Assembly (NCBI GenBank): GCA_902779165.1
Contig: CACZAN010000025.1
Location: 52,010 to 103,782, forward strand
Direction of reading: 5' to 3'
DNA from: an uncultured Bacteroidales bacterium
Lineage (GTDB): Bacteria; Bacteroidota; Bacteroidia; Bacteroidales; Bacteroidaceae
Length of the DNA stretch: 51,773 bases
Below, piece after piece: positions 1 through 51,773 of the stretch (position 1 is the first letter of the stretch; every line of letters starts with the position of its first letter). The notes under the pieces are model-generated. The model was not told the DNA's origin, did not search any database, and saw only the letters and a program-made list of their open reading frames with translations. The translations under genes were made by a program, and so were the position numbers.

Positions 1-130
1 CGCATCGCTGCACAAGGTGCCCAGCCGCCGCGCTGCTCAGGCCGCACTGGAGGCACAGCTCGAGGGACAGACCACGGCCGACTGGACGCCCAAGGAAGGC
101 GAAGGCGAAGAGGAGGAGCCGGAGCCTTAA
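1..130 (+). CDS. 3' end of an unknown protein, cut by the window edge
   Basis: An open frame enters from the left edge (codons from base 2) and stops with TAA at 128-130. The visible 42 residues are rich in Ala, Gln and Arg and finish in a very acidic tail (EGEGEEEEPEP). An acidic tail of this kind is seen on some Bacteroidetes DNA-binding proteins, but the fragment is too short to assign a family. A hairpin at 292-323 may terminate it. Function unknown. Confidence 0.5.
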   Translation, partial: ASLHKVPSRRAAQAALEAQLEGQTTADWTPKEGEGEEEEPEP

Positions 131-158
131 GTAAGTTGAAACGTTGAAAAGTTGAAAC

Positions 159-252
159 GTTGAAACGTTCTTCAGGCACGAAGCGATCAAAGGTCGAGCG
201 GAAACGTTGAAACGTTCTTCAGGCATGAAGCGACCAAAGGTCGAGCGGAAAC
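159..252. repeat. Two tandem 47-bp units inside a 'gttgaaac'-rich spacer
   Basis: Units at 159-205 and 206-252 share the core ACGTTCTTCAGGCA...GAAGCGA..AAAGGTCGAGCGGAAAC and differ at only a few bases. They sit in a longer run of GTTGAAACGTTGAAA-type sequence (134-270). Related TTTCAA/GTTGAA low-complexity runs occur in other spacers of this window (5686-5729, 24095-24147). No coding function is apparent. Confidence 0.7.
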
Positions 253-291
253 GTGGAAATGTTGAAACCTGAACTTGAAGCTTGAAACTAA

Positions 292-323
292 AGGCCCCGC
301 CGTTGTGTAACGCGGCAGGGCTT
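292..323 (+). terminator. Imperfect GC-rich hairpin, likely terminator of the partial gene
   Basis: Arms GCCC-c-GCCG (294-302) and CGGC-a-GGGC (313-321) pair with one mismatch, and are followed by CTTCTTGTGTT. The downstream T tract is weak, so termination is plausible rather than certain. Confidence 0.45.
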
Positions 324-344
324 CTTGTGTTAGAAGGGGGACTC

Positions 345-399
345 TATGAAGATCTTTCATACACGGCGCACCTGCTAAAGCTATGCGCAAAGCCTTGAT
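345..399 (-). pseudogene. 55-bp fragment copied from an Omp28-like secreted-protein gene
   Basis: Bases 345-399 match 5257-5311 inside the large Omp28-like gene at 53 of 55 positions, in the same orientation. Read on the minus strand, both encode IKALRIALAGAPCMKDLH. Here the surrounding frame is not otherwise gene-like, so this is best read as a remnant of a paralogous gene or a patch left by recombination. The rest of 400-520 shows no recognisable coding sequence. Confidence 0.7.
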
Positions 400-521
400 A
401 AGCGCGCAAGATGCTGCAATTGCTATACTATATTGGTAATTGTTTCGCATTTTCGGCCACCAAAGTAAAGATTTTTGTAAAAAAGTGCCCTGCAAAAGCA
501 CATGGTTCCAACTTTTTTTAT

Positions 522-529
522 TACTTTTG
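522..529 (+). promoter_or_regulatory. -7 box (TACTTTTG) upstream of the 641-2278 gene
   Basis: TACTTTTG fits the Bacteroidetes -7 consensus TAnnTTTG, about 110 bp before the ATG. No good TTTG box lies 19-21 bp upstream, so the call is moderate. Confidence 0.4.
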
Positions 530-640
530 CCGCTGTTTAGCATTGCTTAACTTTATGAGACATTTAGGCCGCTCAGAACTCACTCAGTTAGTTTAAGAGT
601 TTAAAGATATTTACTAATGTATTAAAAAAATCAAGCGCGT

Positions 641-2278
641 ATGAAACATGTTACCCTATTTTTGGCGAGCCTCTTGCTCTGCATGATGTCGTTCGCCCAA
701 TCCACCCGCAAGCCGGCGGCACTTTTTCAGCAACAACGCCGTGCCGGAGTCGTCAAGGATCAGCCGGCTGGTAAGCTCTATGAAAACCTCATCTTGAAGT
801 TCACCGGCGAGGCCTATAGCGATTGGTATGGCACGTACGACTGTTCTTCGGACTGTTCGTGTATCAGCGTGGTGGAGGGCACTGACGGCAACCTCTACAT
901 CCTGAACCTGGCTCCCGTGCTCAGCATGACGGAAGAGTACTGGGTGAAAGCCGAGAAACAGGCCGACGGAACTTATCTGATTCAGAAACAGCCGATTGGG
1001 GCGAAGGAGAATAATTTCACGAAGGAAACAACGGAGTACTATGTCACCGCTATGAAGAAGGACGGCGACACGATGGTGGAGAGTGAGACCACCAGCTTCA
1101 GCGTCATCTGGAACAACGGAACACTCCGGCTCGCGGATGGCATGGATGCTGATCATCCCTTCGGAATCGTATGGCTATGGAAAGACGCGGAATCGGAATG
1201 GAAGTGGGCAGGAAACACCTACTGGGACTACGTGGCCACCATGCAGACGGATGTCTGTGTCGCTCCTCCTGCCGATGCAGAAAAGTCGCTGTACATCTTG
1301 ACCACCAAGAAAGACGGCGAGGAGGAACAGAAGATGGTGAATGTGGCTTTCGCCGGCCAGGACGTGTACCTCCGCCTGCGGGAGGAAGTGCCCGGATGGG
1401 TGAAGGGAACGCTGCAGGGCAACAAGCTGAACATCAAGGGCGGACAATATATGGGCGTGGACGAATACTATGGAATGCATGTCTACCAGCACGTCTGCGA
1501 GACGTGGCTGGAGCAGATAGACATGGGTTTTGACACCGCGGAGATGAGCGTTTACGGCGATGCGCTGGCAGAGATCAACATGGACTACGATGCCGCGACT
1601 CGCTCGATGTCCACGTCCTATGCCATCACCTACGACGGCGCCCGCGACAGCGTCCTCGAAGCCGAGGCCTTTGTGGCTCCGCAGCTGGTAGCGTTCAAGG
1701 AAGTGCCTGCATGTCCTGCCGATCCGAGCATCACGATGTTCTACAACTACGACGACGAGGAGGGCTATGCCGCAGTCGGTTTCAAAATCCCAACGAAGGA
1801 CATTGCCGGAAAATTCATGCTTCCTGAAAAGTTGTCGTATGTGGTCTTCCTCGACAGCGAGACGGAACCTTACGTCTTCACGCCTGGCACGTATGCAAAG
1901 CTGGATGCTCCGATGACGGAAATCCCTTATAAGTTTGATGACGACTATGACTTCACCGTCTACGAAGGCGAGAAGGAGGTCTATTTCTACTTTCCCCTCA
2001 GCAAGTGCGCTGGCATTCAGACCATCTACCGCGGTGGTGGCGAGGAGCATCGCTCGAACATCATCATGTATGACGTGGTCGAGAAGGAGATGCGGACCAT
2101 TCCCGTGGATGACCCCATCCGCACCCGTGTTTCGCTGCCGAAGAGCGAGGCCGATGTTGTCGGCACGGAATATCGCGACCTCTCTGGCCGACGGGTGAGT
2201 GGCGATGCGCGCGGACTGCTGATTCGCGTCCAGCGTCTGGCCGACGGTTCCCTGCGTACGAGCAAGGTGCTCCGCTGA
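641..2278 (+). CDS. Secreted protein of unknown function with Bacteroidetes C-terminal tail
   Basis: The 545-residue product starts with a clear signal peptide (MKHVTLFLASLLLCMMSFAQ, cleavage after AQ). The body is rich in Asp, Glu, Tyr and Trp and looks like beta-rich extracellular domains, but I recognise no family and no catalytic motif. The last ~35 residues (YRDLSGRRV...GLLIRV...DG) resemble the C-terminal tail found on many secreted Prevotella proteins, related to T9SS type A sorting tails. It is the only + strand gene in the first 28 kb and stands alone, with a strong hairpin terminator 34 bp after its stop. The start was chosen because the signal peptide begins directly at this ATG. 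Function unknown; extracellular or surface location inferred. Confidence 0.85.
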   Translation: MKHVTLFLASLLLCMMSFAQSTRKPAALFQQQRRAGVVKDQPAGKLYENLILKFTGEAYSDWYGTYDCSSDCSCISVVEGTDGNLYILNLAPVLSMTEEYWVKAEKQADGTYLIQKQPIGAKENNFTKETTEYYVTAMKKDGDTMVESETTSFSVIWNNGTLRLADGMDADHPFGIVWLWKDAESEWKWAGNTYWDYVATMQTDVCVAPPADAEKSLYILTTKKDGEEEQKMVNVAFAGQDVYLRLREEVPGWVKGTLQGNKLNIKGGQYMGVDEYYGMHVYQHVCETWLEQIDMGFDTAEMSVYGDALAEINMDYDAATRSMSTSYAITYDGARDSVLEAEAFVAPQLVAFKEVPACPADPSITMFYNYDDEEGYAAVGFKIPTKDIAGKFMLPEKLSYVVFLDSETEPYVFTPGTYAKLDAPMTEIPYKFDDDYDFTVYEGEKEVYFYFPLSKCAGIQTIYRGGGEEHRSNIIMYDVVEKEMRTIPVDDPIRTRVSLPKSEADVVGTEYRDLSGRRVSGDARGLLIRVQRLADGSLRTSKVLR

Positions 2279-2311
2279 ACCGTTGCTCACAGGCAAGAAG
2301 GGATAAAGAGC

Positions 2312-2341
2312 AAGGGACCTGCATGGCGTGCAGGTCCCTTT
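2312..2341 (+). terminator. Rho-independent terminator after the 641-2278 gene
   Basis: Near-perfect hairpin with arms AAGGGACCTGCA and TGCAGGTCCCTT around a short loop, followed by TCTCTG. Located 34 bp after the stop codon. Confidence 0.8.
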
Positions 2342-2431
2342 CTCTGTAACTGTGGCAATCGGACTGAGGAGGCAAGCGTGCAACAAACTATAGTTCCCTC
2401 GCCAAGCGACGGGCTTGACATATATACATTA

Positions 2432-2470
2432 TTCATGAGATTAAGGACTATTTCATGAGATTGAGGACTA
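2432..2470. repeat. Two 19-bp direct repeats
   Basis: TTCATGAGATTAAGGACTA (2432-2450) is repeated at 2452-2470 with one change (A to G). It lies in the gap between two converging genes; no function seen. Confidence 0.6.
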
Positions 2471-2520
2471 TGACAGCTCTTCAGGTTCTGAGAATTATCC
2501 CGAGTTCAGGTATCAAAAAA

Positions 2521-2542
2521 AGCACCCCGATCAGAGGGTGCT
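2521..2542 (-). terminator. Bidirectional hairpin terminator, mainly for the Omp28-like gene
   Basis: Arms AGCACCC (2521-2527) and GGGTGCT (2536-2542) are flanked by seven A residues on the left and TTTT on the right, so the stem carries a T tract in both directions. It lies 31 bp beyond the minus-strand stop at 2573. Confidence 0.8.
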
Positions 2543-2572
2543 TTTCCTATCGATAACAATAAAGTTCTGGAG

Positions 2573-5500
2573 TTACTTCACGAGGACCTTGCGGACGGTG
2601 CCATCGGCCATGCGGACGATGTTGATGCCGCGGGTGGGAGCTGCGAGGACTTTGCCGTCGAGGCTGTAGCGGGCGGCAACGCGGTCGCCGGAAGTGGAGG
2701 GCAGGTCGGTGACAGCGTCGACGACGATGACCTCTTTCTCATCGGCATTTACGAACTTCCTGGCACTCTTGTCGTAGAGCATGGCGACGACGCGCAGGTT
2801 CTTGGCCAGGGGCACGAGACGGCTGGTCTTGGTGGTGAACTTGGCGGAGTGGGTCTGCACCTGTCCTTCCTCGACAACGTTCTTCAGGCTGTTGACAACG
2901 CCGGCATCCACGCCGAGCCCAGCGAGAGCGACGTGATTATATTCCACTTCGGCATAGACGTCCCAGATGTTGGTGACTTCATTCATGTAGGGATCGTCGG
3001 TGAAGGAACCTCGGTAATAGGCAGCATAGGCATTGACTTGCAGCCAGTCGTCGCCAGTTCCCTTGAGTCCGTCGCCCACGAGGACGTAGCTGAGGAGGTA
3101 GGGGGCGTTCTTGCGATTGATCTGGAAGGTGACATCGGTGGTGAAGTTGATGATTCCGGTGCTGCGGTCCATTTCGGGCTGATGGAGTTCTACTGCTGCC
3201 TCGACCATCTTGCTGTTCTCGCTCTCGATGACGGCTCCGAGTCCCCAATTTTCATTGCTTTCGCCCATATAGGGGTCGCAGCTGCGATAGCGGTTGACGT
3301 TAGCCGAGGGGAAGCCGCCTGCGGATTTCGACAGATTGTTGAAGGTGGAGACCTGCATGGGATCGGTGCCGCTGGAGCTGCTGCTGTGGATGGCTATCAG
3401 CACGGCATCGTCGGGATATTCTTCGTGGGCACGCTTGAGGCCTGCAGCGCCACGCGGGCACCACATGCACCAGGTGCCGGTGAATTCCTCGACCACGGTG
3501 CGGCGCTTGGACGCCTTGGCGACGGTGAGGATGTTGCCCGAAGCGGACTTGCCAGCAGTGGCTTCGTTGTCAACGCCATTGAGCTTGAGGATTTCGATAG
3601 TGTCCTTGGCAATGCCTGTCTCGGGACTGGCGGGAACCTGGAAGACGACATCGGTGTAGAGGCCGTAGGTGGTGATGGGCTTAGCGAGGTCCATGTGCTT
3701 CTCTGTGGTGCGACCGCTGTAGTGTACGCGGTAGTCTATGCTCCTGATGCCATTGCGACCGAAGTTGGCCACAGGCACTTTCACGTCGGCGGTGCCGCCT
3801 TTTACGGCTCCGGTCTGCTCGAAGGGTTTCACCTGCATACGGTTCTGCGAGAAGTCCTCGGCAATGGCCACGGGCTGGATATCGGCATTGACGATGTAGC
3901 CGTTATCGGTGTTGAAGAGCACTGCCACGAGCCTCAGGTTCTCGAAGTTCTGGAGCACGGAGTTGTCGCTGATGCTCATTGAACCGTTGAGGGTCAGCAG
4001 CTTGCCGTCGACGATGGGAGCGGCAATGCCTCCGCCCTGAGCATCCATGCCTTTCGCAGAGATGGCCACATTGTTGTAAGTCATGGGAACGTACTCTGCG
4101 GCATCAATCCACGTCTTGAGGCTGGGATAATCTGCCCAGTCCTGATTGCCGCTGTAGCTGTTGTTCTGTGCCCAGCTCTTGCCGCTGCCGGTGAGGCCAT
4201 CGGCCAGCAGGACATATCCCATGGCGTATGGGGCTTTTCGGTTGTCGTAGTTGAAGGTGACATTGGTCTTGAAAGTGATGGCACCGCTCTTGGTAAGGGT
4301 GGGCTGCTGGAGCGAGACACTGGCCTCTGCCAAGACCTTATTGCGGTCGGCCACCAGGTCGAGGATGCCCAGATCCTTGTCAATAATGCCAAAGAAGGGG
4401 TCGGCAGGCACTCCGCGATCCACATAAGCCATGGGGTAGGAACCCGGTTCAGCACCATAGTCAATGGCCATGGGGTCGTTGCTGTGGACAACGATGGTGA
4501 TAGCTTTGTCGCCGAACTGCTCTTTGACTTTTTCCATACCGGTAATGCCTCGCGGACACCATCCGCACCATGTGCCCGTGAACTCCTCCACGACCGTACG
4601 CCGTTCTACGGCCTTGGAGAGGGTGACCATGTAGCCCTCGGCGCTTGCGCCTTCGATGACGTTGTCAACACCATTCACCTTGGTAATGGTGACATAGCGG
4701 GGAGTGCGGCCCGACTGTGCATCTGCCTTCACGGGAATACGCACCACCCTCTGGGCATCCATCCCTTCGAAGGGCTCGATGTTGATCTGCTTCTCTTCGC
4801 TGTCGGCATTGGCATCGCCTACGATGTAGCCAATGCTGCTGATGGTGCCCAGTCCCTTGCTGACCAGGGTGATCTCGGCCTCAGCGGTGCCTTCGGGCAG
4901 GGCAAAGATGTCGAGGAAGCTCGTATTGACAGCTACGGCATTGTGGGGGAACTCGCCATCGAGCAAAGCCTGTATGAACGGAGGGCCGAAATTAGTCTGC
5001 TCACCCCATGAAGGCATAATCTGAGTTGTCCGAATCCACATACTATTATCACCATAAGTGAAAAGGATTGGAAAATTTGAATCGGATGAACTCTCTATGA
5101 CAGTGACCGTGTAGCCAATATAGATGGTCTTGCTGGGAATAACATAAGGAGTAGGCAGTTCCACTTCGATGAACTCCTTGTCCAGAATATTGGTTACTGG
5201 AATATCTACAACGCAATCTTCTTCTGAATTGGGGAGCTCTTGTTCAGCAATCCAGATATGAAGATCTTTCATACACGGCGCACCAGCTAAAGCTATACGC
5301 AAAGCCTTGATGGTCTTGCCTTGAGTCAGTGATTCTGTAGCAGGCACTTGAATGGCTACCCAATAGGTCTCTAAGGCCTGGGTGCCAACGCCGATGCTGC
5401 CAGCAGGATTAGCATTGCTATTGTAGCCCCACCACATCTGGCGGTCGCGGTCAACGGGAAGAGCCTGGCGACGCGGTGCAAAGCGAGGCAGTTGGTCGAA

Positions 5501-5632
5501 CCGCATCAGCGGAGTGCGCTGTGCGGCCGGAATCTCAGGAAGGCGCAACGGGCCTCCCACTTTGAGGCCTTGCGCACTGACCGTTCCTGCGAGGAGCAGG
5601 ACGGCGAAAAGACATTGTAGTTTCTTGAACAT
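2573..5632 (-). CDS. Large secreted protein with two Omp28/thioredoxin-like domains
   Basis: 1019 residues from the ATG at 5632, chosen because a signal peptide starts there (MFKKLQCLFAVLLLAGTVSA); the frame stays open for 19 codons upstream. Residues ~80-220 form a beta-rich adhesin-like region. Two Omp28-type domains follow, each beginning VVEEFTGTWC. The first has CGWC at 356-359 and the second CMWC at 722-725, the CxxC spacing of thioredoxin folds. Each is preceded by a beta domain of about 100 residues. The tail (YSLDGKVL...GINIVRMADGTVRKVLVK) resembles Bacteroidetes sorting tails. Role inferred: surface or outer-membrane-associated thiol-redox or adhesin-like protein. The internal duplication (~365 residues apart) is clear. 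It is the last gene of the leftward block, with its own terminator. Confidence 0.85.
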   Translation of the reverse strand: MFKKLQCLFAVLLLAGTVSAQGLKVGGPLRLPEIPAAQRTPLMRFDQLPRFAPRRQALPVDRDRQMWWGYNSNANPAGSIGVGTQALETYWVAIQVPATESLTQGKTIKALRIALAGAPCMKDLHIWIAEQELPNSEEDCVVDIPVTNILDKEFIEVELPTPYVIPSKTIYIGYTVTVIESSSDSNFPILFTYGDNSMWIRTTQIMPSWGEQTNFGPPFIQALLDGEFPHNAVAVNTSFLDIFALPEGTAEAEITLVSKGLGTISSIGYIVGDANADSEEKQINIEPFEGMDAQRVVRIPVKADAQSGRTPRYVTITKVNGVDNVIEGASAEGYMVTLSKAVERRTVVEEFTGTWCGWCPRGITGMEKVKEQFGDKAITIVVHSNDPMAIDYGAEPGSYPMAYVDRGVPADPFFGIIDKDLGILDLVADRNKVLAEASVSLQQPTLTKSGAITFKTNVTFNYDNRKAPYAMGYVLLADGLTGSGKSWAQNNSYSGNQDWADYPSLKTWIDAAEYVPMTYNNVAISAKGMDAQGGGIAAPIVDGKLLTLNGSMSISDNSVLQNFENLRLVAVLFNTDNGYIVNADIQPVAIAEDFSQNRMQVKPFEQTGAVKGGTADVKVPVANFGRNGIRSIDYRVHYSGRTTEKHMDLAKPITTYGLYTDVVFQVPASPETGIAKDTIEILKLNGVDNEATAGKSASGNILTVAKASKRRTVVEEFTGTWCMWCPRGAAGLKRAHEEYPDDAVLIAIHSSSSSGTDPMQVSTFNNLSKSAGGFPSANVNRYRSCDPYMGESNENWGLGAVIESENSKMVEAAVELHQPEMDRSTGIINFTTDVTFQINRKNAPYLLSYVLVGDGLKGTGDDWLQVNAYAAYYRGSFTDDPYMNEVTNIWDVYAEVEYNHVALAGLGVDAGVVNSLKNVVEEGQVQTHSAKFTTKTSRLVPLAKNLRVVAMLYDKSARKFVNADEKEVIVVDAVTDLPSTSGDRVAARYSLDGKVLAAPTRGINIVRMADGTVRKVLVK

Positions 5633-5685
5633 GAGTTGATAATTATTAGTTCTGGTTTGGGACTTAGAGTCTCCTTCTCTTATTT

Positions 5686-5729
5686 TCAATTTTCAATTTT
5701 CAATTTTCAACGTTTCAACATTTCAACAT
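5686..5729. repeat. Low-complexity 'ttttcaa' run
   Basis: Repeated TTTTCAATTTTCAA then GTTTCAACATTTCAAC fills the gap between two minus-strand genes. The same kind of run occurs at 24095-24147 and, inverted, at 134-270. No promoter box was seen in this gap. Confidence 0.6.
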
Positions 5730-8129
5730 TCAGCGTTTCCCCTTCTTCTGGGTGAGGTCGAGGACGCGGATATTGCGTAGCTTCAGGCCTTCGCCGTGGC
5801 CACAGAAGGAGATGAGCCCCTCCTTGTTGAAGAGGCCTGGATGGCTCTGATGGTCAACGGTATAAGGATTGGGCTGTCCGGCCTCTGGGGCCATATTGTG
5901 GCCCTGACAGGCTTCGCGGATGTTGCCGTCGACAAGGACTTCGCCATTCAGGGTGACGGTTATGTGGTCGCCCTCTGCGCGGATCTCCTCGTAGTTCCAC
6001 TCGCCCAGGGGCTTATGCTTGATGCGTTTGGCAGGAATGATGCCGTAGACAGAGCCGTGGACCTGATATTCGCGCAGGCCCTTGTAGATGGGATCGTCGT
6101 GGTCGAGGATCTGAATCTCCATGCCTTCATAGGCTGCATCCACGCCCTCGCTGGTGCGGATGCCCACACCGTTATTGATACCCGGACGCACGAAGCAGAA
6201 CTCGAAGCGGAACACGAAATCGGAGTACTTCTTGGTCGTATAGAGATTGCCCTCAGAGCCGTATTGGGCACTTACATAGATGGCGCCGTCGATGGGCACG
6301 TAGGTGTTCTTGGCTCCCGTCCACTTGTCGAGGTTTGTGCCATCGAAGAGGAGTTCGAAGCCAGCCTGCTGCTCTTCGGCTGAGAGTTCTGTGCGCAGGG
6401 CGGTAGCAGCATTCGGATCGTCGACGATCTTGGGCAGGAGGGTGCTGATCTGGTCAACGGCATAGCCGGCATCGGCATCCTCGGTATGGCTTCGGAAGAC
6501 GTTCTGTGCCTTCGACAGCATCTCGCGGATATGCGCTCCGCGCTGCATGTGGCCGTTCTTCTCGATGAGTCCGGTGACGGCATGAGCCGCTGCAAGATCG
6601 TTCTCTTTCACGTCCAGATACTGTGCGGCCAGGTTCAAGGCGGGCTCATTGTTCAGCGCTCCGAGGGCAGCAAGGTAGTTGTTGACAACAGCGGCAGAGG
6701 GCTTCATCTCCAGTGCCTGCTTGAAGAGCTGGTACTTGGTGAGGCTGGGCCAGCTGCTTCCTTTGATGAGGGTCAGGGCGCGGCTGAGCAGGGCATCGCG
6801 GTGGGAAGCCTGGTCGGCAGCAAGAGTCATCAGGGGCGACACGACATCTGCATTATTCACCTTGAGCAGGGCGGCACGGGCTGCATCGGAGGACGGAGCG
6901 GCAGCCACCAACTGCTGGATGTCGTCCGCGTTGGCGCGTTGGGCGAGCAGGCCGTAGTAGTTCTCGGGATAGGACTCAAAGCGCTGAAGCAGGTCGGCAT
7001 AGTTGTCCTCGGTGACGATTTGTGCGAGGCTCTTGACAGCGGCATAGTGGACGCCATCCTTGCCAATCAGCTGTGTCAGGGGCTGATAGGCTTCGCGAAT
7101 GCGGCGTTCGCCAGCGAGCGTCACGAGCAGGGGACTGGCCTGAGCACCCCTTTGCTGCAATGCCGCGAGCACTCCTTGTTTGACATCGCCGTTGAAAGCC
7201 ATCAGTGCGGCAGAGGCGTCGGCTGCACGAGGGCCGTCCAATGCTGCCAGGAGGGCCGTCAGAGCCTGAGTGCCGCCAATCTTGCCGGCTGCCTCTATAG
7301 CGGCTCCCGAGAGCTGGGCATCAGGAGAACTCACAGCACCCACGACGACATCTGCCTGAGACTGATTGCGGTTGTTGCCCAGCCAGCGGAGGACGTCGGC
7401 TCGGGCATCGGTCGTCAGCTTCGGATACGCCTTGATGACTTGCACATCGAAGCCCGTCAGCTCCAACTCGTCGGCCAGCGACAGAGCGGTAGTGCGGATT
7501 GCGCGGTCGGGGTTCTTCAGTGCACGGAGTAGCAGTGAGGACTGTTTCTTAGCCGAAGCCTTCGCCACCTTCTCGCGGAAAGCAGCAATCTGGGCAGAGT
7601 TCTTTGCCACAGTGGCCGCCGCAGCAGCGGGTTTGCCCTTGCCAAAGGGAGTGAGGGCGGCGAGCGCGTACTCCTTCAGGTAGCTGTCGGTGAGCAGACC
7701 CTCGAAAAGAGGCACCTCGGCCTCGGAGGCAATCTTGCCCAACTGCTGGACGAAGAAGGCTTTGCGAGCGTTGCTCTTGGCGGTGGCGATGCCCTTCTTC
7801 AGGCCCTCGCGAACACCATCGCGCAGATTCTCACGTCCGACAGCACTGACATAATTCGTCAGGCCGTCGATGGCATATTCGAAAGCAGCACCCTGCCCTT
7901 CGTCAGATTCATTGAGATACTGCACCAGCATCGAAGTGCCTTCTGCACCTGTGCCGGCGATTTCGCTCATCACCTGTTCCAGAACGTCGAGGTTCTGAGC
8001 TGGAAGCTGTGCCAGGCCGTCGGCAATGATGGTGCTGGCTACGCGGTTGCGGCTGTCCTGAGCTGTGGCCGTGAAGTTTAATCCGAGGACAACAGCTAAC
8101 AGCAGAGAGAGATATCTGAGATGTTTCAT
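5730..8129 (-). CDS. Secreted HEAT-repeat protein with C-terminal DUF1080 (3-keto-disaccharide hydrolase-like) domain
   Basis: 799 residues with a signal peptide (MKHLRYLSLLLAVVLGLNFT...TAQ). Residues ~25-600 are Ala/Leu-rich helical repeats of HEAT type (for example DARADVLRWLGNNRNQ, AIEAAGKIGGTQALTALLAA). Residues ~600-795 form a DUF1080/PF06439-like jelly-roll domain: GFELLFDGTNLDKW at its start, then NNGVGIRTSEG, EIQILDHDD, EYQVHGSVYGI, and NIRVLDL at the end. DUF1080 proteins bind or hydrolyse sugars, including 3-keto-glycosides in gut Bacteroidetes. The next gene upstream in the same direction is a Gfo/Idh/MocA oxidoreductase, a frequent partner that makes or uses keto-sugars, which supports a shared sugar pathway. 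No promoter is visible in the 98-bp gap before it, so co-transcription is likely. Confidence 0.9.
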   Translation of the reverse strand: MKHLRYLSLLLAVVLGLNFTATAQDSRNRVASTIIADGLAQLPAQNLDVLEQVMSEIAGTGAEGTSMLVQYLNESDEGQGAAFEYAIDGLTNYVSAVGRENLRDGVREGLKKGIATAKSNARKAFFVQQLGKIASEAEVPLFEGLLTDSYLKEYALAALTPFGKGKPAAAAATVAKNSAQIAAFREKVAKASAKKQSSLLLRALKNPDRAIRTTALSLADELELTGFDVQVIKAYPKLTTDARADVLRWLGNNRNQSQADVVVGAVSSPDAQLSGAAIEAAGKIGGTQALTALLAALDGPRAADASAALMAFNGDVKQGVLAALQQRGAQASPLLVTLAGERRIREAYQPLTQLIGKDGVHYAAVKSLAQIVTEDNYADLLQRFESYPENYYGLLAQRANADDIQQLVAAAPSSDAARAALLKVNNADVVSPLMTLAADQASHRDALLSRALTLIKGSSWPSLTKYQLFKQALEMKPSAAVVNNYLAALGALNNEPALNLAAQYLDVKENDLAAAHAVTGLIEKNGHMQRGAHIREMLSKAQNVFRSHTEDADAGYAVDQISTLLPKIVDDPNAATALRTELSAEEQQAGFELLFDGTNLDKWTGAKNTYVPIDGAIYVSAQYGSEGNLYTTKKYSDFVFRFEFCFVRPGINNGVGIRTSEGVDAAYEGMEIQILDHDDPIYKGLREYQVHGSVYGIIPAKRIKHKPLGEWNYEEIRAEGDHITVTLNGEVLVDGNIREACQGHNMAPEAGQPNPYTVDHQSHPGLFNKEGLISFCGHGEGLKLRNIRVLDLTQKKGKR

Positions 8130-8227
8130 TGTTCGATTTAACGATTTTGACAGATTCTACAATTTCATGATTTGAGGACACATTTGGTCTTTGGGACTCA
8201 TGGGATCAATGGATAATTATCAACTGT

Positions 8228-9508
8228 TCAAATGCTCCACTCTCCACGCATGGGCTGATCAATGAGCGCATTGGCAGCATCATCACCGATGAATCGCTGG
8301 GTCGTCGGGTCGAAGTTCAGCACCTTGCGCCCCAGCCTCAACCCTACGGCACCCATATTCACCAGTGTGCAGCTGTGATGCCCGTTCTGTTCGTTGAGGG
8401 CGAACTTCTGACGGGTGCGAACGCACTCAAGGAAGTCTGTGCGCTGTGGTTCCGGATCAGGTAACTCATTAATGAGTTCCTGAACATTGGGAATGGTGCA
8501 CTCGAAACCTTTGTAAACCTTACCCTTCGGGCCTTCGATGTAAGCGAGTTTACCTTGACTCTCATAGCCCTCGCCTTCCAGAATGATCTGGCAGCCATCA
8601 GCATAAGTGTAGGTAATCTTCTTCCAGATACCTACGGCATCGGGGTGCTGCTGGGGAGCATCGATTTCCACCTTAACGGGGAACTCATCGTCCTTGCCCA
8701 ACATATACTGAACGGGGTCAAGGTAATGCTGACCCATATCCGTCAGGCCACCGCCATCATAGTCCCAGTAACCGCGGAATGTCTGGTGGGTGCGATGCAC
8801 ATTATAAGGCTTATAGGGAGCGGGGCCGAGCCACATATCGTAGTTCAGCTCTGCCGGCACGGGTTGTTCCTTCAGGTCGTCCTTGCCCACCCAGAAGAAC
8901 TTCCAGGTGAAACCTGTGGCTCCGCTGACGGTGACCTTCAGAGGCCAGCCGAGTTCTCCGCTCTGAATGAGTTTCTTCAGCGGCTTCACGGGGGTGCCCA
9001 AGCCGTAGAACGTATCGGTGAAGCGGAACCAGGTATTCAATCGCAGGATGCGTCCATAGCGTTTCACCGCCTCAGCAACGGCCTTGCCCTCGCCGATGGT
9101 ACGTGTCATGGGTTTCTCCAGCCAGATATCCTTTCCGGCTTTGGCGGCCTCCATAGCCATAATACCGTGCCAGTGGGGAGGAGTGGCAATGTGGATGATG
9201 TCGGCACCCGATGTGGCTATCAGTTCGCGGAAGTCGTCATAGGCTCTCACATCGACCTTCAACTGGCTCTTGGCTGCATCGACAGCGCTCTGCAGATGTT
9301 TCTTGTCCACATCGCATACGGCCAGCAGACGATATGCCTCAGAACTTGAGAAATGGTAGCTGCTGCGACCAATACCTCCCACACCAATGACAGCCTTTGT
9401 CAACTGGTCGCTGGGAGCGATGAACCCATTGCCGCCCAACACTCTGCGCGGCACGATAGTGAACAGCCCCGCTGCTCCCATCGTTTTCATAAAATTCCTT
9501 CTGTTCAT
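8228..9508 (-). CDS. Gfo/Idh/MocA family NAD(P)-dependent oxidoreductase, exported
   Basis: 426 residues from the ATG at 9508; an upstream frame start at 9532 lacks the export signal. The N terminus (MNRRNFMKTMGAAGLFTIVP) has the RRxF pattern of a twin-arginine signal, as in many Bacteroidetes members of this family. A Rossmann motif follows (AVIGVGGIGRSSYH), then HIATPPHWH and the family signature EKPMTRT, with a C-terminal alpha/beta domain (YWDYDGGGLTDMGQHYLD). Members oxidise or reduce sugars or inositols using NAD(P). It lies between a double alpha/beta hydrolase gene (33 bp upstream) and the DUF1080 gene, which suggests a periplasmic or secreted sugar-modification pathway. The exact substrate cannot be read from sequence. 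Confidence 0.93.
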   Translation of the reverse strand: MNRRNFMKTMGAAGLFTIVPRRVLGGNGFIAPSDQLTKAVIGVGGIGRSSYHFSSSEAYRLLAVCDVDKKHLQSAVDAAKSQLKVDVRAYDDFRELIATSGADIIHIATPPHWHGIMAMEAAKAGKDIWLEKPMTRTIGEGKAVAEAVKRYGRILRLNTWFRFTDTFYGLGTPVKPLKKLIQSGELGWPLKVTVSGATGFTWKFFWVGKDDLKEQPVPAELNYDMWLGPAPYKPYNVHRTHQTFRGYWDYDGGGLTDMGQHYLDPVQYMLGKDDEFPVKVEIDAPQQHPDAVGIWKKITYTYADGCQIILEGEGYESQGKLAYIEGPKGKVYKGFECTIPNVQELINELPDPEPQRTDFLECVRTRQKFALNEQNGHHSCTLVNMGAVGLRLGRKVLNFDPTTQRFIGDDAANALIDQPMRGEWSI

Positions 9509-9541
9509 GGTTGTATAATCGGTTTTCAACAATTTATTTTA

Positions 9542-11317
9542 TTATTTATCGAAGAGTGCATTCTTCTCTATCGTCCAGCCTTCGCGCTTAGAGAGTTCGC
9601 AATCCTGACCGCGAAACATCTTTGCGGCCGAGGCATCGGACTTCAACTGCCAGTCGAGCCAGGCCAAAGCCACCACCGTGAATTCTCCGCCGTGCGGCTG
9701 GCGATAGGTGCCACCGTGACCCACAGGGAAATTCGTGGCGCAAGCTGGCACATGGTCGATACGATGGAAGTCATCCATGCCGTTCCCATAGGCAATGTCC
9801 GTTTCGCCGCCGAGAATATAGATAATAGGTGTATGGATTTCCTTCAGCTTTTCTTTGGGAGGCATCGGCATTCCGCCTACGGCCTGTCCGGCATTCTGCT
9901 GGTTAAAGAGTCCGCTGTTGCAGATCATCAGCGTCTTTATACGGGGGTCGGCACAGTTGTAAAGGGTCTGCAATCCGCCACACGACATTCCGGCCACACA
10001 GATGTTTTGCACGTCTATCTTCTGGTAATAGGGCGACTGCGGGTTGGCATTCTGAGCAATGATCCAGTCGATGGACTCTATCTGCTGTTCACTCTTGGAC
10101 ATAGGACCGCGATACCACTCATCAGTCATAGGAATCACGCCCGTGGCCAGGACGATGTAGCCGTGGGAGGCTATCTCATTGAGGAAATTGATGTGCTCGA
10201 AGGGGGAGTTGGCACAAGCTCCGTTGCCCCAAACCAGTACGGGCAGCCGATGTCCCTCGTTGAAAGGTGAGAGGTCCTGCGGCACTATAATGGTGTGTTC
10301 GGGCAGCGTGGCATCTTCCTTCATGATAGCCTTGTAGGCTCCCGTGCCTCCATCTTCAATGATGCGCGAGCGTCCGCTTCTGGCAGCATTCAAGAAGCTG
10401 ACCATCTTCTGAAGGTTCTCCTCGCTGTACATTCCCATTCCGTGGCCTCCCTCTGGAACAAAGGTTGCCTCGGTTCTGACACCTGCAGCTTGCAGTTGCG
10501 CAAAGAAGCTCTTGCCCTGACAACAGGGAACCACATTATCCTTTTCACCGTGGAAGATGATGACAGGCGGGTCGTTGGCATCAATGTAAGTGTTGGCACT
10601 GAGGCTGCGATATTTATCAGGCTCCTGAGCCAACTTGGAAGCCAGCAGGACATCCTCGGGGCTATCGTTGCCCATCGTCATGTGCTCGCCACAATCCATC
10701 GCCGTCAGGTCTATAGGACCCGACCAGTCACAGGCGGCATTAACCGCACTGCTCATCTGGGTGTAATTGCCCAACGAACCTTCGAGGTCAATATCCACCG
10801 TGCCTACTTTTGTCTGACGTGTGCCACTGGTGGTGGCTGCGGTGGAAGCCAAATGACCTCCCGACGAGAAGCCGCTGGTGGCCACGAAGGACGGGTCGAA
10901 CTTATACTTCGAGGCTTCGCCACGCACGAAGCGAATGACCGCCTTGATGTCATGAATCTGGGCTGGCCACTTGGCGTCCATACTCGAACGATGGTTGGGA
11001 CATACGACAGCGTAGCCCGCATTCAGAAGCGCGTTCACGATGGTGCCCAAATCTGCTGCGCCCTTGCTGTTATTGCTGAACCAGGCACTACCATATATGT
11101 GGATTACCACGGGGTAGGACTCACGTTCCTGCTTGGGCAGATAGATATCGCAGGTGTGGAAGGGCTGGTCGTCGCCAGCATAGTTCACATCTTTCCATTC
11201 CTGTGAAGTTGCTAAATTCACTTGCGGCATCTGAAAACCGCCAAAGCCTCCGGGAGGCTGAGCCGTCACCATCACAGAGGAAACGGCGAAGATGGCAGAA
11301 AACAAAAATTTCTTCAT
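9542..11317 (-). CDS. Secreted protein with two alpha/beta-hydrolase (esterase) domains
   Basis: 591 residues with signal peptide MKKFLFSAIFAVSSVMVTAQ. The first domain (~40-310) is BD-FAE/acetyl-xylan-esterase-like: DIYLPKQ, oxyanion segment VVIHIYGSAWF (a variant of HGGxW), nucleophile GFSSGG (Ser151), FHGEKDNVVP and GGHGMG. The second (~325-580) resembles chlorophyllase/PETase-type hydrolases: LVWGNGACAN, nucleophile GMSCGG, LGGETDIAY, VGHGG. Both halves keep a recognisable Ser-Asp-His set, so both may be active. A tandem esterase next to an oxidoreductase and a DUF1080 gene suggests removal of acyl groups from plant or dietary glycans, which is inferred. The ATG at 11317 begins the signal peptide. 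The gap to greA is 32 bp, so read-through from greA is possible. Confidence 0.88.
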   Translation of the reverse strand: MKKFLFSAIFAVSSVMVTAQPPGGFGGFQMPQVNLATSQEWKDVNYAGDDQPFHTCDIYLPKQERESYPVVIHIYGSAWFSNNSKGAADLGTIVNALLNAGYAVVCPNHRSSMDAKWPAQIHDIKAVIRFVRGEASKYKFDPSFVATSGFSSGGHLASTAATTSGTRQTKVGTVDIDLEGSLGNYTQMSSAVNAACDWSGPIDLTAMDCGEHMTMGNDSPEDVLLASKLAQEPDKYRSLSANTYIDANDPPVIIFHGEKDNVVPCCQGKSFFAQLQAAGVRTEATFVPEGGHGMGMYSEENLQKMVSFLNAARSGRSRIIEDGGTGAYKAIMKEDATLPEHTIIVPQDLSPFNEGHRLPVLVWGNGACANSPFEHINFLNEIASHGYIVLATGVIPMTDEWYRGPMSKSEQQIESIDWIIAQNANPQSPYYQKIDVQNICVAGMSCGGLQTLYNCADPRIKTLMICNSGLFNQQNAGQAVGGMPMPPKEKLKEIHTPIIYILGGETDIAYGNGMDDFHRIDHVPACATNFPVGHGGTYRQPHGGEFTVVALAWLDWQLKSDASAAKMFRGQDCELSKREGWTIEKNALFDK

Positions 11318-11349
11318 AATATAGGTTTATAGAAAAATAAAAACATGGT

Positions 11350-11823
11350 CTATGATGATGCAAGACTGATGCTGTCAATGCGCAGTCGGAGTTGTCCGGC
11401 TGGCACGGTAACCTCGATGACATCTCCCACTTTTCGGTTGAGGAGTGCTTGTCCGATAGGTGACTTGATAGAGATCTTGCCTTCGCGAAGGTTCGCTTCG
11501 TGGGGGCTGGCAATGACGTATGTCATGCTGCTGTTGTTGGCCAAATTGGTCATCCCAACGCGACTCAGCAATCCCACGCTGTCGCTGCTCAGTCGGGAGG
11601 TATCAATAACCCGTGCGAACTTCAGCACTCTCTGCTTGAATCGAATCCTGCTGAGCAAGCGGGATTGTTCACGCTTGGCAGCATGGTATTCGAAATTCTC
11701 GCTGAGGTCACCCTTATCGCGAGCCTCAGAGATTGCGTCTTTCACACGAGGCAGTTCCACCGTCTCCAACTGACGCAGTTCTTCTACGAGCTTGTCGTAG
11801 CCTTCTTGGGACATGTATTCCAT
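11350..11823 (-). CDS. greA: Transcription elongation factor GreA
   Basis: 157 residues, the usual length. The N-terminal coiled coil carries the conserved acidic tip motif GDLSENFEYHAA (38-49), which reaches into the RNA polymerase secondary channel and stimulates cleavage of backtracked RNA. The C-terminal FKBP-like domain ends with the expected SPIGQALLNRKVGDVIEV. It lies only 16 bp after the stop of a giant secreted protease gene and 32 bp before the esterase gene. This is an odd place for a housekeeping factor and implies that it shares transcripts with secretome genes. No promoter box is visible just upstream. Confidence 0.97.
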   Translation of the reverse strand: MEYMSQEGYDKLVEELRQLETVELPRVKDAISEARDKGDLSENFEYHAAKREQSRLLSRIRFKQRVLKFARVIDTSRLSSDSVGLLSRVGMTNLANNSSMTYVIASPHEANLREGKISIKSPIGQALLNRKVGDVIEVTVPAGQLRLRIDSISLASS

Positions 11824-11839
11824 AGTGATTTCTTGCCTG

Positions 11840-14800
11840 TCAATGTTTTACAGCGACCTTCCGACCATTATTGACAACGATGGTCTTGTGGTTGGAACCT
11901 CCACGAACCGGACGGCCACTGAGGTCATATAGTTTTCCGTTGGAAGAGTTATTCTTTACGTCGCGAACGCCCACCGGGTCAAGGACGGTGAGGGTGCCGT
12001 TGACATACTCAAACACATAGTTCAGTGCCTGGCCTCCGACAACGCGAATCTCGTAGGTGCCACTTGGGCTGTCGGCAGTGGCATCACACTCGATGGTGGG
12101 TGCAGAAAGGAGGACATCGGCCGTCTCGCGATTCTTCCACCCGGAGTAGGAGAACTCAAAGTCGGGATTGGGCTCACCCACTTGGCGAGTATAGGATTGG
12201 GCGGTGACCGTCAGTGTGGCTGGTTCCACGATACATTCCCCGTTCTTGAGGACGAGGTCACGGTTGGTGATGGTGCCTGCGCTGAGGGTGATGGGATAAG
12301 TTCCCACGGGTGTTATGGCATTGGTTTCGCAAGCGATTTCCGGTTCACCATTGACAGGTGCTCCGGTAACCGTGAAGGTCAGCTTACCGTTGTTTTTTCC
12401 GTAGGGGCGTTGCAAACTATCAGCTTCCACAGTAGGTACACCCGTGAATTCGCGGATGGTGTACTTACCCCAGAATTCATCTGCCTCATAAGCTGCCATT
12501 GCGGCTTTGGGAACAAAGACAATAACGCTCGCAGGAAGGCTGGAGCCAGAGGCTTCAACGGGTGTTGTCGATGGATTCTTGATGGCCAGGTATTTCAACT
12601 TACTGCACGCGTTGAAGGCACGATCACCCACCTTCGTTACGCTCTCTGGCAAATACAACGAACTCATAAGCGTGGAACGGAAACCATTGTCAGGAATCTC
12701 TGTGAGGGCTGTGAAATACTGAAGCTCTTCGAGGCTGCCTAAATCTTTTTGCGAACGGAAGACCTCTGAGATATCGGTGACAGCAGCTGCTTCTGTGAAA
12801 CTGATTTCGCCGTCGCAGTCACGATCCCAATTGTAGACACAGAGTGCCTTGGCGACATCGCTCTCAAAAACGATGAACCCCAACTTAGAGCAAAGACTGA
12901 GGACTGCCTGATGCAGTTCTTCGGCAGAGGCATAGAGGTTGTCATAGACATCCTGCTCAGCGGCAGCCTCTACACCGCGCTCAGCCGCGAAGTCGAGATA
13001 ACGGCGAAGCAATGCCACTTGATTGTCAAAGTGCTGAGCTGCCAAAACATCAGTCTGCTTGACAAAGGCCCACTGACAATTCTCCTCGTGGCCCTCGTAG
13101 ACGATATCCCAATAGAGCCCGTTGGTGGTGCTGCCGACTCCTGTCTTGTGGTATCTGTCGGTACCCAAGAATTCTCCTTCGACATAGTCCGCATAAGTAG
13201 AAGGCACCTGCAGGGTGAAGAAGCATTCGTTTTCATCATCTGTGATGTAAGCCAGGCGCCAGTAGGCACTCTTGTCGCTGATGCGGTTGCTGCCACCATC
13301 GACAAAACAGGTCTTAACCCCTGAGCCTACCTGTCCGTCAGTAGAAGTGCGGAAAAGATGATGATTCTCGTTTCCTGTTTCATCGCTGTAGAAATAATAA
13401 TTGGCGTTGGCGCCTGTACCAGAGCGGCGCACCTGATAGAGCATTCCGTATTGATCCACAACAGCTTGAGTACCCCAAGCCTCACCGCGACTGAGATACT
13501 TACGAGTTCCTTTATTATAAATGTAGCCCGGGGTGTTGACTTCCACTGTAGAGAAAGGTGGCTGAGTGACAGAGCGCATTTCACGGATTTGGCCGAAATC
13601 CTTCCACACTTCGGCATCAGCAAAAAGCGCTACTGTGCCCTGAGGAACGTAGAGGGTGGCGTTGGCAAGGTTCACGTTTTTGAAGACGTTTTCGCCCAAG
13701 GTGATGTAGGCAGGATCGGTGACATGGATACGGAAATTTGCCAGCTTCGTGCAACTCTGGAAGGCGCCATCGCCGATGGAAGAGATAAAGGACTGGAGCT
13801 CAATGTCGGTGAGTGACGTACAACCCTGGAAGGCGCCCTCTCCTATCGTTGTGATGCCCGATGGCAAGATGATGGATTGGAGTTTCTTGCAGTTGTAGAA
13901 GGCTCGGTAGGCAAGTGAAGAGCAACCTGTGAATTCCTGGAAGCAGTCGAAGTTTACAAGTGCAGCCCCTTGGAAACGGTTGTAGATATCAGGGATACCC
14001 TGAATCTCGTAGGTGGTCATCTCGCCATCGCCGTCGAGATCCCAGTATTGGAGACATCTATCTCGCATTTCTTCCTCCTCGAAGAGCATGATACCCAACT
14101 TCTTGCGCAGGCGGCTTTGAGCTTCGGTGATCTCTTCGACAGTAGCATCGGCGTTGTCGTAAACAGCCTGCTCATCCTGAACGTTGTAAGGTGTAGCAGC
14201 AGCCAGTTCCAAGAGGTGCTTGAGTACAGTAGCAGCGGCATCAACAGCTGCAACCTGCTCATCGTACTCCACAAACATCCATTGACAGTTGGCAGGATTC
14301 TGGTCGTAAGCGACATCACTGTAGGCGCCATAGGTGGGTTTTGAATAACTGGAAGCGTGATCGCTCTGGAGGCCAAGGAATTTTCCTTCAACATAGTCAC
14401 TAAGGTCTTCTGGAGTCTGTAGGGTATAGACACCATCGGCCACCGCCTGAACTTTCCACCATCCCACCTTACTGCTCGAGATGCGGCTATTGGCACCATC
14501 GACAAAAGTAGCACAAATGCCGTTTCCCACTTGGCCGTCTGTAGACGAACGGAAGAAGTAGTGGTTGTTAGTGCCGGTATCTTCGCTATAGAGATAATAG
14601 ACATCCTCACCCATGGATGAAGTCTGTCCGAGGCGGAAACGCATCGGCTTGGTACCACCGACCCCCTGTGTCTCGTAGGCCTCGCCACGCGTAAGGTAGA
14701 GTCCTGTGCCTACATTATAAAGATACACGTTCTTATCTGTGGTGAGAGGGATAAAGGTGCCACGGGCAATGTCGCGCTGTTGGTTCATTCCAGCAAACGT

Positions 14801-16600
14801 GTTCCAAGGCGCTGTGGCTGAGAAAAAAGCTTCGGCACCTTGAGCCACAGTCAGCACCACCTGCGAGAGGTCCACGCCTTCAAAGAGGTTCTTGCCAAAA
14901 CTGACAGAAAGCGGACGGACTGTGGGGAAGCTGACAGCTGTCAGCGCCGTGCAACCTGCAAAGGCTTCGTCACCGATACTGGTCACCAGGCTCGACAGTT
15001 CCAGTGTCGTCAGAGCCGTACAACCGCGTAAAGCCCGTGCGCCCACAGTGGTGAGCCCCTTGGGCAACGGACTCTCGGAGAGTTTCGCACAGCCATCGAA
15101 AGCCTCATCGCCCATACTCCTCAATGCATCGAAGATAGTAATGGTCTTCAGAGCGGTACAGCCTTGGAAGGCGCGAGCGCCCAGCGCTGTCACCTGTTTC
15201 GGCAAACGAACTGTCGTTAGCGATGTGCAGCCGGCAAAAGCTTCGGCAGGAACAGAAGAGATACCTGTGAAATAATAAAGTTCATTGAAGGTCTTGATGT
15301 TCGTGCCTTTAAAAGTATCGCTCAGGTCTGTAACTGCAGCAGCCTCGGCATAGCTGAGTTTGTTATCACCATTGGTGTCCCACTTGGCTACAGCGGCAGT
15401 ACGCACTCGGGAATCAGAAAAAGAGATAGTCTTCTCCATCCAGTTATCCACATGGATACCTACCACGGCAGCCTGACCACCGCTGTAGCCGCCGTCGCTG
15501 CCTCCAATTCCTTGTGAGCCGGGATTCAACTTGGCCAACATATAAAAGCCATCGCTGCTGCCACCCCAACCCCAGTTAATATGGTAACAAAGATCACCAT
15601 CATAACCATCGGCGACAAAGGCGTGACCGCCAGAGCCGTTGCTGCCACTGAGGTACACGGGATCACCCTTAGCCAAATCAGCATAGACAGTCTTGTCGAA
15701 CTGTTCCTCACTTACATCGTTGCGCGAAATGTGTCGGCAACTGCTGGGTATGCCGAAATATTTACTCAGCGCATCAGGCACATCATCAGAGTAAGCTCCC
15801 GAACCGGTATTTGAATAGTCCATCTCTACTCCTACACCACAATAGAGCATCAGTTGGGCAACAGCCATTTTCTGGACGTTCGTGCGATTGTCGCTACCAT
15901 TATATGTTGGACACATATTGTCCCAATCCAGAGGTGCTCCAGCTTCCACGCCATCCAATTCCAGATGGCCGTAGCTGGAGTGTTCCTTATGAGCGGTGTA
16001 GGCGGGAATTGCCGCCAATGTCTCGTGGGGCAAATTGTCGCGGTGGTAATAGAGTATCTGAGCCATCGCGGTTGCCACACAACCCGTAACACTTTTCCCT
16101 ATATTGAAATAGCTCGGGCACAACAGGTTATAAGGACTGCCCTGATTCCACTGACTGTCCATCAACTGGTCGATAGGGTCGTGGGTCTGAAGCTCTGCCA
16201 CGGGCAACTCGGCAGCCGTGAGGCCAGCCATCTGGATTTCTGCAATCTGCTGAGCATAGTTGTCCAGCCACTCGCGCATATTATCAGGAATCTCGTTGTA
16301 GTCGAAATGACCTGTATCGCAATAGCCTAATACGGCAGGGGTCTGGTCATCTGCAGAAGCGATGACGAAGCCTTCATCAGTACCACGGTCGAAGGCATAA
16401 TAGAGATTGCGCCCCATAGCCGGTTGCGTATGACGGGGCGCAAGCCGCGCACCGCGAGTGACAGGCGTCAGCCGCTTGGCTCCTCGCTTATTCTGCAAGA
16501 AAGCCTGAACGCGCTGCTGAGCCTGTTCGCGCGAGATCGGATTAGCAAAGGTACTCACAACAAGGGCAAGAGTCATGAAGACAATAGTAATTCTTTTCAT
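11840..16600 (-). CDS. Giant C10 (streptopain/interpain-like) cysteine protease with BspA-type LRRs and MBG-like repeats
   Basis: 1586 residues. Signal peptide at 1-19, then a Spi-like prodomain (ISREQAQQRV...) to ~130. The C10 peptidase domain (~145-385) has catalytic Cys174 in VTGCVATAMAQ, His326 in GGHAFVADGYD, and the conserved HINWGWGG. The rest is a repeating module: an EF-hand-like loop (DTNGDNKLS near 408, DLDGDGEMT, DRDCDGEIS), BspA/LRR_5 repeats (GARAFQGCTALKTI type), and a domain of about 200 residues starting LYNVGTGLYLTRGEA. Near the C terminus are two MBG-like beta repeats (PVNGEPEIACETNAITPVGTYPI) and the tail LYDLSGRPV...IVVNNGRKV. Role inferred: secreted or surface protease that binds host or dietary polymers. 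It is a tandem paralogue of the next gene (16666-21414). No promoter box is visible in the 65-bp gap between them. Confidence 0.92.
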   Translation of the reverse strand: MKRITIVFMTLALVVSTFANPISREQAQQRVQAFLQNKRGAKRLTPVTRGARLAPRHTQPAMGRNLYYAFDRGTDEGFVIASADDQTPAVLGYCDTGHFDYNEIPDNMREWLDNYAQQIAEIQMAGLTAAELPVAELQTHDPIDQLMDSQWNQGSPYNLLCPSYFNIGKSVTGCVATAMAQILYYHRDNLPHETLAAIPAYTAHKEHSSYGHLELDGVEAGAPLDWDNMCPTYNGSDNRTNVQKMAVAQLMLYCGVGVEMDYSNTGSGAYSDDVPDALSKYFGIPSSCRHISRNDVSEEQFDKTVYADLAKGDPVYLSGSNGSGGHAFVADGYDGDLCYHINWGWGGSSDGFYMLAKLNPGSQGIGGSDGGYSGGQAAVVGIHVDNWMEKTISFSDSRVRTAAVAKWDTNGDNKLSYAEAAAVTDLSDTFKGTNIKTFNELYYFTGISSVPAEAFAGCTSLTTVRLPKQVTALGARAFQGCTALKTITIFDALRSMGDEAFDGCAKLSESPLPKGLTTVGARALRGCTALTTLELSSLVTSIGDEAFAGCTALTAVSFPTVRPLSVSFGKNLFEGVDLSQVVLTVAQGAEAFFSATAPWNTFAGMNQQRDIARGTFIPLTTDKNVYLYNVGTGLYLTRGEAYETQGVGGTKPMRFRLGQTSSMGEDVYYLYSEDTGTNNHYFFRSSTDGQVGNGICATFVDGANSRISSSKVGWWKVQAVADGVYTLQTPEDLSDYVEGKFLGLQSDHASSYSKPTYGAYSDVAYDQNPANCQWMFVEYDEQVAAVDAAATVLKHLLELAAATPYNVQDEQAVYDNADATVEEITEAQSRLRKKLGIMLFEEEEMRDRCLQYWDLDGDGEMTTYEIQGIPDIYNRFQGAALVNFDCFQEFTGCSSLAYRAFYNCKKLQSIILPSGITTIGEGAFQGCTSLTDIELQSFISSIGDGAFQSCTKLANFRIHVTDPAYITLGENVFKNVNLANATLYVPQGTVALFADAEVWKDFGQIREMRSVTQPPFSTVEVNTPGYIYNKGTRKYLSRGEAWGTQAVVDQYGMLYQVRRSGTGANANYYFYSDETGNENHHLFRTSTDGQVGSGVKTCFVDGGSNRISDKSAYWRLAYITDDENECFFTLQVPSTYADYVEGEFLGTDRYHKTGVGSTTNGLYWDIVYEGHEENCQWAFVKQTDVLAAQHFDNQVALLRRYLDFAAERGVEAAAEQDVYDNLYASAEELHQAVLSLCSKLGFIVFESDVAKALCVYNWDRDCDGEISFTEAAAVTDISEVFRSQKDLGSLEELQYFTALTEIPDNGFRSTLMSSLYLPESVTKVGDRAFNACSKLKYLAIKNPSTTPVEASGSSLPASVIVFVPKAAMAAYEADEFWGKYTIREFTGVPTVEADSLQRPYGKNNGKLTFTVTGAPVNGEPEIACETNAITPVGTYPITLSAGTITNRDLVLKNGECIVEPATLTVTAQSYTRQVGEPNPDFEFSYSGWKNRETADVLLSAPTIECDATADSPSGTYEIRVVGGQALNYVFEYVNGTLTVLDPVGVRDVKNNSSNGKLYDLSGRPVRGGSNHKTIVVNNGRKVAVKH

Positions 16601-16665
16601 AGCTGTTATTCAATTAAATTTAAGTGGTTCTCTTTGCAAAATATTACGGTTTTCAGGATAATGGT

Positions 16666-19600
16666 TTATTTCACCTTGATTTTCTTGCCATTGTTGATGT
16701 AGATACCGCGAGATGTGTTACGCACAGGACGACCGCTGAGGTCATACCAATTATCGCGGGAAGATTGTCCCTTTATGTCGCGAACGCCCACAGGGTCAAT
16801 GACGGTGAGTGTGCCGCTGACGTATTCGAAGACATAATTCTGGGCTTCGGCGCCACTGACGCGAATCTCGTATTCTCCTGCAGGACTGTCGGGCGTAGCA
16901 TCACACTCACAGACGGCTTCATGCAAGAGCACTTCCTCTGCTTTCTCGCGATTGCGGAAAGTGGGATAGTTGACCTCAAACTCAGGATTCGCTTCACCAA
17001 CATTGCGGGAATATGATTTGGCACTTATCGTGAGCAGGGCTGGCTCAATAGTCAGAATGCCGTTCTTATACTCAACACCCTGAGTGGTGATGCCACCCGC
17101 TTTCACAACGATGGGATATTCACCCACTGGAGTGTTACTCTCTGCCTCCACCACAAATTCTGGTTCACCATTGACAGGAGCTCCGACTACATCATAAGTG
17201 AACTTGGGATTTGAGCGACCATACTGTCGGGCTACGGAATCTGCCGTGACCACAGGCGTACCAGTATATTCCTTGATAATAGAACGTTCCCAAGCCTCAT
17301 TACCCTGATATGCCTCCACAAGTGAAGCTGGAGCAAAGAGGGTGATGTTGCGGAGGGTGAGTCCGGCATCTGTAGGATCAAGAGCCTGCTGATTATTCAG
17401 GGCTGCAATATACTTGAGGGCCGAACAGCCTGTGAATGCATTTTTGCCAATGGACTTAACGTTCTCCGGGAGATAGATGCTGTAGAGTGTCGAAGAGTTG
17501 CGGAAGGCTTCATCAGGAATACTTGTGAGGCCCGTAAAGTAACGGAGCTCATCAAGGGTCGTGAGACCTGTTGCAGCGCGGAAAACGGTACCGATTTCAG
17601 CTACGCCAGCTGCCTCCTCATAGGTGAGTTCGCCATCTTCATCATCGTCCCAGTTGTTGGTGCAGAGGGCCTTAGCCTTTGGGTCGGAGAAAGCGATGTA
17701 GTGGAGTTTGGCCTGGATGGAAGAGATAGCATCACGAATCTCACCTTCAGTAGAATCGTAGTTGTCATACACGTTTTGTTCGGCAGTAGTATCGATATTG
17801 CGGTCGTTGGCCTTCACAATAAGCCGCTTCAGCTCCTGAGTGAGGTCATAGAAAGCATTGAGACTGTCGATTTCAGCTTTGCTAAGGAATGCCCACTGGC
17901 AGTTCTCCTCGTTGCCATCATATACAACATCATAATAAAGTCCATAGGTATAGCCCCATGTGGTGAAATCACTTTGGTGGTCTAACTGAATGCCGAGGTA
18001 CTCTCCTTCTACATAGTCCTTTTGATTATCTGGGACCTGGAAGGTATAGACATTTTCCAGTCCCTCGACAGGTGCTACATGCCAATAAGCTTTGCTACTG
18101 ACAGAACCATCTATGAAACAAGCCTTCACTCCTTGTCCAACCTTGGTGTCTGTATCTGTGCGGAAGAGGATATTCTTGGAATTAGAGAACGTAGCGTAGA
18201 GATAATAGGTGTCTTCGGGCATATTGGAAGAACGGCGGAGCTGATAGATGAACCCCTTGCGATCGACAACGGCCTGGGTGCTGTAAGCCTCACCAGCAGT
18301 AATGTACATACGCTGGCCGAGGTTATAGACATAGATGTCAGAGTTGGTGGCCAATTCCGAGAAGGCAGCCTGCTGACGGGTTCGGTGCTCGACAATGTTA
18401 CCAAAGTCCTGCCATACGGGTGCTGCCTTGTAGGCATCTACACTTCCATGAGGCACATAAAGTGTAGCCTTGGAGAGATTCACTCCATCGAAGACACCCT
18501 CATCGAGTTCAATAAGAGAGGGATCTGCAGCGTGAACCTTCACCTCCGCGAGCAACGAGCAGCCGGAGAATGCTTGGTAGCCAAGGTATTCACACGTGGC
18601 AGGAATCTCGATGGAAGTGAGGCTGGTGCAGTTCTGGAAAGCATAGTAATATATTCTGAAGAGGCCATTGGGAATGATAATATCAGTGAGGTTGGTACAA
18701 TTTTTGAAGCTGTTGCCAGAGATGTCCTGCAATCCCGTGAAGTACTGCATGTCAGCCATAGACGTAAGAGCGGTATTGGCGTAGAAGATCGTGCCAAGGC
18801 TCTCAATCTGTTCTGCCTCTGAGGTGGAGAGTTCTCCATTGGAGTCAGTATCAAAGCCCTGAGCCATAATGATATCACGCACGACCTCTGAGGAGAAGGT
18901 GATGAATCCCATGCGCCTGCGCAACTGTCGCTGGCTGCGCTCTATCTCCTCGAGTGAGGAGTCTAAGTTATCGTAGACGGCCTGCTGGGAAGAGACATCG
19001 AGGCGCTTGCCAGTGGCAATGGTCAGAAGATTGCCAAGCTGGTTGGAAGCGCGGAAGATGGCTAAGGCCTCTGCGTCGTACTCTACAAGCATCCACTGAC
19101 AACCGGCAGGGCTGTCGGTATAGACGATATCACTGTAGGCACCAAAAGTGGGTGAGGCAGCGTCAGAAGCATGATCCGTCCGATAGCCGAAATACTGCGT
19201 GGCCACATATCCTTGGACATTAGACGGAATCTGCAGGGTATAGATATTATCTTCGCCCTCGACAAGAGCAATTTTCCACCAGGATTCCTTGGTGCTGTTC
19301 TTGCTGGTGGGTCCGTCGACAAAACAAGCCTTCACGCCCTTGCCTACATTATCGTCAGTAAAAGTACGGAAGAGTATGTGACCATCGTTCCCAGTGTCTT
19401 CGCTATAGAGGTAATAGACACCTTCGGGCATGGCTGCGGTCTTCTTGAACTCGAAACGCATGGGGTTGTCAGTATCCGCAACAATAGCCTGAGTGCCCCA
19501 AGCTTCACCCTTAGAGAGATAGCGGCCTGTGCCTACATTATAGAGGAAATACTGTTTCCCTGTAGCGAGGGTGGCAAACTGACCACGAGAGAGGTCGCGA

Positions 19601-21414
19601 ACCTCATAGATGATGCCGAAGTCCTTCCACTGGTCGGCGGTGCTGAGGCCGGCCTTCAGGCCCTGGATGACATTGAGCTTAGCAGCCGAGAGGTCCACCT
19701 CTGAAAAAACGCCTGCGCCGAGGGTGATCTCCTGAGGCTTGACACTGCGAAGGGTGACTTCTGTGAGTTTAGAGCAACCTGCAAAGGCACCAGCTCCGAT
19801 ACTCTTTATTCCAATGGGGAGATCCGCAGCTTTGAGTGCCAGACAGCTCTGGAAGGCACGGTCTCCGATAGCTGTCAGCGTTTTCGGCAGATCGGCAGTA
19901 AATAGTTTGCAGCCGTCGAAGGCTTCGTCACCAATAGTAGTGATTTCCTCTGGTAGTGCGAATGGCTTCAACGCTGTACACCCTTTAAAGGCGCGGGCAC
20001 CAATGACCTTCAGATGTTTAGGCAGTTTGATGGTAGCAAGTCTGGTGCAACCTTCAAAAGCCCCTTCGTTGAGGGTCTTCAGTCCTGTAAAGTTGTAGAG
20101 CTCAGGAAAGCTGTTGAAAGTCTGTCCCTGGAAGACATCACCAAGGTCTGTGACCTCAGCAGCCTCGCCAAAGGTGAATACTCCGTCACCGTTCTTATCG
20201 AAGTTAGTGACACATATATTCTTCAGAGTAGCATTGGAAATAGGTATCGCCTTGGTAGTAAAATTCTCCGGTTCGATACCGATGACGGCTTCAGGATATC
20301 CGCTGTAGCCACCGCTGCTGCCACCGATACCTTGGGAACCTGGATTGAGCTTCGACAACATATAGTTGCCGTCGCTGTTGCCACCCCAGCCCCAGTTGAT
20401 ATGGAAGCACTGGTTGCCGTCATAGCCGTCGCAGACAAATGCATGACCGCCGTCGTTATTACTTCCTGACAGGTAGAAGGGGCGTCCCTGCTCCAGCTCA
20501 TTGTAGAGGGTATTATCCCATGAATCGCTGCCTGGGTTATCCGTGGAGATATACTTGACATTGCTGCCATAGCCGAAGTAGTTCTTCAAAGCATCGGCAA
20601 CTTTTGAGGAATAAGCAGCCGAGCCGCCCTCGGAGCCAAGGCCATACATCATCTCGACACTCACACCGCAGTAACGCATCAGCTCAGCCACAGCTTTCTT
20701 CTGCTTGGCTGTTCCACCGCTGCTGTAATTGTCTATCATGTTATCCCAATCGATGACCGAACCGGCAGGTACACCAGGAACCTGAATGCCATTGGTCTCA
20801 TAGGCAGGCATAGCTTTCTGAGTCTCGGTCACGGACTTGGCACGCTGGAAGTAGAGAAGCTGAGCCATCGCCGTAGCCACACAACCGGTGACACAACGCT
20901 CTCCGTTTTTTTTCGGGCACTCGTCATTGTAGGGTGCGCCCTGATTCCATCGGGAGGTGACCATGGTAGCAATGGCAGCGTGCTTGGGAGCAAACATGGG
21001 GGCTCGCTTTGCTGCCGGTACGGGATTGGCTGCCAGGTCTTCGAGCTGCGAGGTTATCCATCCCAACCACCACTTCATATTGGGAGGCAGCTGGGCATAG
21101 TCGAAGTCCCCCTCCGAGGTATAGCCCAGCACAGGATAGGTGCTATCATCGGCCGATGCTATTACGAAGCCTTCGTTCTCTCCACGATTGAATACGTAAT
21201 AGAGATCCTGCTCAGACTGAGCAGCCGAGGCAGTGCGGCTGGGTGCCAGCTTGGCGCGGTTCCGAATAGGGATAAGTCGCAGGTTCTGCCGAGCACCAGG
21301 AAGGCTGCTGAGGTATTCTTTAGCGCGTTCCTGCGCTTGTTCGCGAGTAATGGTTTCGGCGTGGGCCGTGAGTGCCACAACGAGTGCCACCAGTAAGAAG
21401 AGTGTTTTTTTCAT
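16666..21414 (-). CDS. Second giant C10 cysteine protease, paralogue with the same architecture
   Basis: 1582 residues. Signal peptide MKKTLFLLVALVVALTAHA, then a prodomain (ITREQAQERAKEYL). The C10 domain has Cys178 in VTGCVATAMAQ, His324 in GGHAFVCDGYD and HINWGWGG at 338-345. EF-hand-like loops lie near 405-417 (FDKNGDGVF) and 855-866 (DTDSNGELS), with a third (DDDEDGELT) in the last third. Each is followed by BspA-type LRRs. The first two LRR blocks are followed by a domain beginning FLYNVGTGRYLSKGEA or VYNLGQRMYITAGEA. MBG-like repeats and the tail WYDLSGRPV...IYINNGKKIKVK close the protein. Prodomain removal is expected for activation, as in interpain and streptopain. Adjacent paralogues of equal length imply a tandem gene duplication, now well diverged. 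A -7 box lies 44 bp before the ATG, and a terminator separates it from the gene upstream. Confidence 0.92.
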   Translation of the reverse strand: MKKTLFLLVALVVALTAHAETITREQAQERAKEYLSSLPGARQNLRLIPIRNRAKLAPSRTASAAQSEQDLYYVFNRGENEGFVIASADDSTYPVLGYTSEGDFDYAQLPPNMKWWLGWITSQLEDLAANPVPAAKRAPMFAPKHAAIATMVTSRWNQGAPYNDECPKKNGERCVTGCVATAMAQLLYFQRAKSVTETQKAMPAYETNGIQVPGVPAGSVIDWDNMIDNYSSGGTAKQKKAVAELMRYCGVSVEMMYGLGSEGGSAAYSSKVADALKNYFGYGSNVKYISTDNPGSDSWDNTLYNELEQGRPFYLSGSNNDGGHAFVCDGYDGNQCFHINWGWGGNSDGNYMLSKLNPGSQGIGGSSGGYSGYPEAVIGIEPENFTTKAIPISNATLKNICVTNFDKNGDGVFTFGEAAEVTDLGDVFQGQTFNSFPELYNFTGLKTLNEGAFEGCTRLATIKLPKHLKVIGARAFKGCTALKPFALPEEITTIGDEAFDGCKLFTADLPKTLTAIGDRAFQSCLALKAADLPIGIKSIGAGAFAGCSKLTEVTLRSVKPQEITLGAGVFSEVDLSAAKLNVIQGLKAGLSTADQWKDFGIIYEVRDLSRGQFATLATGKQYFLYNVGTGRYLSKGEAWGTQAIVADTDNPMRFEFKKTAAMPEGVYYLYSEDTGNDGHILFRTFTDDNVGKGVKACFVDGPTSKNSTKESWWKIALVEGEDNIYTLQIPSNVQGYVATQYFGYRTDHASDAASPTFGAYSDIVYTDSPAGCQWMLVEYDAEALAIFRASNQLGNLLTIATGKRLDVSSQQAVYDNLDSSLEEIERSQRQLRRRMGFITFSSEVVRDIIMAQGFDTDSNGELSTSEAEQIESLGTIFYANTALTSMADMQYFTGLQDISGNSFKNCTNLTDIIIPNGLFRIYYYAFQNCTSLTSIEIPATCEYLGYQAFSGCSLLAEVKVHAADPSLIELDEGVFDGVNLSKATLYVPHGSVDAYKAAPVWQDFGNIVEHRTRQQAAFSELATNSDIYVYNLGQRMYITAGEAYSTQAVVDRKGFIYQLRRSSNMPEDTYYLYATFSNSKNILFRTDTDTKVGQGVKACFIDGSVSSKAYWHVAPVEGLENVYTFQVPDNQKDYVEGEYLGIQLDHQSDFTTWGYTYGLYYDVVYDGNEENCQWAFLSKAEIDSLNAFYDLTQELKRLIVKANDRNIDTTAEQNVYDNYDSTEGEIRDAISSIQAKLHYIAFSDPKAKALCTNNWDDDEDGELTYEEAAGVAEIGTVFRAATGLTTLDELRYFTGLTSIPDEAFRNSSTLYSIYLPENVKSIGKNAFTGCSALKYIAALNNQQALDPTDAGLTLRNITLFAPASLVEAYQGNEAWERSIIKEYTGTPVVTADSVARQYGRSNPKFTYDVVGAPVNGEPEFVVEAESNTPVGEYPIVVKAGGITTQGVEYKNGILTIEPALLTISAKSYSRNVGEANPEFEVNYPTFRNREKAEEVLLHEAVCECDATPDSPAGEYEIRVSGAEAQNYVFEYVSGTLTVIDPVGVRDIKGQSSRDNWYDLSGRPVRNTSRGIYINNGKKIKVK

Positions 21415-21457
21415 CTTGTTTGTAATATTTATCAGTTATTTTTTGCTCATTCGGGGG

Positions 21458-21465
21458 CAAAGATA
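21458..21465 (-). promoter_or_regulatory. -7 box (TATCTTTG) for the second C10 protease gene
   Basis: On the minus strand TATCTTTG matches TAnnTTTG, 44 bp before the start at 21414. A matching TTTG at the right distance upstream is not evident. Confidence 0.5.
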
Positions 21466-21501
21466 CGACATTTTTTCTATACGCGCGCATAAAAAACAAA
21501 A

Positions 21502-21533
21502 GAAACGCACCCTCAGCTATGAGGATGCGTCTC
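21502..21533 (-). terminator. Terminator of the repeat-rich secreted gene 21596-24055
   Basis: Hairpin with arms GACGCATCCTCA and TGAGGGTGCGTTTC (minus-strand reading, one mismatch), followed by a T-rich run (TCTTTTGTTTTTT). It separates this gene from the protease gene downstream. Confidence 0.75.
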
Positions 21534-21595
21534 TTTTAGCATTTTTTGAACTTTCAGGCGACCTTCCTTATAGGAATAATGTCGTCAGAGGGGGC

Positions 21596-24055
21596 TTATT
21601 TCACCATTTTCTTGCCATTCATGATGTACACACCACGACCAGTCTTCTCCACGCGACGACCACTGAGGTCGAAGATTACTGCCTTCGAAGCATTGGCCTT
21701 GGCTTCAGCAATACGGGTGTACACTTCTTCAGAAACGAAGGTGATGTTGAAAATATAGATCTTGTTTTCCTTCTGGAAGCCAATCTTGGTGACGATTCGG
21801 GTGTCATTGTCCCACTGGTTCAGCCACTCTTCGACGTCGAAGGCCATCTGGTTGGTCTCTGTGACATTGAAGATGATATTCACATGGGCTTCTGTGATCT
21901 TCTCTGTCATATCAAGGCAACCTTTATCAGTAATGGGAGCTTCAGAACTGGTCGCCATAGGCTCACTCATCGTGCCGTCTTCCATGAGTACGCATAGGCT
22001 GTTGATAGCTTCTAACTGCCTTGCTTCTTCCAGTTCGAGTTTCTCCACAACGTCAGAGAAATCCACGGTGGTGTAGGTGTGTAAACCAGCCTTAACAGGC
22101 AGCCACAGGGTCTGTGTTCCAACGACTTCGGCCTGTGGGATGATGTTGCTGACGAACTTGATATCGAACAAATAACTAATCATTTTCCCTGTTTCTTCGT
22201 TCACGAGGTATAGTGTAGCATTATATGTATCCCCAACCTGATTGTGGCTTGGAATCTGATAGAAAGTAAATTGATTGTCAGCATATGTAACCCCCCAAGG
22301 AGAATAATCATCAGCAGAAGTATTCCATCCTCTCGGGTAACCTTCTTTACTCATCCAGAAACCAGGATAAGGTGTACATGTATAAGAATCAGTATAGCCG
22401 CCAGTCCATTCTGAACCATCTCCAGGATTCTTTTGTCCGTAAAGGGCGGGAGTTGTCGTCTCTATAAGTTCATAATCACTGGGGTCAATGTAATATTTCA
22501 TTTCTACAGGATAGTCATTAGCTGGGACTATTTGAATCTTTACAGCACGATTGGCTAAACTTTCAAATTCAGCAGATGGTCCTTCCTTGGTTTTGATTTC
22601 CATTTTAATGTCTACCATGTAATATTTATCCCCACTCACGAGGTAAATAGTTGCAACTGCAGTGTCTCCTCCTTCAAAAGCGCTGGGATATTGACCAACG
22701 TTGAATTTCGAATAATCGCCTGCAACATCTGGCTCGACATAGATTCCACTATTATTTCCATGACCAGCAGAATAGCCATCCTTATTAAACCAAAATCCGC
22801 CCTTAGTTGCAGTTTCTGCATCACTAATATCGTCACCTTCAACAGCTGCCCATAGGGAGATGTCTGCGACATCACATTCCAACAATGATGATATAGCGTC
22901 GAGATCAAGAGAAAAACTAACAGAAGAGTAATCTGTGGTGGGATACTGGCTGAGTTTCACGGTCTCGCGACCCACTTCTGTCATCTCTGAGAAGGGTACC
23001 ATATCGCGCTCCACAATCTTCAATGTGATACTCAGTTCTACAGCCTTGTCGCCATAGATGAAGTACACCTTACACATGGCCTGGTCAATGGGATCCTGAC
23101 CATCAAGAATAATGGGTAACTCACCACCCATCTGACCAATATTATAGGTCAGCTGCTCGCTCTCGGCATTGAGGGCAAAAGCCTCAGCATAGAACTTACC
23201 TTGGGTACTGGGGACAGAAACGAACTCATCGTAGCCATCGAAGGGGTTTGCGAACCACCAACCGGGAGCATTGCTGGAAGTGGTGACATTGGTCAGAGTG
23301 TCGGTCATAAAGCCATAGGCTTCCGAGCTATCATCCTCGTTAGCCTTGGTGGTATAGGTCATCTTACCAATAGCCTCGCTGAAGAGAGCGGGTGTGGTGC
23401 CTAAGGCGGCAGCAATGCCTTTGAAATCCAACGTGTCAGTGTCACCCTTCGTGTTGGAGCGTGCCCACTGCTCCACGACAGCACTTCTGCGTTCCACGAT
23501 ATTCAGTTTGCTGCGCAGGTTGGTAGCTTCGGGCAAATCGAGCTTCAGCACTTTCAGTGTGATATCGAAAGTAGCTTCCTTCTCATTGAAGATCAGCACG
23601 AACTTGGCATGCAGCTCCTCACCGCCAGTGAGGGCATCGGGGTGCTGACCGATGGAAATGTAGAGAGCATTGTCCACTGGGCTGATGCTGAAGGTATTGT
23701 ACCATACGTCTTCGCCCACATCACCTGTCCATCCTGTGGGAGTGCCTTGGGCTGTCATCCAGAAACCGCCACGACCACCCTGGGTGTAGTTGTCGGAGCG
23801 TGTGCCTTCAGCGTCCTCCAGGAAGATGAGGTTCTCTGAGCCACCTCCGCCAAACCATTCTGTGAGGGCTGCGTTCAATGTGAGCGTGTCCGTGCCAAGG
23901 GTTTCGGCAATGGCTGTGAGCTCAAAACTTGTGTTCAAGGTAGGAGTGTAGCCCTTGGGGTAGGACTCAAACACCTTACTAAACTGTGCGTTGACCGAAA
24001 TACTGGCTGCCAAACAGCAGACCACGGCCAAAATTCGAGTAAAGAACTTTTTCAT
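21596..24055 (-). CDS. Secreted protein made of four to five DUF4859-like repeats
   Basis: 819 residues with signal peptide MKKFFTRILAVVCCLAASIS. The body consists of tandem units of about 150-170 residues. Each has an N-terminal sequence like 'LTAIAETLGTDTLTLNAAL', a central GGFWMTAQG or GGFWFNKDG or PGFWMSKEG motif, an 'IGQHPDA' or 'VGQYPSA' motif, and an ending like 'ATFDITLKV'. The pattern fits DUF4859 (recalled, not searched), which is found in secreted Bacteroidetes proteins with likely carbohydrate or protein-binding roles. The tail VIFDLSGRRVEKTGRGVYIMNGKKMVK is a clear sorting-type C terminus. No catalytic motif was seen. It lies downstream of the zinc-protease-like gene in the same direction (93-bp AT-rich gap) and ends at a terminator. 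Confidence 0.8.
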   Translation of the reverse strand: MKKFFTRILAVVCCLAASISVNAQFSKVFESYPKGYTPTLNTSFELTAIAETLGTDTLTLNAALTEWFGGGGSENLIFLEDAEGTRSDNYTQGGRGGFWMTAQGTPTGWTGDVGEDVWYNTFSISPVDNALYISIGQHPDALTGGEELHAKFVLIFNEKEATFDITLKVLKLDLPEATNLRSKLNIVERRSAVVEQWARSNTKGDTDTLDFKGIAAALGTTPALFSEAIGKMTYTTKANEDDSSEAYGFMTDTLTNVTTSSNAPGWWFANPFDGYDEFVSVPSTQGKFYAEAFALNAESEQLTYNIGQMGGELPIILDGQDPIDQAMCKVYFIYGDKAVELSITLKIVERDMVPFSEMTEVGRETVKLSQYPTTDYSSVSFSLDLDAISSLLECDVADISLWAAVEGDDISDAETATKGGFWFNKDGYSAGHGNNSGIYVEPDVAGDYSKFNVGQYPSAFEGGDTAVATIYLVSGDKYYMVDIKMEIKTKEGPSAEFESLANRAVKIQIVPANDYPVEMKYYIDPSDYELIETTTPALYGQKNPGDGSEWTGGYTDSYTCTPYPGFWMSKEGYPRGWNTSADDYSPWGVTYADNQFTFYQIPSHNQVGDTYNATLYLVNEETGKMISYLFDIKFVSNIIPQAEVVGTQTLWLPVKAGLHTYTTVDFSDVVEKLELEEARQLEAINSLCVLMEDGTMSEPMATSSEAPITDKGCLDMTEKITEAHVNIIFNVTETNQMAFDVEEWLNQWDNDTRIVTKIGFQKENKIYIFNITFVSEEVYTRIAEAKANASKAVIFDLSGRRVEKTGRGVYIMNGKKMVK

Positions 24056-24094
24056 AAGCGTTAATAAATTAAGTGGTTATGTTAATAATTCATT

Positions 24095-24147
24095 TTCAAT
24101 TTTTCAATTTTCAATGTTTCAATATTTCAACTTTTCAACCTTTCAAC
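24095..24147. repeat. Low-complexity 'tttcaa' run
   Basis: TTTTCAATTTTTCAATTTTCAATGTTTCAATATTTCAAC and similar words fill the gap between two minus-strand genes. It resembles 5686-5729. Confidence 0.55.
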
Positions 24148-24148
24148 C

Positions 24149-25804
24149 TTAATTAATGCCTGTCGGCTTGCAGCCCGTGAACTTCACCTTATAGGGCCAC
24201 TGCACATCATTAGCATCCTTCTCGTCCCAAGCGTGACGGTTGTAGGTCTTAGGCGTTCCCACCACACAGAGAGACAGTCGGATTGTTCCTGTGGGTACGG
24301 TGAAGGTGATGGTTCCCTCATCGTTTTTCTGCACCTCAGAGACCACCGTATTGGCATTCGTGGTACCATCGTTGACAATAGCCACAAAGGCATAGTGCCA
24401 GCCGCGGTCTTCTGCCTTGCCGGCAGCATTGTAGGTCGTCTGCACATCATACTTGCCACCGCCATCTTCGAGGAAGGCGTGGCCAGGGTCATTGGTGTGC
24501 AGCGGGCTACCAGGATCCAGTCCCTTGAAATCAACGCTGACTTGCTCGCCGGCCTTGAAACTATTCACCTGAATGAAATTCACACCTGTTGTCTCGGGAC
24601 AGCTGCGATAGGCCACCTGATAGTAGTTGTCGTCACCGAGATACATCGCCGTCTTGTAGTTGCGGGCGCTGTAGTTGGTATTCAGGTACTTGTGTATGTC
24701 CTCGAACTGGTAATTGGCCAGTTTGGTGGCATATTCAAAGTAGTCGTCCCAGAACACCTCCCAGTCGCCGCCACAGAACAGGCGGGTGTAGGCCTCCATC
24801 GGATCTTCAGGATACCTGCTCTCGCGCCAGAGTCGTCCGTAGGCATCGTAGCCATGTTTCTCAACCAAATGATACTGCCACCAGTAGCTGGCATAGCGCA
24901 TCCATTCGTGGTGAACATGACGGTGGTAGTTTGCCTTCCAGACATCAACATGGTAGCCGAAGGTCTCGGAAGGATAATCCTGAAAACCTTGCCATTGCGC
25001 ACATTGTTCCCAAAAACCGTTGCCGCCAGAGCCATTGGCTCCGAAACCATAGCGCCAGCCGCGATTCTTGTAGTTGCGTTCGCCGTTCTTGCGCCAGTCA
25101 CAAGCTACCTGATACTGGAAGCTATGACCAATCTCATGGGCGATAGTATGACCTACGGGCTTGCAGGTCGAAGGATTCACCCACAAGGCACCTATAACAT
25201 CGTCATAGCCGGAACCTGTAGCCAACCATTCGGTCTGGTAGAGGAGGTAGATGCTCATTTTATAAGTGTCCAGTTGGGACTGTCCTTCGCCCACGGTGGC
25301 CATCTTCAGTTTATCTACATTCGTCTCGAAGAACTGCTCGGCCTTCTTCAACAGGTCGGTCACGTCCACGCGAAGGTTAGACGGCACGCCGGTGGAGAGG
25401 GGATTGTCGCCGAACTGCTTGTCCCAGAAGACAATGAAGTGCTTCGACTCTCGGGAGTTCTTGAAACTCCACCTCGACTCAGGATTCGAGTAATTGTTGT
25501 TATAATTGTTGTCGCTTGTAGTGGGCTTCCATAGGGCACGCTCCGGCTCGCCGATATAGAAAGCGGCGCTGGAGTCGGCAGAGGTGGTCAAGCCCAGCAC
25601 ACGGCTGTACATCCAGTTCTCAGGAGTACCGTCTCTGTAAACCTGCAGGCGGTTGTTACGGAACACCACGCTGTCGGCACCATCAAGACGGATACTTTCG
25701 GCAGCCTTGTAGCGGTCACCCGAGGGTGTCCAGAAGTAATCTTGAGCGCCAGCGCTGAGCCCACAGCCCAGCAGCAGCGAGAGTGCAAAAATCTTTCTGT
25801 TCAT
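24149..25804 (-). CDS. Secreted zinc-metallopeptidase-like protein (DUF6055-like)
   Basis: 551 residues with signal peptide MNRKIFALSLLLGCGLSAGA. A central gluzincin-type motif AHEIGHSFQYQ (HEIGH at 223-227) gives two zinc-ligand His and the catalytic Glu. A downstream Glu in GFWEQCAQWQGF (about 266) is a candidate third ligand. The segment SRESKHFIVFWDKQFG before it and the motif layout recall DUF6055 proteins (family recalled, not searched). The C-terminal ~150 residues look like a beta-sandwich (FTVPTGTIRLSLCVVGTP). There is no sorting-type tail, unlike its neighbours. Its ATG overlaps the stop of the preceding small gene by 4 bp (ATGA), which implies translational coupling. Inferred role: extracellular protease or glycan-associated protein. 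Confidence 0.85.
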   Translation of the reverse strand: MNRKIFALSLLLGCGLSAGAQDYFWTPSGDRYKAAESIRLDGADSVVFRNNRLQVYRDGTPENWMYSRVLGLTTSADSSAAFYIGEPERALWKPTTSDNNYNNNYSNPESRWSFKNSRESKHFIVFWDKQFGDNPLSTGVPSNLRVDVTDLLKKAEQFFETNVDKLKMATVGEGQSQLDTYKMSIYLLYQTEWLATGSGYDDVIGALWVNPSTCKPVGHTIAHEIGHSFQYQVACDWRKNGERNYKNRGWRYGFGANGSGGNGFWEQCAQWQGFQDYPSETFGYHVDVWKANYHRHVHHEWMRYASYWWQYHLVEKHGYDAYGRLWRESRYPEDPMEAYTRLFCGGDWEVFWDDYFEYATKLANYQFEDIHKYLNTNYSARNYKTAMYLGDDNYYQVAYRSCPETTGVNFIQVNSFKAGEQVSVDFKGLDPGSPLHTNDPGHAFLEDGGGKYDVQTTYNAAGKAEDRGWHYAFVAIVNDGTTNANTVVSEVQKNDEGTITFTVPTGTIRLSLCVVGTPKTYNRHAWDEKDANDVQWPYKVKFTGCKPTGIN

Positions 25805-26166
25805 CGGATGACAACTTTTTTACGGTTAATAACATAAATACCAGGCTTCAGGTGCTGCACGGGGCGGCCGCTGAGGTCCACAATGGTACTGGACTCCGTG
25901 GTCTTGCCCGTAGCAAGGTCTTTCACTCCCACGGGTATGGCATCAGCGGGAGCCTGTTCGAAGATGCGGAACTCCGTGATGCGGATGCGATTGATGCTGT
26001 AGCCGTTGAAATACAGCTGGTTGCCATCTTCCGTCATCACCACATTCTGCTCATCGAGTCCGAAGGCCAGGCGCTGCCCGTTGGACAGCGTGATAACCAG
26101 GGAACGGGCGACCATCCCCTGCCCTATCGTCAAGGCCAACAATGTGGTTAACAATATACGTTTCAT
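25801..26166 (-). CDS. Small secreted protein with sorting-type C terminus, coupled to the metallopeptidase
   Basis: 121 residues. Signal peptide MKRILLTTLLALTIGQGMVA, then a compact beta-rich middle (VITLSNGQRLAFGLDEQNVV) and a tail IVDLSGRPVQHLKPGIYVINRKKVVIR typical of exported Bacteroidetes proteins. Such short 'signal peptide plus tail' proteins recur in Prevotella; the function is unknown. The stop codon overlaps the start of the metallopeptidase gene (25801-25804). The metallopeptidase itself lacks the tail, so the pair may act together, for example by delivery or anchoring; this is inference. It lies 37 bp after the GH127-type gene, so the three probably form one operon. Confidence 0.8.
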   Translation of the reverse strand: MKRILLTTLLALTIGQGMVARSLVITLSNGQRLAFGLDEQNVVMTEDGNQLYFNGYSINRIRITEFRIFEQAPADAIPVGVKDLATGKTTESSTIVDLSGRPVQHLKPGIYVINRKKVVIR

Positions 26167-26203
26167 ACGCGCGTAAACTTTATTTTATTTCCATTTAGTA
26201 GGT

Positions 26204-28627
26204 TTATTTTACGGACCACTCAAAGATTCCTGCCGACTTCTCGGCATTCAGCTGCACTTCCAACTTCACGGCAGTGGTCTCCACAGGATCGAAGTTTACC
26301 GTGCAGGGCACCCCCTTCAGCACGGGATAGTTGTCGGGGTGCTGCACTTCTTGCCATTGTCCGTTGGCGTCCTTGTAATAGAGTTTCCAGCTGTCGGGCA
26401 CCTTGCAGCCCTGCCAGGGTTGATCGTCATACCAATAGACGGTACTCGTCTGGACGGTAGCAGTCTGCGGGAAGGTGTAGGTCAGCCACTCCGTCGTTCC
26501 CTGCTTGGGCCACCAATGGGTGTAAGGCACGCTGCGGTCATTGGCATCGCGCGGCACCAGCCGGTCGTTCAGGCTGGAGAGAGCCGGAATGCGACTCGAT
26601 GACTCGACCTTGCTCTCTGAGGCAAGCGTAGCAGGCTTGGTAGGAGTGGTGGCGTTCAAGTCCTGAGCCAGCCACACCTGCATCTTACCGCTGCCGCGAT
26701 GACACCATGCATAATAGGGAATCAGCGTCAGCTGCACGTCCGTAGCCACCAGTCGACCCTCCTTGTCAAAGTTCAGCGTCTGGGCTGACGTCTGCAGCGT
26801 CTTCACAGGGGTATTGGCAATTGTCTTGTCGCCCAGTGCAAAGGTGGGGTCCTGATTGACAAGAGCTCCTGCGACATCAAAGTCATTGTCGGGGTGCTCA
26901 GCACAGTACACGAGCGGTCCACGCTCTACAGCCACCATTCCGCGGTCAGCTTCCACAAGCGGATTGGCTCGCACCACGCGGGCTTCCATATCGAAGTGTA
27001 ACGCCACACGGTCGCCCTTCTTCCACTTGCGCAGAATGGTGTAGTAGCCGTCAGCTGTCAGTTCGCCGGCAGGTTCGCCATTGACACTGACGCTGTATTT
27101 CAGGCGCTTGCCATCAGAATATTGATAGAGATCTGAGGGCACGACCTTACCTTGCAGCCAACCGGGAATGCGCACCTTCAGGGCGAACTCGCCGGCTGCA
27201 TTCTTATCCACAGCCACCATGATATCGCCTTGCCAGGGGTACTGTGTCTGCTGGCTCAGACTCACGGTCTTGCCTTCAACCTTCAGTTCTGCGCTGTTCG
27301 ACAGGAACAGGTTCACGTACACGTTCCGCTCCTTCACGGCATAAACGTAGCCTGGCAACGAGGGGATGAAGCGGCAAATGTTGCTGGGACAGCAGGCACA
27401 GCCGAACCAGGCCTGACGCTGGTGCTGACCCATAGAGGCCAGAGGGTTCGGATAGAAGAAGCTGCCACCATCGAGGCTCACGCCGCTTATAAGGCCATTA
27501 TACAGTGTACGCTCCAGCACATCGTAGTACTTCGACTCGCCGTGGAGCAAAAAAAGACGGTGATTCACATAGACATTCCCAATAGCGGCACACGTCTCGC
27601 AGTAGGCACTCATATTCGGCAGCTGATAGTTGCGTCCGAAGGCTTCGCCACTGCTTGTGGCACCGATGCCACCGGTAATATACAACTTCTTGCCAACAAT
27701 GTTCTCCCAGATGCGGTCAATCGCTTGAATGTAGGCTTCATCGCCCGTCAGAGCTGCCACATCGGCCATTCCGGCATACATATATGCGGCACGGACTGCA
27801 TGGCCCACGGCCTCGTCCTGATCCACTACCGGCTTGTGTGCCTGCGAGTAGTCGTGGACGATGGTTGTCTTGCCGCGATAATCCAGCAGGAACTTCGCCT
27901 CGTCAAGGTATTTCTTGTCGCCAGTGACCAGATAGAGCTTGGCCAGCGCCATCTCCGCAATCTGATGTCCGGGCACCACACATGCCTGACCCGGATTCGG
28001 ACCCACCTCGCGACAGACGCAGTCGGCATATCTGATAGCAATATCAAGGAACTTGCGGCTGCCCGTAGCCTGATAGTGAGCAATGGCGCCCTCCACCATA
28101 TGACCCAGGTTATACAGCTCGTGGCTCAGATCCTCCTCCTTGACCCAGCGTCGGTCGCCGGCCCATTCATGCGGGTGCTGCGGATTTTGCGTACGCGAAG
28201 TATAGAGGTATCCATCGGGCTCCTGTGCCGAGGCGATGACATCGATGACCGAGTCCATATACGCCTGCAGGCGCTTGTCGGGATAAGTCTGCAGCAGGTA
28301 CGATGCCCCCTCAATGGTCTTGTAGGGGTCAGTGTCATCGAAGCTGTAGCCACTGACCCTGAAGACCTTGGAGGGATCTTTCAAATGGACAGCAGCGTTC
28401 GAAAAGTTCGTGTAGCGGCCCGTCTCCTCGCATTTTGAGAAGGCAAGGGGGATAGTGACATTGCGACTGGCCTGCAGACGCTGGCCCCAGAAGGAGTCCG
28501 TCACCTTCACACTCGTGAAAGGAACCTGCGAAATAGGATAGCCTGCCTGCGACGCGGGGCGGCCTGACTGTGCTGAGACGAACACTGCGGTAAGCGCCAG
28601 CAGCACAAAGGATGAGAATCGTTTCAT
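26204..28627 (-). CDS. GH127-family glycosidase (beta-L-arabinofuranosidase-like), secreted
   Basis: 807 residues with signal peptide MKRFSSFVLLALTAVFVSAQ. The (alpha/alpha)6-barrel region (~40-440) shows the DUF1680/GH127 signatures: SFWGQRLQASRNVTIPLAF near the start, EEDLSHELYNLGHMVEGA, then YCETCAAIG (Glu344, Cys346) and GCACCPSN (Cys410, Cys412, Cys413). In the characterised enzyme HypBA1 the equivalent Glu and Cys residues bind zinc, and the Cys of ACC is the nucleophile. A beta-sandwich follows, and the last ~110 residues (WLTYTFPQTATVQ...WYDDQPWQGCKVPDSW) form a galactose-binding-like module. It would release beta-L-arabinofuranose from plant glycans or hydroxyproline-linked arabinans. 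First gene of a leftward operon with a promoter just upstream. Confidence 0.93.
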   Translation of the reverse strand: MKRFSSFVLLALTAVFVSAQSGRPASQAGYPISQVPFTSVKVTDSFWGQRLQASRNVTIPLAFSKCEETGRYTNFSNAAVHLKDPSKVFRVSGYSFDDTDPYKTIEGASYLLQTYPDKRLQAYMDSVIDVIASAQEPDGYLYTSRTQNPQHPHEWAGDRRWVKEEDLSHELYNLGHMVEGAIAHYQATGSRKFLDIAIRYADCVCREVGPNPGQACVVPGHQIAEMALAKLYLVTGDKKYLDEAKFLLDYRGKTTIVHDYSQAHKPVVDQDEAVGHAVRAAYMYAGMADVAALTGDEAYIQAIDRIWENIVGKKLYITGGIGATSSGEAFGRNYQLPNMSAYCETCAAIGNVYVNHRLFLLHGESKYYDVLERTLYNGLISGVSLDGGSFFYPNPLASMGQHQRQAWFGCACCPSNICRFIPSLPGYVYAVKERNVYVNLFLSNSAELKVEGKTVSLSQQTQYPWQGDIMVAVDKNAAGEFALKVRIPGWLQGKVVPSDLYQYSDGKRLKYSVSVNGEPAGELTADGYYTILRKWKKGDRVALHFDMEARVVRANPLVEADRGMVAVERGPLVYCAEHPDNDFDVAGALVNQDPTFALGDKTIANTPVKTLQTSAQTLNFDKEGRLVATDVQLTLIPYYAWCHRGSGKMQVWLAQDLNATTPTKPATLASESKVESSSRIPALSSLNDRLVPRDANDRSVPYTHWWPKQGTTEWLTYTFPQTATVQTSTVYWYDDQPWQGCKVPDSWKLYYKDANGQWQEVQHPDNYPVLKGVPCTVNFDPVETTAVKLEVQLNAEKSAGIFEWSVK

Positions 28628-28668
28628 AATTCTAACTTATGTTAGTCGTTTTTAAGTCTTATGCGGTA

Positions 28669-28702
28669 CAAAGATAAGTCTTTTCTGAATACGGCGTGCA
28701 AA
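28669..28702 (-). promoter_or_regulatory. Promoter of the GH127-led operon
   Basis: Minus-strand TTTG (28699-28702), a 22-bp spacer, then TATCTTTG (28669-28676), about 42 bp before the ATG. The spacer is a little longer than the usual 19-21 bp. Confidence 0.6.
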
Positions 28703-28800
28703 ATAAGTGTGAAATTTACAAATTTTGGCACAAAAAAGCACCTTTTTCCCTAAAAACAACGCATTTTGCCTCCGAAAAGCAGAAAAAAATTCCGTTTCTG

Positions 28801-28831
28801 TTTGTCCTTTCCACGAAAAACGCTACTTTTG
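28801..28831 (+). promoter_or_regulatory. Promoter of the DUF4332 gene
   Basis: TTTG (28801-28804), 19-bp spacer, TACTTTTG (28824-28831): a textbook Bacteroidetes sigma-ABfr promoter, leaving a leader of about 50 nt. Confidence 0.8.
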
Positions 28832-28886
28832 TCCCGTCTAAAAAATGAACTAACCCCTTTTACCAAACTTTTTAATCAAAAAAACT

Positions 28887-29294
28887 ATGGCTTACAAAAT
28901 CATCGACATTGAAGGCGTGGGCGATGTTTACGCCGAAAAACTGACTGCCGTCGGTATCATCAAAGTTGAGGACCTCCTCGAAAAATGCGCTACCCCGAAG
29001 GGACGTGCACAGCTGGCTGCCGACACCGGTATCAGCGATAAGCTCATCCTGCGCTGGACGAACCATGCCGACCTTTTCCGCATCAAGGGAGTAGGTCCCC
29101 AGTTTGCAGAACTCCTCGAAGCAGCAGGTGTGGACACCGTAAAGGAGCTTCGCCACCGCGTCCCCGAGAACCTGCAGCCCAAGCTCGAAGAAACCAACGC
29201 CGAGAAGAAACTCGTGCGCCGAGTACCCGCTCTCAAGGAAATCATCGCTATGGTAGAACAGGCCAAAGCACTCGAGCCCGTGGTCACCTACTAA
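28887..29294 (+). CDS. DUF4332 (helix-hairpin-helix) protein
   Basis: 135 residues, no signal peptide. Two helix-hairpin-helix-like stretches are visible: IEGVGDVYAEKLTAVGIIKV (residues 8-27) and FRIKGVGPQFAELLEAAGVD (about 63-82). This is the arrangement of DUF4332 proteins, short cytosolic proteins with tandem HhH motifs related to DNA-binding folds. The C terminus is helical and charged. The cellular role is not established, and DNA binding is only suggested by the fold. It has its own promoter and terminator, so it is a single-gene unit. Confidence 0.88.
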   Translation: MAYKIIDIEGVGDVYAEKLTAVGIIKVEDLLEKCATPKGRAQLAADTGISDKLILRWTNHADLFRIKGVGPQFAELLEAAGVDTVKELRHRVPENLQPKLEETNAEKKLVRRVPALKEIIAMVEQAKALEPVVTY

Positions 29295-29324
29295 TCCGTC
29301 TTCTCCCTTCAACATCTAAAATAC

Positions 29325-29359
29325 TCCCACCCCCTACAGCAACTCTGAAGGGGGTGGGA
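29325..29359 (+). terminator. Terminator of the DUF4332 gene
   Basis: Long hairpin with arms TCCCACCCCCT and AGGGGGTGGGA, followed by TTTACATTTCT. Confidence 0.85.
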
Positions 29360-29368
29360 TTTACATTT

Positions 29369-29411
29369 CTAAAAGAATAACTTATATTTATAATATAATT
29401 TATTCTTTTAG
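29369..29411. repeat. Perfect 12-bp inverted repeat, AT-rich
   Basis: CTAAAAGAATAA (29369-29380) and TTATTCTTTTAG (29400-29411) are exact reverse complements around a 19-bp AT-only-like loop. It could be a weak second terminator or a protein site. Confidence 0.5.
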
Positions 29412-29741
29412 TGTAACACATTTCTGTTCGGCTGGAAGGCGCTTAACGCCTGGTAATCTCATCCTGTCTAAATATTTTCCACCAGTTAGTTGAGTATTGC
29501 CCAACTTTTTTCTCTACATCTCTTTCTGAATTATTATAGAATACTGAAAACCAGACAATATTCACATATAGCTTCAAGCATATATTAGCCAAGCGAAAGG
29601 ATGGACTGCGCAAGAGTTGAACCCGGCTTTCCCAAATCTTGAATGTGATCTACAGGGAGCCGATTCTGAAAAAAAATGTTGGATTGCAACTGGCGGAATG
29701 TATTTTTTGGAAGGAACAGAGGCAGGCTGTTTTTTTTTTCG
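29412..29741. other. Gene-free spacer, nothing recognisable
   Basis: About 330 bp without a convincing gene. There is a small hairpin GGCGCTTAACGCC near 29437 and short minus-strand open frames around 29574-29852, which overlap the next gene and have no start or family support. Possibly decayed sequence. Confidence 0.4.
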
Positions 29742-29749
29742 TACCTTTG
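29742..29749 (+). promoter_or_regulatory. -7 box (TACCTTTG) for the DUF4491 gene
   Basis: TACCTTTGCACCG directly after a T10 run, 29 bp before the ATG. No clear -33 TTTG at the right spacing. Confidence 0.6.
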
Positions 29750-29778
29750 CACCGCAAAACTCATAATCGACAAGCACT

Positions 29779-30108
29779 ATGTATTTCACAGGCATGATCA
29801 TAGCCATCTGTACGTTTCTGATTATCGGCTTCTGGCACCCCATTGTTATCAAGACGGAGTACTACTGGGGCACGCGTCCCTGGATTGTGTACCTGATAAT
29901 CGGACTGGCATCCGTCGTGGGTGCGCTGTTCATCGAGAACACGCTGATTTCGGCCGTTGTGGGCGTTTTCGGAGCCTCAGCCCTTTGGGGAATTGGCGAG
30001 CTCTTTCAACAGAAGAAACGTGTAGAGAGAGGCTGGTTTCCCAAGAATCCCAAACGAAAATACACGACTGCCTCCTCCCCCACGCCAACGGAATCTGAAT
30101 CTGAATGA
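29779..30108 (+). CDS. DUF4491 family inner-membrane protein
   Basis: 109 residues with three predicted transmembrane segments: MIIAICTFLIIGFWHPIVI (about 6-24), WIVYLIIGLASVVGALFI (35-52) and ISAVVGVFGASALWGIGELF (57-76). A charged cytosolic tail follows (QQKKRVERGWFPKNPKRK), ending in a Ser/Glu-rich stretch. The hydrophobic pattern, the FWHPIVIK motif and the length fit DUF4491, a Bacteroidetes family of unknown function. It is a single-gene unit between a spacer and the tRNA-Phe gene on the opposite strand. Confidence 0.85.
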   Translation: MYFTGMIIAICTFLIIGFWHPIVIKTEYYWGTRPWIVYLIIGLASVVGALFIENTLISAVVGVFGASALWGIGELFQQKKRVERGWFPKNPKRKYTTASSPTPTESESE

Positions 30109-30214
30109 ACTGTATAGCTATCAGCCGACCTCATCGTGATGATAGAGAGAGCGGCTTTCTCATTAGGCCGTAGTATCTATGCAATCTCAAAATCCTATAA
30201 TTGGGCAAAGAAAA

Positions 30215-30238
30215 AGCCCTAATTAATCAATTAGGGCT
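30215..30238 (-). terminator. Terminator of tRNA-Phe
   Basis: Perfect 10-bp arms AGCCCTAATT / AATTAGGGCT around a 4-base loop. On the minus strand it is followed by TTTTCTTTG, and it begins 3 bp beyond the tRNA 3' end. Confidence 0.88.
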
Positions 30239-30240
30239 TG

Positions 30241-30313
30241 TGGTGTCACCAGGAATCGAACCGGGGACACAAGGATTTTCAGTCCTTTGCTCTACCAACT
30301 GAGCTATGACACC
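30241..30313 (-). tRNA. tRNA-Phe (GAA)
   Basis: Full cloverleaf on the minus strand: acceptor GGTGTCA/TGACACC, D-arm with AGTTGGTAGAGC, anticodon stem AAGGA/TCCTT with loop CTGAAAA (anticodon GAA), T-arm with GGTTCGATTCC, discriminator A. The CCA end is not encoded. 73 nt. Confidence 0.96.
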
Positions 30314-30383
30314 AGGTCGCGCACGAAAAGGTGAAATTTGCCTTTTGGGAATCCTCAATGGCGTTCCTTTCGTTTTGCGGGTG

Positions 30384-30415
30384 CAAAGGTAGGTGTTTTT
30401 CTTGAATCTTGCAAG
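30384..30415 (-). promoter_or_regulatory. Promoter of tRNA-Phe
   Basis: Minus-strand TACCTTTG (30384-30391) with a near-match to TTTG (CTTG, 30412-30415) after a 20-bp spacer. Confidence 0.6.
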
Positions 30416-30485
30416 AATTTGCTAAAAAAACTTTGTTTGGAATGAAAAAAAGTGCATTTTCTTTCGCTATTTGCCAAAAACGTTG

Positions 30486-30493
30486 TACCTTTG
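30486..30493 (+). promoter_or_regulatory. -7 box (TACCTTTG) for tRNA-Pro
   Basis: TACCTTTGCACCCGC, 55 bp before the mature tRNA. The expected -33 position has no exact TTTG. Confidence 0.55.
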
Positions 30494-30547
30494 CACCCGC
30501 AAACAGGAAGTGAACGCTGTTTCTCGGCGTTTTTTCCGTGCGAGCTT

Positions 30548-30620
30548 CGGAAAGTAGCGCAGTTGGTAGCGCACTACGTTCGGGACGTAGGGGTCGGGCG
30601 TTCGAGTCGCCTCTTTCCGA
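30548..30620 (+). tRNA. tRNA-Pro (CGG)
   Basis: Cloverleaf with C1:G72 typical of tRNA-Pro: acceptor CGGAAAG/CTTTCCG, D-arm GCGCAGTTGGTAGCGC, anticodon stem CTACG/CGTAG with loop TTCGGGA (anticodon CGG), T-loop TTCGAGT, discriminator A. CCA not encoded. 73 nt. Confidence 0.95.
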
Positions 30621-30631
30621 CGCAGAAAAAA

Positions 30632-30666
30632 AGTGAGAGGGCAGTCCAATGGACTGTCCTCTCACT
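30632..30666 (+). terminator. Terminator of tRNA-Pro
   Basis: Long stem AGTGAGAGG-g-CAGTCCA / TGGACTG-t-CCTCTCACT, followed by GTCTTTATGCTTTCTTT. Confidence 0.88.
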
Positions 30667-30743
30667 GTCTTTATGCTTTCTTTACGTTAACCTTACGATG
30701 ACCATAGGCTATCCTGACCATAACCCTACGTTGACCTTACATT

Positions 30744-30822
30744 GGCCTTACGATAACCATATGTTGACTCTACGTTGGCCTTACGATAACCATATGTTGA
30801 CTCTACGTTGGCCTTACGTTGT
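30744..30822. repeat. 33-bp tandem repeat, about 2.4 copies
   Basis: The unit begins GGCCTTACGATAACCATATG at 30744 and repeats at 30777 with a partial copy from 30810. Degenerate relatives extend left to about 30690 (CCTTACGATGACCATAGG). It lies between the tRNA-Pro terminator and the 3' end of a convergent gene. The + strand open frame through it has only repeat-derived residues and is not called as a gene. Confidence 0.8.
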
Positions 30823-30832
30823 AGAATAGCTA

Positions 30833-31213
30833 CTACTTCTTCTGGATTTCATCAAGCAGCGTCCTTAATTCATCGATTTCCTTCTGAGCAGGTTGCTCGT
30901 TCTGGAGGATGAATCGCATCATTTCGATGAAAGAGCCCTTGAAGAAGACGTCCTTGGCTGGAGCGAAATAAATCTTGGCATACTCCATTTCGGAGATGGC
31001 AGCCTTGAAGTGAAGTTTACTTTGTTTCTTGCGACACCTGACAAATCCTTTGTTGGTCAGTATTTTTAGGAATGTAGCCAACGTGGTGTAAGCGGGCTTT
31101 GGGTTCTCGTACTTCTCGAGGATTTCCCCCGTGAAAGCACTCTGCTCCGGAAGATTCCATAGGATGCTCATGACCTGGAACTCCGAACGTGTTAGTTGTT
31201 TAATTTCCCTCAT
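30833..31213 (-). CDS. BlaI/MecI/CopY family transcriptional repressor, without its usual sensor partner
   Basis: 126 residues. The N-terminal winged-helix domain shows the BlaI pattern: LTRSEFQVMSILWNLPEQSAFTGEI, PAYTTLATFLKILTNKGFV (recognition helix region) and the wing CRKKQSKLHFKAAIS. The C-terminal helices (FIEMMRFILQNE...EIDELRTLLDEIQ) are the dimerisation/cleavage region. In beta-lactam or copper systems BlaI is cleaved by an adjacent BlaR1/M56 metalloprotease. No M56 gene lies on either side here: downstream is the convergent tRNA-Pro unit, upstream a DUF3108 gene. So its inducer is unknown, and it may act with a partner elsewhere. The 180 bp before it would hold its operator. Confidence 0.9.
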   Translation of the reverse strand: MREIKQLTRSEFQVMSILWNLPEQSAFTGEILEKYENPKPAYTTLATFLKILTNKGFVRCRKKQSKLHFKAAISEMEYAKIYFAPAKDVFFKGSFIEMMRFILQNEQPAQKEIDELRTLLDEIQKK

Positions 31214-31294
31214 TGTTGGTGAATTTAGTTGAATTTATGGGATGTTTTGGTTGAATATAACCAGGTTCTGTTTGCAAAAATAGTCTTAAAAGCT

Positions 31295-31314
31295 CACAAT
31301 CTTTACTGATTGTG
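31295..31314 (-). terminator. Small hairpin between the DUF3108 gene and the BlaI-like gene
   Basis: Arms CACAATC (31295-31301) and GATTGTG (31308-31314). The minus-strand reading continues AGCTTTTAAG. It could be a terminator for the DUF3108 gene or an operator for the repressor. Confidence 0.4.
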
Positions 31315-31393
31315 GATTTTGTTGTACAGTCTATGCGCAGTTTTAGCATTTTTTTTCTTGCGGGTCAAAATACAGCAAGAATTTTAAGAGGCT

Positions 31394-32257
31394 TTAACGT
31401 TTTGTGGGCGTTGAGATAATGGATGCCTGCGGATTTCTTAAGTTTTCCGCCTTCGTAAGAAATGCCTTTGCAGTTCCAAATCGCAGAAAGAGGTCGAGAC
31501 GTACGGGGGTATGATTGTCGTCGTCGGTGATGTAGAAGGTGACGACCTCCCTCTCCTTCTTATCGTTGTACTCGACGAAGGAGAATACAAGGCATCGATA
31601 TACGATGCCTGTCTGTTCCATCTTGAAGTTCTTCTTGCCGCGGTAGATGAGTGTTTCGAGCTTTACATGGCTGCCGTCGGCCATATAGAACTGGAGTTTC
31701 TGACCATCGGTGAACTGGGTGGGGTCAAACGAACGTGCCCGCAACAGCATGGACACCATATCGTAGACGCATTCCAGAGTGTAATAGGTAGTGTCGCTAA
31801 CGTGGCCGCGGTAGTTGAGGAAGCGCTGTTTGAGGTTGGTGCGGCCGCCGGAATAATTGTACCATACCTCATCGACATTATAGCGCTTGCCCTCGCGGGC
31901 GCCCTTGCGGTAGTAGAGGGGCACAAGGTCCGGCCGGACGAAGCTGAGGAGGGTGTCGCGCATCATAAAGAACTTGTCGGTGCGCTTGCTGCCTCGTGTG
32001 ATGAGGTGGCATCGAAAGGCCTGTTCGCCGCCGTATTTGGTCTGGCTGATATTGAGGTTGGCTGTGCCAGCCTTGATCCAGATGAATTTCCAGTTAAAGT
32101 AGAGTTGGTACTCGAGGTCCTCTCCTGCCACGAAGGCCGTATTCTCCATGGAGCACTGGGCCTCGCAAGGAGCTGAGCAAAAGAATGGTAAGGCACTCCA
32201 GAGAAGGAACAATCCGATTCGCAGACGTGAAGGAGCTTGTACGTAGGACTTCATCAT
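31394..32257 (-). CDS. DUF3108 domain protein, exported
   Basis: 287 residues with an N-terminal hydrophobic signal (LRIGLFLLWSALPFFCSAPC). The body follows the DUF3108 pattern: FVAGEDLEYQLYFNWKFIWI, KAGTANLNIS, LYYRKGAREGKRYNVDEVWYN, DMVSMLLRAR, and LFLRFGTAKAFLTKAENLR at the end. DUF3108 proteins are periplasmic or outer-membrane-facing beta-barrel-like or lipocalin-like proteins of unknown function, common in Bacteroidetes. The start overlaps the stop of the upstream lipoprotein gene (ATGA at 32254-32257), so the two are translationally coupled and likely act in the same envelope process. Confidence 0.87.
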   Translation of the reverse strand: MMKSYVQAPSRLRIGLFLLWSALPFFCSAPCEAQCSMENTAFVAGEDLEYQLYFNWKFIWIKAGTANLNISQTKYGGEQAFRCHLITRGSKRTDKFFMMRDTLLSFVRPDLVPLYYRKGAREGKRYNVDEVWYNYSGGRTNLKQRFLNYRGHVSDTTYYTLECVYDMVSMLLRARSFDPTQFTDGQKLQFYMADGSHVKLETLIYRGKKNFKMEQTGIVYRCLVFSFVEYNDKKEREVVTFYITDDDNHTPVRLDLFLRFGTAKAFLTKAENLRNPQASIISTPTKR

Positions 32258-34227
32258 GATTTCTTCCTATTTTTGCCCAATTGGGCCTCACGTTCCTTGT
32301 TGCGTTCGCGTATTTTCTTTTCCTTGTCTGGTTTCTGCTTGATGAGTTTGGCGGGCTTCTGCTTCATAGCAGGCACGCTGTTGAGGTTCCAGTCCTGATT
32401 GACTTCCCACTTGGCTTTCAAGGGAATAGGCTTATTATAATAGTAAACGGGCTCTGGTGCTCGACCCAGGTCATATTCTCCTGTGGTCCACTCGCCGTTG
32501 CCGTCGCTGTCAACAAAACAGCGCAAATAGTAATCCATAGGACGGAGGAAGAAGAATTCTGCCAAGCCCTGTGCGTTGGTGGTGGCCGCACGGAGGGGTT
32601 TGTCGCCCGCCGTGAGCAGCTGGACTACGATGCCTGAATCGGCAGGGTTCATCTGGATATAAAGAGCACCATACTCTTCCTCCTTGCGCACTCGGAAGTC
32701 CATCTTCAGCATCTCGTTGGAGTGTCCGAGGGCACCCTGAACGGCTGCGCTGTCGAAGGTGAGCTGGTAGGACTGGCCGTAGTTCCATTCTGCAAAGAGT
32801 TGATATTGCCTGGGTGAGCCTTCCACGCGTTCGAACTCGAATGGCGAGTCCTCCCACGTCGTATCGACCTTCACCTGGAATCGAACGGCCAAGGAGTCAA
32901 TGCTGTCTATAGGTTCTGAGAAGGTGATGATCGGGTACTGGTCGGGGTCTACGGCTCCCGAAGGCTTACATTCTGCCGTGAGGTGGGTGACGAGGAAGGG
33001 ATTCTCCTCGGGCGGCAGGTTCTTGTTTCGTTTCTGTTTCTTCTTGTATTCCTTCTCCCACTTGTCGATCTCTTCCTGAAGGTCTTTCAGCTGCTTGGCG
33101 CGCGTCAGCTTGGACGGAAGCTCCACGGTGTCAGTTTTCCACACCAACTGATGCAGCGTGTCAGTATCAAGGTAGGTGAGCTCGAAGATCATGGAGTCAC
33201 AGTAGGCTATAGTAGTATCTGTAATCCAATAGGTTATAGTATCATTCCCTATCGAAGGTTCGATGATGAATCCTCCGTCGCCCTCAAAGCTGAGTCCCTG
33301 GATGATGGGCAACGTGTCGGCAGGGGCAGTGAAGAAGAGGGTGAACTTCTCGGGCACCTCGCGCACCTCCTTCAGGCGGTGGCGGTCCTGCCCGTCTTCG
33401 AGGAATGCGCGCAGCACAATCTCATCGGGGAGGAAATGGGTGTAGTGCACTGGTTGGATGCTGTCGTAGTGGGTGCTGTCGCGCCACATGGTATCGAGGC
33501 GGATATCAGGCTTGCAGGTGCTTTCGAAGAGGAGGGTGTCGAAGGCTACGAGCTCGCTCTTCTGGCTGAAGCGGAAGTCATTGTCCATGTCCTTCAGCGC
33601 AAAGGCACGATAAAGGCGGTCGCGGGCCACCCCCTTGATGACAAAGTATCCACTGCCGTTGGTGCGGCTGACGCGGTCAAAGGGACGAGTACGCAGCACG
33701 CTGTCGGGCACGATACTGTCTTCATTCACGGCATAGAGTCCTACCAGAATGCCCTTAATCGGCTCAAGGTCAGCAGCATTAACAACATAGCCCGAGACCT
33801 GCATTGTGTCAATATCTTCGCCTGTAGAGAAGGAATACGTATAGTTTCCCATCGGATTTCCCTCGTTGTTGTCCACAATGGCATCAGAGAAGTCAATGGT
33901 GTAAGTGGTATTGGGGCGCAGAGTGTCGAAGAGTTCAATCTTGATGCGTTTTCCGTCGGCACGCACGTTTGCCATCTCTTCCTGTGGCGGCGAGACGACC
34001 ACTTTCTCGCTGGCATTCTCAATTTTGATGAACTCGTTGAAGTAAATAGTGATTTTCTTCTTGTCGGAATTGACCGTCTGGTTCTCAGGCAGAGCGCGCA
34101 CCACCTGTGGCGGCGTCTCGTCAAAAGGCCCTCCATCGGGATTTCCCAAGCTGGCGCAAGCAGCGATGAGCGTGAAAAACGAAAGGGTGAACAGTGAAAA
34201 AATAAGAGAAGATGTCCGAAAAGACAT
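32254..34227 (-). CDS. Large Ig-like (Big_5) lipoprotein
   Basis: 657 residues from the ATG at 34227. This start was chosen because a lipoprotein signal begins there (MSFRTSSLIF...FTLIAAC, lipid on the Cys); the frame is open 25 codons further upstream. After the signal, GNPDGGPFDETPPQVV and a Big_5-type Ig-like domain (KKITIYFNEFIKIENA...TYTIDFSDAIVDNNEGN) are characteristic of a conserved Bacteroidetes lipoprotein. Further beta domains follow, including ISGYV-like carboxypeptidase-regulatory segments (VSGYVVNAADLEPIKGILVGLY). The C terminus is very basic (KPDKEKKIRERNKEREAQLGKNRKKS). Role inferred: outer-membrane-anchored structural or envelope protein, coupled to the DUF3108 gene. Confidence 0.87.
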   Translation of the reverse strand: MSFRTSSLIFSLFTLSFFTLIAACASLGNPDGGPFDETPPQVVRALPENQTVNSDKKKITIYFNEFIKIENASEKVVVSPPQEEMANVRADGKRIKIELFDTLRPNTTYTIDFSDAIVDNNEGNPMGNYTYSFSTGEDIDTMQVSGYVVNAADLEPIKGILVGLYAVNEDSIVPDSVLRTRPFDRVSRTNGSGYFVIKGVARDRLYRAFALKDMDNDFRFSQKSELVAFDTLLFESTCKPDIRLDTMWRDSTHYDSIQPVHYTHFLPDEIVLRAFLEDGQDRHRLKEVREVPEKFTLFFTAPADTLPIIQGLSFEGDGGFIIEPSIGNDTITYWITDTTIAYCDSMIFELTYLDTDTLHQLVWKTDTVELPSKLTRAKQLKDLQEEIDKWEKEYKKKQKRNKNLPPEENPFLVTHLTAECKPSGAVDPDQYPIITFSEPIDSIDSLAVRFQVKVDTTWEDSPFEFERVEGSPRQYQLFAEWNYGQSYQLTFDSAAVQGALGHSNEMLKMDFRVRKEEEYGALYIQMNPADSGIVVQLLTAGDKPLRAATTNAQGLAEFFFLRPMDYYLRCFVDSDGNGEWTTGEYDLGRAPEPVYYYNKPIPLKAKWEVNQDWNLNSVPAMKQKPAKLIKQKPDKEKKIRERNKEREAQLGKNRKKS

Positions 34228-34337
34228 GGGCCTCTTCCCCGAGACCATGTCCCGGAGTTTCAGCATACCGCAAATCAGATATTCTTTATTATTTACTTTC
34301 ACTGAAAACGAATTCTTTTAGTATTAACTTTCTGTCG

Positions 34338-35846
34338 CTATGCGTTCAGTTTCAGCATCTGCTCGATATTCTCACGACTATTACTGAGTCGCGGAACCTT
34401 GTGCTGCCCTCCCAGTTTCCCCCGGCTGCGCAGCCAGTCGTTGAAGAGTCCCTGACGGGCAGGGATGATTTCGAGCTCCTGGAGGGTGATGTCCTTGTAG
34501 CGCTTAGCCTCGTAGTCGGAATTGACGGTCTGCAGCGCATGGTCCAGTTCGTCGGCAAAGCGCTTGAGGTCGTCGGGTTGGCGCGAGAATTCGATGAGCC
34601 ACTGGTGGCGACAATGTCCCTCGCGGTCCATAAAAACGGGAGCCGCAGTATACTCCAGCACCTCAGCCCCAGTGAGCCGACAGGCTTCCTGCAATCCGCG
34701 CTCAGCATTGTCAACGATGAGTTCTTCGCCGAAAGCATTGATAAAGAACTTCGTACGTCCGGTAATGATGAACTTGTAGGGCTGGACAGAGGTGAAGCGA
34801 ACGGTGTCGCCAATCAGATAGCGCCAGAGTCCGCTGCTGGTGGAGATTACCATGGCATAGTTCTTGCCTGTCTGCACCCCCCACAGCGGCAGCACTGTGG
34901 GATGCTCGTTGTTCAGTTCGTCGAGTGGAATGAATTCGAAGAAGACTCCATAGTCCAGCATCAGTAGCAGCGAGGGGTCAAGAGGGTCGCTCTGCACGCC
35001 GAAAAATCCCTCGCTGGCATTGTAGGTTTCGAGATAATGCATCTGCGGAGTACGGATGAGCCGCAGGTATTGTTCGCGGTAGGGCGCAAAGGCCACTCCA
35101 CCATGGAAGAACACTTCGAGGTGGGGCCACACTTGATCAATGGTCTCACAGCCAGACACTTCGAGCACGCGGTGGAGCACCGACAGCATCCATGAGGGAA
35201 CTCCGCTGAGATTGGTGACGTCTTTCTTCAGTGCTTCGTGGGCAATACAGTCGCGCTTCTGTTCGAAGTCCGAGAGCAGCGCCGTCTGCTTTTTCGGCAC
35301 ACGAACGACGTTCACCAGTGGGTTCACGTTCTCAATGAGGATTGCACTGAGGTCGCCCACCAACGAACCTTTCACATTGTAGTTCGGAGCATGAGAGCCG
35401 CCAAGGATGAGTGCACGGCCGTCGAAGAGACGGCTGTGGGGGTGATGGTGGAGATAGCAGGCTACCGAGTCGCTGCCACCTGCATAATGGGTGTCCTTCA
35501 GAGCCTGAGCAGAAACCGGAATAAATTTGCTCTTGTCGTTGGTGGTGCCGCTGGATTTGGCATACCACTTCACGCGTCCGGGCCACAGGATATCGGTTTC
35601 GCCGTGGCGCATCCGATCGATGCTGTCCTTCAGGTCCTCGTAGTTACAGATAGGGGTGGAAGCCGCGAACTGCTCGTAGGTGTGAATGTCGGAGAAGTGG
35701 TGGAGGCGTCCCCATTCAGTGTCCTTTGCTGATGCCAAAAGTCGTCGGAGCACCTGCATCTGCAGAGCCTCGGCCTGACGCCCGAAGGATTCTATCCTCC
35801 CATAGCGGCGCTCGAAATAGGGTTTTAAAAAGTATGTTAAGCTCAT
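34338..35846 (-). CDS. GH3 auxin-responsive-promoter-family (acyl-adenylate/amide synthetase-like) protein
   Basis: 502 residues from the ATG at 35846. The frame can be extended to a TTG at 35912, but that lies upstream of a good promoter. The GH3 fold motifs are present: YAKSSGTTNDKSKFIPVS (ATP-binding P-loop-like), DGRALILGGSH, LSGVPSWMLSVL, LEVFFHGGVAFAPYREQY, ETYNASEGFFGVQ, and DTVRFTSVQPYKFIITGRTKFFINAFGEELIVDNAE. In plants GH3 enzymes join amino acids to acyl hormones through an acyl-adenylate. The bacterial substrates are unknown. It lies just after rnc and acpP-fabF and before an envelope lipoprotein gene, so a role in acyl or envelope chemistry is plausible. Confidence 0.92.
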   Translation of the reverse strand: MSLTYFLKPYFERRYGRIESFGRQAEALQMQVLRRLLASAKDTEWGRLHHFSDIHTYEQFAASTPICNYEDLKDSIDRMRHGETDILWPGRVKWYAKSSGTTNDKSKFIPVSAQALKDTHYAGGSDSVACYLHHHPHSRLFDGRALILGGSHAPNYNVKGSLVGDLSAILIENVNPLVNVVRVPKKQTALLSDFEQKRDCIAHEALKKDVTNLSGVPSWMLSVLHRVLEVSGCETIDQVWPHLEVFFHGGVAFAPYREQYLRLIRTPQMHYLETYNASEGFFGVQSDPLDPSLLLMLDYGVFFEFIPLDELNNEHPTVLPLWGVQTGKNYAMVISTSSGLWRYLIGDTVRFTSVQPYKFIITGRTKFFINAFGEELIVDNAERGLQEACRLTGAEVLEYTAAPVFMDREGHCRHQWLIEFSRQPDDLKRFADELDHALQTVNSDYEAKRYKDITLQELEIIPARQGLFNDWLRSRGKLGGQHKVPRLSNSRENIEQMLKLNA

Positions 35847-35854
35847 TTTGGGTG

Positions 35855-35885
35855 CAAAAGTACTGTAAAATGAGCGTATCACAAA
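35855..35885 (-). promoter_or_regulatory. Promoter of the GH3-family gene
   Basis: Minus-strand TTTG (35882-35885), 19-bp spacer, TACTTTTG (35855-35862). The -7 box ends only 8 bp before the ATG, so the mRNA leader would be nearly absent. Confidence 0.75.
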
Positions 35886-35908
35886 ATCCGCAGGCTTAAA
35901 AAGTGTTA

Positions 35909-36730
35909 TCAAGCCTCCGGAACGAGTGCAACAGGCTCTTCTTCCTGTGCTGTTCGCACTGCTTTTGCATCAAAGATAGCCTGCAAAAGCTGTTTGTCGG
36001 ACTTCAGCACCTTCAGCGTCTCGCGCGCCGCATTCTGATGGCTCTCCTTCTTGGAGTAGCCCTTGCCGCTCTCGCAGTCGAGGCCTTCGATGACCACGCG
36101 GGTGATGAAAACGGGCGAGTTGCGGTTCTCACGCTGTTCCTCTACAATCCGGAACTCCAGCTGCATGCGATTCTTCTGCGCCCATTCGATAAGCTTCGAC
36201 TTGAAGTTCACCTCTTTCTTGGCCACATTTTCGAGGTTCACGAGCTGTCCGAGAATCCTGTTGCGCATGAAATGCATGCATGCATCATAGCCCCTATCAA
36301 GATAGATAGCTCCCACCAGGGCCTCAAAAGCATTGCCGCCCATGTAATTGTTGTGGGTGGTAGAATGGCTGTTGCTACGGATAAGACGGTCGAGTCCCAT
36401 CTCGCGGGAGAGCTGATTTAGCGTGTCGCGCTGTACGAGTTTGCTACGGGTGTTGGTCAGGAATCCTTCGCGCTGTCCCTTAAAACGGTGATAGAGCAGG
36501 TCGCTGGTGATGGCCTCAAGGATAGCATCGCCCAGAAATTCCAGGCGCTCGTTGTGCTCCGGCATCCCCTTCTGGCCACGGTTGGATGCGGACTTATGCA
36601 GCAGTGCGAGCTTGTAGTACTTAATGTGGTGAGGATAGAAGCCCAGGATTTCACGAAAAGCCGCATAAAGCTCCTTATCCTTGCGGAAAGGAAGCTTTAT
36701 GCGGTCTATAGGATTGGATTTCAGAAACAC
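35909..36730 (-). CDS. rnc: Ribonuclease III
   Basis: 273 residues. The start is GTG at 36730: the frame has a stop (TAA) a few codons upstream and no ATG that keeps the domain whole. The RNase III catalytic domain (~20-160) carries the signature NERLEFLGDAILEA with the metal-binding Glu and Asp, plus NAFEALVGAIYLDRGYDA. The C-terminal ~75 residues form the double-stranded-RNA-binding domain (FKSKLIEWAQKNRMQLEFRI, KGYSKKESHQNAARETL). It cuts double-stranded RNA in rRNA and mRNA processing. It follows fabF by 52 bp, as in the common acpP-fabF-rnc operon. Confidence 0.97.
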   Translation of the reverse strand: MFLKSNPIDRIKLPFRKDKELYAAFREILGFYPHHIKYYKLALLHKSASNRGQKGMPEHNERLEFLGDAILEAITSDLLYHRFKGQREGFLTNTRSKLVQRDTLNQLSREMGLDRLIRSNSHSTTHNNYMGGNAFEALVGAIYLDRGYDACMHFMRNRILGQLVNLENVAKKEVNFKSKLIEWAQKNRMQLEFRIVEEQRENRNSPVFITRVVIEGLDCESGKGYSKKESHQNAARETLKVLKSDKQLLQAIFDAKAVRTAQEEEPVALVPEA

Positions 36731-36782
36731 TGGGGATTGATCGGTTTAGGACGTGGGCGTCGGGCGCTTCGCGTTTCGTAAT

Positions 36783-38051
36783 TTATTCCTCGTATTTCTT
36801 GAAGATGACACAGGCGTTGTGTCCACCGAAACCAAAGGTGTTGCTCAAGGCGGCACGGACGGGACGCTGCTGAGCCTTGTTGAACGTGAAGTTCAGGTTG
36901 TAGTCGATTTCGGGGTCCTGATCGTCCTCCTCGTGGTTGATGGTCGGAGGAATGATATCATTCTTCACGGCGAGCACACTTGCCATAGCCTCCACAGCGC
37001 CGGCAGCGCCCAGCAGGTGACCGGTCATCGACTTTGTCGATGAGATGTTCAGCTTGTAGGCCCAATCACCGAAGACGTCCTTAATGGCCTTTGCCTCGGA
37101 GATGTCGCCCACGTGGGTCGAGGTTCCGTGAACATTGATATAGTCGATATCCTCAGGCTTCATACCAGCATCGTCGAGGGCATTCTGCATCACCAGCTTA
37201 GCACCGAGACCCTCGGGGTGAGAGGCGGTGATATGGTGTGCATCGGCACTCATGCCTTCGCCAGCGAACTCTGCATAGATCTTTGCTCCGCGAGCCTTGG
37301 CGTGTTCCAGTTCCTCGAGGATGAGGCAACCGGCACCTTCGCCCATAACGAAGCCGTCGCGGCTGGCGCTGAACGGCCGGCTGGCCTTCTCAGGCTCGTC
37401 ATTACGGGTGGAAAGGGCCTTCATTGCCGTGAAACCGCCCACACCACCATCCGTGATAGCAGCCTCAGCGCCACCGCTGACGATGACATCGGCCTTGCCA
37501 AGACGGATGAGGTTGAAAGCGTCGGCCAGAGCATTTGTGCTCGAAGCACAAGCAGAGGTCGTCACATAGTTAGGACCGTGGAAGCCATAGAGGATGCTGA
37601 TATGTCCGGCAGCGATGTCGGCAATCATCTTCGGAATGAAGAAGGGGCCGAACTTCGGACCGATGGTATCAGCAATGCGCTCGTATGCTCGCAGTTCCTC
37701 CTCGAAAGTCTTGATACCGCCGATACCTACTCCATACACCACGCCTACGCGATTCTTGTCAACGGCCTCGAGATCCATAGCACTATCCTCAATGGCCATT
37801 TTGGCGGCGGCAATAGCGAACTGGCAATAGCGGTCCATCTTACGGGCCTCCTTGCGGTCGATTCCATAGTCCTCGCAGTTGAAGCCCTTCACCTCGCAGG
37901 CAAACTGAGCCTTGAATTTCTCAGCATTAAAGAGAGTGATGGGAGCAGCTCCGCTGACACCAGCCAGCAGGTTCTTCCACGTCTCCTCAGCAGTCTTACC
38001 CAGGGGAGTGAGGGCTCCTATTCCTGTTACAACAACTCTTTTAAGTTCCAT
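36783..38051 (-). CDS. fabF: Beta-ketoacyl-ACP synthase II
   Basis: 422 residues from the ATG at 38051, which opens with the expected MELKRVVVTGIGALTPLG. The catalytic triad motifs of KAS II are intact: the nucleophile in VTTSACASSTNA, then NVHGTSTHVGD and KSMTGHLLGAAGAVEA with the two His. The C terminus SNTFGFGGHNACVIFKKYEE is canonical. It condenses malonyl-ACP with acyl-ACP in fatty acid elongation. It lies between acpP upstream and rnc downstream. The 143-bp spacer after acpP holds a strong inverted repeat that could set the acpP:fabF ratio. Confidence 0.98.
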   Translation of the reverse strand: MELKRVVVTGIGALTPLGKTAEETWKNLLAGVSGAAPITLFNAEKFKAQFACEVKGFNCEDYGIDRKEARKMDRYCQFAIAAAKMAIEDSAMDLEAVDKNRVGVVYGVGIGGIKTFEEELRAYERIADTIGPKFGPFFIPKMIADIAAGHISILYGFHGPNYVTTSACASSTNALADAFNLIRLGKADVIVSGGAEAAITDGGVGGFTAMKALSTRNDEPEKASRPFSASRDGFVMGEGAGCLILEELEHAKARGAKIYAEFAGEGMSADAHHITASHPEGLGAKLVMQNALDDAGMKPEDIDYINVHGTSTHVGDISEAKAIKDVFGDWAYKLNISSTKSMTGHLLGAAGAVEAMASVLAVKNDIIPPTINHEEDDQDPEIDYNLNFTFNKAQQRPVRAALSNTFGFGGHNACVIFKKYEE

Positions 38052-38078
38052 AAATGAATAAAGACACATTAACAAGTT

Positions 38079-38133
38079 AACGGGTTGACGAGTTGGTCGC
38101 AACGATTTCAACTTATCAACTCGTCAACTCGTT
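38079..38133 (-). repeat. 17-bp inverted repeat (hairpin) between acpP and fabF
   Basis: AACGGGTTGACGAGTTG (38079-38095) and CAACTCGTCAACTCGTT (38117-38133) pair at 16 of 17 positions around a 21-nt loop. It lacks a T tract on the minus strand, so it may act as a processing or partial-attenuation site in the acpP-fabF mRNA. It may also be a copy of a 'GTTGACGAGTTG' spacer repeat. Confidence 0.65.
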
Positions 38134-38194
38134 GTCCTGACTTAGGTCGCTGAACCCGCCAGAAACTTGTCAACTAAAAATGATTGAATAACTA

Positions 38195-38428
38195 TTACTG
38201 GTGAGATTCGATGTAGGCAACAGCATCGCCGACAGTTGCAATCTTCTCTGCATCATCGTCGGGAATAGTAATACCGAATTCCTTCTCCAGTTCCATGATG
38301 AGCTCTACGGTGTCGAGTGAATCTGCACCGAGGTCACCGGTGAAGCTCTTTTCTGCACTAACTTCAGCTGCATCAACGCCGAGCTTGTCGACGATGATAT
38401 CTCTTACTTTGCTTTCAATTTCTGACAT
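38195..38428 (-). CDS. acpP: Acyl carrier protein
   Basis: 77 residues, the standard length, very acidic. Ser37 in [10 protein letters not shown] is the phosphopantetheine attachment site. The four-helix pattern is intact from [18 protein letters not shown] to [13 protein letters not shown]. It carries growing acyl chains in fatty acid synthesis. First gene of the acpP-fabF-rnc cluster, with a strong promoter upstream. Confidence 0.98.
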
Positions 38429-38481
38429 AACTCAAAAGTGTTTAAATAATGATAATTTAATCTTTTCCTGTTTTCGGGGTG

Positions 38482-38513
38482 CAAAGGTAGTGCAAATATT
38501 TCAAAGTGCCAAA
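38482..38513 (-). promoter_or_regulatory. Promoter of acpP
   Basis: Minus-strand TTTG (38510-38513), 20-bp spacer, TACCTTTG (38482-38489), 53 bp before the ATG. A near-ideal match to the Bacteroidetes consensus. Confidence 0.82.
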
Positions 38514-38586
38514 GAAATCTTGAAAAAAGTGCACAAAGCTGCACAAATAAGTGTAAAATGTGCAATAATTCCTCTATTGTGGGCCC

Positions 38587-39639
38587 CTAAGCATACTCTC
38601 TGCGCAATGGATAGGCACTTCGTTGCTGTTCGAAGCCCTCTGGTTGGGCTTTCAGTCTTTGGGTATCTGTCAATGGATCATACAGCTGCAAGGCACGCTC
38701 TTCGGCATCTTCCGAAGGACGGAAATCGACGGGAAGCGAAGGGGGCTGGATGTCGAAGTCCATGGGGCGGAAGAAGAAACGGCAGACATGGCGCAGCGTC
38801 ATCCGCGTCGCGTTGGCCTTGCCGTCGGCGCTGTAGCCCGCAATGTGAGGCGTGGCAATGAAGGCGCGCCGAAGGAGTTCCTCATCCACATGGGGCTCGT
38901 TCTCCCAGGTGTCGAGGACGACGTCGCTGACGGCCCCGTCGTTCATCGCCCCGAGCAAAGCGCGCTCATCAACGACGCCTCCACGGGCAGCATTGATGAG
39001 GATGCGGCCACGTAGCCCGTCGAAGAAGTGCTCGTCCAACAGATGCCAGGTCGCATAGTCGCCCTCGCGGGTCAGGGGGGTGTGGAGGGTGATGATATCT
39101 GCCTCCTCCCTGATGCGCTCCATCGAGCACCATTCATAACCCTCAGGGGCGGCGGCGCCTGCCTGTTGGCGCGGAGGGTCGCAAAGCAAGATCCGGCGAA
39201 GACCAAGGGGGGCGCCAGGCTTGCCTTCGGTCACTGAACGCAATACGGCCGTACCCACGTGCCCTACCCCAACGATGCCAAGGGTACAGGACTTCAAGTC
39301 CACGCCACGCTGACGCTGCAGCTGCAGCAAGCTGGAGTTCACATACTGTCCCACACTCGACGCATTGCAACCAGGACAATTCGCCCACGCAATGCCATGA
39401 CTCTCGAGCCATCGGGTGTCAAGATGATCGTAGCCTATTGTCGCCGTTGCCACAAGGAACACCTTCGAACCGCTGAGCAGAGAGGCATCGCATCGCGTGC
39501 GCGTACGAACTATTAATATATGTGCGTCCCTGACGTCGTCGGCAGTGATGTCCCTTCCGGGTTTCATCACTACATCATCCGTCAGCGCTCTCAGACACGG
39601 CTCTATATAGGGAATCTTATCGTCACAAACTATCTTCAA
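38587..39639 (-). CDS. pdxB: 4-phosphoerythronate dehydrogenase (vitamin B6 synthesis)
   Basis: 350 residues. The start is TTG at 39639: an in-frame stop lies two codons upstream and the expected MKIVCDDKIPYIEP begins here. This is a D-2-hydroxyacid dehydrogenase fold. The NAD-binding Rossmann motif GIVGVGHVGTAV lies at ~123-134. Catalytic Arg is in NAARGGVVDE, Glu in DTWENEP and His in ATPHIAGYSADGK. The PdxB-specific N-terminal CDDKIPY and the short C-terminal dimerisation region separate it from SerA-type enzymes. It oxidises 4-phospho-D-erythronate in pyridoxal phosphate synthesis. It lies 40 bp after murF in the same direction, so they may be co-transcribed. Confidence 0.94.
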   Translation of the reverse strand: MKIVCDDKIPYIEPCLRALTDDVVMKPGRDITADDVRDAHILIVRTRTRCDASLLSGSKVFLVATATIGYDHLDTRWLESHGIAWANCPGCNASSVGQYVNSSLLQLQRQRGVDLKSCTLGIVGVGHVGTAVLRSVTEGKPGAPLGLRRILLCDPPRQQAGAAAPEGYEWCSMERIREEADIITLHTPLTREGDYATWHLLDEHFFDGLRGRILINAARGGVVDERALLGAMNDGAVSDVVLDTWENEPHVDEELLRRAFIATPHIAGYSADGKANATRMTLRHVCRFFFRPMDFDIQPPSLPVDFRPSEDAEERALQLYDPLTDTQRLKAQPEGFEQQRSAYPLRREYA

Positions 39640-39679
39640 TTCTCAATTTATTTGTTAATTGTTAATTGTTTCAGCTTTC

Positions 39680-41059
39680 CTACAGCCTTTCCGGCAGCTG
39701 ATGCAATTTCGTGCTGTTCGACCCCTTGATGAGGATGAGCCGCCCCGTGGGCTGCTCCGCATCTATTGCCTGCTTCACCGCCTCCACATCCTCAAACACG
39801 CAGACCTCTACGCCCTCCGGTGCAGCCATGTCCTGTAGCGCTTTGGCAAACTCCGCGCCCACGAACCAAGCCGTCTGTGCACCACAGTTCAGCGCCAAGC
39901 TGACCACGGTGCGATGAGCTTCGGCGCTGGCCTCGCCCAGTTCCTTCATATCGCCCAATATCAGCATCTTCTGCGCGTGCTCAATACCGCGGAAGTTGTC
40001 CAGCGCAGCAGTCATGGAGGTGAGGTTCGCATTGTAGGCATCCACGATGAGCTCGTTGTGCTCCGTCTGACGGAGTTCCGACCGTCCCAGACTGGGACGA
40101 TAGTCCTCCAGCGCCGCACTGATGTCGGCGGGATCCACATCGAAGGTCAGTCCCACCGCCACCGCTGCCAACACATTATCGGCATTGTAGGCTCCGATGA
40201 GTCGCGTCTGCACCACCTGTTGCGCCTCGTACTTCGGGCGCCACCACAGCCGCAGCAGCGGGTCGGCAGCAATCACGTCGCCCTCGCAGATCCACGTCAT
40301 CGTCAGCGCCTGCTCGCGAGCATAAGTGATGCAGGCGTCGGTGTCGATGTCAATGTCGCGCTCCACCAGCATGTCCTGCAGGTCATAGTTGCTCTCGTTG
40401 ATGAAGATGCGCCCGCCGGGCTTCGCCTTCAGGTAATCATAGAGCTCGCCCTTCGTGCGCTTCACGCCTTCGAAGGACCCGAAACCCTCCAGATGTGCGC
40501 GGCCCACATTGGTCACCAGTCCATAGTCGGGATCCACGATTTCGGCCAGGAAAGCAATCTCTCCCGGGTGGTTCGCGCCCGTCTCGATGATGGCAATCTC
40601 ATGTTCGTCCGGCCGCAGCCGCAGCAAGGTCAGCGGCACACCGATATGGTTGTTCAGGTTACCCTGGGTGTAGAGCACTCGGTACTTCCGGCTGAGCACG
40701 GCTGCCAGCAGCTCCTTGGTCGTCGTCTTGCCGTTGGTGCCGGTCACCTGCAGCACAGGTCCGCGGAACTGCCGGCGATGGTGTGCGGCCAACTGCTGCA
40801 GGGTCGTGAGCACGTCGTCCACCACGACATACCGCCCGGCACCGTCCGGCGCCGTGAGCCGCTCGCCCGCCGGCACCACCGTCGCATCGTCCACCACAGC
40901 CACAGCCGCTCCGGCCTCCAGCGCCTTTGCTGCATACTGATTGCCGTCGAACGATTCGCCTTTCAGTGCGAAGAACAGACTTCCTGCAGGACAGCGGCGG
41001 CTATCCGTTGTCACCTCCGGGTGCAGCTTGAAAACATCATAAAAATCTGCTATCGTCAT
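39680..41059 (-). CDS. murF: UDP-N-acetylmuramoyl-tripeptide--D-alanyl-D-alanine ligase
   Basis: 459 residues from the ATG at 41059; the frame is open 28 codons upstream but the family start is MTIADFYDVF. Mur-ligase features: N-terminal substrate domain (VTTDSRRCPAGSLFFALKG), ATP-binding P-loop VTGTNGKTTTKEL, central domain with ETGANHPGEI and NVGRAHLEGFGS, and C-terminal domain with DAYNANLTSM and LILGDMKELGEAS. It adds D-Ala-D-Ala to the UDP-MurNAc-tripeptide in the cytosolic stage of peptidoglycan synthesis. A -7 box lies 29 bp upstream. It stands apart from the usual dcw cluster and next to pdxB. Confidence 0.96.
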   Translation of the reverse strand: MTIADFYDVFKLHPEVTTDSRRCPAGSLFFALKGESFDGNQYAAKALEAGAAVAVVDDATVVPAGERLTAPDGAGRYVVVDDVLTTLQQLAAHHRRQFRGPVLQVTGTNGKTTTKELLAAVLSRKYRVLYTQGNLNNHIGVPLTLLRLRPDEHEIAIIETGANHPGEIAFLAEIVDPDYGLVTNVGRAHLEGFGSFEGVKRTKGELYDYLKAKPGGRIFINESNYDLQDMLVERDIDIDTDACITYAREQALTMTWICEGDVIAADPLLRLWWRPKYEAQQVVQTRLIGAYNADNVLAAVAVGLTFDVDPADISAALEDYRPSLGRSELRQTEHNELIVDAYNANLTSMTAALDNFRGIEHAQKMLILGDMKELGEASAEAHRTVVSLALNCGAQTAWFVGAEFAKALQDMAAPEGVEVCVFEDVEAVKQAIDAEQPTGRLILIKGSNSTKLHQLPERL

Positions 41060-41087
41060 TGCTATAAGTTTTTTACGTTTCTGACCG

Positions 41088-41095
41088 CAAAGATA
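41088..41095 (-). promoter_or_regulatory. -7 box (TATCTTTG) for murF
   Basis: Minus-strand TATCTTTG, 29 bp before the murF ATG. No exact -33 TTTG at 19-21 bp. Confidence 0.55.
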
Positions 41096-41200
41096 CTTCA
41101 ATTCTTCCGAAGCACCATACATTTTGCCCCAAAAGTGCATCAACGCACAAAAAAAGAGCCCCTTCCCCTCAAAAAACTGACCAAATCGGCCTCCACGGCA

Positions 41201-42208
41201 TCACTCGAACCACATATCAAGCACCACGGGCAAGTGGTCGCTGATGCCACCGTGGTATGTCGGACCGCGAAACGTGCGGCGCGGCATCTTTCCCCCATAC
41301 GTCATGTTCTCCTCCAGCAGCCAGGGCAGTTCCACCGGACGTGCCGCCTGCCTCGTCACCACACTCTCCGACACCAGCACATGATCCAGCCACTGCCAGA
41401 AGCCGCGGAAACTGTAGGTGCCCTGCGCACGGGCATCGTCCGTCGTCCGCAGGGGCACATCCCTGAACACACGGTCGCCCAAAGCCGCATTGAAGTCACC
41501 CATCACCACCACCTTCGGCGACGCTGATGTATGCAGCACACTGTCTACGGCGCCCCACAGTCGTGCTGCCGCCAACTCCCTGTTCCGGTCGCCCTCCCTG
41601 CCGCCGGCACGACTGGGCAGGTGGACCACCATCACATGCAACGTGTCCACGCCCCCGCCGCTACGTACCAAACCTTTCGCATACAAGATATCGCGCGTTG
41701 GCCGCAAGCCATGTTCCCGACTGGCCACACGCAGCGACCGGCTCTCCAGCAGCCGGAACCTCGCCGGCTGATAGAGCAGGGCCACATCGATTCCTCGGGT
41801 GTCCTCGCTGTGTGTCATCACATAATTATAATGTAGCTCCCTCAGCACGCTGCGCCGCGTCAGCAGCACCATCACGCTGTCGTTCTCCACCTCGCACAGC
41901 CCTACTAGATCCGGCACCGACTCCTCCCCTATCCTTTCGTGGTGCGCCCCGTCCTGCTGCACATCCAATTCTGCGGCAATGACTTTCGCCACCTCCGTCG
42001 CCTTCTGCCAGTAGCGGTGCGATGTCCAGCGCCGCTCGCTCTGCGGCAGGAACTCCTCGTCGCTGAACCCCTCGTCGTGCACCGTGTCGAACAAATTCTC
42101 CACATTCCAGAAGAGCACCCTGAAAGCGCCACCGCTCCCCTCCCCCTGCTGACCGCGCACCGCGCCCAGCAGCAGGAAAGCCACCATCAGAAGAGCCATC
42201 CGTCGCAT
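41201..42208 (-). CDS. Exported endonuclease/exonuclease/phosphatase (EEP) family protein
   Basis: 335 residues if started at 42208, where MRRMALLMVAFLLLGAVRG forms a signal peptide. ATG codons at 42220 and 42250 are further upstream: 42220 lies just after the -7 box, and 42250 lies inside the promoter and is excluded. EEP/DNase I-like motifs: VLFWNVENLFDT, VGLCEVEND, HSEDTRGIDVALLY, VVHLPSRAGG, VVMGDFNAALGD and GISDHLPVVLD, which supply the metal-binding Asn, Glu, Asp and the catalytic His. Members cleave phosphodiesters or phosphomonoesters in DNA, RNA or lipids; a signal peptide suggests periplasmic or secreted action, perhaps nucleic acid scavenging. It has its own perfect promoter. Substrate unknown. 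Confidence 0.88.
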   Translation of the reverse strand: MRRMALLMVAFLLLGAVRGQQGEGSGGAFRVLFWNVENLFDTVHDEGFSDEEFLPQSERRWTSHRYWQKATEVAKVIAAELDVQQDGAHHERIGEESVPDLVGLCEVENDSVMVLLTRRSVLRELHYNYVMTHSEDTRGIDVALLYQPARFRLLESRSLRVASREHGLRPTRDILYAKGLVRSGGGVDTLHVMVVHLPSRAGGREGDRNRELAAARLWGAVDSVLHTSASPKVVVMGDFNAALGDRVFRDVPLRTTDDARAQGTYSFRGFWQWLDHVLVSESVVTRQAARPVELPWLLEENMTYGGKMPRRTFRGPTYHGGISDHLPVVLDMWFE

Positions 42209-42229
42209 AAATTGTTCCATTTTCGGCTT

Positions 42230-42261
42230 CAAAGATACCCCAAAATCCACAATCCTCCAAA
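42230..42261 (-). promoter_or_regulatory. Promoter of the EEP-family gene
   Basis: Minus-strand TTTG (42258-42261), 20-bp spacer, TATCTTTG (42230-42237). Its position decides the start: an ATG at 42220 would leave an almost leaderless mRNA, one at 42208 a leader of about 15 nt. Confidence 0.78.
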
Positions 42262-42332
42262 TTTTTACACCACAAATCCCTCATTCAACAATTTTTAATG
42301 TACTGAACGGACTTCTTACGCCGATTTTTCCG

Positions 42333-42340
42333 TACCTTTG
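42333..42340 (+). promoter_or_regulatory. -7 box (TACCTTTG) for the cupin lipoprotein gene
   Basis: TACCTTTGCAGCCC, 79 bp before the ATG. The upstream -33 position has only a weak match. Confidence 0.6.
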
Positions 42341-42418
42341 CAGCCCGAAATCATGCTAAGCGAAAGAACTTGGCACACAAAAAGAGATAACAACTAACAA
42401 ACGTCATAAACAAAGACA

Positions 42419-42877
42419 ATGAAAAAGATTATGCATTGGGTGCTCGCCGCCACCCTCCTCTGCGGCGCAACAGCCTTCATGACAGGCTGCAAAGAAGCCA
42501 AGGCTAATGAAGAGGCCGTATCGAGCGAAGAGCTGATTCGCACCTCCCAGAGCTGGGACGGCGTGGAGCTGCCCGACTACCTGCAGGGCCGTCCTGAGCT
42601 GGTAGCCGTGAAGTATGTATTCCCCGCCGGAAAGAAGCTCGGATGGCACCACCACCCCGTCATGAACTACGGTGTGCTGGTACAGGGCGAACTGACCATC
42701 ATCGGTCAGGACGGCAAGGAGAAAGTAGTGCATGAGGGCGAGGCCGTCGTAGAAATGGTGAACACCATCCACCACGGCGAGAACCGCGGCACCAAGCCCG
42801 TCATCCTCTACATGTTCTACCTCTCACAGAAAGACCTGCCCCTGGCCGTGCAGCACCCTGAGATCCCATTAGACTAA
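42419..42877 (+). CDS. Cupin-fold lipoprotein
   Basis: 152 residues. Lipoprotein signal MKKIMHWVLAATLLCGATAF followed by MTGC, lipid on Cys24. The body is a single cupin barrel. The first metal motif is GWHHHP (His77-79) with Glu91 in GELTI; the second is VVEMVNTIHHGENRG (His118/His119). Small cupins bind a divalent metal and act as enzymes or binding proteins. The substrate is unknown. Lipid anchoring suggests the periplasmic face of a membrane. It is a single-gene unit with a promoter box and a strong terminator. Confidence 0.9.
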   Translation: MKKIMHWVLAATLLCGATAFMTGCKEAKANEEAVSSEELIRTSQSWDGVELPDYLQGRPELVAVKYVFPAGKKLGWHHHPVMNYGVLVQGELTIIGQDGKEKVVHEGEAVVEMVNTIHHGENRGTKPVILYMFYLSQKDLPLAVQHPEIPLD

Positions 42878-42919
42878 AGACCGCAAAAGGCCCGAGGAAT
42901 TCAGGTCCGAGCAAGAAAA

Positions 42920-42955
42920 ACCCCGCCGTGTCAGATTCGACATAGCGGGGCTTTT
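42920..42955 (+). terminator. Terminator after the cupin gene, possibly bidirectional
   Basis: Long stem (arms around CCCCGC...GTGTC and GACAT...GCGGGG) flanked by AAAAA on the left and CTTTTCTTG on the right. It may also serve the convergent C11/M15 gene. Confidence 0.82.
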
Positions 42956-43003
42956 CTTGCGCTCAACCTTCAGTCACTTCAGACTTCAAGCGCTTCCGTC
43001 CGA

Positions 43004-45061
43004 TTACTCTTCAATCAGTTCAAAGTGCTGGAAATCCTTGCACGACGTCCAGTCTCCGCCCCATTCGAATCCGGCCTCGATGAAGAGCTTGTAGCAGAGG
43101 TCGTTGTGGTCAATCTTGTAGGCGAAATCCCAGTCGCGATTGCAATAGTCCACAGCCGTGGCGGGCTGCACATAGCGCGTGCCGTCTTCGCGGTCTTTGT
43201 AATAGGGGTTGTAGAGCGTGTTGATGTCCACGGCCAGGCCGCGTGCGTGCTTCGATAGTTTCGTGGTGCCGCTGATGGCGCGGTAGCAGAAACACGAGGA
43301 GTTGTTGTCGCGCATCTGCGCCTCGTCGTCAGCATTATAGACGTCCGGCAGCACCATGCGCTGGATGTTATATCCGTTGTCATAGAGCGTGCGCATGATC
43401 TCCACCACGGTGGAGGCAATCAGTTTGTTGCAGATCATCTCGCCCACATGAATCTGTTGGTCGTAATCCCAGTGCAGCACCTTCACGTGCTCCAGGTCTT
43501 CGCGTGCGATATAGGGATTCTCCTTGTAGGTCTTGCCCTGCATGCGTTCCCAGACCTCATCAGGAATCGGGGTGCACGTGAAGCAATTATCCAGTCCTAC
43601 GTAATCTACGGCCTCCTGGGTGGTCGTGGTTCCTGCGATCCACTTTCTCAGGTTCACCAGTCCAGGAATGTTCGGGTCATCCGCTTCGTCACCTTCAGGG
43701 TCATCATCCAACATGCCTAACGGGTTGCCCGTGGGCTTCTGATTGTTCTCCGCCAGCCAGTGCCCCCAGCCGGTATTGGTGTGGAAATTGGTTGCCATGT
43801 ATGACTCACCGAAGGTGAACGTATTGTCCGTGTCGTCCTGCAGTTCCTGGGCGAAGGTGTTCTTGTCCACAAGGGTCACCGACAGCGTGTAGGCGCTGAG
43901 GGAATCCGGACGGTTGTTGACATGATCGCGGGCGAGGAACGCCTTGTCGAACGCGGCGCGGAGATCCTTGCTGATGGTCTTCAGCTGCGCGTCGCCCGTC
44001 TCGCGGGCCAGGCAGTCGGCATAGTCCGCGGCGTCGTAGAGGGTGTATCTCTGGCAAGGCTGGTACACCTTGCAGGCGGCACTGTCGATGGCCTCCTGCT
44101 GTGTGGGATAGATCTCGCGGAGGCGGTTGGCCAGGCGCTCCATCTGCTCGTTCACCTCATCGATGCCCTGCGACTTCATGAAGAACAGGTCGCCGTTGCA
44201 GAAGACATTCGCACTCTCCACTTTATACCAAGGTTTCCACACGTCCAGGTGCGCAAACATCTGTTTCGTGGCAGCCTCGATATCCGTTGTCTGCACCAGG
44301 CCCTTGACGAACTCGACGATAATATGACCCATACTCGCCAACACATGCTGCGAACCAACAAAATAATCCGTCAGGTTGCGCAGCGTCGTCAGCGACTCCA
44401 GGTTACCCATCAGACAGTTGTGGAAGTAAATCATCTGCGGGTGCTTGATCTCGGAGGCTTCGATGGCCCACCGGAACTCATACATATTCATGCCCCGGCC
44501 CTGGAAGCCCTCGTCGTAGAGCACGGCGCGGGTGGGGGTCAAAGGCTCCTTGTAGAAGTCATCCTTGGCGTTGAAGCCCGCTCCGTGGCCGTAGAGCATC
44601 ACGATATAGTTCTTCGCCGGAGCCGTCTTGGCAACCCAGTTCAGCTGCTCCGTCAGGTTATCCTGGCTGTAGAGCTGGTACTGCGATTTCTCCTCGAAGC
44701 AGGCCTCGGTGCGCAGCTTCGTGAGGTCGGTCTCCGACGTCAGTTCAAAGCGCACCACCTCGTCCTCGTTTGCATACTTGCCCGTGAAGGGGAGCTCCTT
44801 TCTGCCGTGCCCGTACTTATAGAAGAACAGCACGCGCAACTTCTTCTTCTGATTCAGCAGAGGCTTCACCGATTCAAATACACTCTCAATAATCTGGTCC
44901 ATGTGACCGCCGGAATGGCCGTAGACGAACAGCGTGTAGTCTGCCAGGTCTCCTGCAGGAGTCCCGTTGTCCTGATTGTCATTCTTGTCGCTGCACGAGG
45001 CGAGCGCCATGGAACCGCAGAGCAGGAAGGCGGCCAGCATCCAGAAAAGATTCTTTTTCAT
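43004..45061 (-). CDS. Lipoprotein fusing a clostripain-like (C11) domain to an M15 D-Ala-D-Ala carboxypeptidase-like domain
   Basis: 685 residues from the ATG at 45061. Lipoprotein signal with lipobox LASC (Cys23). Residues ~40-420 match clostripain family C11: YTLFVYGHSGG, VMLYGHGAGF with candidate catalytic His159, and YFHNCLMGNLES with Cys216. Residues ~530-685 match peptidase M15 (VanY/DacA-like): SKHARGLAVDIN with zinc ligands His605 and Asp612, and CKDFQHFELIEE with His679, preceded by VVEIMRTLYDNGYNI. M15 enzymes trim D-Ala from peptidoglycan stem peptides; C11 enzymes cut after Arg or Lys. Both active-site sets look intact. I do not recall this fusion as a standard architecture. It would sit on a membrane facing the periplasm or the outside. 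The neighbours give no functional clue. Confidence 0.85.
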   Translation of the reverse strand: MKKNLFWMLAAFLLCGSMALASCSDKNDNQDNGTPAGDLADYTLFVYGHSGGHMDQIIESVFESVKPLLNQKKKLRVLFFYKYGHGRKELPFTGKYANEDEVVRFELTSETDLTKLRTEACFEEKSQYQLYSQDNLTEQLNWVAKTAPAKNYIVMLYGHGAGFNAKDDFYKEPLTPTRAVLYDEGFQGRGMNMYEFRWAIEASEIKHPQMIYFHNCLMGNLESLTTLRNLTDYFVGSQHVLASMGHIIVEFVKGLVQTTDIEAATKQMFAHLDVWKPWYKVESANVFCNGDLFFMKSQGIDEVNEQMERLANRLREIYPTQQEAIDSAACKVYQPCQRYTLYDAADYADCLARETGDAQLKTISKDLRAAFDKAFLARDHVNNRPDSLSAYTLSVTLVDKNTFAQELQDDTDNTFTFGESYMATNFHTNTGWGHWLAENNQKPTGNPLGMLDDDPEGDEADDPNIPGLVNLRKWIAGTTTTQEAVDYVGLDNCFTCTPIPDEVWERMQGKTYKENPYIAREDLEHVKVLHWDYDQQIHVGEMICNKLIASTVVEIMRTLYDNGYNIQRMVLPDVYNADDEAQMRDNNSSCFCYRAISGTTKLSKHARGLAVDINTLYNPYYKDREDGTRYVQPATAVDYCNRDWDFAYKIDHNDLCYKLFIEAGFEWGGDWTSCKDFQHFELIEE

Positions 45062-45153
45062 TGTTATCATTTTCTTTAAAAATACGATTCCGCATCACGA
45101 GGTGCGTCCCTCTTTGGCATTCATTTTTTGAATGCCAGCTTGCTATTGGCCTG

Positions 45154-45161
45154 CAAAGGTA
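45154..45161 (-). promoter_or_regulatory. -7 box (TACCTTTG) for the C11/M15 gene
   Basis: Minus-strand TACCTTTG, 93 bp before the ATG at 45061. No exact -33 box. The remainder of the 45162-45370 spacer shows nothing recognisable. Confidence 0.5.
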
Positions 45162-45374
45162 CAACTTTCTCGCGACATAATTATAAGGAACGCGCGAAAA
45201 CATTTCCCTCTTGGTGGAAAAAACGAATTTTTTGGTAAAAATGGCGATTTCCGAGCCGCAGAACACCAATCTTAGCTGTTGGGATTTAGCAAGAAGTCTA
45301 ATAGTCCGATGATCTGGAACCCATTATCGTTATGATATGGCATGATTAAACATCTTAAACTTTCTACGCTCTCT

Positions 45375-45498
45375 CACGCACGCGCGTGAAGGAAATCTGA
45401 AAAAATCAACTGAATCTACTGCAATCAATAGTAGCTTATTGATATGCAACGGATTATCTTGCAGTAGATTTTCTGAAAAATATGGTTTTTGCAGTAGA
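45375..45498 (+). repeat. Left terminal repeat of the VirE unit
   Basis: The outer tip is an alternating CG palindrome (TCACGCACGCGCGTGA, 45374-45389). Next comes a 27-bp block at 45398-45424 (TGAAAAAATCAAC...CTACTGCAA), identical to the reverse complement of 48573-48599. Three boxes lie at 45415-45424 (TCTACTGCAA), 45459-45468 and 45489-45498 (both TTGCAGTAGA). The first two face each other and could form a 10-bp stem with a 34-nt loop. Confidence 0.85.
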
Positions 45499-45512
45499 TT
45501 TTTGGCCAAAAA

Positions 45513-45544
45513 TTTGGATTTTCCGAAAAAATGTTGTATCTTTG
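45513..45544 (+). promoter_or_regulatory. Promoter of the DUF6078-virE genes
   Basis: TTTG (45513-45516), 20-bp spacer, TATCTTTG (45537-45544). It starts 15 bp inside the left repeat, so the unit carries its own promoter. The leader before the DUF6078 ATG is about 115 nt. Confidence 0.82.
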
Positions 45545-45589
45545 CAGCGTAAATCAAAAGAGAATCTATAACCCCAAATGAATAATCGT

Positions 45590-45663
45590 AAGTAGGTGAA
45601 CGAAATTAGTTATACGTCACCTACCATTACAAACATAGTTAAATAATTATTTTTCACCTACTT
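45590..45663 (+). promoter_or_regulatory. Inverted AAGTAGGTGA boxes in the leader of the DUF6078 gene
   Basis: AAGTAGGTGA (45590-45599) has an exact reverse complement, TCACCTACTT (45654-45663), ending one base before the ATG at 45665. A second partial complement, TCACCTAC, lies at 45617-45624. The first box can therefore pair with either downstream copy, which makes two exclusive hairpins, one of them covering the start-codon region. It could be an RNA switch for translation or an operator. A related box lies at 51632-51641. Confidence 0.6.
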
Positions 45664-45664
45664 T

Positions 45665-46102
45665 ATGAAAGAACTTTCTTACTCCGACGCCCCTCGTGAC
45701 TGGGGCATTTGCCTGCAAACCGATTGCCCCCTGGCCGCCACCTGCCTTCGCCATCGCGTGGCCGAGCTGTGCCCCACGACAGTGAAGCGCCATGTCGTGG
45801 TGATGCCTTCCGCCCGCAAGGGCGATGAATGCAGCGCCTTTGTGAACCCGGATCCCATTGTGCTGGCCTACGGGCTTAAGTGCACCTTCACCCATGTCAG
45901 CAAGTGGCACCTCGAAGCGATGCTGCCCGAGCTGAAAGGCTATTTCGGCAGCCACTCCACCTATTACCGCTATTACAACGGCCAGCGGGCCCTGACGCCT
46001 GCCGACCAGCAGCGCGTGGCCGCCCTCCTCAAGAAGTACGGCTACAAAGATGCTCCCAAGTTCGATAAGACGATAGAGACTTATGATTTCACGAACAAGT
46101 GA
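45665..46102 (+). CDS. DUF6078-like protein
   Basis: 145 residues, soluble, no signal. The pattern fits the Bacteroidetes family DUF6078 as I recall it: an N-terminal Cys-rich segment (GICLQTDCPLAATCLRHRV, four Cys within ~35 residues counting CPTT), a central basic region (AYGLKCTFTHVSKWHLEAM), then YYRYYNGQRALTPADQQRV and a C-terminal KFDKTIETYDF. The family is typically found next to VirE or HU-like genes, and its function is unknown. The Cys cluster could bind metal, and the helical C-terminal part resembles small DNA-binding domains; both are inference. It is the first gene after the unit's promoter, with a translation start next to an inverted repeat. A 254-bp spacer occupied by the 22-bp array separates it from virE. 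Confidence 0.8.
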   Translation: MKELSYSDAPRDWGICLQTDCPLAATCLRHRVAELCPTTVKRHVVVMPSARKGDECSAFVNPDPIVLAYGLKCTFTHVSKWHLEAMLPELKGYFGSHSTYYRYYNGQRALTPADQQRVAALLKKYGYKDAPKFDKTIETYDFTNK

Positions 46103-46109
46103 TGAAAGC

Positions 46110-46351
46110 GAGTTCCAGCAGTGGAATTCCTGAGTTCCAGCAGTGGAATTCCTGAGTTCCAGCAGTGGAACTGACGAGTTCCAGCAGTGGAACTCGAGAA
46201 TTCCAGTACTGGAACTCGACATCACGGCCTGTAGCATTCGCCCTTACGACCTGTAGCATTCACCTTTTCGCCCTGCTGAATGCACCGATACGACCCGTTA
46301 AACACACCGTTATAATCTAAAGAATTGACCATTATAATCTAAAGAATAGAC
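46110..46351 (+). repeat. Array of 11 contiguous 22-bp units with drifting sequence
   Basis: Units begin at 46110, 46132, 46154, 46176, 46198, 46220, 46242, 46264, 46286, 46308 and 46330, without a base of slippage, and the last ends 5 bp before the virE ATG. Units 1-5 are palindromic (GAGTTCCA-gcag-TGGAACTC type; unit 5 has centre GTAC). Units 6-8 share CCTG...GCATTC or GAATGC cores. Units 9-11 grade into CCGTTAAACACAC and TATAATCTAAAGAAT. Neighbouring units resemble each other most. There is no alternating repeat and spacer as in CRISPR. 22 bp is close to two helical turns, so an ordered protein-binding array or origin-like iterons are plausible. Confidence 0.85.
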
Positions 46352-46356
46352 AGAAG

Positions 46357-48468
46357 ATGAAGTTCACGATACTTTCCGGCGCCCGCCAAGGAGCGGTTCG
46401 CCGCAGCACTCAGAAGGCAGAAGCCTTCTTCGAGCGTATCACAGAGGACCACAACGACTGGCTGATTTCCAGCTTCCGACAGGCCCTGCCCCGGCTCTCG
46501 AAGCCGGAACTGTTTCTACGCTACCATAAGATTGCCCACGTGCTGCCGGCCGTGGAACTGTCGCGCCAAGAGAACGGAGCCTTGCAGATGACACAGTACA
46601 ACGGCATCATCGTCCTCGAGGTTAAACCCCTGCGCAGCAAGGAGTTAGTGCAGAAGGCGAAGCGGCAGGCGAGCACACTGCCTTCGACATTAGCCGCCTT
46701 CACCGGTGCCGACGGGCAGTCGGTGGACGTACTGGTGCGCGTGAAACGGACCGACGGCACGCTGCCCAAAGAGGAGGCCGACGCCGCACGCTTCTACGAC
46801 GAAGCGTTCGCACAGGTACTGCCCCTGTACCAGAGCGCCCTGCAGGACCTGCCCTTAGAGACAGAAAGCGGCGGCCTGCGCCATGCATTGCTGCTGCCGC
46901 TGGACCAAGAGCCCTATGTGGACATGGATGCCGCTGCCATCAAGATTCAGGCGGTGGCCGAAGCACCGACGTCAACAGATGCCTTTGCCGCCCTACCCGC
47001 CCCCAGACACCGCCAGAAGGAGGAGGACTGGGAGGCCTACAGCGTCTATGAAAACCTCTTCGGGATGGCCTGCCGACGGGCTCACGAGTCTACGGGCATA
47101 GCAGAAACCGACGCCCTCAACCCGCTGCTGCTGACCGCAATAGCACACGAGATGCTGGAGGCCGGAGTGCCCCAGGAAGAGACCGTCACCCACCTGTGGC
47201 ACCACCTGATGTTCAAGGACGGCGCCGACGAGCAGGCCGTACGCAGCATCGTGGAAGCCACCTATGACGACGAACTCGCCGACGGCTTCGAGGCACCGAA
47301 GACATTGAAGCTCCCCGGCCAGGAGATGCGCGAACTCATACGCAGGCTGGAACAGCGCTACGTCTTCCGCCGCAACGAGATCATGGGCTGGACGGAATAT
47401 CGCAGGAATGCCAGCGCCCATTCACTCTGGGCGCCCATAGACCGCAGCGCCGTCAGCGACTTCGTCATCGAACTGCGAGTGGCAGGAGTGAATATCAGCG
47501 AGAAAGATGTATGGAACTATGTCCTGAGCCGTCGCCGCATACCACGCTACAACCCCGTCACCGACTACCTTTATGACTGCCGCGACAAATGGGACGGCAA
47601 AGATCACATCCGCGCACTGGCCCGCACCGTTCCTACTGAATATCAGCAATGGCCCGACCTCTTCCACACCTGGTTCCTGTCGATGGTGGCACAGTGGCGA
47701 GGGATGAACCGCCGCTTCGGCAACGCACTGGTGCCCCTGCTCGTGTCGCGCCAAGGCTACCACAAGAGCGACTTCTGCCGCCAGCTGCTGCCCCGCCAAC
47801 TGCGGTCGTGGGGATTCACCGACTCCCTGCTGATGGAAGAGAAGAAGACGGTGCTGACGGGGATGACCCAGCTGCTGCTCATCAACCTCGACGAATTCAA
47901 CCAGATCTCACCACGACAGCAGGAAGGGTTCCTGAAGAACATCATCCAGCTGCCGGCCGTGAAGCTGAAGCGGCCTCACGCAAAGCACATCGAGGATGTG
48001 CCCCGACTGGCATCCTTCATCGCCACCACCAATCAGGCCGACGTACTTAGCGACCCTGCCGGATCCCGACGTTTCATCGGAGTACATGTCACAGGCGACA
48101 TCGACACCACCCAACAGCCTAATTATGAACAACTCTACGCCCAGGCGATGCAGGAGCTGGACAACGATGTGCGCTACTGGCTGGATGCCGACGAGACGAC
48201 CTTGCTGATGGAGCACAACCGCCAGTTCCAGCAGTATTCCGCGGCCCTCAACTACTTCTTCGACTACTTCGAAGTGACCGACGACGCCACCTCACCCGAC
48301 AGCATCTGGCTCTCGGCCTCTGCCATCCTTGCAGAGGTGAAACATCGTGCCGGCGGAGCCATGAAGGTGCCCACCCTCAATAAATTCGCCCGCGAACTGC
48401 GCCAGCTCCCCGACATCCACAGTCGCAGCACCCGGGCTGCCGTCGAATACCTCGTCAAGCGCAAATAA
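46357..48468 (+). CDS. VirE-family protein (BT4734-like N-terminal, D5/SF3-like helicase core, DUF3874-like tail)
   Basis: 703 residues. The N-terminal ~180 residues fit the BT4734/BF3469-like domain of VirE proteins (ALPRLSKPELFLRYHKIAHVLP, NGIIVLEVK), a region related to primase-like catalytic folds. The middle (~370-630) is the virulence-associated-E P-loop domain: Walker A-like LVSRQGYHKSDF (Gly467, Lys470), Walker B-like LLLINLDEFNQ (Asp512, Glu513), sensor-like FIATTNQADVLSDPAGSRRFIG with candidate Arg fingers. The last ~75 residues (FDYFEVTDDATSPDSIWLSASAIL...) match DUF3874, probably a DNA-binding winged helix. Such proteins are inferred replication or mobilisation ATPases on Bacteroidetes elements. 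The gene lies inside the repeat-bounded unit, and its 3' end is duplicated at 51112-51360. Confidence 0.88.
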   Translation: MKFTILSGARQGAVRRSTQKAEAFFERITEDHNDWLISSFRQALPRLSKPELFLRYHKIAHVLPAVELSRQENGALQMTQYNGIIVLEVKPLRSKELVQKAKRQASTLPSTLAAFTGADGQSVDVLVRVKRTDGTLPKEEADAARFYDEAFAQVLPLYQSALQDLPLETESGGLRHALLLPLDQEPYVDMDAAAIKIQAVAEAPTSTDAFAALPAPRHRQKEEDWEAYSVYENLFGMACRRAHESTGIAETDALNPLLLTAIAHEMLEAGVPQEETVTHLWHHLMFKDGADEQAVRSIVEATYDDELADGFEAPKTLKLPGQEMRELIRRLEQRYVFRRNEIMGWTEYRRNASAHSLWAPIDRSAVSDFVIELRVAGVNISEKDVWNYVLSRRRIPRYNPVTDYLYDCRDKWDGKDHIRALARTVPTEYQQWPDLFHTWFLSMVAQWRGMNRRFGNALVPLLVSRQGYHKSDFCRQLLPRQLRSWGFTDSLLMEEKKTVLTGMTQLLLINLDEFNQISPRQQEGFLKNIIQLPAVKLKRPHAKHIEDVPRLASFIATTNQADVLSDPAGSRRFIGVHVTGDIDTTQQPNYEQLYAQAMQELDNDVRYWLDADETTLLMEHNRQFQQYSAALNYFFDYFEVTDDATSPDSIWLSASAILAEVKHRAGGAMKVPTLNKFARELRQLPDIHSRSTRAAVEYLVKRK

Positions 48469-48498
48469 AGCTACTCTAAGCAGCAGATTCCCAAAAAA

Positions 48499-48622
48499 TC
48501 TACTGCAAAATGCACCAATTTTCAAAAATCTACTGCAAGGCATATAGCTGTATTTCAATATTCTACAACCCCTTGCAGTAGATTCAGTTGATTTTTTCAA
48601 CTTTTTATCACGCGCGCGCGAG
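48499..48622 (-). repeat. Right terminal repeat of the VirE unit
   Basis: Boxes TCTACTGCAA at 48499-48508 and 48529-48538, and TTGCAGTAGA at 48573-48582, mirror the left end (30 and 44 bp apart). The perfect 27-bp block is 48573-48599 and the CG tip is 48609-48620. It begins 30 bp after the virE stop. Confidence 0.85.
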
Positions 48623-48629
48623 AATAAGG

Positions 48630-48668
48630 TATAATTGATAATGTATAATTGATAATGTATAATTGATA
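48630..48668. repeat. 14-bp tandem repeat, 2.8 copies
   Basis: TATAATTGATAATG at 48630, 48644 and (partial) 48658, just outside the right terminal repeat. Confidence 0.75.
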
Positions 48669-48670
48669 CC

Positions 48671-48879
48671 TCAAGTTTCGCTAGTATGCTCGCTCGAACT
48701 TTGTTCGCTTCGACTCCTCGAAGAACCAGCTGTAATACAAAGCCCCAGCGGGGCGTGACAATGGTAGCCAGCCGTTTCAACGGCTGGTATAAAGCGGCCA
48801 GGAAAAAGCGTGCCTTACCAGCCATTGAAATGGCTGGCTACCATTGTCTGATGCCTACGGCATCACTTGCGAAACTTGA
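48671..48879. repeat. Composite palindromic repeat (MITE/REP-like), 209 bp
   Basis: Outer arms TCAAGTTTCGC and GCGAAACTTGA are exact inverted repeats. Nested hairpins inside include GCCCCAGCGGGGC (48742-48754), CCAGCCGTTTCAACGGCTGG, CCAGCCATTGAAATGGCTGG and GATGCCTACGGCATC. Open frames through it on both strands (such as those with PLKRLATIVTPRWGF) are translations of the repeat, not genes. The first ~90 bp recur at 51662-51753. Confidence 0.75.
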
Positions 48880-49049
48880 ATTGATACTTTTTTTGGAAAT
48901 ATTCTATCACGACACATCTGTGCTTTTCAAGACGTTCGGCACGGCCCATGTTTTGAATTATTTCAAGCAAAAAGACGAGAAAAACGATAAAGTAGTGAGG
49001 AAATGTGTTAATTATCGTGATATTATGAATTTGTTTCAAGATAAATGCG

Positions 49050-49057
49050 TATCTTTG
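49050..49057 (+). promoter_or_regulatory. -7 box (TATCTTTG) for the RhuM gene
   Basis: TATCTTTGTAGCC. A TTTG at 49030-49033 is only 16 bp upstream, shorter than usual. The 170 bp before it (48880-49049) show no gene. Confidence 0.5.
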
Positions 49058-49102
49058 TAGCCAATAACAATGAAATCATCCATTTTGGACAAAGACATCA
49101 AT

Positions 49103-50098
49103 ATGAACAACGAAATACAATTCATATTATATCAGCTGCCCGACGATGAAGGCAAGGTGCAGGTGGTCATCAAAGATGAGACCATTTGGGCTACGCAGAA
49201 GGCTATGGCCCAGCTGTTTGACGTGGGGATACCTGCCATTAGCAAGCACCTGAAGAATATTTTTGAAGAAGGAGAATTGCCTGAAAGTTCAGTTGTTTCC
49301 AAAATGGAAATAACTGCTTCTGACGGCAAAGACTACCTCACTTCTTTCTACTCTCTCGACGCCATTATTGCTGTAGGCTATCGAGTTTCTTCCTTAAGGG
49401 CTACACGTTTCCGTCAATGGGCAACAAAGATTCTGAATGAGTATATCCGTAAAGGATTCGTACTCGATGAAGACCGGCTTAAACAGGGAACAGCAGTTTT
49501 TGGCAAAGACTACTTCCGTGAACTGTTGGAGAAGGTGCGCAGTATCCGCGCCAGTGAACGCCGCATTTGGCAACAGATCACCGACATCTATGCGGAGTGC
49601 TCTTTCGACTACGACCGCAATTCGCCCACTACCCGCGAGTTCTACCAGATGGTACAGAACCGTTTCCACTATGCCATCACAGGCCAGACGGCTCCTGAGA
49701 TTATCTATACCCGTGCCGACCATACTAAAGACCACATGGGCCTGCAGACGTGGAAGCACGCACCCGACGGCCGCGTGCTGCTCAGCGACACGAAGGTGGC
49801 CAAGAACTACTTGCCCGAAGTGGAAATACGCCGCCTGGAGCGTGTTGTATCGGGCTATTTCGACTATATCGAAGACCTGATAGAGCGAGAGAATGCTTTC
49901 AGCATGGAGCAGTTCGCAGCCTCTGTCAACGAGTTCCTGACCTTCCGTCGATATGCCCTTTTGCCTGATAAAGGACAGGTCAGCCGCGAGATGGCCGACC
50001 GCAAAGCCGAGGAAGAGTACAAACTTTTCAACCCCACGCAGCAAATAGACTCCGACTTCGACAAAGAAGTGAGAGGACTATTAGACGGAAGGGAGTAG
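49103..50098 (+). CDS. RhuM family protein
   Basis: 331 residues from the ATG at 49103, where the family-typical MNNEIQFILYQ begins; an ATG at 49070 adds 11 residues and is the alternative. Family features: VVIKDETIWATQKAMAQLFDV (N-terminal winged-helix-like region), ISKHLKNIFEEGEL, DYLTSFYSLDAIIAVGYRVSSLRATRFRQWATKIL (a segment shared with Bro-N-like or phage antirepressor proteins) and EFLTFRRYALLPDKGQVS near the end. RhuM proteins are widespread on phages, islands and defence-type regions; the molecular role is unknown, and DNA binding is suspected. It lies between the palindromic repeat and the KilA-N gene, as accessory cargo right of the VirE unit. Confidence 0.88.
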   Translation: MNNEIQFILYQLPDDEGKVQVVIKDETIWATQKAMAQLFDVGIPAISKHLKNIFEEGELPESSVVSKMEITASDGKDYLTSFYSLDAIIAVGYRVSSLRATRFRQWATKILNEYIRKGFVLDEDRLKQGTAVFGKDYFRELLEKVRSIRASERRIWQQITDIYAECSFDYDRNSPTTREFYQMVQNRFHYAITGQTAPEIIYTRADHTKDHMGLQTWKHAPDGRVLLSDTKVAKNYLPEVEIRRLERVVSGYFDYIEDLIERENAFSMEQFAASVNEFLTFRRYALLPDKGQVSREMADRKAEEEYKLFNPTQQIDSDFDKEVRGLLDGRE

Positions 50099-50282
50099 CA
50101 AGAGCCCCAACTACCACCGCATTATCCACAAGAACCGCTCGAGCTCTGCTCGCTTGCAACCAAAGGGACGCAAGAATCCGAGGTTCAATCGAAAGAACCA
50201 AAGGTTGACGGCCGAAGGGAAAGTCAAGTTCCAGCTCGTGTTCGAAAATGGCGAGGTGCTGAGGCTTGGGGAGATGAAATAG
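50085..50282 (+). pseudogene. Short open frame without a start, possible gene remnant
   Basis: A frame from 50085 to TAG at 50280-50282 encodes about 65 residues, with a basic middle (KGRKNPRFNRKNQRLTAEGK) and a well-formed end (VKFQLVFENGEVLRLGEMK), which looks like a real beta-hairpin. There is no ATG, GTG or TTG near its beginning, and it overlaps the RhuM stop in another frame. Probably the 3' end of a broken gene. Family unknown. Confidence 0.35.
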
Positions 50283-50388
50283 AAGATAGTAAGAAGTAAA
50301 TAAGAAAGAAAAGGCAAAGATAAAAGTTGAGAATACTGAGATTACAGTCGTTAGTGTTCAGAACGAAGACTATATCTCACTAACCGAT

Positions 50389-51111
50389 ATGGCTCACAGC
50401 CAAATGCAAGAGCACATCGTATTCAGATGGATGAGCTTGAAAAGTACCATTGAATATTTAGGTGAATGGGAGATGCTGTATAACCCTAATTTTATTTGTA
50501 CCGAATTCGATACAATTAGGAATGCGGCAGGAAGCAACCACTTTGTTTTGTCTGTAAAGGCATGGATTGAGCGAACAGGAGCCATTGGAATTATGGCTAA
50601 GGCTGGCCGTTATGGAGGAACATACGCTCACAGGGATATTGCCTACCATTTTGGCATGTGGATAAGTTCGCGTTTCCAACTTTTGCTCGTCAAGGAGTAT
50701 CAAAGACTTAAAGCTGACGAGCAAAAACAACTTGCGTGGTCGGCGAAGCGAGAACTATCGAAAATCAACTACCGCATACATACCGATGCTATCAAGAGCA
50801 ATCTCATTCCAGCAGAAGTGACACGCGAACAAGCAGCGATGAAGTATGCCGAGGAAGCCGATGTACTGAATGTCGCCATGTTTGGAATGACTGCCAAGCA
50901 ATGGCGTGAGGCTAATCCTGACCTCAAGGGTAACATACGGGACTACGCCACTATCAACGAACTCATTTGTCTCTCTAATATGGAGAACATCAACGCCGTG
51001 CTCATCAACGACGGCATGCCTCAGGGCGAACGCCTTGTGAAGCTCAACCAGATCGCTATTCAGCAAATGCAGGTGCTAGAAGACAATAGCGGTCGGAACC
51101 TGTTGAAGTGA
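50389..51111 (+). CDS. KilA-N domain protein, probably with lost original start
   Basis: 240 residues from the first ATG. The frame is open back to 50293, and the upstream codons read NKKEKAKIKVENTEIT then VVSVQNEDYISLTDMA, which is the expected beginning of a KilA-N protein. The codon where a family-typical ATG would be (50296-50298) is GTA, so the true start may be destroyed and the 50389 product would lack the first ~30 residues. The KilA-N domain (ISLTDMAHSQ..., FRWMSLKSTIEYLGEWE, KAGRYGGTYAHRDIAYHFGMWISSRFQLLLVKEY) is a DNA-binding fold of phage antirepressors. The C-terminal part is helical to VLEDNSGRNLLK. The TGA stop abuts a virE tail in the same frame. Confidence 0.8.
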   Translation: MAHSQMQEHIVFRWMSLKSTIEYLGEWEMLYNPNFICTEFDTIRNAAGSNHFVLSVKAWIERTGAIGIMAKAGRYGGTYAHRDIAYHFGMWISSRFQLLLVKEYQRLKADEQKQLAWSAKRELSKINYRIHTDAIKSNLIPAEVTREQAAMKYAEEADVLNVAMFGMTAKQWREANPDLKGNIRDYATINELICLSNMENINAVLINDGMPQGERLVKLNQIAIQQMQVLEDNSGRNLLK

Positions 51112-51360
51112 CGCCAGTTCCAGCAGTCTTCCGTCGCCCTCAACTACTTATTCGACTACTTCGAAGTGGCCGACGACGCCACCTCACCCGACAGCATCTG
51201 GCTCTCGGCCTCTGCCATCCTTGCCGAGGTGAAACATCGTGCCGGCGGAGCCATGAAGGTGCCTACCCTCAACAAGTTCGCCCGCGAACTGCGTCAGCTC
51301 CCCGACATCCACAGTCGCAGCACCCGGGCTGCCGTCGAATACCTCATCAAGCGCAAATAA
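51112..51360 (+). pseudogene. Second copy of the virE 3' end (DUF3874-like tail), truncated
   Basis: This segment is colinear with 48220-48468 and about 95% identical, encoding RQFQQSSVALNYLFDYFEV...YLIKRK. The N-terminal ~620 residues of VirE are absent. It begins directly after the KilA-N TGA and in the same frame, with no initiation signal of its own except an internal ATG at 51254. The homology continues through the right terminal repeat, so this is the remnant of another VirE unit. Confidence 0.85.
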
Positions 51361-51390
51361 AGCAACTCCAAGCAGCAGATTCCCAAAAAA

Positions 51391-51512
51391 TCTACTGCAA
51401 AATGCACCAATTTACAAAAATCTACTGCAAGGTATATAGCTGTATTTCAACACACTACAACCCCTTGCAGTAGATTCAGTTGTTTTTTTCAACTTTTTAT
51501 CACGCGCGCGCG
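51391..51512 (-). repeat. Second right terminal repeat
   Basis: Boxes at 51391-51400, 51421-51430 and 51465-51474 keep the 30 and 44 bp spacing of the first right end, at a constant offset of 2892 bp. The CG tip is 51501-51512. The 27-bp block has one change (GAT to GTT). Confidence 0.85.
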
Positions 51513-51631
51513 TATAAATCACGCCTTCTTGGTCTGTTTGAGCAAAACTACTTCCTAAAGTCATCTATGAATATCGGTGGAAATAGACAAACAAAAACAT
51601 CAACACGAAGGTTTATGAGTACTTTTTTACT

Positions 51632-51653
51632 AAGTAGGTGATCAAAATTAGTT
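51632..51653 (+). promoter_or_regulatory. AAGTAGGTGA-type box near the right edge
   Basis: AAGTAGGTGA-tc-AAAATTAGTT closely matches the leader of the DUF6078 gene (AAGTAGGTGA-ac-GAAATTAGTT at 45590). No gene follows within the window. It may be a remnant of another unit's left side. The rest of 51513-51661 shows no gene. Confidence 0.5.
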
Positions 51654-51661
51654 TAATGTAC

Positions 51662-51753
51662 TCAAGTTTCGCTTTGCTCGCTCGAACTTTGTTCGCTTCG
51701 ACTCTTCGAAGAACCAGCTGTAATACAAAGCCCCAGCGGGGCGTGACAATGGT
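51662..51753. repeat. Truncated second copy of the composite palindromic repeat
   Basis: It matches 48671-48764 from TCAAGTTTCGCT to GTGACAATGGT, with an 8-bp segment reduced to 4 bp, then diverges, so only the first ~90 bp of the 209-bp element are present. Confidence 0.75.
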
Positions 51754-51773
51754 TCTTGAAGTGTCAAGCGTCC

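Follow-up and report, generated by a model that had tools for sequence, protein, structure and literature searches.

A phased 22-bp palindromic array beside DUF6078 as a candidate protein-binding component of a putative transposase-less mobile element in Bacteroidales

The space between a DUF6078 gene and a virE gene in an uncultured Bacteroidales bacterium is almost filled by 22-bp units, and the best explanation we can offer is that this array comprises binding sites for the DUF6078 protein and acts in cis within a small mobile element that lacks a transposase. We give this explanation, in which both binding and mobility are argued from sequence comparison, about an even chance of being right. 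The fixed period kept over many different sequences, the linkage to DUF6078, the dispersal of the arrays, the terminal inverted repeats (TIRs), and the existence of short elements of the MITE type that share both TIRs and array can be read directly in the loci compared. The array lies in a window (the whole stretch of DNA that was analysed) of 51,773 nucleotides, taken from a draft genome (G000) of 3.59 Mb in 75 contigs; the named virE loci that best match the window's are in Prevotellaceae assemblies. The features of the window are as follows.

45374..45510, no strand: left TIR, with tip ACGCGCGTG and inner motifs AATCTACTGC / GCAGTAGATT; common to MITE ends
45665..46102, forward strand: DUF6078 gene, 145 aa, Pfam PF19555, E=1.4e-31
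46110..46219, no strand: palindromic block, units 1-5, consensus GARTTCCA-N4-TGGAAYTC every 22 bp; the palindrome is common to 28 host arrays
46220..46307, no strand: units 6-9, non-palindromic 22-mers in the same register; lag-22 identity 0.70 against a shuffle mean of 0.26
46308..46351, no strand: units 10-11, AT-rich 22-mers, 20/22 identical to each other
46357..48468, forward strand: virE, BT4734-like N domain and VapE-like helicase domain, with a DUF3874 match below cut-off (Pfam)
48490..48620, no strand: right TIR, ending in ...ATCACGCGCGCGCG; two 95%-identical right ends stop matching at 48620 and 51512
49070-50098: RhuM gene, PADLOC PDC-S05
50389-51111: KilA-N gene, PADLOC PDC-S22
51112..51512, forward strand: truncated second right end (virE C-terminus and right TIR), 401 bp, 95% identical to 48220-48620

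An earlier note on this DNA had described eleven 22-bp units in strict register over the 242 bp at 46110-46351, and this description is borne out by a lag-22 identity of 0.74, compared with a mean of 0.25 and a maximum of 0.35 in 1000 dinucleotide shuffles. All other lags from 11 to 33 gave at most 0.39, and Tandem Repeats Finder reported three 22-bp arrays within the interval. The array also fills almost all of the intergenic gap, as had been claimed, starting 7 bp past the DUF6078 stop (46102) and ending 5 bp before the virE ATG (46357), and units 1-5 are indeed palindromic, with 6-7 of 7 arm pairs matching in each; units 6-11, with 1-3 of 7, are not. The smooth drift from palindromic to AT-rich sequence that the note proposed did not hold up, since unit 6 breaks sharply with unit 5 (8/22 identical; p = 0.12 for the lag-22 signal at the boundary), and the window array is thus better described as a block of palindromes that keeps phase with the different 22-mers after it. 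Its division of the remaining units into 6-8 and 9-11 has likewise to be replaced by 6-9 and 10-11, the grouping favoured by the identities of adjacent units (18/22 for units 6-7, 15/22 for 7-8, 13/22 for 8-9, 10/22 for 9-10 and 20/22 for 10-11).

Tandem palindromic arrays accompany DUF6078 genes in relatives. At least two units were found within 240 nt after 81 of 101 DUF6078 genes, a few of the 81 being doubtful, whereas five shuffled sets gave 0-2; the other 20 genes failed the test. (The 101 genes, like the 77 of 109 virE loci in which DUF6078 is present, are partly non-independent, some loci standing under two identifiers, e.g. L031/L262 and L044/L253.) The period of the 81 arrays was 22 in 71, 21 in six and 23 in four, and their sequence differs by lineage: the palindromes include GTTCCA, GTACCA, GTCTCA, GTCCCA, TTACAA, GTTTTCT, TTACCA and more, with spacers mostly of 4 or 5. 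These homologous loci strongly support the note's proposal that unit length is fixed while sequence is free to change, and the random spacing among homologs that would have spoken against it was looked for and did not occur. In the 76 DUF6078-virE gaps of 60-320 nt, the window's included, there were 279 dyads compared with a shuffle mean of 27, and neighbouring dyads lay 11.0 bp apart in 141 of 205 cases and at a multiple of 11 in 178 of 205. A feature specific to virE was rejected because arrays accompany DUF6078 alone, as at six array-bearing DUF6078 genes with no virE match in the examined locus (L243, L244, L245, L250, L252 and L261). Moreover, all five of the DUF6078 genes considered on plasmids (of Treponema saccharophilum, Bacteroides finegoldii and Parabacteroides distasonis) and on two faecal phage scaffolds, a set from which two further phage matches were left out, pass the array test at period 22. 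Separately, the DUF6078 genes of L239-L242, which have the highest family scores, come with no virE match and no clear array, and perhaps belong to a different clade.

In the host genome the window palindrome is dispersed. A 17-mer from unit 1 had 98 matches at no more than two mismatches, compared with one for the reversed control, and the 31 stretches examined around matches contained 28 arrays of at least two units, or 115 units in all. Of the steps within these arrays, 86 of 87 were exactly 22 bp and one was 34. The inner arm positions are nearly invariant across the 115 units, an invariance fixed in part by the unit-calling procedure. At the variable outer positions 0, 1 and 3, the two arms were identical in fractions of 0.26, 0.67 and 0.36 of units, compared with 0.32, 0.68 and 0.52 expected if they were independent, so that there is no excess of pairing at these positions. 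Because arm variation is uncompensated, the sites look like two separately read protein half-sites and not like hairpins; RNA or single-strand hairpins were rejected on the same grounds. A search of Rfam returned only two matches, both far below threshold.

Some related genomes are rich in palindromes of their own. Counts of GTTCCA-N4-TGGAAC across 101 genomes were 86 in G038, 39 in the host, 11 in G058, 10 in G040 and 9 in G041, with 0-2 in the rest; those of GTCTCA were 71 in G055, 19 each in G003 and G042, 15 in G010 and 7 in the host, with 0-2 elsewhere; and those of GTACCA were 13 in G043, 6 in G028 and 0-3 elsewhere, the reversed control reaching 9 in G020. TTCCCA was counted 31 times in G016, 9 in G038 and 8 in each of G041 and G058, with 0-2 in the rest. 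Six of the 12 palindrome-rich genomes (G000, G003, G016, G043, G055 and G058) carry their own frequent palindrome beside DUF6078 or virE. Among the other draft genomes, G010, G028, G040 and G042 have no DUF6078 match, G038 has only a fragment at a contig end, and in G041 the linked palindrome is TTTACCA, which lies outside the patterns counted.

The DUF6078-array-virE unit is bracketed by TIRs, giving an element at 45374-48620. In particular, 45374-45503 (131 bp) is 78% identical to the reverse complement of 48494-48623, and we placed the right end at 48620 because a second, truncated copy 2.9 kb further on stops matching exactly at ATCACGCGCGCGCG. Of the 74 relatives whose flanks could be used, 53 had adjacent inverted repeats (E<=1e-5), compared with 0 of 53 for a displaced control and 10 of 74 for a direct-repeat control; none of 17 DUF6078 loci without the usual virE neighbour had long adjacent inverted repeats. 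Of the 28 host arrays, 10 (the window's included) have both TIR anchors, three have one and 15 have neither. The nine others with both anchors (L138, L140, L141, L147, L148, L152, L154, L159 and L162) are of the MITE type: each matches both TIRs and the array of the longer coding element, and in comparisons with the full element 107 of 109 matches fell in TIRs and array, the other two touching TIR edges. Three arrays in G043 also lie between inverted repeats, and in those of their ends that were inspected the inner motif AATCTTACGCA replaces AATCTACTGCA. By eye, no consistent target-site duplication was seen in the element ends compared, and the two genes recognised between the TIRs, DUF6078 and virE, match no transposase family. 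The 901-bp region 45600-46500, used as one query, had no match in phage or plasmid collections, and an origin of this region from either was rejected on that basis. As a side observation, two candidate defence families, RhuM and KilA-N, lie between the element's right end and the truncated second right end (48620-51512); RhuM directly adjoins DUF6078 on a Parabacteroides plasmid (L287, 1946-3438), and in the window the two lie within 3 kb of each other.

Two arrays without TIRs lie in frame within conserved genes, one encoding a DUF5112/DUF5113/HATPase_c sensor (L160) and the other a PD40 beta-propeller protein (L164). A loop of the sensor gene holds a 108-nt stretch in G000, G042, G003, G018, G063 and G016 and one of 156 nt in G055, the other 18 of 25 orthologs being shorter. 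Dyads occur at 26.5, 48.5, 70.5 and 92.5 in subsets of G000, G042, G018, G063 and G055, with palindromes that differ; the same test found none in that register in G003 and G016. The palindrome of the sensor-gene array is the one frequent in the respective genome for G000, G055 and G042 (first unit) and in part for G003 (one arm), and in G063, a genome outside the counted set, it is consistent with that genome's own virE-gap palindrome. There is no such match in G018 and G016. The array of G018 had led us to predict that G018 and G063 would be rich in TTCCCA-N4-TGGGAA; for G018 the prediction failed, the one match being the sensor gene itself, and G016, with its 31 TTCCCA matches, has no array in this gene. 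On the sensor gene tree the insert needs four changes (two forced), and the insert-bearing orthologs do not form one clade, so that a single ancestral insertion that was later rewritten and several separate insertions at this one loop are both possible histories. In the PD40 gene, G038 and G041 carry arrays of other palindromes, of varying length, at the corresponding gap.

These observations bear on one alternative, namely that DUF6078 is an ordinary host regulator, that the roughly 28 arrays are the operators of its regulon and that the TIRs are incidental. Such a regulator would fit the 18 of 28 host arrays that fall in no naively called open reading frame of at least 70 aa, the position of an array at the end of the DUF6078 gene, which would suit autoregulation, and the six array-bearing DUF6078 genes without virE. 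It does not sit well with in-frame arrays in two coding genes, with MITEs that have TIRs, or with a site sequence that shifts genome-wide between related species, and we consider it unlikely.

Which protein would bind the array is a question on which the two flanking genes can be compared. DUF6078 is the sole match to its family in the host genome except for an incomplete copy, recognised at the DNA level, where a contig ends (L163). Three cysteines are invariant in 84 sequences, which suggests metal binding; comparison with solved structures gave no significant match. The virE product matches a DNA helicase/primase family in PHROG, and primase motif I (hhhDhD/E, as defined in the available part of PMC5862659), at the aligned place that we chose, is absent from all 64 ungapped rows, with the first D in one; VirE thus looks like a helicase without this motif. 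With respect to a role in defence, PADLOC gave no match for DUF6078 and matched virE to a PrimPol model only, via the N domain. Among the 73 DUF6078 genes left after duplicate proteins and four arrays in doubt (L251, L259, L264 and L246) had been taken out, protein identity and palindrome similarity were correlated (Mantel r 0.42, p<=0.0005), mean palindrome similarity rising from 0.60 at 25-35% identity to 0.89 at 60-80%. When the two proteins were compared as predictors of the palindrome, VirE gave r 0.48 and DUF6078 0.45, with partial values of 0.21 (p 0.001) and 0.06 (p 0.052), respectively. VirE therefore tracks the palindrome as well as or better than DUF6078, so the correlation by itself fails to identify the binder and, if anything, favours virE; we prefer DUF6078 because it persists with arrays where virE is missing.

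The correlation with VirE also speaks for the array being a replication origin bound by a VirE primase-helicase, as in plasmids or phage satellites. The 22-bp repeats stand directly upstream of a helicase-type protein and beside AT-rich units, and, according to the available text of PMC5862659, ATPases with VirE domains are predicted replication helicases of mobile elements. The iteron set that the earlier note entertained would nonetheless be at most part of the story, since arrays are scattered around the genome and also stand behind DUF6078 genes where virE is missing, and the lack of primase motif I counts against it too. We regard this account as rather unlikely.

Dispersed, palindromic, lineage-specific and sometimes intragenic arrays recall REP palindromes mobilised by a Y1/HUH transposase (RAYT), and candidate RAYT-like genes, assigned by our reading of an HUH-type motif, do occur near four loci (L159, 4399-5691; L033, 146-1270; L122, 3230-4456; L261, 574-1113). 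Three of these four genes have a long C-terminal part, and neither of the two queries made of Pfam, the L159 protein and an 80-aa piece of that of L261, found a match. Only three of 146 loci scanned carry the HUH-type motif, however, plus L122 by similarity. Nor do the units have the GTAG/CGTC foot of REP sequences: the outermost palindrome base is variable, there is no fixed foot, and GTAG appears solely as one of 24 spacer types, in 8 of 115 units. Given in addition the strict 22-bp tandem register and the arm pairing that is not conserved, mobilisation of this kind appears improbable.

The register of the arrays extends to sequence that is not palindromic. Beyond the palindromes, lag-22 identity was 0.369 in 12 non-MITE loci of the host (585 matches compared with 410 +- 18 after shuffling), 0.407 in G003 and 0.331 in G043, G055 and G038 taken together, other lags giving about 0.26 in the three sets. 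The flanks of MITE-type arrays, at 0.28, showed no such extension (14 arrays were assigned to this type by flank similarity, and L160 and L164 were left out). Blocks of other 22-mers stand in phase in the GTCTCA arrays of the host and in arrays of G010, and the eleven-unit window array resembles these other composite arrays. Composites with blocks of non-palindromic 22-mers in the palindrome register are seen at L268-L271, L275 and L276; in the stretches examined, those of G010 contain 6-7 copies of such 22-mers. Elsewhere in the window, a 33-bp tandem repeat at 30682-30821 has an 11-bp sub-period, the dyad spacing of the palindrome arrays.

Such extension, together with the repeated 22-mers of G010 and the precedent of BrickBuilt, a 23-nt tandem repeat in a MITE (PMC4596501, in the part available), would be in keeping with a passive minisatellite inside a MITE, in which gene conversion and slippage multiply the 22-bp units and no protein reads them. 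Against this stand palindromy that is kept while sequence changes, linkage to one gene family, and MITE-type flanks that lack the extension, and here too we judge the chances to be low. The CRISPR-like memory growing by unit addition that the note had floated can be set aside as having next to no chance, for although unit length is fixed and GTCTCA palindromes typical of relatives stand in register beside current ones at C1 and C17, the units within a genome are alike, as spacers are not, the window array has no constant-repeat/spacer structure, and the 901-bp region matched no phage or plasmid.

Binding sites for an oligomer, another of the note's suggestions, remain the best fit to the array, with one half-site per helical turn. 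In the explanation that we favour, each unit would represent two inverted half-sites for a protein that recognises a specific DNA sequence, most probably DUF6078; two inverted half-sites per unit would give dyads every 11 bp, and neighbouring dimers, separated by two helical turns, could lie on the same side of the DNA. Dimers of DUF6078 at 22-bp intervals may oligomerise along the array, and this assembly could recruit the VirE helicase to unwind the DNA there. The full element, in the order TIR, DUF6078, array, virE helicase, TIR, would use its array in cis, and the short derivatives (TIR, array, TIR) would be mobilised in trans by its products. In each lineage the protein and its sites would evolve in step, with dispersed arrays homogenised or renewed to the current palindrome. 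As a more tentative extension, which we think possible but doubtful, a shift in the specificity of the protein might be followed by rewriting in register of dispersed arrays, even those in conserved genes, older specificities staying behind as in-phase fossils in a transposase-free family of elements.

If this explanation is correct, DUF6078, a family of unknown function, gains a testable role as a candidate DNA-binding protein whose site can be read beside its own gene, and the dozens of distinct sites would form a natural data set on the joint change of a protein and its DNA sites. It would also point to a candidate mobile element with no recognised transposase from which, in Bacteroidales of the rumen and gut, in-frame insertions and repeats resembling MITEs could arise, and the dispersed arrays offer a place for a direct test of concerted evolution of sites in bacteria. 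Literature searches, with subscription literature outside their scope, found no paper naming DUF6078 and did not recognise this system under Prevotella 22-bp palindromes, VirE with MITE, Bacteroidetes tandem palindromes or primase-helicase transposons; following up 22-bp repeats of P. gingivalis in the literature was equally fruitless.

No known family that we examined fits fully. Plasmid iterons are repeats of about 22 bp near a replication-type gene, with a sequence specific to the replicon. The present arrays share these traits; unlike iterons, which are confined to the origin of one replicon, they are palindromic, number 28 dispersed arrays in a draft genome and occur also beside DUF6078 without virE. 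They resemble REP and REPIN sequences with their RAYT in being dispersed palindromes with a dedicated protein, some of them intragenic and in families that differ between species (PMC3733652 and PMC8266576, as far as the available parts describe them), and differ in having no foot, few HUH-type genes nearby, no conserved pairing and a fixed tandem register. The palindromic elements of Rickettsia, as described in the available portion of PMC10969869, are likewise palindromic DNA in frame in unrelated genes. They are about 150 bp long, whereas the in-gene inserts here are arrays of 22-bp units, of about 90 bp, that come with a candidate partner gene. BrickBuilt, a MITE of Porphyromonas gingivalis, consists in the accessible account (PMC4596501) of 23-nt tandem units with small inverted-repeat ends, in 19 scattered copies in one strain, three of them without leader or tail; it shares with the present elements a host in the Bacteroidales and tandem units in a MITE with inverted-repeat ends. 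Its units are direct repeats, it is reported there as always intergenic and that account names no autonomous partner gene, whereas the present units are 22-bp palindromes of lineage-specific sequence that also occur in coding genes. A further parallel to the short elements is with Type II MITEs, in which, by the available text of PMC10969869, short TIR elements share the ends of a longer coding element; unlike these, the parent here has no recognised transposase, and its short derivatives share the array as well as the ends.
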